26,053 bases of DNA from a virus. This document shows, one piece after another, positions 1-26,053 of the stretch (its first letter is position 1; each line of letters starts with the position of its first letter). Made by a program: the position numbers and the translations under genes. The DNA lies in the IMG/VR virus record IMGVR_UViG_3300005527_000258, positions 1-26,053 of that record. One strand, given 5' to 3'. The notes below the pieces were generated by a model. The model ran no database searches. It had not been told where the DNA came from and saw only the letters and a list, made by a program, of their open reading frames with translations.

Positions 1-299
1 TCCATGGTTTCATAGAAACTCATGGATTTTTTATGTGGACAGAGATATAATATCTCGCGGAGAAATTTGTCTTCCCCCAATAATTTCACATCAGCAATCA
101 ATTCATCACAAGATCCAAAGTAATTTTTCCAATTGCCTTCTTTCTTTTTTCTTCTTCCGGTTTTTCTGTCCTTTCTTCTTTCCCAAAAAGTCTTTTTTCC
201 GATATATTTTTTCCCGTTTTCCAGATTTGTTATAAGATATACAAATCCTTCCATGCCATCTGGCACCTCATCAATAACTTTTCCTTTTATGTTCCACAC
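1..299 (-). CDS. GIY-YIG endonuclease, SegE-like (partial, runs off left edge)
   Basis: The minus strand reads an open frame with the core VYLITNLENGKKYIGKKTFW, which matches the GIY-YIG nuclease fold of T4 SegE-type endonucleases (here VYL...YIG in place of GIY...YIG). A basic stretch follows and then a WKNYFGS segment, as in phage homologues. The C-terminus lies outside the window. The frame has a stop just before a GTG at 299, giving MWNIKGKVIDEVPDG before the nuclease core; I prefer this start over the internal ATG at 254 because homologues I recall carry a similar leader. Such enzymes cut DNA site-specifically and spread themselves or flanking DNA; whether this one is mobile cannot be seen here. 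Confidence 0.75.
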   Translation of the reverse strand, partial: MWNIKGKVIDEVPDGMEGFVYLITNLENGKKYIGKKTFWERRKDRKTGRRKKKEGNWKNYFGSCDELIADVKLLGEDKFLREILYLCPHKKSMSFYETM

Positions 300-328
300 T
301 TGACAGACCTACCACTATGGTTTACTAT
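300..328 (+). promoter_or_regulatory. sigma-70-like early promoter for the 351-533 gene
   Basis: TTGACA at 300-305, a 17-bp spacer, then TACTAT at 323-328, 22 bp before the ATG at 351. It abuts the GTG start of the divergent GIY-YIG gene. Confidence 0.6.
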
Positions 329-350
329 GATTTGGAATCAACAAGTATTT

Positions 351-533
351 ATGACTGACGACCAAACCTCAATGGAAAATCTAATTCTAGACATTCGTGA
401 TTGGAGTATTAATAGGTTTTCTAAATTGACGAAGAAAAACCAAATTGAAAATGCCATTGCACTAGAAGAAGAATTTTCTGAGTGGCTTACTTCTGATTTA
501 GATGATGATATCGAAATCATGACTCTTGATTGA
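351..533 (+). CDS. small acidic hypothetical protein (60 aa)
   Basis: The ATG at 351 follows a good promoter, and the frame encodes a 60-residue protein with an acidic C-terminus (DLDDDIEIMTLD). No domain is recognised. It has the size and composition of the small accessory early proteins common in T4-like cyanophages. An in-frame upstream extension to 300 would overlap the promoter, so I reject it. There is no obvious strong ribosome binding site. The stop codon TGA (531-533) is part of the -35 box of the next promoter. Confidence 0.55.
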   Translation: MTDDQTSMENLILDIRDWSINRFSKLTKKNQIENAIALEEEFSEWLTSDLDDDIEIMTLD

Positions 534-558
534 CAAATCATAAATATTCACTTATAAT
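530..558 (+). promoter_or_regulatory. perfect-consensus sigma-70 promoter
   Basis: TTGACA (530-535), exactly 17 bp, TATAAT (553-558). It overlaps the stop codon of the upstream gene and points towards the tail-lysozyme gene. The expected transcription start (about 565) is right at the foot of the hairpin at 566-582. Confidence 0.75.
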
Positions 559-565
559 GTAAAAT

Positions 566-588
566 CCCTGTTATGAGCAGGGTTTTTT
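566..588 (+). terminator. short hairpin with T-run
   Basis: Arms CCCTG (566-570) and CAGGG (578-582) are followed by six T (583-588). It should end transcripts of the 351-533 gene, yet it also sits at the very 5' end of transcripts from the promoter at 530-558. Confidence 0.6.
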
Positions 589-688
589 ATTATGAGATTT
601 TGATCGTGACAATTAGAGCCGTGGAAAGTGCCCTTTGAGAAAAGGGTGTACCCCCTTTCTATACGGATGTAGAGTTCTATTAATTTTA

Positions 689-1357
689 ATGCAAAATTTC
701 TTTACAGTAGCCATGCCTATCTTGGCAGCGGTTACAACCAGTACGGCATCACTGCCATTCGTCAACTACAAGATGCAGGGACCTCCTCCCCCAGTTGACC
801 CAACAACCAAACCATTTGTTATTATCAAAGAGTTTGATCTTGTAGATGAAAGGAAGACAGCAATCCGAGAGGTTGCATCACCAAAGCCAAAACAGACAAG
901 GCTAATTTGTAAAGGGTGTAATGAACATGAGAATGCTACCCTGGCATTTTTCCAGGATCGTGGTGTTAAAGACAGAAACGCCCTCGCTACCATCATGGGT
1001 AATATTAGACAAGAATCCACTTTCGTGCCTAATATCTGTGAAGGTGGTAGCAGAACTAGTTGGGGTAACTGCGGTCGTGGTTACGGATTGATTCAATGGA
1101 CATCTGCTGATCGTTATTATGGATTGGGCGATTTTGCCAAGAGGCATGGTGGTTCTCCATCATCACTTCACACGCAACTTCGTTATCTAACGACTGAAGT
1201 TCAATGGCAACGAATTGAGGACAGGATGAAAACTCCTGGTAAGTCTATCAATCGTTACATGGACTATGCGTATAGTTGGATTGGTTGGGGGCATCATGGT
1301 GCTCGCACATCTTATGCACATGAGTATGCTAACCGACTAATCATGGTAGAAGTTTAA
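689..1357 (+). CDS. phage tail lysozyme-domain protein with signal-like N-terminus
   Basis: This 222-aa protein ends in a domain that resembles the Phage tail lysozyme family (Phage_lysozyme2): the segment NALATIMGNIRQEST with a likely catalytic Glu, then YGLIQWT, and a C-terminal WIGWG segment. Family members cut peptidoglycan, often as part of a tail or baseplate protein. The ATG at 689 gives a hydrophobic N-terminus (FFTVAMPILAAVTT) like a signal peptide or membrane anchor, followed by a proline-rich linker. A TTG at 635 could extend the frame by 18 residues, but that stretch overlaps a hairpin (CCCTTT/AAAGGG at about 631-646). It is followed at once by a terminator. Confidence 0.75.
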   Translation: MQNFFTVAMPILAAVTTSTASLPFVNYKMQGPPPPVDPTTKPFVIIKEFDLVDERKTAIREVASPKPKQTRLICKGCNEHENATLAFFQDRGVKDRNALATIMGNIRQESTFVPNICEGGSRTSWGNCGRGYGLIQWTSADRYYGLGDFAKRHGGSPSSLHTQLRYLTTEVQWQRIEDRMKTPGKSINRYMDYAYSWIGWGHHGARTSYAHEYANRLIMVEV

Positions 1358-1363
1358 TTCGAC

Positions 1364-1371
1364 AATAAATA
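1364..1371 (+). promoter_or_regulatory. late promoter-like AATAAATA
   Basis: It matches the NATAAATA late-promoter motif of T4-like cyanophages and lies 37 bp before the ATG at 1409. It overlaps the left arm of the terminator, so its use is uncertain. Confidence 0.35.
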
Positions 1372-1403
1372 GAGGGAAGCAAAACTCTTTCCTCTATTTT
1401 TTT
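1367..1403 (+). terminator. rho-independent terminator after tail lysozyme gene
   Basis: AATAGAGG-type left arm and CCTCTATT-type right arm (one bulged G) followed by a run of seven T. Confidence 0.75.
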
Positions 1404-1408
1404 GTATT

Positions 1409-2176
1409 ATGAGAGCTCTTAGTATAGATCTAGATTATATTATGGAACCATCTATTGAGACATACCATGAAATTGGGTATGACGATAATCCATCAAAAAG
1501 ATGGAAAAATTATTTTCACGAAAATAAAAATATAAATGATTTTCCAATTAACGAAAAAAATTTACAATACTGCTTTTCCATTTTTTTAAGAGCAATTCGC
1601 ACTTGCCATAATATTTCGTTTTCATATAATCATGATTCTATACTAGATGATTTAATTCGCTACGATGATATCGAATTGATTAATATAGATCATCATGATG
1701 ATGTAATATATCCTTCCGATTTACCAGAAAACAGCCAAGATTTAGATGAGTCGGAGATGAATTCTTTGTTTTGTAGCTACGATGAAATAAAATATAATAG
1801 TATAGTACATGAAGGTAACTGGATATCATTATTGAACATTCAGAATAAACTTAATTCTTATAGTTTTATTGGGAATGAAAAAAGTATTGATTTTTCTCAT
1901 TCAAAAAAATCTTTTATAAAATCTCACATACCAAAATTTCAATATTTTACTAGAGATCAATATATTTTCGATAATTATAATTTTGATTATATTTTTGTGT
2001 GTTTATCTCCTCAGTATATTCCTCCCTGTCATTGGCACTATTTTTCTTTATTTTTGATCGCTGCAGAAGAAATCACCAATAAAAAATTCGATTATTTAAA
2101 TATGCCGATTAGAAAATTTAGTAATAATTATGCATATAGTGAAGTATACAATAAAATTTTTTTAAATGAAATTTAA
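1409..2176 (+). CDS. UPF0489 / peptide-arginase-like protein (255 aa)
   Basis: Three short motifs suggest the UPF0489 family (arginase fold, which includes bacterial peptide arginases that turn arginine in peptides into ornithine): ALSIDLDY at residues 3-10, YNHDSIL near 73-79, and INIDHHDDVIYP at 91-102. The last two line up with the EDHxEVL and FDSHPDLLIP motifs I recall from human C5orf22. A GNW segment near residue 136 also recurs in the family. Asp7, Asp9, His75, Asp94, His96 and Asp98 would be candidate manganese ligands. The gene is very AT-rich and has a long acidic middle. It overlaps the next gene by 11 bp. The family call rests on short motifs read by eye; a plain hypothetical protein is the alternative. 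Confidence 0.5.
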   Translation: MRALSIDLDYIMEPSIETYHEIGYDDNPSKRWKNYFHENKNINDFPINEKNLQYCFSIFLRAIRTCHNISFSYNHDSILDDLIRYDDIELINIDHHDDVIYPSDLPENSQDLDESEMNSLFCSYDEIKYNSIVHEGNWISLLNIQNKLNSYSFIGNEKSIDFSHSKKSFIKSHIPKFQYFTRDQYIFDNYNFDYIFVCLSPQYIPPCHWHYFSLFLIAAEEITNKKFDYLNMPIRKFSNNYAYSEVYNKIFLNEI

Positions 2177-2567
2177 TTTTCAGGTAGGAAAAAAGAAAGC
2201 ACATATTAAAACTATTGTAGTCCTATCTTTAATAATAGCATCACTCTCCTCTTGCTTAAAGATAGAACAAAAACATATTTGGGATATTGTTTATGAATAT
2301 CTCCAAACATATCAACCAGATTCTCCATTAATTCCAGAACTTCAAAAAGATCCTGGTATATTGGAAAGAGATGTCGAGCGAACCGTGGATAAAGCAATCA
2401 GTGATTATGAACGCTTGACAGGAGATGGTGGGCATGTTAAAATTCCACCACCACGACTCTCAGAGAAACCAGTAGACACCTCTGTGTGCTATACTGATGA
2501 GTGTCGGTCACTTGGAGGAGAAATCAGGTTGTGTGCCCCATGGGTTGACAGCTGCCCCAAAGAGTGA
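2166..2567 (+). CDS. small predicted lipoprotein (133 aa)
   Basis: The ATG at 2166 lies inside the end of the preceding gene (11-bp overlap), so translation is probably coupled. A basic start (KKKAHIK) leads into a hydrophobic segment and the lipobox-like SLSSC with Cys30, typical of a signal-peptidase II substrate. The rest is soluble, with a proline-rich stretch (IPPPRLSEKP) and four further cysteines near the C-terminus (CYTDEC, LCAPW, DSCPKE), perhaps two disulfides in the periplasm. No enzymatic domain is recognised. It could act at the outer membrane of the infected cell or in lysis (o-spanin-like); neither is shown by the sequence. Confidence 0.6.
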   Translation: MKFNFQVGKKKAHIKTIVVLSLIIASLSSCLKIEQKHIWDIVYEYLQTYQPDSPLIPELQKDPGILERDVERTVDKAISDYERLTGDGGHVKIPPPRLSEKPVDTSVCYTDECRSLGGEIRLCAPWVDSCPKE

Positions 2568-2609
2568 TATGATGTATGTGTTGGTTCGAGAGAGATCCGA
2601 TTCTAACAC

Positions 2610-2638
2610 TTGACAATTTCGATCTTATGATCTATAAT
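2610..2638 (+). promoter_or_regulatory. consensus promoter of tRNA-Leu(UAA)
   Basis: TTGACA (2610-2615), 17 bp, TATAAT (2633-2638). GACAATT in the -35 region and AATTGTC at the -10 end form an inverted repeat shared with the next two promoters. The sequence ATTGTCTTAT leads directly into the tRNA. Confidence 0.85.
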
Positions 2639-2648
2639 TGTCTTATCC

Positions 2649-2732
2649 GCGAGTATGGCGTAATGGTAGCCGCACCGGACTTAAAATCCGTTGGGAGTTA
2701 ATCCCGTGGGAGTTCGAGTCTCCCTACTCGCA
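2649..2732 (+). tRNA. tRNA-Leu (anticodon UAA)
   Basis: Acceptor GCGAGTA (2649-2655) pairs with TACTCGC (2725-2731). The anticodon loop CTTAAAA carries TAA at 2682-2684. A long variable arm marks it as a class II tRNA, and the T loop is TTCGAGT. CCA is not encoded; the discriminator A is followed by the -35 region of the next promoter. Confidence 0.93.
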
Positions 2733-2733
2733 C

Positions 2734-2762
2734 TTGACAATTCCAAGGTTCTGCCTTATAAT
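2734..2762 (+). promoter_or_regulatory. consensus promoter of tRNA-Ile(UAU)
   Basis: TTGACA (2734-2739), 17 bp, TATAAT (2757-2762), with the same GACAATT/AATTGTC inverted repeat and ATTGTCTTAT leader as the promoter at 2610. Confidence 0.85.
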
Positions 2763-2771
2763 TGTCTTATC

Positions 2772-2845
2772 GGAAACATAGCTCAACTGGTTAGAGCACA
2801 CGCCTTATAAGCGTGAGGTTCTGGGTTCAATCCCCAGTGTTTCCA
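2772..2845 (+). tRNA. tRNA-Ile (anticodon UAU)
   Basis: Acceptor GGAAACA/TGTTTCC, D stem GCTC/GAGC, anticodon stem CACGC/GCGTG with loop CTTATAA (TAT), T arm with loop TTCAATC. It reads AUA codons directly, without the lysidine-modified CAU tRNA that bacteria normally use. Confidence 0.93.
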
Positions 2846-2846
2846 C

Positions 2847-2875
2847 TTGACAATCTAAGATAAATGTCTTATGAT
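2847..2875 (+). promoter_or_regulatory. promoter of the interrupted tRNA-Arg
   Basis: TTGACA (2847-2852), 17 bp, TATGAT (2870-2875). GACAAT/ATTGTC repeat and ATTGTCTTAT leader as in the two preceding promoters. Confidence 0.8.
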
Positions 2876-2883
2876 TGTCTTAT

Positions 2884-2920
2884 GTCTCAGTAGCTCACTT
2901 GGATAGAGTATCTGATTTCT
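2884..2920 (+). pseudogene. tRNA-Arg(UCU), 5' half, interrupted in the anticodon loop
   Basis: GTCTCAG (acceptor), TA, GCTC/GAGT D stem, then TCTGA and TTTCT, ending after the anticodon TCT. The matching 3' half is found 568 bp downstream at 3489-3528: its CTGAGAC pairs perfectly with GTCTCAG. Joined, the two halves form a bacterial-type tRNA-Arg(UCU), with three of five anticodon-stem pairs intact (28-42, 29-41, 30-40). Either the tRNA is broken or the insert is spliced out; see the findings. Confidence 0.8.
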
Positions 2921-2921
2921 T

Positions 2922-3017
2922 AGAACAACCGCTTGGGCTCATAGTTAAGCGGATATAACCTTCGCCTTCTAAGCGAATGTCCCTGGTTCGATTCCAGGTG
3001 AGCCTGTTGGTTGTTCT
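2922..3017 (+). repeat. 9-bp inverted repeat enclosing tRNA-Arg(UCU)
   Basis: AGAACAACC (2922-2930) and GGTTGTTCT (3009-3017) are perfect complements and bracket the intact tRNA-Arg at 2935-3006. The stem can extend outward by a T-G and a T-A pair. In RNA it would present the tRNA on a stem, possibly a processing signal or the ends of the acquired tRNA cassette. Confidence 0.8.
2935..3006 (+). tRNA. tRNA-Arg (anticodon UCU), carried inside the insert
   Basis: Acceptor GGGCTCA (2935-2941) pairs with TGAGCCT (2999-3005, one G-U). D stem GTTA/TAAC, anticodon stem TTCGC/GCGAA with loop CTTCTAA (TCT at 2968-2970), T stem CCTGG/CCAGG with loop TTCGATT. CCA is not encoded. Its sequence differs clearly from the interrupted tRNA-Arg around it, so it is not a local duplication. 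Confidence 0.92.
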
Positions 3018-3041
3018 GAGTAACATACTGGTAAGTTGCTA

Positions 3042-3060
3042 CTCTTATAAATAATAAGAG
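3042..3060 (+). promoter_or_regulatory. late promoter TATAAATA within a palindrome
   Basis: TATAAATA at 3046-3053 is the consensus T4 late promoter. It lies in an inverted repeat, CTCTTAT (3042-3048) and ATAAGAG (3054-3060), 15 bp before the endonuclease start at 3075. Confidence 0.65.
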
Positions 3061-3074
3061 ATATCGTTACTTGT

Positions 3075-3521
3075 ATGAGGGAACATCATACTAAAAACAA
3101 AGGAGATCTTGGAGTCCTAAAAGCACAACTTGATCTATATGAGAAAGGATACTTAATTCTTACTCCTCATACAGAACATTCTGCCTTTGATCTTGTTGCC
3201 TACAAAGATGGAAACTTTTTAAGAGTTCAAGTCAAGTATAGAGCATCAAAAGATGGTAAAATAGAAGTTCCATTCAGGACTTGCTGGACAGATAAAAATG
3301 GAACACATACTCAAAATTATGATAAAAATGAAATTGATGTAATGTGCGTCTACTGTCCAGACACAGATATGTGTTACTACATAAATCCAAATGATTGTAG
3401 TAACACATTTGTCCTAAGATTAGTTCCTCCCAAGAATAATCAAAAAATTGGTATAAACTTGGCTGAAGATTATCTTAGTATTCCTGATAAGCAGTTGGTC
3501 GTTGGTTCGAATCCAACCTGA
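3075..3521 (+). CDS. PD-(D/E)XK homing endonuclease, I-Ssp6803I-like
   Basis: The first 60 residues carry the core of the group I intron-associated PD-(D/E)XK endonucleases typified by I-Ssp6803I, which sits in a tRNA-fMet intron of Synechocystis: helix GDLGVLKAQLDLYEKGY, then FDL with Asp39, then VQVKY with Gln52 and Lys54 (Q-x-K replaces the usual E-x-K in this family). The enzyme would cut uninterrupted tRNA-Arg genes and so spread the insert. The last residues (about 139 onward, ending GSNPT) are translated from the 3' half of the interrupted tRNA, and the stop TGA (3519-3521) lies in its acceptor stem. A late promoter precedes it; no strong ribosome binding site is seen. Confidence 0.8.
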   Translation: MREHHTKNKGDLGVLKAQLDLYEKGYLILTPHTEHSAFDLVAYKDGNFLRVQVKYRASKDGKIEVPFRTCWTDKNGTHTQNYDKNEIDVMCVYCPDTDMCYYINPNDCSNTFVLRLVPPKNNQKIGINLAEDYLSIPDKQLVVGSNPT

Positions 3522-3528
3522 GACGCCA
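3489..3528 (+). pseudogene. tRNA-Arg(UCU), 3' half with encoded CCA
   Basis: AAGCAGT completes the anticodon arm, T stem GTTGG/CCAAC encloses loop TTCGAAT, and acceptor CTGAGAC (3518-3524) pairs with GTCTCAG at 2884-2890. Discriminator G is followed by an encoded CCA (3526-3528), unlike most of the other tRNAs here. It abuts the next tRNA with no gap. Confidence 0.8.
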
Positions 3529-3608
3529 GCTCGAATGGTGGAATTGGTATACACAGTTGACTCAAAATCAACCGCTTCGGCTTGCAGGTTCGACTCCTGT
3601 TTCGAGCA
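3529..3608 (+). tRNA. tRNA-Leu (anticodon CAA)
   Basis: Acceptor GCTCGAA/TTCGAGC, anticodon stem GTTGA/TCAAC with loop CTCAAAA (CAA), class II variable arm around 3571-3583, T loop TTCGACT. It has no promoter of its own and begins one base after the CCA of the interrupted tRNA-Arg, so the insert separates it from the promoter at 2847. Confidence 0.9.
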
Positions 3609-3649
3609 TGAGATACTGAAATATCTCCGTATTACATTCTTAATTGATT

Positions 3650-3838
3650 ATGCCCAAAAAACAAGTTGTGAACACAAACTATGATCTTGGTTATTCCGCC
3701 AGGAATGAAAACCACGATACAATCCGTGATATTCGTATCAATTTTGAAAATCCAGATGATGAATTTGTTATGGAGAATTTAAATACATGGCTTCGTGCTA
3801 TTGGAACTGATCTTGAAGTAATACAAAAAAACTCTTGA
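3650..3838 (+). CDS. small hypothetical protein (62 aa)
   Basis: The ATG at 3650 (MPKKQVVNTNYDLGY) opens a 62-residue mixed-charge protein with a central DIRINFENPDDEF stretch. It lies between tRNA-Leu and tRNA-Gly, 41 bp after the former. No domain is recognised. An alternative TTG start two codons upstream is less likely. Its composition matches the small conserved proteins that are scattered among tRNA genes of T4-like cyanophages. The end of the gene overlaps a possible -35 element for the tRNA-Gly promoter region. Confidence 0.6.
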   Translation: MPKKQVVNTNYDLGYSARNENHDTIRDIRINFENPDDEFVMENLNTWLRAIGTDLEVIQKNS

Positions 3839-3843
3839 TAAGT

Positions 3844-3872
3844 TTGGCAGTCATTCATAAATATGGTATGAT
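3844..3872 (+). promoter_or_regulatory. promoter of tRNA-Gly(UCC)
   Basis: TTGGCA (3844-3849), 17 bp, TATGAT (3867-3872), then ATTGTTTTAT leading into the tRNA. The layout is the same as at the three promoters of the Leu-Ile-Arg group, with one changed base in the leader. Confidence 0.7.
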
Positions 3873-3881
3873 TGTTTTATT

Positions 3882-3952
3882 GCGAAATTGGTGTAGTGGT
3901 AACATCCCATCCTTCCAAGTTGGTGTCACGGGTTCGAATCCCGTATTTCGCT
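3882..3952 (+). tRNA. tRNA-Gly (anticodon UCC)
   Basis: Acceptor GCGAAAT/ATTTCGC, anticodon loop CTTCCAA (TCC), anticodon stem CCATC/GTTGG with one mismatch, T stem ACGGG/CCCGT with loop TTCGAAT. No encoded CCA. Confidence 0.92.
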
Positions 3953-3992
3953 TTTGGTGTTTGTTAGGTATGTATCCTAACTGAAGACCAAA
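3953..3992 (+). ncRNA. structured spacer hairpin between tRNA-Gly and the tRNA-like RNA
   Basis: Outer stem TTTGGT (3953-3958) with ACCAAA (3987-3992) and inner stem GTTAGG (3963-3968) with CCTAAC (3976-3981). A similar hairpin, ATTAGG/CCTAAT (5412-5432), follows tRNA-Pro. It may guide tRNA 3' processing. Not a terminator, as no T-run follows. Confidence 0.5.
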
Positions 3993-4062
3993 GGAAGTTA
4001 AGTCAAAGAATCGAGACAAGCAGACAATGCCCTTCGAACTGGTGTAAGTCCAGTAACTTCCT
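3992..4062 (+). ncRNA. 71-nt tRNA-like RNA without a usable anticodon
   Basis: AGGAAGT (3992-3998) pairs with ACTTCCT (4056-4062) in a 7-bp acceptor-like stem, extendable by two pairs. ACTGG/CCAGT (4038-4042, 4050-4054) with a 7-nt loop TGTAAGT forms a T-arm-like hairpin next to it, and GTC/GAC (4002-4004, 4015-4017) could be a short D stem. The middle region cannot form a 5-bp stem with a 7-nt loop and lacks U33, and the T loop lacks C56. It lies four bases before tRNA-Asn in the same array. It may be a decayed tRNA or a tRNA mimic. Confidence 0.5.
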
Positions 4063-4066
4063 ACAT

Positions 4067-4139
4067 TCCCCTATAGCTCAATTGGCAGAGCACGGAGCTG
4101 TTAACTCTGGGGTTGTTCGTTCGAGTCGGACTGGGGGAG
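4067..4139 (+). tRNA. tRNA-Asn (anticodon GUU)
   Basis: Acceptor TCCCCTA pairs with TGGGGGA (one G-U), D stem GCTC/GAGC, anticodon stem CGGAG/CTCTG with loop CTGTTAA (GTT), T stem GTTCG/CGGAC with loop TTCGAGT. Confidence 0.9.
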
Positions 4140-4171
4140 TTAAAATATGTTAAATCTTATATCTATTCTTT

Positions 4172-4199
4172 AAAAGCTCACATTGCGTGGGCTTTTTTA
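4172..4199 (+). terminator. terminator of the tRNA array
   Basis: AAAAGCTCAC and the complementary GTGGGCTTTT (one G-U) enclose a short loop and run into six T. Confidence 0.8.
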
Positions 4200-4200
4200 T

Positions 4201-4208
4201 TATAAATA
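4201..4208 (+). promoter_or_regulatory. late promoter TATAAATA
   Basis: It exactly matches the T4 late consensus, directly after the tRNA terminator and 31 bp before the gene at 4239. Confidence 0.7.
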
Positions 4209-4238
4209 ATCAAACGCAAATATTCATAATGAATAGAA

Positions 4239-4490
4239 ATGTTAAAGATAAGATGCAAACAGTGCAATACTGAAGTGACGGCAAGACCTGGCCAGTCGAA
4301 GTCTTGTGGTTGTCCCAATATGGCAACAATAAAAGAAGATAAAATATCTGCAGTAGATTTATCGAAAATTGTCATGTTGAATTCTCCCGCACAAAAAGAA
4401 TCAACAAAAGTATTAACAAATGAAGACATTATGTGGCAGGAGGCCAGAAGACAAAGAAAGGTTCGTAGATTAGATTTTGAAGTCAGATAA
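4239..4490 (+). CDS. small zinc-ribbon-like protein (83 aa)
   Basis: The N-terminus MLKIRCKQCNTEV has a CxxC pair (Cys6, Cys9) and a second group CGC follows at about residues 23-25, enough for one zinc site. The rest is charged and probably helical, ending in a basic segment RRQRKVRRLDFEVR. No enzymatic motif is visible. The gene starts just after a consensus late promoter, so late expression is likely. A nucleic-acid-binding role would suit the zinc ribbon and basic tail, but is inference. Its stop codon TAA is part of the late promoter motif of the next gene. Confidence 0.7.
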   Translation: MLKIRCKQCNTEVTARPGQSKSCGCPNMATIKEDKISAVDLSKIVMLNSPAQKESTKVLTNEDIMWQEARRQRKVRRLDFEVR

Positions 4491-4493
4491 ATA
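4486..4493 (+). promoter_or_regulatory. late promoter-like GATAAATA
   Basis: One base from TATAAATA, overlapping the stop codon of the gene before and 12 bp ahead of the ATG at 4506. Confidence 0.5.
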
Positions 4494-4505
4494 CATAAAA
4501 AACTC

Positions 4506-4877
4506 ATGAGATTCAAAGAGTTTCTTACTGAATCAAAAAAGGTTCAAGTTAAAGATTTTATGAATTTTGTCAAGGATGAACTTGGGTTATCTACTTTACC
4601 AAAAGTTATTGTAATAGATGATCCCAAGTTCTCAATTGACAATAAAACTTTTGGTTGTTTTAATCTTGGCACGGACGAGATTAAAATTCAGACTGCACAA
4701 AGACATCCATTAGATGTTTATAGAACTCTTGCGCATGAACTTGTACATTATCATCAAAAACAAAGTGGAAAAGAAATGAGCGGAGAAACTGGAAGTGAAT
4801 GCGAAAATGAAGCAAATTCTAGAGCCGGAGAGATTTTAAGGAAGTACACGAAAACTATTATCAATCACGGTTATTAA
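4506..4877 (+). CDS. HExxH zinc metallopeptidase-like protein (123 aa)
   Basis: The segment RTLAHELVHYHQ (His77, Glu78, His81) is a classic zincin active site. The downstream ECENEANSRAGEIL helix offers Glu100 or Glu102 as the third zinc ligand, as in gluzincins. The N-terminal part (VIVIDDPKF, then FGCFN and EIKIQT) is a beta-sheet segment usual before the HExxH helix in minimal metallopeptidase domains. The start MRFKEFLTE resembles the first residues of several cyanophage virion proteins. A protein-processing role in the virion or host is possible; the substrate is unknown. It follows a late-type promoter. Confidence 0.75.
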   Translation: MRFKEFLTESKKVQVKDFMNFVKDELGLSTLPKVIVIDDPKFSIDNKTFGCFNLGTDEIKIQTAQRHPLDVYRTLAHELVHYHQKQSGKEMSGETGSECENEANSRAGEILRKYTKTIINHGY

Positions 4878-4894
4878 GATTTCGTGACATATGA

Positions 4895-4922
4895 TTGACA
4901 CTGAGAATTTACCAATTATAAT
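4895..4922 (+). promoter_or_regulatory. sigma-70-like promoter
   Basis: TTGACA (4895-4900), 16-bp spacer, TATAAT (4917-4922), ahead of the two small genes at 4946 and 5101. Confidence 0.75.
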
Positions 4923-4945
4923 TAGTGATAATATGATATATTCTA

Positions 4946-5104
4946 ATGGACCAACGGACATACGAAAATTGGTTAAAAATAAAAGCCACATTCGAAGCTT
5001 CTGGTAATACGGATAATATGTTTTATAAAAGAGCCGTGGAAATATCAAAAACAAGAAAAGATCCACTAGAAAAATTTCTTGGAGGAGAAGGCAAATATAA
5101 GTGA
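4946..5104 (+). CDS. small hypothetical protein (52 aa)
   Basis: The frame from ATG 4946 reads MDQRTYENWLKIKATFEA and then SGNTDNMFYKRAVEIS, and ends EKFLGGEGKYK. It lies directly behind a consensus promoter, and the next gene starts with GTGA on its stop codon, so this is a real two-gene unit. The protein is likely helical. A similar short protein with a NMFYKRA-type segment seems to recur in T4-like cyanophages from memory; no function is known to me. Confidence 0.65.
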   Translation: MDQRTYENWLKIKATFEASGNTDNMFYKRAVEISKTRKDPLEKFLGGEGKYK

Positions 5105-5223
5105 TTGAATTAACAGAAGAAGATATAGAAAAATTGCAACAGAGAGTTCTACAGCAAAAAATGATTGAACTCTTTGAAGAACCATGTACTTATGAAGACG
5201 AAAAAGAAGAATGGGACATCTGA
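5101..5223 (+). CDS. very small acidic protein (40 aa)
   Basis: GTG at 5101 overlaps the stop codon of the preceding gene (GTGA), typical of coupled translation, and GGAGGAG lies about 13 bases upstream. The protein (start MIELTEEDIEKLQ, end DEKEEWDI) is almost wholly charged and probably one long helix. No family is recognised. Short acidic early proteins of this kind in T4-like phages often bind host proteins; this is only a family-level expectation. Confidence 0.55.
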   Translation: MIELTEEDIEKLQQRVLQQKMIELFEEPCTYEDEKEEWDI

Positions 5224-5273
5224 TTGGAACACTATTAAACAATAGTCTATTTTTAGGGACTCTCTGTTTTCTC

Positions 5274-5302
5274 TTGACAATGGTTCCTATCTTTGGTATT
5301 AT
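5274..5302 (+). promoter_or_regulatory. promoter of tRNA-Pro
   Basis: TTGACA (5274-5279), 17 bp, TATTAT (5297-5302), 35 bp before the tRNA. An AATAAATA late-like motif (5319-5326) lies between. Confidence 0.7.
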
Positions 5303-5336
5303 GGTCATACACTCAAATAATAAATAGCTTAAATTC

Positions 5337-5412
5337 CCGGATATCGCCTAACTTGGTCATGGCACCTGCTTTGGGAGCAGGAATAATCTCAGTTCAAATC
5401 TGAGTATCCGGA
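5337..5412 (+). tRNA. tRNA-Pro (anticodon UGG)
   Basis: Acceptor CCGGATA/TATCCGG, anticodon stem CCTGC/GCAGG with loop TTTGGGA (TGG), T stem CTCAG/CTGAG with loop TTCAAAT. No encoded CCA. A hairpin ATTAGG/CCTAAT (5412-5432) follows at once. Confidence 0.9.
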
Positions 5413-5456
5413 TTAGGAATTTGTTACCTAATCTGTGTAAATTTAATTTCATAAAA

Positions 5457-5669
5457 ATGGCAGAACTTCAATCATTTACAGTAGAAGAATTTCAATCTGA
5501 TTTTGACTATTTGATGGAAAGAGTAGAAAATGGTGAATCATTAATTATAACAAGTGAGCATGGAAATGCAATTATGGTTCCATATAATGAAATGGTAGAA
5601 GTATTTGGTGGAACTTGTTCTGATGACGATCTTATCAGAATTCATACCGATCATGAAGAAGGAAGCTGA
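5457..5669 (+). CDS. Phd/YefM-type antitoxin-like protein (70 aa)
   Basis: The protein starts MAELQSFTVEEFQSDFDYLM and continues with VENGESLIITSEHGNAIMVPYNEM, the pattern of the Phd/YefM antitoxin N-terminal DNA-binding and dimer domain (beta strand, helix, then the conserved ENGE...V/I..G..AVLV/MVP block). Usual antitoxins are 70-90 aa, so it is near full length, with a short acidic C-terminus. No toxin gene (RelE/YoeB/Doc) is adjacent: the next gene is a dioxygenase. As an orphan it could neutralise host toxins used in defence. ATG 5457 is preferred to the upstream in-frame ATG at 5421. Confidence 0.75.
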   Translation: MAELQSFTVEEFQSDFDYLMERVENGESLIITSEHGNAIMVPYNEMVEVFGGTCSDDDLIRIHTDHEEGS

Positions 5670-5685
5670 TATTTAATATATTTTT

Positions 5686-6264
5686 ATGACATATTACGAC
5701 AAAGAAGCATCATCTTATGTTTATTATTCGGAGGTAATACCATCGGAATTGATTGACATGATGATAAAAGAAATAAAAATCATTGACCCAGATTCTTTTT
5801 TGGTTGGCACCACAGCAAACGAAGAAGAAGATTCCCCCAATTTGAAAAATATCAGAGATTCCACTATATACTGGCTACAGGACGATCATTGGATATGCTC
5901 CATGTTCCGTCATTATTTCGAAAAAGCTAATAGAGAATGTTGGGAATATGATTTGGCGGGAATAGAGTCAATACAAGTTAGTAAATATGATCAAAATGGG
6001 CACTATAATTGGCATTGTGATTATGGTCTAGATGACTCAGCATATACTAGAAAATTGTCTGCTTCTCTACTCATTTCAGATGAATCCGAATATGATGGCG
6101 GAGAATTGCAATTAATTGATTATCATGCAAACATTACTTCAATTTCTAGAACTAAAGGATCTATAACGATTTTCGATTCTAGGCTTCCACATAGAGTTTC
6201 AAAGGTATTAAGTGGGACTAGATTATCGTTAGTTACTTGGATGCGTGGCCCAAAACTTAGATAA
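5686..6264 (+). CDS. 2-oxoglutarate/Fe(II) dioxygenase, PKHD-type hydroxylase
   Basis: The double-stranded beta-helix signature is clear: NWHCDYG (His110, Asp112), LLISDESEYDGGELQL, then LPHRVS (His169) and Arg179 in GTRLSL for 2-oxoglutarate. At 192 aa it matches the PKHD/prolyl-4-hydroxylase-like proteins that are frequent in T4-like cyanophages. The enzyme uses O2 and 2-oxoglutarate to hydroxylate a side chain; the target, a protein or a nucleotide, is unknown. It starts 16 bp after the antitoxin-like gene and is likely co-transcribed with it. Confidence 0.88.
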   Translation: MTYYDKEASSYVYYSEVIPSELIDMMIKEIKIIDPDSFLVGTTANEEEDSPNLKNIRDSTIYWLQDDHWICSMFRHYFEKANRECWEYDLAGIESIQVSKYDQNGHYNWHCDYGLDDSAYTRKLSASLLISDESEYDGGELQLIDYHANITSISRTKGSITIFDSRLPHRVSKVLSGTRLSLVTWMRGPKLR

Positions 6265-6287
6265 GAAAATTTTATTCTTGGTGCCCC

Positions 6288-6316
6288 TTGACATCTCACC
6301 AATTCTCTCTTATAAT
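6288..6316 (+). promoter_or_regulatory. perfect-consensus sigma-70 promoter
   Basis: TTGACA (6288-6293), 17 bp, TATAAT (6311-6316), 22 bp ahead of the ATG at 6339. Confidence 0.85.
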
Positions 6317-6338
6317 AGGAACGAATCAAATTCAACCA

Positions 6339-6563
6339 ATGTCTAATCATCCTTTCAATTCAAAGTTTCGCAAATCAATTTATACTCTTACTCGTGCCGC
6401 AAACCGAGAAATTGATCTAGAATATGATCAACCAAAACTCTTCAAAAAGGTTAAAAAATTTTATGAAGAGCAAGGAATTCAGTTTTATCAGGAATCGGAA
6501 GCTGATTATGAGTTAATTTTGAGCCTTCTTTGTGAAGATCTTCAAGTCGATGTTCCTGCATAG
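6339..6563 (+). CDS. small hypothetical protein (74 aa)
   Basis: The ATG at 6339 follows a perfect promoter with a short leader. The in-frame extension to 6288 would start inside the -35 box and is rejected. The protein (MSNHPFNSKFRKSIYTLTRA start) is rich in charged and aromatic residues and probably helical, with an acidic end (LLCEDLQVDVPA). No domain is recognised. Its isolated promoter suggests an early role. Confidence 0.6.
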   Translation: MSNHPFNSKFRKSIYTLTRAANREIDLEYDQPKLFKKVKKFYEEQGIQFYQESEADYELILSLLCEDLQVDVPA

Positions 6564-6614
6564 TAAATAGTCTCGGAATGACTTAAAACTTGCCCTGGTC
6601 GGAGTGCTTCCCTT

Positions 6615-6848
6615 ATGTCTAAAACTAGTGTTCTTAGGTACCTTGGAAATCTTTTTCTCATTATTGGTTATCAAATTATGTTATGGGGGGATTTCAAAAG
6701 TGGTCTATTATTGAAGTTTATTGGGGGACTACTTATTGTTCCTTTTGTGATTAAATTTAGATTATGGGATATGTTGTTATTATGCGTTTTCTTTAGTATG
6801 ATCGAATTGAGTAAATTAGCACAACTTTTCTTAGTTTCTCAAAACTAA
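6615..6848 (+). CDS. small membrane protein (77 aa)
   Basis: It is mostly hydrophobic. Likely membrane segments are residues 8-24 (YLGNLFLIIGYQIMLWG), about 29-46 (GLLLKFIGGLLIVPFVIK) and about 50-74 (LWDMLLLCVFFSMIELSKLAQLF). No charged catalytic residues. Similar short three-helix proteins recur in cyanophages, but I know no function. A holin-like role is possible, although it lies away from the lysis genes and near early promoters. Its stop abuts the next small frame. Confidence 0.65.
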   Translation: MSKTSVLRYLGNLFLIIGYQIMLWGDFKSGLLLKFIGGLLIVPFVIKFRLWDMLLLCVFFSMIELSKLAQLFLVSQN

Positions 6849-6863
6849 GTGGTGGAGCCAATT

Positions 6864-6986
6864 GTGACCCAAAATTGTCCTCGTCGTATGGACATTAAAT
6901 ATGACGACTGGTGCGGATGTGGAGGTTACTCCCGCCTGGTTTCCAATTTCCAGTTAAAGAATTGGTGGCGTGCATGGCAGACCTGA
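6864..6986 (+). CDS. tiny cysteine-containing protein (40 aa)
   Basis: GTG 6864 has GGAG six bases upstream. The frame reads MTQNCPRRMDIKYDDWCGCG and then GYSRLVSNFQLKNWWRAWQT. The frame is open back to the preceding stop, so GTG 6849 is an alternative start. Three cysteines and four tryptophans in so short a peptide are unlikely by chance and hint at a metal-binding or structured peptide. It is followed closely by a terminator. Confidence 0.5.
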   Translation: MTQNCPRRMDIKYDDWCGCGGYSRLVSNFQLKNWWRAWQT

Positions 6987-6988
6987 TG

Positions 6989-7016
6989 GAGGAGTTGACA
7001 ACAACTCCTCTTTTTT
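6989..7016 (+). terminator. terminator that contains the next promoter's -35 box
   Basis: Perfect 9-bp arms GAGGAGTTG (6989-6997) and CAACTCCTC (7002-7010), loop ACAA, then six T. TTGACA (6995-7000) is formed by the end of the left arm and the loop. Confidence 0.85.
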
Positions 7017-7024
7017 GGTATAAT
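6995..7024 (+). promoter_or_regulatory. promoter of the glycan operon
   Basis: TTGACA (6995-7000), 18-bp spacer holding the right arm and T-run of the terminator, TATAAT (7019-7024). It lies 27 bp before the first glycan gene. Confidence 0.75.
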
Positions 7025-7050
7025 GCGTATGAATCGGTGATTACTGCCAT

Positions 7051-7875
7051 ATGAATTTGCACTTAACTTATTTTGGGGATAATAATTTTTCTATAGGAAA
7101 GAAGAGAATTGAAAACCAAGCAAAAAATTTTGGAATATTTAAGTCAATACTTGAATATGGGGAGGATGACTTAGAGAACAACTCTTTTTGGGACAACCAT
7201 ATAAAACCAATGATGTCTCTTCGTTCTGGATTGAACCAGAGATACTATGGCTATTATGCATGTAAACCCTATTTTGTTTTGGAGGCTCTAAAAAGTATCC
7301 CAGAAAATGATATTCTATTGTATGTTGATTCTGGTTGTGAATTGAATAAAAATGGATTGGTGAAATTGAATCAGTATTATGATGAATGCATTGATACTGA
7401 AGGAGTGTTTTTTACTTTGGATTTACCCGAAATTCAATGGACAAAAATGGATACTTATTGTCATATTATGGGAGATGACGATGGACATTTTATGACAAAA
7501 CAAATAATTTCTGGGATTTTCTTTTTGAAAAATACTCAAATGGTTCGAGATTTAGTTGAAAAATGGATGTCGATTTGTGTCAAAGATGATGGGAGATATC
7601 TAGATGATAGTCCATCGAAATTGACAAATAATGAGATTTTCAGAGAACATAGACACGATCAATCGATCCTCTCCCTTTTATTGAAAATTAAGTCTGAAGA
7701 ACATGATTTTACTTTCCATGAGGATGATACTTATGAAACTATTTGGAATGCTGCTGGGATGAGTGGAGTTCCAGTTGGACCAGAACAAGCTAGGATTTGG
7801 AATAATTATGGAAAAGAGTATCCAATCTGGGCAACTCGAAATGGACAAGTCGATTTTACAAATTGTGCAGTATGA
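7051..7875 (+). CDS. glycosyltransferase-like protein (GT-A type)
   Basis: First gene of the polysaccharide operon, 274 aa. The segment YYGYYACKPYFVLEAL followed by DILLYVDSGCELN has the layout of GT-A sugar transferases (DxD-like Asp-Ser-Gly at the end of a beta strand), and HRHDQSILSLL resembles the late DQ motif of GT8/GT32-like families. It would transfer a nucleotide sugar onto a surface glycan. The exact family is not recognised. It overlaps the next gene by 4 bp (ATGA). A capsular glycan-type transferase is the most likely reading. Confidence 0.6.
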   Translation: MNLHLTYFGDNNFSIGKKRIENQAKNFGIFKSILEYGEDDLENNSFWDNHIKPMMSLRSGLNQRYYGYYACKPYFVLEALKSIPENDILLYVDSGCELNKNGLVKLNQYYDECIDTEGVFFTLDLPEIQWTKMDTYCHIMGDDDGHFMTKQIISGIFFLKNTQMVRDLVEKWMSICVKDDGRYLDDSPSKLTNNEIFREHRHDQSILSLLLKIKSEEHDFTFHEDDTYETIWNAAGMSGVPVGPEQARIWNNYGKEYPIWATRNGQVDFTNCAV

Positions 7876-8213
7876 TAGAAAGAATACATAAACCTTGGGG
7901 TTGGCATGAAAATCTAAAAGATGACGATGGATATAAAGTTAAGAGGCTATATATTCAGCCGACTCAAAAAATATCCTTACAATATCATAAACAAAGAGAT
8001 GAACATTGGGTTGTGGTATGCGGTAGTGGCAAATTGGAATTAAATGAAGAAACTACAAATGTAAAAGTTGGAGATTATATTTTTGTTCCAATTTTATCCA
8101 AACATCGTATTACTGGAGGGAATAATGGTATAATAATTATAGAAGTTCAACTTGGAGAAAAATGCATTGAAGAAGACATTGTTAGAATTGAAGATTCTTA
8201 TGGGAGGATTTGA
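7872..8213 (+). CDS. mannose-6-phosphate isomerase, type II cupin domain
   Basis: The 113-aa protein is the stand-alone cupin of type II phosphomannose isomerases: KPWGWHENL, GYKVKRLYI, ISLQYHKQRDEHWVVV (His39, Glu44), GDYIFVP, KHRI (His78), EVQLGE and a final EDSYGRI. In two-domain enzymes (ManC/AlgA) this domain follows a GDP-mannose pyrophosphorylase, which is absent here. It would convert fructose-6-phosphate to mannose-6-phosphate and feed the GDP-mannose used by the next genes; phosphomannomutase and pyrophosphorylase must come from the host or elsewhere on the genome. ATG 7872 overlaps the previous stop (ATGA). Confidence 0.85.
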   Translation: MIERIHKPWGWHENLKDDDGYKVKRLYIQPTQKISLQYHKQRDEHWVVVCGSGKLELNEETTNVKVGDYIFVPILSKHRITGGNNGIIIIEVQLGEKCIEEDIVRIEDSYGRI

Positions 8214-8216
8214 TCT

Positions 8217-9218
8217 GTGAAAAAAGCTTTAATTTCTGGAGCGTCGGGCCAAGATGGATCATATCTTGCCGAACTATTATTAGAAAAAGGTTATGAAGTA
8301 CATGGTATAATTCGACGATCATCTCTTATTAATACTGCTCGCATCGATCACATCTATGATTCTATTAATCTTCATTATGGAGATTTAACTGATTCTACTA
8401 ATCTTATTAGTATTATACAAAAAGTTCAACCAGATGAAATTTATAATCTTGGTGCTCAAAGCCATGTAAAAGTTTCTTTTGAGACGCCAGAATACACTGG
8501 ACAAGTCGATGCCTTGGGAACACTCCGCATTCTAGAAGCAGTGCGTCTTTTGGGCATGGAGAAGAAAACTAAAATTTATCAGGCATCTACATCCGAACTT
8601 TATGGTTTGGTACAAGAGATACCACAGAGAGAAACTACACCTTTTTATCCTCGTTCGCCTTATGGAGTAGCAAAACTTTATGGATATTGGATCGTCAAAA
8701 ATTACAGAGAATCATATGGACTACATGCAAGTTCTGGAATTCTTTTCAATCACGAATCCCCTAGAAGAGGAGAAACTTTTGTCACAAGAAAAATCACTCG
8801 CGGATTATCACGCATTTCAACTGGAAAACAAGATATACTATATCTCGGGAATTTAAACTCAAAACGAGATTGGGGACATGCCGCTGACTTTGTGAGAGCA
8901 ATGTGGATGATGTTACAACAAAACGAACCTGATGATTATGTGATTGCAACCGGCGAACAATATTCTGTTAGGGAATTTGTAGAAAAATCAGCACCTTATT
9001 TTGGGATGAAAATTGCATGGATGGGAGAAGGTCTAGAAGAAGTTGGATATGATACAATTAGTGGTAACCAAGTCATTGCAGTCAATCCTAAATATTTTCG
9101 ACCTGCAGAAGTGGAAACTCTTTTGGGTGATGCCACAAAAGCTAAACAAAAACTTGGTTGGGAACCAAAAATTTCTTTTGATGAACTAGTTGAGGACATG
9201 TGTAAAAATGAACTTTGA
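8217..9218 (+). CDS. gmd: GDP-mannose 4,6-dehydratase
   Basis: Full-length (333 aa) extended short-chain dehydrogenase. NADP-binding GASGQDGSY (residues 8-16) is diagnostic of Gmd, the catalytic STSELYG gives Thr125 and Glu127, and SPYGVAK supplies Tyr149 and Lys153. It converts GDP-D-mannose to GDP-4-keto-6-deoxy-mannose, the branch point for GDP-fucose, GDP-colitose, GDP-perosamine and GDP-rhamnose. GTG start, three bases after the isomerase stop; GGGAGGA lies about 12 bases upstream. The next gene overlaps by 11 bp. Confidence 0.95.
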
Positions 9219-10152
9219 ATCTAAGATTTTTATTGCAGGGCATAGGGGACTTGTTGGTTCTGCAATTTCTAGACATCTGACATCTAATGGATATACTAAT
9301 CTTTTGTCTCGCTCCAGAGCACAATTAGATCTAAGAATTCAGAAAGATGTTAATGAATTTTTTGCTGAGGAAAGACCTGAGTATGTTTTTCTTGGCGCAG
9401 CAAAAGTAGGGGGCATTGGATACAATAAAGCAATTCCCGCTGATTTTATTCGTGAAAATTTGCAGATTCAAACAAATGTAATTGATGCAGCGTATCGTAA
9501 TGGATGTAAGAAGTTGCTCTTCTTAGGATCTGCTTGTATCTATCCAAAACATGCTCCAGTGCCAATCAAAGAAGAGTATTTGATGACTGGACCACTTGAA
9601 GAAACAAATATTTCTTATTCTCTGGCAAAAATTGCTGGATACATGATGTGTAAAAAATACACTGAGCAGTATGGATTTCCGACTGTATCAGTAATGCCTA
9701 ATAATCTTTATGGGATTAATGATAATTTTATCCTTGAGCAGTGTCATGTAATCCCAAGTTTTATTAATAAGTTTGTTTCCGCAAAAGATTCTGGAGTTGA
9801 AAGTGTAGTTTGTTTTGGTGATGGTAGCCCAACTAGAGAATTTCTTTTCTCTGATGATCTTGCAGATGGCCTTGTTTTTCTGATGAATAACTACGAAGAT
9901 CCAGAAATTATTAATATTGGTCCTGAAAGAGAAGTAAGCATCAAAGAACTTTCTGAGGTTGTTTCTAATCTTGTTGGATATGATGGTAAGTTAATTTGGG
10001 ATACTAGTAAACCAAATGGCACTCCACGCAGAGCACTTGATACTTCAAAGATGAGTTCTTTGGGATGGAAAGCAAAAACTTCTCTTGAAGATGGTCTGAA
10101 AATTACTATTGATTGGTTCCTAAAAAATAGGAGTAACTATGTCAGACTATAA
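9208..10152 (+). CDS. GDP-L-fucose synthase or GDP-L-colitose synthase
   Basis: A 314-aa epimerase/reductase of the GMER family: [10 protein letters not shown] nucleotide loop (11-20), GSACIYP (Ser108, Cys110), and YSLAK with Tyr137 and Lys141, the positions of the E. coli GDP-fucose synthase catalytic residues. Fcl makes GDP-L-fucose from the Gmd product, and ColC, its homologue, makes GDP-L-colitose from the product of ColD. The next gene looks like ColD, so ColC activity is plausible; sequence alone does not separate the two. ATG 9208 overlaps the gmd end by 11 bp; the longer TTG start at 9190 is less likely. Confidence 0.88.
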
Positions 10153-11311
10153 GTGGCCTCTTATGAAAAACTCCATCTCTTTATGGGATAGAGTTCAACT
10201 TGCTAAGTTCGTTTTAACTTCCGATAAGTTTACTCAGGGAGAAAATGTTGAGAGGTTTGAGAAAGAGTGGTCAAAATGGTTAGGATGTAAGTATTCTTTA
10301 TTTGTAACTTCTGGAAGCACGGCAAACTTTTTGTTAGTTTCTTCTATCATAGAAAAGTATGGATTAGAAAAAGGTGATAAAGTATTAGTCCCATCTTGCA
10401 CTTGGGTTACAAATATTAATCCAATCATTCAATTGGGACTTACTCCAATTTTTTGTGATGTAAATCTTGAAAATTATAGTTTTGATTTGGACAACTTAAA
10501 AATTATTTCTGAGTTGCATCAAGACATTAAAATGGTATTTGTGACTCATCTATTGGGAATTCCTGCTGAAATTGAAGAGTATCGTAAAATATTCCCTAAT
10601 GCTTTGTTTATTGATGATGTTTGCGAATCTCATGGATGTCTTGATAAGAGTGAAAATAAGATAGGTAAAAATAGTCTTGGTGCCACCTTTAGTTTTTACT
10701 TTGGGCATCATATGTCAACCGTAGAGGGTGGTATGATTTCTACAGATAGTTGGGAATTATATGACTTGATGAAAATGAAAAGGTCTCATGGACTTGCTAG
10801 AGTATCCGACCAGTTTAAGTACTATCAGAATCAAAATCTAGAAATAGAAAAATCTTTTCTATTTGTAAGTGATGGATATAACTTTAGGAACACTGAGTTT
10901 GGTGCAGTGTTAGGATTATCTCAACTCAAAAGATTGGATAAGTTCATCGAAAATAGAGACAAGACATATACTAGGTTTGTAGAAATTATGTCTGCTCCAA
11001 AAAATAAAGACAATTTTTACCCAGTGGTGTATAATGAAGGAAACAGTTGTTTCTGCTTTCCTTTTATTTGTAGAACAAAAGAAATTAAATCTAAACTTAT
11101 TTCATTGTTGGATAAGTATAAAATTGAATATAGACCTGTGGTTGGTGGAAATCTTTTGAGACAACCTTATCTTAAAAATTATTCCATCAGTGGAAAGACT
11201 GAAAATTTAAATGTAGATATCATCCATGAAAATGGGATCTACATCGGAAATAATCAATTTGTCTCTAATAGAGACATGGATTTACTGGAAATTATTTTGG
11301 GAGAATTATGA
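10139..11311 (+). CDS. colD: GDP-4-keto-6-deoxymannose 3-dehydratase (ColD-like)
   Basis: DegT/DnrJ/EryC1/StrS fold, 390 aa: TSGSTANFL phosphate-binding loop, FIDDVCESHG, FSFYFGHHMSTVEGGM and MKRSHGLAR. In ordinary family members the fifth residue after the Ser of SFxxxK is the PLP-bound Lys. Here it is His190, the replacement known from ColD, which dehydrates at C3 instead of transaminating. PerA (perosamine) keeps Lys, so this is not a perosamine enzyme. Placed after gmd and a Fcl/ColC-like gene, it suggests GDP-L-colitose synthesis. AGGAG precedes the ATG by 5 bases; overlap with the upstream gene is 14 bp. Confidence 0.85.
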   Translation: MSDYKWPLMKNSISLWDRVQLAKFVLTSDKFTQGENVERFEKEWSKWLGCKYSLFVTSGSTANFLLVSSIIEKYGLEKGDKVLVPSCTWVTNINPIIQLGLTPIFCDVNLENYSFDLDNLKIISELHQDIKMVFVTHLLGIPAEIEEYRKIFPNALFIDDVCESHGCLDKSENKIGKNSLGATFSFYFGHHMSTVEGGMISTDSWELYDLMKMKRSHGLARVSDQFKYYQNQNLEIEKSFLFVSDGYNFRNTEFGAVLGLSQLKRLDKFIENRDKTYTRFVEIMSAPKNKDNFYPVVYNEGNSCFCFPFICRTKEIKSKLISLLDKYKIEYRPVVGGNLLRQPYLKNYSISGKTENLNVDIIHENGIYIGNNQFVSNRDMDLLEIILGEL

Positions 11312-11652
11312 GCAAGTTGGGCGACTTAATCGATGAATGTATTAAAGAAACTATTGATGGAGTACTTTCGCATAAAGAACTTCCAGATGTGGAATATATT
11401 GAAACTGACAATCTTGGAGAAGTGATTGAAAAACTTTCAATTCTTCACACTCGTATGTGGATGCTGGAAGATGCAATTCAAGAGGCAAAAACTGACACGG
11501 AAATTGCCGAATTGAAGCGTAAGATTGATATTTGCTTTAAAGTAAAGCGTCCTCGTCTTGTGCAAGCAGTTAATCTTCTTGTGGATAATGCTATCGCAAC
11601 GGGAAGAACTCTCCGTGAGGACTCTGTAAAACTATATAAGGGAGTTGAGTGA
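11308..11652 (+). CDS. conserved-looking helical protein in glycan operon (114 aa)
   Basis: It starts on the previous stop (ATGA). Residues 37-95 are strongly helical, with LSILHTRMWMLEDAIQEA and IDICFKVKRPRLVQAVNLL the most distinctive stretches. I recall similar small proteins in polysaccharide gene clusters but know no function. Conserved Cys, Trp and basic residues could bind a nucleotide sugar or a partner transferase; this is speculation. The tight coupling with colD and the next gene shows it belongs to the operon. Confidence 0.65.
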   Translation: MSKLGDLIDECIKETIDGVLSHKELPDVEYIETDNLGEVIEKLSILHTRMWMLEDAIQEAKTDTEIAELKRKIDICFKVKRPRLVQAVNLLVDNAIATGRTLREDSVKLYKGVE

Positions 11653-11653
11653 T

Positions 11654-12346
11654 ATGTCGCTCAAGTATATTCATCATCACTTGGGTCTTGGTGACCATAT
11701 CATTTGTAATGGTATGGTTCGCCATTTTTGCAAAAAATATGATAATGTAGTACTTTTTTGTTATACTCATTATTACGATAATGTGAGTTATATGTATCGT
11801 GACCTAAGTAATCTAGAAATTTTTAATTTTGATGTTGAGGAGGATGCTATAAGGTTTGTCGAAAACAATAGTACGGTCAAAAATAATCTCATCAAACCTG
11901 GATTTGAAAATCTTGATGGCTGTTTGGGAAAAATGACTTTTGATGAGGCATTTTATTATCTTGTTGGTCTCGATTTTCAAATTAGATTTGATGAGTTTTA
12001 TTTTGAAAGAGATTTAGAAAAGGAAGATGAAGTTTGTAGGACTTTAAATCCTAATGGTGAAAATTATATCTTTGTTTTGGATGATTTAAAGAGGGGATAT
12101 AATATCGATATGGATAAAGTTACTGATGAACATAAGATCATTCGTAATGATTACCAATTTAAGATGTTTGATTATATTAAACTACTTGAAAATGCCGAAG
12201 AAATCCACATGATGCAAACTGGGTTTTTGGATATGGTCAATTCTTATAAGATGGAAAAACCAAAAATCTATAGGCATAATTATGTTAGAAATTATCCAGA
12301 ATCAATTCATTCCAAAGGTCTTAATGAGGTAATTGGAATTGACTGA
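11654..12346 (+). CDS. glycosyltransferase-like protein, GT-B N-terminal half
   Basis: The start YIHHHLGLGDHIICNGMVRH is the glycine loop found at the N-terminus of GT-B enzymes of the heptosyltransferase type. The C-terminal part has IHMMQTGFLDMVNSY, like the sugar-nucleotide half in shorter form. At 231 aa it is small for a two-domain GT-B enzyme. ATG 11654 lies one base after the upstream stop; the TTG at 11645 is an alternative. The next frame overlaps its end by 14 bp. I do not recognise a specific CAZy family. Confidence 0.55.
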   Translation: MSLKYIHHHLGLGDHIICNGMVRHFCKKYDNVVLFCYTHYYDNVSYMYRDLSNLEIFNFDVEEDAIRFVENNSTVKNNLIKPGFENLDGCLGKMTFDEAFYYLVGLDFQIRFDEFYFERDLEKEDEVCRTLNPNGENYIFVLDDLKRGYNIDMDKVTDEHKIIRNDYQFKMFDYIKLLENAEEIHMMQTGFLDMVNSYKMEKPKIYRHNYVRNYPESIHSKGLNEVIGID

Positions 12347-13106
12347 AACTGGTTACATATCATATTCTGATCCTAGATTTAACTACCCATACAAGGGATT
12401 TTGTTCTATTGTTTGTGGAATTGTTGATATGGCTTTGGAGCATTATATTGTGAATGATAATTTTAATATCGAAGTAGTGGAAAGTCAGACATTGAATTTA
12501 TTCGATAACATTTCTCCGAAATCGAATCAATCTTATAATGTCGGGTCATGGTGGTTGGAAAGATATTTTTCGAATCAAATCTATCAAGGACAATATAATG
12601 CCCATACTCCGGCAAATATAGACAATTTAAAAGTTAAGAATAAAGTTTATAATAATATTCTTAGGATTAAAGATGAGTATGTAGAGAAATTTGAAAATAA
12701 GAGAGTTAAATTGGGGATTGATGGAGATACACTTGGGGTTCAAATAAGAGGCACTGACAAAAAAGAAGAACTTCCTGAGATAGAAATTGAAACGGTCTTT
12801 GAACTAATTGATTCCAATGACAGAGAAAAAATATTTGTTGCAACAGACGACAAATATTACTTGGATTATTTGTTGGATAGATATGGTAGTAGAATCATTT
12901 ATGATAGCACGCTTCAAATTAGTAGTGGGTCTCAATCAATCCATCACAATTGCTTAAATCGCTCTCAAGTAAATGAGGAAGTATTATCTAGCGTTTACTT
13001 GCTTTCAAAGTGTAGTCACTTTTTGTACAGTTTTTCAAATGTTAGTTTGCTTGCATTGATAATTGGAATAAATGATTTTGAATTCATAGATTACTTAAAC
13101 AGATGA
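12333..13106 (+). CDS. fucosyltransferase-like protein (GT23/O-FucT-like motif)
   Basis: The segment LGVQIRGTDK (near residues 136-145) corresponds to the HxRRTD donor-binding motif of alpha-1,6- and O-fucosyltransferases, with Gln in the His position. KIFVATDDKYYLDYL and the C-terminal SSVYLLSKCSHFLYSFSNVSLL match the later blocks of these GT-B enzymes. Donor could be GDP-fucose or GDP-colitose. The start is uncertain: TTG 12333 is used here because no ATG lies near the start; it overlaps the preceding gene. The next gene overlaps by 4 bp. Confidence 0.6.
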   Translation: MELTETGYISYSDPRFNYPYKGFCSIVCGIVDMALEHYIVNDNFNIEVVESQTLNLFDNISPKSNQSYNVGSWWLERYFSNQIYQGQYNAHTPANIDNLKVKNKVYNNILRIKDEYVEKFENKRVKLGIDGDTLGVQIRGTDKKEELPEIEIETVFELIDSNDREKIFVATDDKYYLDYLLDRYGSRIIYDSTLQISSGSQSIHHNCLNRSQVNEEVLSSVYLLSKCSHFLYSFSNVSLLALIIGINDFEFIDYLNR

Positions 13107-13810
13107 TTAGTATCGTAACTGGCACATTAAATCGTGTAAGGATGCTTCCTGACCTAATTGCAAATACAGTTCTCTCTGATAAAAGACTGGAACTTGTATT
13201 GGTTGATGGTGGAAGCACTGATGGAACAGTAGATTATATTAAACAACTCAATCATCCTCAAATCAAATTGATTGAGATTGGTGGTAGAAGTTCTTATCCA
13301 CATTTTATGAATATTGGCATTCGTGCGTCAACTCATGAAATAGTATGTCAGTGGAACGATGATGTGATTTTATGCAATGATTGGTCAAAAGTAGTCATTG
13401 AAACACAATCAAACCACGACTTTTATCTTTTTAATTGGAAGTATGGATCTTTTAATGAAACTAAAAATCCAGATTGGTTGGATGGTGTAGATCATACATC
13501 TGGATGGTGTTTATGTAATGTTGCTGATTCTGGTGGAGAAATTGTGATGAATTATGGATTATATCGTAAGAAGATATTCAGAGAAATTGGAATGTATAAT
13601 CCAGAGTACCAATATTATTATGCTGATGGTGATATGTCCTATCGTGCATATTCTTTTGGATATACGGTCAAAGATTTACGGCATATTAAGGTTTGTTCTT
13701 TGCCAGCAAATAAAGTTGCTATTCCTTATCAATCTGATAAAATGTTGTATGAGAAAAATCTTTCACTTTATAGGCAAAAGATTCTCCCAGAAAGTCTTCA
13801 ATATCTTTGA
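13103..13810 (+). CDS. family 2 glycosyltransferase
   Basis: Typical GT2: ISIVTGTLNR start, LVLVDGGSTDGT nucleotide-binding strand, QWNDDVIL as the DxD variant, and YYYADGDMSYRAYSFGY near the acceptor/base region. 235 aa, no membrane segment, so a soluble cytoplasmic transferase. It is coupled to the preceding gene through ATGA and its 3' end overlaps the convergent gene on the minus strand by 13 bp. Donor sugar unknown. Confidence 0.85.
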   Translation: MISIVTGTLNRVRMLPDLIANTVLSDKRLELVLVDGGSTDGTVDYIKQLNHPQIKLIEIGGRSSYPHFMNIGIRASTHEIVCQWNDDVILCNDWSKVVIETQSNHDFYLFNWKYGSFNETKNPDWLDGVDHTSGWCLCNVADSGGEIVMNYGLYRKKIFREIGMYNPEYQYYYADGDMSYRAYSFGYTVKDLRHIKVCSLPANKVAIPYQSDKMLYEKNLSLYRQKILPESLQYL

Positions 13811-14481
13811 ATAATCATGTCACGATGATTTTCTAATTGATTATCATCTTCGTCAAATGGCTCTCCAATAAAGGCAAAGTTATCTAACTTACGGTCTCTT
13901 TTGATTGGAGTGCCAATTTCCTCATAATTAAAGTATTCGTCGTGGAGAAATAAACTTGTAATTGCTTGAGGATAAATTATCTCTTGTAGAAATCTTTGGT
14001 CTACTGCTCTATCGGTAACCCAAGAACTTGTTTGAATATATTGTTCTATTTTCTCTTGTATGTTTTCTATAAACTTATTTCTACATCCCCACATACCAGC
14101 ACTGATTTCCCATGCATGTCCACCAGGATGATCTCGAATGATGTGAAACTTTTTATCTGATTCTAGCCATTCTTCTACAGCAGCAACATCCCTCTCAAAT
14201 AAACGAGAATCACAATCTCTCGAAATAAAACATTCTACTCCTTCTTCTGATGCAGGAGCAAAGCGCCACATTGCATTACAAACTCCTTGATCTATTTTGG
14301 TATTGATCAAAACGACATTATTGGCACCTAATTCTTCTAATATATAATTGGGCACAGAGTCGTTGTGATATACTCTCATTTGCCAATCTGGATAAAACTT
14401 TTCTCTCAGTTTAGAATTTTTTATTGCACCAATTGTGTATTTTGGATTATCTCCATATAATGAAAAAGAAATGACTTTCAT
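13798..14481 (-). CDS. glycosyltransferase, GT-A type with DxD (minus strand)
   Basis: 227 aa. ISFSLYGDNPKYTIGAIKNS at the start and FISRDCDSRL (Asp-Cys-Asp motif at a strand end) mark a GT-A sugar transferase. HIIRDHPGGHAWEISAGMWG is a likely acceptor/sugar pocket. It is the only gene of the glycan block on the minus strand and converges with the GT2 gene (13-bp overlap), so it interrupts the rightward operon. I find no clear promoter in the 26 bp between it and the divergent gene. Confidence 0.7.
   Translation of the reverse strand: MKVISFSLYGDNPKYTIGAIKNSKLREKFYPDWQMRVYHNDSVPNYILEELGANNVVLINTKIDQGVCNAMWRFAPASEEGVECFISRDCDSRLFERDVAAVEEWLESDKKFHIIRDHPGGHAWEISAGMWGCRNKFIENIQEKIEQYIQTSSWVTDRAVDQRFLQEIIYPQAITSLFLHDEYFNYEEIGTPIKRDRKLDNFAFIGEPFDEDDNQLENHRDMIIQRY
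14433..14461 (+). promoter_or_regulatory. possible promoter for the 14508 operon
   Basis: TTGTGT (14433-14438), 17 bp, TATAAT (14456-14461), located inside the 5' part of the minus-strand glycosyltransferase and 46 bp before the ATG at 14508. The -35 match is weak. Confidence 0.35.
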
Positions 14482-14507
14482 AAAATTCGTAATTTATTAT
14501 CTTATGT

Positions 14508-15326
14508 ATGACTATTAAAAAGAAATATAATTTAGTTGGTGGTGGGTTTAACAACTACGACAATAACAACAAAGCATCATCTATTCATAGACAAGAATCA
14601 AAGTTCATAAAGTGGGTTGATTCTGGAGCAGAAGAAACTTTTTATATAGACCGCTACATTAGTCTTGCTTTTGATGACACGCACAGCAAAAGGAAATATG
14701 CCTGGTTATTAGAATCTGCAAATATTTGTCCAGATGTCATTGAAGATGTGAAGAGAAATTACCTCTATTATGTTCGAGTTTATGATGCAATTTTTACGCA
14801 TCATAAAGATTTACTTAAATTACATTCTAAGTTTAAGTTTGCTCCTTTGTATGGAAGTTGGATCGCCGAACCAAAACTATATGATAAAACTAAATTAGTC
14901 TCCATGATTTGCTCTAACAAGGTAATGTGTGAGGGACATCAATATCGTCTGGCTTGGGCACAAAAACTTCAAGGTAAAGTTGATTTTTATGGTAGGGGAT
15001 TCAATGAAATTGAATCTAAGGAAGAGGGTCTAGTAGATTATATGTTTTCTGTGGCCATCGAAAATGCTTCTTATGAATCTTATTTTACAGAAAAGATTCA
15101 AGATTGTTTTGCTACTGGGACCATTCCAATTTATTATGGTTCTCCCGATATTGGAAAGTTTTTCAATCCAAAAGGCATCATCATACTCACTGATGACTTT
15201 GATCTTTCTCAGTTGACAGAGGAACTGTACTATGATAAACTTGATGCGGTAAAAGAAAATCTAGAAATTGTTGAGAACTTTCTTATCAATGAAGATTACA
15301 TTTATAAAACTTACTTGGAAAAATAA
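14508..15326 (+). CDS. GT10 alpha-1,3/1,4-fucosyltransferase-like
   Basis: 272 aa. The key block FSVAIENASYESYFTEKIQDC, followed by FATGTIPIYYGSPDIGKFF, is the conserved GDP-fucose-binding region of GT10 fucosyltransferases (usual form: F...EN....Y.TEK......G.VP...G). Upstream WAQKLQGKVDFYGRG is the usual preceding block. It would transfer L-fucose, or a closely related GDP sugar such as colitose, to a glycan. It shares one base with the next gene (stop TAA, start ATG). Confidence 0.85.
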   Translation: MTIKKKYNLVGGGFNNYDNNNKASSIHRQESKFIKWVDSGAEETFYIDRYISLAFDDTHSKRKYAWLLESANICPDVIEDVKRNYLYYVRVYDAIFTHHKDLLKLHSKFKFAPLYGSWIAEPKLYDKTKLVSMICSNKVMCEGHQYRLAWAQKLQGKVDFYGRGFNEIESKEEGLVDYMFSVAIENASYESYFTEKIQDCFATGTIPIYYGSPDIGKFFNPKGIIILTDDFDLSQLTEELYYDKLDAVKENLEIVENFLINEDYIYKTYLEK

Positions 15327-16177
15327 TGACGATAAGTTATAATAACCTAGGATCAAATGGTCGTTTGGGAAATCAAATGTTTCAATATGCTGCACTTCGT
15401 GGTATTGCAGCAAATCGTGGATTTGATTGGACAATTCCTCCACCAAATAGCTACGGAGACTCAAACTACGGATTGTTTGACTGCTTTACAATGGAGTCTG
15501 TAGTCGAAAGTAACTTTGGAATATTAAATACACAAAGTATTTCCACAGGGGAATTCCATTTCGTCCAGGAATTTTTTGATAGTTGTCCAGACAATGTTAA
15601 TCTTCATGATTATTTTACCTCAGAAAAATATTTTTCAAATGTGAAAGATATTATTCGTGGAGATTATACTTTTAAGGATGTTATTTTAAATCCTTGTAGA
15701 GAAATAGTAGATGATCTTTCTGGTCCAATCTTTCTTCATGTGCGACGAGGAGATTATTTGGTTAAACCAGAGGCACATCCAGCTTGTCCGATCTCTTATT
15801 ATGAAAAAGCACTAGAGCATTTTGATGAAAATTCTTTAGTGCTTGTATTTTCTGACGATATTGATTGGTGCAGAGAACAAGAATTGTTCCAGGATGATAG
15901 GTTTATGCTTTCTGAATATACAGAAAGGTACCCACAAACTTGTGACACTCTTCAGGGAAGACAAAAAGCACTAATTCCTTATTTTGATTTATGTATGATG
16001 TCTCTTTGTACCGGAGGAATTATTGCCAACAGCACAATGAGCTGGTGGGGTGCTTGGTTGATTGGGAATCCAACACAACCTATTGTTGCTCCTAAACCTT
16101 GGTTTGGATCTATGTATAGTCATTATAATATGAATGATCTTCTTTTGGATAGTTGGATTGAGGTGAGTTATGAATAG
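15326..16177 (+). CDS. GT11 alpha-1,2-fucosyltransferase-like (first copy)
   Basis: GRLGNQMFQYAALRGIA at the N-terminus and LHVRRGDYL (HxRRxDY, residues 138-144) are diagnostic of GT11. NSTMSWWGAWL and PKPWFG complete the family pattern. Full length (283 aa). Bacterial GT11 enzymes add fucose in alpha-1,2 linkage, and at least one, WbgN of E. coli O55, transfers colitose. One-base overlap with the upstream GT10 gene; 8-bp overlap with the downstream gene. Confidence 0.9.
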   Translation: MTISYNNLGSNGRLGNQMFQYAALRGIAANRGFDWTIPPPNSYGDSNYGLFDCFTMESVVESNFGILNTQSISTGEFHFVQEFFDSCPDNVNLHDYFTSEKYFSNVKDIIRGDYTFKDVILNPCREIVDDLSGPIFLHVRRGDYLVKPEAHPACPISYYEKALEHFDENSLVLVFSDDIDWCREQELFQDDRFMLSEYTERYPQTCDTLQGRQKALIPYFDLCMMSLCTGGIIANSTMSWWGAWLIGNPTQPIVAPKPWFGSMYSHYNMNDLLLDSWIEVSYE

Positions 16178-16997
16178 TCTTACATTTTTAATGCCATGTA
16201 GAATCGAGAGTGAAGATAGACTAAGAAATATAATTACTTCAGTTTCTTATATTACGCACCACTTTCCTCAAAGTAAAATAATTGTAAAAGAAGTAGACAA
16301 AGAATCTGTATTTTCTTCCAGTGCTATCCCAGTAATTAAAAATATTTTTGGTAAATCTCTTGATAATTTGACTCATATATTTGAGAAATCCGACGATCAG
16401 TTTTTTCACAAGACTAAGATTCTCAATGATCTTCTAATGGAATCTGATACTGAGATTGTCTATAATTATGATGTTGATGTTGTTTATCCCACTGCAAGTT
16501 ATGTTAATGCATATGAAATGATTTCTAGTGGTACATTTGATGCTGTTTATCCATATGGATGTGGAGTATATCAATATGCAGTAGATTATCCAATTTCATC
16601 ATTTGAGTCTTTTATTGAATCTGGATTTGATTTGAGAGCATTGAATTCGACATCAAAGCTCCAGCCATCTGTTATGGGATGGGGCCAGATGATTAGACGC
16701 CAAGTTTATATTGATTCTTATATGTGGAATGAAAATTTTATTTCTTGGGGAGCAGAAGATTGTGAATATTATTATCGACTTCAGGTACTCGGATATAAGG
16801 TCGGTAGAGTAAATGACATTGTGTATCACTTGGAACATTCCAGGACCTTTAATTCCCATTACCATAATCCAAAGTTTATGGACAATCACAATCTTTGGCA
16901 AAACATCAGAACATGGGATAGAGATACAATAACAAGATATTATGAGTCGCAGAATTATATTAAAGAAAGAAGGAGCCAATTGAATGCTAGCGTTTAA
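16170..16997 (+). CDS. glycosyltransferase with galactosyltransferase-type C-terminus (GT7/GT27-like)
   Basis: 275 aa. NYDVDVVYP gives a DxD motif at the end of a beta strand, and GWGQMIRRQVYIDSYMWNEN with SWGAEDCEYYYRLQVLGY is the WGxEDxE block of the galactosyltransferase C-terminal domain, as in chondroitin synthase-like and beta-1,4-galactosyltransferases. It probably adds hexose or N-acetylhexosamine to the chain. It overlaps the GT11 genes on both sides (8 bp and 14 bp), so the four genes from 14508 to 17790 are translated as a unit. Confidence 0.8.
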   Translation: MNSLTFLMPCRIESEDRLRNIITSVSYITHHFPQSKIIVKEVDKESVFSSSAIPVIKNIFGKSLDNLTHIFEKSDDQFFHKTKILNDLLMESDTEIVYNYDVDVVYPTASYVNAYEMISSGTFDAVYPYGCGVYQYAVDYPISSFESFIESGFDLRALNSTSKLQPSVMGWGQMIRRQVYIDSYMWNENFISWGAEDCEYYYRLQVLGYKVGRVNDIVYHLEHSRTFNSHYHNPKFMDNHNLWQNIRTWDRDTITRYYESQNYIKERRSQLNASV

Positions 16998-17790
16998 TCA
17001 TTTGGGGCAGTTGGGCAGACTTGGAAATCAAATGTTTCAGTATGCTTCATTAAGAGGTATTGCTCGTAATCGTGGCTATGATTTTTGTATTCCAAATCAT
17101 AGTCATATAATTAAAGATCCTTATGGATTTGATATGAAAATAGAATTATTTTATCCATTCGAAATGCTTCATGTCCAACAGAGAAATATTAAGTTGCTTG
17201 ACAGAGGATATGCCCCAATAGCAGAAGAAAGACATTTTCATTTTGACGAAGTTCTTTTTAATATGTGTCCAGATGAAATTGCTCTTGCTGGATTTTTCCA
17301 ATCAGAAAAATACTTTAAACATATAGAAAAAGAAATCAGAGAAGATTTTACATTTAAAAAGGAAATTCTAAAACCTTGCGAAGATATGATAAAATCAGTC
17401 GGAGACGCAGTTAGCCTTCATATTCGCCGCACTGATTACTTAACCAATCTAAATCACACGCCATTGAATTTAGGTTATTATATCGAAGCACTGGAACTTT
17501 TGGATCCTGGTATTCCAGTTATTATTTTTTCTGATGATATTGCATGGTGTAAAGAGCAATCCATATTCAATTCCGATAGATTTATGATATCAGAATCTGG
17601 AGATCATTATGTTGATTTATGTCTTATGACTTTGTGTAAATATCATATTATTGCGAATTCTTCTTTTTCTTGGTGGGGAGCCTGGTTGGCCAATTCTAAT
17701 AAAGTTGTTGCACCAAAAACATGGTTTGGCGAAGGAAATTCGGATAAAAATACTAAAGATTTAATTCCAGAAAAATGGACAAGAATGTGA
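16984..17790 (+). CDS. GT11 alpha-1,2-fucosyl/colitosyltransferase-like (second copy)
   Basis: 268 aa. The same pattern as the gene at 15326: GRLGNQMFQYASLRGIA, SLHIRRTDYL (146-152), NSSFSWWGAWL and PKTWFG. The two copies differ widely outside the motifs, so they are not a recent duplication and probably use different acceptors or donors. Its start overlaps the upstream gene by 14 bp. Confidence 0.9.
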   Translation: MLAFNHLGQLGRLGNQMFQYASLRGIARNRGYDFCIPNHSHIIKDPYGFDMKIELFYPFEMLHVQQRNIKLLDRGYAPIAEERHFHFDEVLFNMCPDEIALAGFFQSEKYFKHIEKEIREDFTFKKEILKPCEDMIKSVGDAVSLHIRRTDYLTNLNHTPLNLGYYIEALELLDPGIPVIIFSDDIAWCKEQSIFNSDRFMISESGDHYVDLCLMTLCKYHIIANSSFSWWGAWLANSNKVVAPKTWFGEGNSDKNTKDLIPEKWTRM

Positions 17791-18581
17791 TGGATAGAAA
17801 CAAATCAGTATACAAATTAAGAAACTTTGGTCCAGTCTACTGCATTAATCTTGATGGACAGCCAGAAAGATGGCAGTACATGGAAGATCAGTTTAAGTAC
17901 TGGGAAATAGAAGATTATACTCGCATTTCTGCTTATGATGGTAGAAATGACGATCTAAGTGATATTATAAAAGGAAAGTATCCTGATATGATGACATCGG
18001 GAGAAATCGGCTGCGTGACTTCCCATTTGAAAGCAATCAATCATTGGTATCATACCTCTGATAGTCCATATGCTATTATTATGGAGGATGATTGCGATAT
18101 TAGCACGGCCCATTATTGGAATTTTACATGGGCAGATTTTATTGCTCGTGTTCCTTATTGTTGGGATGTAATTCAACTTGCTATTATTTGTACCGGAGAT
18201 ATTGTGGTTCCCATTCACACTAGATTTGTTAATGACTTTTCTACTGCTTGTTATGTGATTACAAGACATCATGCAGAAAAACTTATCAAATACCATATTC
18301 GTGGGGATAAGTATAAGCTAGACAATGGAGTTAAACCTCGTCCTGTTGCTGATGATTTGATCTATAATTCTGGGTGTACTTATGCCACACCAATTTTTCT
18401 TTATAAGATCGAACTCGGATCCTCGATTCACCCAGAACACATAGACATTTTTCATAAAAATAGTTATAATGGAATATTAAATTTTTGGCAGCAAATGGGA
18501 GCGAATTTTACCATAGATCAAATTACATCATTTGATCCATATCTTGGTCGGATTACCGAACCATCAAATCAAGCTACTTGA
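17790..18581 (+). CDS. GT25 glycosyltransferase (LPS galactosyltransferase-like)
   Basis: GPVYCINLDGQPERWQYM at the start, SGEIGCVTSHLKAI and AIIMEDDCDIS (ED-D motif) form the GT25 signature of lipooligosaccharide beta-1,4-galactosyltransferases. A later RPVADDLIYN matches the usual C-terminal DD block. ATG 17790 overlaps the previous stop by one base (TGATG), so I prefer it over ATG 17775. The stop codon (18579-18581) lies within the -35 box of the porin promoter. Confidence 0.85.
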   Translation: MDRNKSVYKLRNFGPVYCINLDGQPERWQYMEDQFKYWEIEDYTRISAYDGRNDDLSDIIKGKYPDMMTSGEIGCVTSHLKAINHWYHTSDSPYAIIMEDDCDISTAHYWNFTWADFIARVPYCWDVIQLAIICTGDIVVPIHTRFVNDFSTACYVITRHHAEKLIKYHIRGDKYKLDNGVKPRPVADDLIYNSGCTYATPIFLYKIELGSSIHPEHIDIFHKNSYNGILNFWQQMGANFTIDQITSFDPYLGRITEPSNQAT

Positions 18582-18606
18582 CAAATTTTTGAAAGTAGTC
18601 TATACT
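18578..18606 (+). promoter_or_regulatory. promoter of the porin gene
   Basis: TTGACA (18578-18583) overlaps the GT25 stop codon; 17 bp; TATACT (18601-18606). The leader begins with a 9-bp hairpin, GTTAAGAAT (18616-18624) and ATTCTTAAC (18634-18642). Confidence 0.8.
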
Positions 18607-18675
18607 AAATACTCAGTTAAGAATTCTGTTGTGATTCTTAACACTTTGTTCTATAGTACAAACAAAAACAATTTT

Positions 18676-20145
18676 ATGAAATTTTTTCAACGACTGATTC
18701 TTGCACCTGTTGCTCTAGGAATGGTTACTCCTGTTGCTGCGGGTGCCAAAGACTTGAACATGGCAGCAGTCAGCCAATACTCTTCAGAACAGGTCACGAG
18801 TGTTACTCAATTCTCTGATGTACAACCAACTGACTGGGCATATCAGGCACTTTCGCAACTAGTAGAGCGTTATGGTTGCGTTGCTGGTTATCCTAACGGC
18901 ACCTTCCGTGGTGGTAGTGCAATGACTCGATATGAAGCAGCAGCACTTCTGAATGCTTGCCTCGATCGTGTAACCGAAGTTACTGATGAACTGAAGCGCC
19001 TTCAAGCAGAATTCGCACAAGAACTTGCTGTTCTTCGTGGTCGTGTAGATAAACTGGAAGCACAGGTTACTATTCTTGAAGCGCAACAGTTCTCCACCAC
19101 AACCAAACTGCGTGGTGAAGCAAACTTCGTGATCGGCGGTGTTGATGACTACCAGACCAAAACTGGCGACATCACTCGCACTGCATTCAACTATGATCTG
19201 CGTTTGAATCTGGATACTTCGTTTACTGGTGCTGACCTTCTACGCACTCGTCTGCGTTCTTCTAACTTCAGTGGTGATCCTTTTGGTTCCAGTTCATCAA
19301 TTTTTAAGCTCGACAAGGCAGACAACACTACTAGTGAAGTTGGTAACAATGTAGTTATCGACCGTCTGTTCTATCAGTTCCCTGTATTTAACGGTAGCAC
19401 TACCCTGACTGCTGGTGCTCTGGTTCGTAATACTGAGATTGCTTGGATTCCTACTGCTTACAAGTCAAACATTCTTGACTTCTTCCAAGTAGCAGGTGCT
19501 CCTGGCGTTTATAACAAGGCAACTGGTTCTGGTTTTGGTATCCAGTATGGTAAGAAAGGTCTTGTTGCTGGTGTAAACTATGTGGCACAGAATGGTGCCG
19601 ATAGTTCTACTGGTGAGTTTGATAAGTCTGGTGCTCTTAATACTTTGGCACAAGTTGGTTACCGTGGTGATAACTGGGGTGCTGCATTCGGTTATCGTTA
19701 TGGTACTGAAGGCACTCGCGTTCGCACCTACAACGGTCTGAACGGTGCTTCTGGTTCTCTGGTTCCTGGGCAAACCTCTAATGGTTATGCCATCAACGCA
19801 TATTGGCAACCTACTCAATCTGGTTGGGTTCCCTCTATCTCTGGTGGTTATGGTTGGAATACTGTAAGTGGTACTGAAAGTGCTGCTACCAACAGTCAGT
19901 CCTGGTTTGCTGGTCTGACTTGGGATGATGTATTTATTGATGGTAACTCTGCTGGTGTTGCTATCGGTCAGGCACCTACTGGTGAGAACCTTGAGAAGGC
20001 AACGATGCTCGAAATCTTCTACAAGTACCAAGTGTCTGATAACATCAGCGTCACTCCTGCTATCATCTATGGTAGCGACAATCAGCGCCTTGCTGGCAAC
20101 TCCTCTAACTGGGGTGGGGTCCTACAAACGACCTTTAAGTTCTGA
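18676..20145 (+). CDS. cyanobacterial SLH-domain porin (SomA/OprB type)
   Basis: 489 aa. A signal peptide (MKFFQRLILAPVALGMVTPV, cleavage near AAGA) is followed by one SLH domain (about 46-98, FSDVQPTDWAYQAL to TRYEAAALL) that binds pyruvylated cell-wall glycan, a coiled coil (about 100-138), and a beta-barrel of the OprB/SomA type to the C-terminus, which ends in Phe as outer-membrane barrels do. These porins are the main solute channels of the cyanobacterial outer membrane. Base and codon use differ visibly from the neighbours (more C-ending codons, less AT), suggesting recent acquisition from a host and high expression. The frame is open to 18532, but promoter and signal peptide fix the start at 18676. 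Confidence 0.92.
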   Translation: MKFFQRLILAPVALGMVTPVAAGAKDLNMAAVSQYSSEQVTSVTQFSDVQPTDWAYQALSQLVERYGCVAGYPNGTFRGGSAMTRYEAAALLNACLDRVTEVTDELKRLQAEFAQELAVLRGRVDKLEAQVTILEAQQFSTTTKLRGEANFVIGGVDDYQTKTGDITRTAFNYDLRLNLDTSFTGADLLRTRLRSSNFSGDPFGSSSSIFKLDKADNTTSEVGNNVVIDRLFYQFPVFNGSTTLTAGALVRNTEIAWIPTAYKSNILDFFQVAGAPGVYNKATGSGFGIQYGKKGLVAGVNYVAQNGADSSTGEFDKSGALNTLAQVGYRGDNWGAAFGYRYGTEGTRVRTYNGLNGASGSLVPGQTSNGYAINAYWQPTQSGWVPSISGGYGWNTVSGTESAATNSQSWFAGLTWDDVFIDGNSAGVAIGQAPTGENLEKATMLEIFYKYQVSDNISVTPAIIYGSDNQRLAGNSSNWGGVLQTTFKF

Positions 20146-20167
20146 TAGACAGTTAGAAAACTGCAAC

Positions 20168-20196
20168 AAGAGGGTCTTGACAGGCTCTCTTCTTTA
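20168..20196 (+). terminator. terminator of the porin gene, containing a -35 box in its loop
   Basis: AAGAGGGTC (20168-20176) pairs with GGCTCTCTT (20183-20191, two G-U pairs) around a 6-nt loop that is exactly TTGACA. The T-rich tail (TCTTT) is short. Confidence 0.65.
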
Positions 20197-20205
20197 CTAT
20201 ATACT
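20177..20205 (+). promoter_or_regulatory. promoter of the first hli gene
   Basis: TTGACA (20177-20182, the loop of the terminator), 17 bp, TATACT (20200-20205), 27 bp before the ATG. Confidence 0.8.
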
Positions 20206-20231
20206 ATTGTTGTAAATCTTTACAAAACACA

Positions 20232-20441
20232 ATGACGGTAACAAAAAATGAGTTTGGGCAAATGAATATGTTTGCTAAAGAACCATCGATGTATATGACA
20301 AAAGAAGATCTTGATCGTTATGGTATCGAACCTTATGCCGAGAAGGCGGAGAAAATGAATGGACGCTGGGCTATGGTCGGTATTGTTGCTGGTGCTATTT
20401 CTTACGCTCTCACTGGCAATCTCTTCTTCGGCATCTTCTGA
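20232..20441 (+). CDS. hli: high-light-inducible protein (Hli)
   Basis: 69 aa with the chlorophyll-binding helix AEKMNGRWAMVGIVAGAISY, matching the ExxNGRxAMxG motif of the Lhc/Hlip superfamily, followed by a short hydrophobic tail. Hlips sit in thylakoids and protect photosystem II and newly made chlorophyll proteins. Cyanophages carry them to keep photosynthesis running during infection. The N-terminal half (GQMNMFAKEPSMYMTKEDL) is the longer type found in phage Hlips. Own promoter just upstream. Confidence 0.93.
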   Translation: MTVTKNEFGQMNMFAKEPSMYMTKEDLDRYGIEPYAEKAEKMNGRWAMVGIVAGAISYALTGNLFFGIF

Positions 20442-20448
20442 CAATTGA

Positions 20449-20477
20449 TTGACAATGGCACCAATTATCTTTACAAT
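20449..20477 (+). promoter_or_regulatory. promoter of the petF gene
   Basis: TTGACA (20449-20454), 17 bp, TACAAT (20472-20477). Transcription would begin inside the small frame at 20455, so at most one of the two can serve it from this promoter. Confidence 0.6.
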
Positions 20478-20541
20478 AACTAGTGTCGCCTTTCTCGTTC
20501 TATTGGCGCACTCTGTAAACAAACTATCTGAAACTTACTGA
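20455..20541 (+). CDS. 28-residue single-helix membrane peptide
   Basis: ATG 20455 opens [20 protein letters not shown] and then VNKLSETY: one membrane helix with a short polar tail. Its stop shares a base with the petF start (TGATG), the pattern seen between real genes here. Size and layout recall the tiny photosystem and cytochrome b6f subunits, but I recognise none of them. There is no ribosome binding site, and a promoter overlaps its start, so it would have to be read from the hli transcript. Confidence 0.4.
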
Positions 20542-20834
20542 TGACAACCTTTAACATTACTCTTCAAAACCCTGACGGCACTGAGAATGTAATTCAGTGT
20601 GCTGATGACCAATATATCCTAGAAGCTGCCGAAGAGGCAGGTCTGGAGATGCTTTATTCCTGTCGAGCTGGTGCCTGTAGTTCTTGCGCAGGTAAACTAG
20701 TTTCTGGTACCGTAGATAATGAGGAGCAATCATTCCTTGATGATGATCAGATTGCTGATGGGTTTATCCTGACTTGTGTAGCATATCCCACCAGCGATTG
20801 TGTGATTCTTACCGAACAGGAAGAAAATCTGTGA
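20541..20834 (+). CDS. petF: plant-type [2Fe-2S] ferredoxin
   Basis: 97 aa, full length. Cluster ligands Cys41, Cys46 and Cys49 in [13 protein letters not shown] and Cys79 in LTCVAYP, as in photosynthetic PetF. It carries electrons from photosystem I, and in phages probably to the phage-encoded bilin reductases or other enzymes. Acidic surface, as usual for PetF. The next gene begins GTGA on its stop codon. Confidence 0.95.
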
Positions 20835-21100
20835 GCACTGCTGGTATGCTAGGGCAATTTGCAATTGCTCTTGAAACACTTGGATGGGATAAAGATGATA
20901 ATATCTCAGTTGAAATTGGTGGAGTGGCAGTTACTGGAACTCCTACTAGCCCAGAGGCAAATCCAAAATGGGCAAAACCATTTGGAACAGTAACATATCA
21001 AAACGATGCTTTCATCGTTATTAAAAATAAATCAAGGAACCCAGTTGTTCCTTCACAACCAAATTCTGTACTTAAACAACAACACCCTTATCAAGGATAA
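20831..21100 (+). CDS. hypothetical protein between petF and hli (89 aa)
   Basis: GTG 20831 overlaps the petF stop (GTGA); ATG 20846 ([12 protein letters not shown]) is an alternative. The protein reads [20 protein letters not shown] and then GGVAVTG, with a small beta-rich middle ([16 protein letters not shown]) and a polar, proline-rich tail. No family is recognised. Its place in the ferredoxin-hli transcript suggests a role in photosynthetic electron flow or stress, but nothing in the sequence proves it. Confidence 0.6.
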
Positions 21101-21105
21101 AAACA

Positions 21106-21225
21106 ATGACTAAAATTTTTACTGAAACTGCTGAGCGTTGGAATGGTCGTCTTGCGATGCTTGGATTTGTGATTGCAGTTGGAACATATCTTACTACCGG
21201 TCAAGTAATTCCTGGTGTATTCTGA
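21106..21225 (+). CDS. hli: minimal high-light-inducible protein (39 aa)
   Basis: MTKIFTETAERWNGRLAMLG with FVIAVGTYLTTGQVIPGVF: the ExxNGRxAMxG helix takes up most of this very short Hlip (typical phage Hlips are 35-80 aa). It would bind chlorophyll in thylakoids. It starts five bases after the upstream stop and is the last gene before a strong terminator, so it belongs to the petF transcript. Confidence 0.88.
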   Translation: MTKIFTETAERWNGRLAMLGFVIAVGTYLTTGQVIPGVF

Positions 21226-21247
21226 GCACAAACCTTCATAAAATTTC

Positions 21248-21284
21248 AAACTCTGCCTCTAAATAAGTGGCAGAGTTTTTTTTG
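21248..21284 (+). terminator. strong terminator of the hli-petF block
   Basis: Perfect 10-bp arms AAACTCTGCC and GGCAGAGTTT with an 11-nt loop that holds a late-promoter-like CTAAATA, followed by a T-run. Confidence 0.9.
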
Positions 21285-21287
21285 TTT

Positions 21288-21446
21288 ATGTCAAGAAATC
21301 AAATAACAAAAGATGAAATTAAAGTCTTAATATTGAAGCAAAAACATAAACTTATATCTGAATCATATTATACTAGTGACCCAAAGGCATTAGCAAATAG
21401 GCACTTAAATGAGTTACTAGATAGATTAGAAGAATTTAGGTATTAA
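21288..21446 (+). CDS. small helical protein (52 aa)
   Basis: MSRNQITKDEIKVLILKQKH then KLISESYYTSDPKALANRHL and NELLDRLEEFRY: two charged helices joined by a turn, no domain recognised. The ATG follows the terminator by a few bases, and the next ATG is two bases after the stop. It resembles small proteins found ahead of lysozyme genes in cyanophages from memory; a regulatory or chaperone role is possible but unproven. Confidence 0.65.
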   Translation: MSRNQITKDEIKVLILKQKHKLISESYYTSDPKALANRHLNELLDRLEEFRY

Positions 21447-21448
21447 AT

Positions 21449-22141
21449 ATGAAAATCGATCTCCATAATTTTTTCAAATATTTTGATTCCAATAATCCCA
21501 AACATGTTGCTGCTGTAGAGGAGTTCGAAAAGGTGCTCGACAAGAAAGCACCAGAAGAAATGGAAGATTCTGCTAATTGGGTTAGAATCTATAGAACTCA
21601 ACCCGAAAAACCAAAATCATCAGTTCTTGATGTTCCTTATTTTCCACAGACAGATAATTACAGAGATGCAAATAGAACCTGTAATTCATCTGCTTGTGCT
21701 ATGGTATTAGAATATTTCAAACCTGGCACACTCAAGGGACCAAAAGGCGATGATGCCTATATTCAAAAGGTATTTTCACTTGGTGACTCAACAGATCATT
21801 TGGTTCAAACCAAAGTTCTGGCGTCTTATGGTATTAAGTCACACTTTAGTTACAGTTTATCTTTTGATGATCTTGATCTTGAGCTTGCCGCTGGGAGACC
21901 TGTTGTTATCGGGATTCTTCATAGGGGCTCTTTATCTGCACCTACTGGCGGGCACATGGTTGTAGTGGTTGGTAAGACTCCATCTGGTGATTATGTTGTA
22001 AATGATCCGTATGGATCTTTGAATGATGGATATACTGGATCTGTTTATAATGGTAAAGGTGCAATTTATAAAAGATCTGTTTTGGAAAAAAGATGGACTC
22101 CAGATGGTCCTAAATCTGGGTGGGGAAGAATATTCTCATGA
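21449..22141 (+). CDS. C39-like papain-fold peptidase (lysis region)
   Basis: 230 aa. After an N-terminal segment of about 60 residues comes VPYFPQTDNYRDANRTCNSS: Gln67 for the oxyanion hole and Cys78 as nucleophile. GGHMVVVVG gives His169 and VVNDPYG gives Asp186, the full Peptidase_C39_2-type triad. Such domains cut peptides, often peptidoglycan stems in phage proteins. It lies directly upstream of, and overlaps (ATGA), the GH24 endolysin, so it is a candidate second cell-wall enzyme. No signal peptide. Confidence 0.82.
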   Translation: MKIDLHNFFKYFDSNNPKHVAAVEEFEKVLDKKAPEEMEDSANWVRIYRTQPEKPKSSVLDVPYFPQTDNYRDANRTCNSSACAMVLEYFKPGTLKGPKGDDAYIQKVFSLGDSTDHLVQTKVLASYGIKSHFSYSLSFDDLDLELAAGRPVVIGILHRGSLSAPTGGHMVVVVGKTPSGDYVVNDPYGSLNDGYTGSVYNGKGAIYKRSVLEKRWTPDGPKSGWGRIFS

Positions 22142-22752
22142 CTATAAAATTTATCGATGCTGCGGAAAACCATAAAGGTTTGCCGCATCAAAATGATGCC
22201 TGGGCATTTCTTCAGGCATCAGTACATAAAGAAATTTTAGATGAGTTTGCCAGAAGATATCGTAATCAAAAAATAGAACCAACTCTAGATGGTCTTCCAA
22301 TTCCTGGAGTGAATTTAATTAAAGAATTTGAAGGATGTCATCTAAAAGCATATTATGATCCTCTTACTGGCGGACTTCCAATTACTATTGGATGGGGAAG
22401 TACTCGTAGAAAAGATGGAACTCGTTTTATGATTGGGAATAAAATTACTCAAGATGAAGCGGATGATCTTTTGTATTTTCAACTTCGTAGAGAGTTTCTT
22501 CCTGCACTGCAAAAAATACCTTACTGGAGTGAGATGAATGACAACCAAAGAGGGGCTTTACTTTCTTTTGCATATAATCTTGGTGCAGGTTTTTATGGTG
22601 GAACTAACTTCAATACTATTACAAAAGTCTTGAAGAATAAGGAATGGAATAAAGTTCCTGATGCCTTGTATCTTTATAGAAATCCTGGAAGTAATGTAGA
22701 GGCAGGATTAGCAAGAAGAAGAAAAGCAGAAGGTAAACTTTGGTCTTCATAA
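22138..22752 (+). CDS. GH24 endolysin (T4-type lysozyme)
   Basis: 204 aa. The lysozyme core begins near residue 55: FEGCHLKAYYDPLTGG gives Glu65 and Asp74, and ITIGWGST gives Thr83, the E-D-T catalytic set of phage lysozymes; ALLSFAYNLGAG and EAGLARRRKAE are the later conserved blocks. It cuts the glycan strands of peptidoglycan at lysis. The N-terminal 55 residues (rich in Asp, Asn, Phe) are an extra domain, perhaps for binding. No signal sequence, so it needs a holin. ATG 22138 overlaps the C39 stop. Confidence 0.92.
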   Translation: MTIKFIDAAENHKGLPHQNDAWAFLQASVHKEILDEFARRYRNQKIEPTLDGLPIPGVNLIKEFEGCHLKAYYDPLTGGLPITIGWGSTRRKDGTRFMIGNKITQDEADDLLYFQLRREFLPALQKIPYWSEMNDNQRGALLSFAYNLGAGFYGGTNFNTITKVLKNKEWNKVPDALYLYRNPGSNVEAGLARRRKAEGKLWSS

Positions 22753-22764
22753 TTTGTTACATCA

Positions 22765-22772
22765 GATAAATA
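22765..22772 (+). promoter_or_regulatory. late promoter-like GATAAATA
   Basis: One base from TATAAATA, 24 bp before the ATG at 22797. Confidence 0.55.
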
Positions 22773-22796
22773 GTATTATCGTCCAATACCCAATAA

Positions 22797-23576
22797 ATGT
22801 CATCACCAACCTGTAACGACACAGATCATGTCGTCTTGTTACAGAAGCTGGATAGAATGATACTTGCTGCCGAAGAGTCCAAATATGACCTAGGATTTCG
22901 TAAAAGACTACAAGCATTTCGTAATCTTTTGGTAATCCACGCTGCTAGAACAAAAGACTTAGGTGAAGCGGCAACAACTTTAATCAATAGTCACAGAAAA
23001 AGAATACTTGCTTTTGGAATACCAATCACACTTGCTATTGGTATTCCATATTTTGCTTTAACAAAAACATCTTGGTTGATTCCAAACCCATTAATCTGTC
23101 AAGTATTTCCAACACAAAATAAATTACATCCAGGAACACTTGAAGTTTGCGTGAATGGCGTATCACATCCTTATCGCCCAGAAAATGGTGATGTTGAGTT
23201 AGATGTAACTTTCATGAAAACTCATTATGAACGAGTTCAAGCAGACATAGATTTCTGGGTTGCTGATGAGATTGCTAACAAACAAGTAGATTATACTGGA
23301 GAGTATAATATCGCACGAATACGCACTTATAATAAGAGTGGTATTCTTGTTGGTGATAGGGAAAGTGAAGTAAGTTCTTGGATTGATCCTTTAGTCCCAG
23401 AAGATATGAGAATACCTATGTGGAAGTGGATCTATGAAAATAGAGAATTATTCCATGTAGAAAGAAAACCTTTAGAAGAAAAGATATCAGGTTTCTTTAG
23501 TAGTTTAGGTGCTCTCTTCGCTACTCTTGGATCTGCAGGTATCACAATCTACAGATTTGTTAAGGCTGGTCTTTGA
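22797..23576 (+). CDS. bitopic membrane protein next to the endolysin (259 aa)
   Basis: Predicted helices at about 70-88 (ILAFGIPITLAIGIPYFAL) and 235-253 (FFSSLGALFATLGSAGITIY) flank a 145-residue domain that would lie in the periplasm; both termini would be in the cytoplasm. The N-terminal part is a charged coiled segment. No enzymatic motif is recognised. Its place after the endolysin and behind a late-type promoter suggests lysis or lysis timing (antiholin- or spanin-like). The 3' end overlaps the leftward gene by 72 bp. Confidence 0.65.
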   Translation: MSSPTCNDTDHVVLLQKLDRMILAAEESKYDLGFRKRLQAFRNLLVIHAARTKDLGEAATTLINSHRKRILAFGIPITLAIGIPYFALTKTSWLIPNPLICQVFPTQNKLHPGTLEVCVNGVSHPYRPENGDVELDVTFMKTHYERVQADIDFWVADEIANKQVDYTGEYNIARIRTYNKSGILVGDRESEVSSWIDPLVPEDMRIPMWKWIYENRELFHVERKPLEEKISGFFSSLGALFATLGSAGITIYRFVKAGL

Positions 23577-23747
23577 TTTTCTGTTAGCAGCATCAACACC
23601 AAAGGTTGCCAAAGTAGAAGTAAAGACGGATGCTATGAAAGTAGCATCCATTTTTTTTAAATAATCCATGTAACCTAAGGTTAGTAAAGAAGCAGACCAT
23701 CCTAAGATTACTAATCTAACTATTGTGAATGCACTGATGTTTTTCAT
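23505..23747 (-). CDS. small membrane protein, holin-like (80 aa)
   Basis: ATG 23747 reads leftward: MKNISAFTIVRLVILGWSAS, a helix at about 7-25, then a second at about 35-50 (ATFIASVFTSTLATFGV) and a polar, basic C-terminus. Two helices and a charged tail are typical of class II holins. The last 24 codons overlap the end of the rightward gene. A rightward terminator hairpin lies inside its codons for MDATFIAS. It begins one base after the stop of the gene at 24075. Confidence 0.55.
   Translation of the reverse strand: MKNISAFTIVRLVILGWSASLLTLGYMDYLKKMDATFIASVFTSTLATFGVDAANRKSKTSLNKSVDCDTCRSKSSEEST
23628..23658 (+). terminator. rightward terminator inside a leftward gene
   Basis: GGATGCTA (23628-23635) and TAGCATCC (23642-23649) with a 6-nt loop, followed by A and a T-run. 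It ends the transcript of the gene at 22797. Confidence 0.8.
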
Positions 23748-23748
23748 A

Positions 23749-24075
23749 TCAATCTTCGACTTTAGTTCTCAATGCAATCACTGTAGTTAAAATTGTCAAG
23801 AGTGTTTCATACCCTCTTCTTTCGGATTCTTTGCAGTCCAAAGGAGGGGGATTTTTTAGGTCTCCTTTTACATTAGCACTATTGATTGTACCTGGGACCA
23901 TAAAATTGCAAGCAATGAAGTTGATTCCAACAAATCCAATTACAGCACAGCAGATTACAAAAATAAGTTTATTCAATAATGAACCGTGCTTTTTTCCTAC
24001 CACGCTTGGCGGGTCTTCTGATGAATCGAATGATTTCTGGAAATTGTCTTTTTGGTTGAGGTCTTCTTCCTTCAT
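23749..24075 (-). CDS. small membrane protein (108 aa)
   Basis: The acidic cytoplasmic-type N-terminus is followed by a helix at about 36-57 (LIFVICCAVIGFVGINFIAC) and a second hydrophobic segment near the C-terminus (about 90-104, TLLTILTTVIALRT), with a proline-rich loop between them. GAAGG precedes the ATG by about 8 bases. No family is recognised. It is coupled to the holin-like gene downstream. Its 5' part overlaps, in another reading frame, the small frame at 23969-24139. Confidence 0.6.
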   Translation of the reverse strand: MKEEDLNQKDNFQKSFDSSEDPPSVVGKKHGSLLNKLIFVICCAVIGFVGINFIACNFMVPGTINSANVKGDLKNPPPLDCKESERRGYETLLTILTTVIALRTKVED

Positions 24076-24139
24076 TGAATACGCCTTCGTTGGTGATGAG
24101 TCTTATAACCAACAATCCAATAAGAAATAATCTTTTCAT
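23969..24139 (-). CDS. nested small basic membrane-anchored peptide (56 aa)
   Basis: ATG 24139 overlaps the nuclease stop (ATGA) and reads MKRLFLIGLLVIRLITNEGV followed by a proline- and arginine-rich tail. The hydrophobic run (LFLIGLLVIRLI) is short for a full membrane helix. Its last two thirds are in a different frame of the same strand as the gene at 24075, an arrangement seen in phage spanin pairs, but there is no lipobox. The overlap start is the main support. Confidence 0.4.
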   Translation of the reverse strand: MKRLFLIGLLVIRLITNEGVFNEGRRPQPKRQFPEIIRFIRRPAKRGRKKARFIIE

Positions 24140-24480
24140 TCTTGCATGTAAGGTATGGCAATACCTTCCATCAACATTTTTTCGTTTATTGTAAATGTAT
24201 CTTCTGTACGATGAAGAATACCAAGTATTCTTCCATATTTATCTTCTTTATGTGTTGTAATAGTCCATTCACCCTTTTTAGATAGTTGTTCTGTTAACCA
24301 CGCTTTAGCTGTAAGTCCTTTTTCTTTTTCTTTTAAGTCTGTTGTTTTGCTTTCTGGTGCATTGACACCTTTAAGACGAACTCTATGTGAAATTGTCAAT
24401 GAAAACCCCAAATCAATATCTAAATCAACAGTATCGCCATCAACTATCTTTGTGATTTTTTTGATTTTGTATTGATACAT
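24136..24480 (-). CDS. staphylococcal-type nuclease (SNc/thermonuclease)
   Basis: 114 aa, the minimal SNase OB-fold. KIVDGDTVDLDIDLGF (Asp16 as calcium ligand), RVRLKGVNAPES (Arg35, Glu43) and KYGRILG (Arg84) are the metal and catalytic residues of micrococcal nuclease. It cuts DNA or RNA with Ca2+; in phages possibly to salvage host nucleotides or degrade DNA at lysis. No signal peptide, so it acts in the cytoplasm. Its start overlaps the small membrane gene upstream by 41 bp. Confidence 0.9.
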   Translation of the reverse strand: MYQYKIKKITKIVDGDTVDLDIDLGFSLTISHRVRLKGVNAPESKTTDLKEKEKGLTAKAWLTEQLSKKGEWTITTHKEDKYGRILGILHRTEDTFTINEKMLMEGIAIPYMQE

Positions 24481-24583
24481 TTGATTCGTCGTTTGCCATC
24501 TTAAGTATGTAGTAAATTATCCATAAAGTTCCAGATAATCCAATACCTAACATAATAATAATGCTCCAAACTACCTCATCCAT
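24440..24583 (-). CDS. single-helix small membrane protein (47 aa)
   Basis: ATG 24583 reads MDEVVWSIIIMLGIGLSGTL then WIIYYILKMANDE and a polar tail ending NQKNHKDS. One membrane helix (about 5-28). GAAGG lies about 10 bases upstream. It overlaps the start of the nuclease gene in another frame by 41 bp, consistent with the compact leftward transcript. Confidence 0.5.
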   Translation of the reverse strand: MDEVVWSIIIMLGIGLSGTLWIIYYILKMANDESNVSIQNQKNHKDS

Positions 24584-24585
24584 TT

Positions 24586-24777
24586 TTATCTGCCTTCTTG
24601 CTTATGTATCCAACTCTTAAGTTCTCTTAAGTATTGTCTCAACATATCTGCTTTTTCTAGATGCCAAATATCACCACTCTTGAAATATTCTTGAGTATGA
24701 TTATCTATTGCTTTTAGGATATTATGAATAGGAGCATTCCAAGGTTCCCTTTTGGGAGTATTCCATTCTCTTGGCAA
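24586..24777 (-). CDS. small hypothetical protein (63 aa)
   Basis: A TTG start gives MPREWNTPKREPWNAPIHNI; the rest is a long amphipathic helix rich in Trp, Leu and Arg (KADMLRQYLRELKSWI). No domain recognised. It ends two bases before the next gene of the leftward transcript starts, and begins shortly after the Lys-rich gene, so the five leftward genes form one unit. The rare start codon lowers certainty. Confidence 0.5.
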   Translation of the reverse strand: MPREWNTPKREPWNAPIHNILKAIDNHTQEYFKSGDIWHLEKADMLRQYLRELKSWIHKQEGR

Positions 24778-24786
24778 GGTGACACC

Positions 24787-24900
24787 TCACTTTTTCTTTC
24801 CGCCGTTTTTTGCTTTTTTAGCAGTCGCATTGCCTTGATTTTGTTTTGAAGCTCCTTTGTTGGATTTCTTGTTTGGCGACTTAGACATTTTAGTTGTCAT
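24787..24900 (-). CDS. lysine-rich tiny protein (37 aa)
   Basis: MTTKMSKSPNKKSNKGASKQ followed by NQGNATAKKAKNGGKKK: very basic, disordered, without hydrophobic residues. ATG 24900 is close to the leftward late promoter; the second ATG at 24888 would give 33 aa. Such peptides could bind nucleic acid or the virion interior. No family recognised. Confidence 0.5.
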   Translation of the reverse strand: MTTKMSKSPNKKSNKGASKQNQGNATAKKAKNGGKKK

Positions 24901-24904
24901 ATTT

Positions 24905-24930
24905 AGATATTTATAGTAGAATAAATATCT
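24905..24930. promoter_or_regulatory. divergent pair of late promoters in one palindrome
   Basis: AGATATTTAT (24905-24914) and ATAAATATCT (24921-24930) are perfect complements. Read leftward they give TATAAATA, the exact T4 late consensus, ahead of the Lys-rich gene; read rightward they give GAATAAATA ahead of the structural gene at 24953. Confidence 0.7.
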
Positions 24931-24952
24931 GTATAGGTATATTGTAATAATA

Positions 24953-26053
24953 GTGGCGCTTAAAAAACCTTCAGATTTTTTTGGAATAGAAAAAGTTTCA
25001 ACCTTGAGTGAACAGGTAGAACAAATATCTCAAGATCATTGTAGCGATCTTGAGGAGAATATTTCGTTGTCTTTTTCTAATATTGACGGCGTATTTAAAA
25101 ATATTCAAGAGCAATTATTAACATCTGGTAAAAATCAAATCGTCGAAGTAAAAGAGGATTTAGTAGAACTTTATAAAGTTGTTGGTGATCTCATTGAAAA
25201 TGAAATTCCAAAATACAAGAAACAAGTAAATACTTCGGAACTTCGTGTTGAAACTAGGATTAGTAATTTAAAAAAGGAACTTTGCGAACATTTTGAGGAT
25301 CAAGTTAAAGATACTAAAGAAAAAATAGAAGAGTTATATAAAGAAGTAATAACTGAAGAAGTTTTTAATGCCAGATCTTTTGTTAAGAGTCTGTATAATA
25401 GTGAAATACAGATTGCAGTAGAAAAGTATGTTTCTACTTACTCTAACGACATTGTATCTTTGAGAGAAGAAATATTCAAAGAAATTAAGAAGAAACCAAA
25501 TGGTTTAGTTGCAATTGAAAATAAATTACAAGATCTTGCCTATAAATACAAAGTTTTATCTGAAAATCTGAATGATAAAAATACTAATGATCCTTTACTA
25601 CAATCTCCTGTAACTTTTGAACAATTAAAAAATCATTATCAACTTCTTGTAGGAAGACTTCAAGAGCAACTTGCCTCTGTGGGGGGAGGCGGTGAAGTAA
25701 GATTGAAGTATCTTGATGATATTGTTGGCATTGCTACAAATGCAAGTGCTTATAATGGAAAGTTTCTCAAGTATAATCATTCACTTGAAAAATTTGAATT
25801 TGTTTCTATAACAGATCAAACAGGAATAGATCTAACGGATTTATCTGTTAGTGTTTCATCTCCTGGAATTTCAGATTTATCTTATGATAATACAACTGGA
25901 GTTTTTACTTATACTCCCCAAAGTTTAGTTGGATACGCTACTGAAGGTTATGTTGATAATGCTGTAGTTGGTCTAGCGTCTGAAGGTTATGTTGATAATG
26001 CTGTAGTTGGATTTATAACTTCTGGTTCTTTAGTTGGTTACGCTACTGAAGGT
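24953..26053 (+). CDS. virion structural / tail-fibre-like protein (partial, runs off right edge)
   Basis: GTG 24953 opens a frame of 367 codons without a stop to the window end. It starts MALKKPSDFFGIEKVSTLSE, typical in my memory of cyanophage virion proteins. Residues about 15-230 are a highly charged coiled coil, then a glycine-rich hinge (SVGGGGEV) and a beta-rich repeat region (LKYLDDIVGIATNASAYNGK, then repeats of GYVDNAVVG). This is the plan of tail fibres and baseplate-linked adhesins. It lies just behind the rightward late promoter. Confidence 0.75.
   Translation, partial: MALKKPSDFFGIEKVSTLSEQVEQISQDHCSDLEENISLSFSNIDGVFKNIQEQLLTSGKNQIVEVKEDLVELYKVVGDLIENEIPKYKKQVNTSELRVETRISNLKKELCEHFEDQVKDTKEKIEELYKEVITEEVFNARSFVKSLYNSEIQIAVEKYVSTYSNDIVSLREEIFKEIKKKPNGLVAIENKLQDLAYKYKVLSENLNDKNTNDPLLQSPVTFEQLKNHYQLLVGRLQEQLASVGGGGEVRLKYLDDIVGIATNASAYNGKFLKYNHSLEKFEFVSITDQTGIDLTDLSVSVSSPGISDLSYDNTTGVFTYTPQSLVGYATEGYVDNAVVGLASEGYVDNAVVGFITSGSLVGYATEG
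25942..26010 (+). repeat. 30-bp direct repeat in the fibre gene (39-bp period)
   Basis: The same 30 bases occur at 25942-25971 and 25981-26010, coding for (S/T)EGYVDNAVVG; a partial third unit (YATEG) begins at the window edge. The repeat unit is 13 residues. Confidence 0.9.

Follow-up and report, generated by a model that had tools for sequence, protein, structure and literature searches.

The locus described here raises the question of how a phage can carry an endonuclease gene in the middle of one of its tRNA genes when no intron can be detected that would restore the interrupted tRNA. The window, by which we mean the whole 26,053-nucleotide stretch of viral DNA analysed, has its closest DNA matches among Synechococcus phages (153 of 282 matching records are named Synechococcus and 35 Cyanophage) and is a virus of marine cyanobacteria. 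By ARAGORN and Rfam it contains seven complete tRNAs, including a tRNA-Arg(tct) at about 2935-3006, and Rfam also places a wcaG cis-regulatory RNA at 6875-6979 (RF01761, 68.4 bits). The answer that we consider quite likely is that the interruption is an intron-free, natural home-and-rescue element, carrying with it a spare of the gene that it breaks. The features concerned are the following:

2772..2846, + strand: flanking tRNA-Ile(UAU), the same neighbour as at the empty site of the related phage contig L287
2884..2920, + strand: outer tRNA-Arg(UCU), 5' half through the anticodon TCT (sequence, ARAGORN)
2921..3488, + strand: insert of 568 nt, its placement ambiguous by one T
2920..2930, + strand: left arm TTAGAACAACC of an inverted repeat around the inner tRNA (sequence; fold z -4.97)
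2935..3006, + strand: inner tRNA-Arg(UCU), complete (62.5 bits; G73 at 3006; no encoded CCA)
3009..3019, + strand: right arm GGTTGTTCTGA of the inverted repeat (sequence; fold)
3042..3060, + strand: hairpin CTCTTAT-AAATA-ATAAGAG with the presumed late-promoter-like TATAAATA at 3046-3053
3075..3521, + strand: I-Ssp6803I-like PD-(D/E)XK endonuclease ORF; the shared core extends to near 3485 and its tail continues into the 3' half of the tRNA
3489..3528, + strand: outer tRNA-Arg(UCU), 3' half (3489-3525 plus encoded CCA at 3526-3528); the unbroken counterpart is L287 2022-2098
3529..3608, + strand: flanking tRNA-Leu(CAA), the same neighbour as at the L287 empty site

The original prediction was that a tRNA-Arg(UCU) is split here and that its halves still fit together. 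The split itself is borne out: the junction lies directly 3' of the anticodon, ARAGORN reads the joined halves as tRNA-Arg(tct), and in long-intron mode the program picked [2884,3528] unaided as a split gene, though with the anticodon misread. The fit is less complete than claimed, since the acceptor (7/7), D (4/4) and T (5/5) stems pair throughout but the anticodon stem pairs at only 3/5 positions, one of these two mismatches being present also in the unbroken gene of L287. Over all 74 nt, the joined outer tRNA is 87.8% identical to the intact tRNA-Arg in the phage records of S-WAM2 and S-SZBM1. When ARAGORN intron mode was applied to intervals of similar size, a split tRNA was called over 2 of 345 random and 15 of 291 tRNA-adjacent placements; because of this low background, and because an uninterrupted gene stands at the same place in a related phage, the split tRNA in the window is more than a chance reading.

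Reading from the left, the insert consists of one repeat arm, the inner tRNA-Arg, the other arm, a short spacer with the TATAAATA hairpin and the endonuclease ORF. The predicted layout stands in that both the tRNA-Arg(UCU) and the endonuclease lie inside, but the insert ends at 3488 and the ORF continues beyond it into the 3' half. The inner tRNA is, as proposed, complete and different from the outer one, and every one of its stems is paired. Between fixed marks the unit measures 565 nt in all five distinct endonuclease-bearing versions compared (the window, L003, L004, L029 and the phage Sf-FR1), and six versions of the inner tRNA are identical at 70-72 of 72 positions, compared with 373-409 of 410 for the endonuclease. 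An inverted repeat clamping the inner tRNA is present in the tRNA-breaking clade, including L022, which has no endonuclease. The motif TATAAATA, which by its consensus we take to be T4-type late-promoter-like, was found in 11/11 aligned spacers; the folding energy of its hairpin is not significant (z only -0.83), and RNAalifold gave no clear structure for the spacer.

By sequence and fold homology, the encoded protein is a member of the I-Ssp6803I-like PDDEXK_5 family, in agreement with the PD-(D/E)XK endonuclease that had been predicted in the insert. The ORF matches Pfam PDDEXK_5 (E 4.6e-38) and aligns with 2OST, presumably I-Ssp6803I, at E 7.8e-6, its VQVK falling on the VQVK of 2OST; the predicted structure (mean pLDDT 87.3) has 2OST_B as its top Foldseek match in the PDB (E 7.7e-11, TM 0.74). 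Among 30 endonuclease sequences D39 and K54 never vary and Q52 hardly does, and these we assume to be the catalytic positions. The dN/dS of 0.15 between the window and L003 suggests a working protein.

An empty version of the site is found in L287. Three long stretches of this contig align with the window, 1922 nt at 94.8% identity, 1322 nt at 95.5% and 1175 nt at 98.0%; in the tRNA region the identity is 78-82%. There the tRNA-Ile and tRNA-Leu(caa) known from the window flank an unbroken tRNA-Arg(UCU), and so a related phage with an uninterrupted gene at this site does exist; the halves do not occur only apart in relatives, an outcome that the original prediction had named as speaking against it. 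The unbroken counterpart of L003 and L004 is L275, which matches L004 over 96 and 110 nt beside the site at 94% and 98%, respectively, and that of L029 is L093. An exact 22-mer of the common unbroken anticodon arm occurs in at least 120 viral contigs. Near the junction, to its left and to its right, the filled alleles are unlike the empty ones. L004 resembles the common tRNA-Arg allele, and not L275, in both of its anticodon-arm flanks, which is what co-conversion during break repair would leave. The right flank in the window is also like the common allele; the left one is less clearly so, fitting both L287 and the common allele poorly, and we count this against our best explanation. The occurrence of filled and empty alleles at the same site, with flanks that look co-converted, is nevertheless the pattern that intronless homing would be expected to produce.

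The same insertion point is used in five distinct outer alleles, namely those of the window (identical in L001 and L002), L003, L004, L029-L031 and L022, the last having both outer halves and the inner tRNA without the endonuclease. The endonuclease gene of L003 is identical to that of Sf-FR1 at 409/410 positions, while the flanks compared, on the L003 side a short downstream stretch only, do not match; from this contrast it can be concluded that the unit moves. The L004 gene is identical to that of Sf-FR1 at 408/410 positions, with short flank matches of 73% and 87%. The outer tRNA has fared differently among these loci. The 5' half in L029-L031 is not matched by the near 3' half (acceptor 3/7, counted on L029), and in L029 and L031 a fitting 3' half stands further on, after 689 nt. 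In Sf-FR1 a bit of the outer anticodon arm is left and little else of that tRNA; its complete genome of 196 kb has seven tRNAs, and its sole tRNA-Arg is of the inner type. Taken together, these comparisons firmly indicate, at the level of sequence, that a mobile unit has been inserted into an unbroken tRNA-Arg, that the same unit is present in several alleles and phages, and that its spare tRNA is conserved, being intact throughout and kept where the endonuclease is missing, with no intron detectable. They also support two earlier suggestions, since an endonuclease insertion with no Rfam intron match and a replacement of the same anticodon supplied by the insert are both seen by comparison in several phages.

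A second unit with different parts was found in L002, a sibling of the window phage:

L002 1545-2163: tRNA-Leu/HNH unit; the window counterpart is 2644-2733

L002 is 100% identical to the window over 1544 nt and 99.94% identical over 3291 nt, the exception being window 2644-2709, which is the 5' part of a tRNA-Leu(UAA). In its place L002 has 591 nt comprising a complete foreign tRNA-Leu(UAA), the TATAAATA motif and the greater part of an HNH endonuclease ORF (Pfam HNH, 23.4 bits; cut-off 21.4), and only the last bases of the old tRNA-Leu, its 3' end, are left after the unit. A near-identical foreign tRNA-Leu occurs in L006 without an HNH gene. In phage S-CRM01 an HNH relative (44%) also follows a tRNA-Leu, there with the anticodon CAA, and no broken tRNA was seen at that locus. 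The tRNA-Leu(UAA) and HNH unit, known from one contig, thereby appears to be of similar design to the tRNA-Arg unit.

The mechanism that we favour for the spread of the tRNA-Arg unit is as follows. In phages that share a cell, tRNA-Arg(UCU) genes are probably cut in the anticodon loop by the endonuclease, and repair would then copy the whole 568-nt unit, along with a short part of the adjacent anticodon arm, into the break. That tRNA-Arg(UCU) is the target is supported by the bacterial relatives described below, many of which lie beside or inside this gene, in L171 and L172 at the very position at which the phage unit is inserted. The tRNA-Arg of the recipient would be split and lost, and the divergent inner tRNA-Arg(UCU) arriving in the same insert, if expressed and charged, would take over the reading of AGA and AGG as the working copy. 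These two codons make up 115 of the 189 Arg codons in 16 window ORFs. Because the inner tRNA would replace the broken one in this reading, the cost of carrying the unit would be low. As expected of a home-and-rescue element, the unit appears to carry a complete copy of the gene that it breaks.

The death of the outer tRNA is a probable step in this scheme. Its decay was considered as proof, and that argument is weakened by the finding that G55 of L003 and L004 is also present in their intact counterparts; the damage that is left comprises a further mismatch in the window, a defective D stem in L004, the chimeric halves of L029-L031 and the near-complete loss in Sf-FR1. It is uncertain whether the inner tRNA would resist cutting. 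It differs from the common target at 10 of 23 positions around the cut, but an 11-bp core over the cut is common to both, the anticodon arm of the L007 inner tRNA is that of the L003 outer tRNA, and in Nostocales genomes an intact tRNA-Arg resembling the target stands next to the endonuclease gene, all of which makes resistance doubtful.

The linkage of this tRNA to the endonuclease extends well beyond the tRNA-breaking clade, which allows a different reading of the spare: a tRNA-Arg(UCU) that had long stood beside the endonuclease lineage may have been carried along as a passenger into another tRNA-Arg, its benefit being incidental and not selected. Among 22 viral contigs with a relative of the endonuclease, a tRNA-Arg(tct) adjoins the gene in 19; in L040 the tRNA-Arg was recognised by eye (ARAGORN: Pyl), in L294 one lies 423 nt away, and in L013 none was found in the stretch fetched. 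In a second phage clade (L005-L012 and L034, assigned by eye, six contigs also by ARAGORN intron mode) the pair of tRNA-Arg and endonuclease stands outside any tRNA; such linkage without a broken tRNA favours a passenger, and we count it against our best explanation. ARAGORN intron mode called a split tRNA over the endonuclease in 9/26 phage loci, and the calls in L005 and L010 were rejected as chance, their ends being borrowed from other tRNAs. A tree of 55 rows places the six members of the tRNA-breaking clade, Sf-FR1 among them, in a single group (100/98) inside a larger phage group (98/95); ten rows were omitted because of stops or insufficient length, four loci were excluded beforehand, Nostocales were thinned, and the root is a midpoint with several long branches. 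The linkage is also found in bacteria, where 41 of 71 genome loci have a tRNA-Arg(tct) within 400 nt of the endonuclease (just upstream in 33, just downstream or overlapping in 7, and upstream on the opposite strand in 1), which again suits a passenger. Such a tRNA is nevertheless hard to reconcile with the near-identity of the inner tRNA in its six versions and its retention in L022, with its position as the only tRNA-Arg of Sf-FR1, and with the similar construction of the unrelated HNH unit, and we regard this reading as rather unlikely.

Several further arrangements were observed among these relatives. In 33 of the bacterial loci (L198-L224, L226-L228 and L230-L232), mostly Nostocales but in L204 Woesebacteria, the endonuclease lies 66-107 nt downstream of an intact tRNA-Arg(tct) on the same strand. 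In L293 (2927-3520) an endonuclease (57% identical) is followed by a complete tRNA-Arg(tct), both standing between two halves of another tRNA, which when joined are nearest to tRNA-Lys, with the anticodon unreadable; this is possibly a mirror-image arrangement and is offered as a lead only. In L016 (2929-3464, Enterococcus phage EFP01) a distant relative of the endonuclease (31%) apparently lies between two tRNA halves, with no spare tRNA and little room for an intron, and this too is a lead only. More distant PDDEXK_5 relatives are found in L295-L300 (phages SM5, FKP10, NJ12, HATV-2 and Navo, and an uncultured phage), five of which, L300 being the exception, have a tRNA gene (Asn, Ser, Ala and others) within 400 nt.

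A second alternative to the home-and-rescue element is that the insert is removed by an unrecognised intron or some other excision route, the outer tRNA still being made and the inner one an extra. The bacterial relatives lend this some support, as they lie either in group I-type introns within tRNA-Arg(UCU) or next to this gene. Around the endonuclease, a split tRNA was called in 24 of the 71 loci, of which ARAGORN reads 14 as Arg-TCT, and all seven that were read by eye among the other ten are Arg-TCT (L165, L168-L170, L180, L182 and L185); L164 is split by eye, calls in L166, L197 and L207 were not counted owing to a complete tRNA-Arg beside the gene, and five loci (L174, L177, L178, L186 and L193) were assigned to none of these classes. 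In L171 and L172 the intron follows U36 (U36|A37), the same spot at which the phage unit is inserted. Thirteen of the bacterial introns share a core in a script alignment with the ORF left out, 6/19 loci having been dropped when the pattern missed an exon, and L177 has a free-standing endonuclease about 190 nt downstream of an ORF-less intron very similar to these 13. Excision would also suit the outer halves, whose slight decay at several loci we count against our best explanation: in L003 every one of the four stems pairs, L022 and L004 pair well with one D-stem pair missing each, and the anticodon-stem sequences of L003 and L004 differ together on both sides of the insert.

These last differences, however, fit co-conversion too, and L029-L031 have chimeric halves, while in Sf-FR1 hardly anything of them is left. 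None of the eight Rfam matches at gathering score in the window is an intron, nor is any of the 13 matches up to E 5 in 2740-3700, and so the clear group I core that had been named as the other outcome against the original prediction did not appear. Rfam gave no intron at gathering score in 20 loci either. This silence on endonuclease-bearing inserts is weak evidence, because the 3' parts of two bacterial introns that do contain an endonuclease went equally unrecognised; the intron without an ORF in L177 does match Rfam group I introns (E 8.6e-6), though at 29.8 bits it is below the gathering score of 50. The insert leaves only about 82 nt outside the inner tRNA and the ORF core. In group I introns the exon ends in U and the terminal base of the intron is G; here the outer exon ends in T36 and the insert in ...CCTGAT, which does not fit the terminal G. 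Release of the inner tRNA would, moreover, be expected to cut the precursor. With no catalytic core found by Rfam and no boundary of the expected kind, a group I or other intron in the window was rejected, and we consider excision of any kind very improbable. Equally improbable is an accidental rearrangement with an inactive endonuclease, neither homing nor rescuing, since although the tRNA clusters of T4-like phages are recombination-prone and the ends in L029-L031 and Sf-FR1 are rearranged, one exact insertion point in five alleles, a fixed unit length and an ORF conserved as described above argue against it.

If the home-and-rescue reading is correct, it may apply more widely. There could be a general phage class in which endonucleases of unrelated families (PD-(D/E)XK and HNH), each travelling with a complete isoacceptor tRNA, destroy a resident tRNA-Arg(UCU) or tRNA-Leu(UAA) and replace it by an uncuttable one, a spare gene being used where the same endonuclease line elsewhere relies on a self-splicing intron; to this extension we would give an even chance. 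Mobile endonucleases that enter important genes must spare their host, and the known ways of doing so are self-splicing introns, inteins, landing beside the target and replacement of the gene end. The carriage of an entire spare RNA gene would, if true, be a further way. It would offer one explanation for the association of homing endonucleases with tRNA genes in phages, and would provide a testable series (intron-borne, neighbour and spare-carrying) in which endonuclease family and target gene are the same throughout.

I-Ssp6803I is the endonuclease of a group I intron in a cyanobacterial tRNA-fMet. It has the same fold (2OST) and belongs to the same family as the window endonuclease; however, it is intron-borne, whereas in the window no intron was found and the broken tRNA is seemingly substituted and not spliced. 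A 2014 review states that all phage introns seen up to then were in protein genes despite the many phage tRNA genes, and it also describes intronless homing (PMC3984707). In the open-licence literature we found no description of a tRNA-breaking endonuclease with a whole spare tRNA. Among known systems, T4 SegB is described as a free-standing endonuclease of intronless homing that cuts tRNA regions (PMC2988022, PMC13096335), and its cuts have been mapped within tRNA genes in a 2026 paper (PMC13096335). Like the window unit, SegB lies outside an intron, in a tRNA cluster, with a late-promoter-like element and a hairpin upstream (PMC2988022), but it stands between tRNA-Arg and tRNA-Ile, while the window unit is inside a tRNA, breaks it and brings a substitute. 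The mobile ORFs of fungal mitochondria (Allomyces, Glomus) bring a foreign C-terminus for the gene entered and so, like the window unit, combine an endonuclease gene with a replacement for the part cut off (PMC3630166). In the fungal case the gene end is replaced and a hybrid gene results, whereas the window unit would supply a whole RNA gene and leave the old one in two pieces. An engineered parallel is provided by gene drives that were built independently and whose design the window unit would mirror. In the HomeR and cleave-and-rescue drives, an element with a nuclease inserts into an important gene and brings along a functional copy of it (PMC7968924); these drives are engineered, use Cas9 and carry a deliberately recoded copy, whereas the window unit is natural and carries a divergent tRNA of uncertain resistance.
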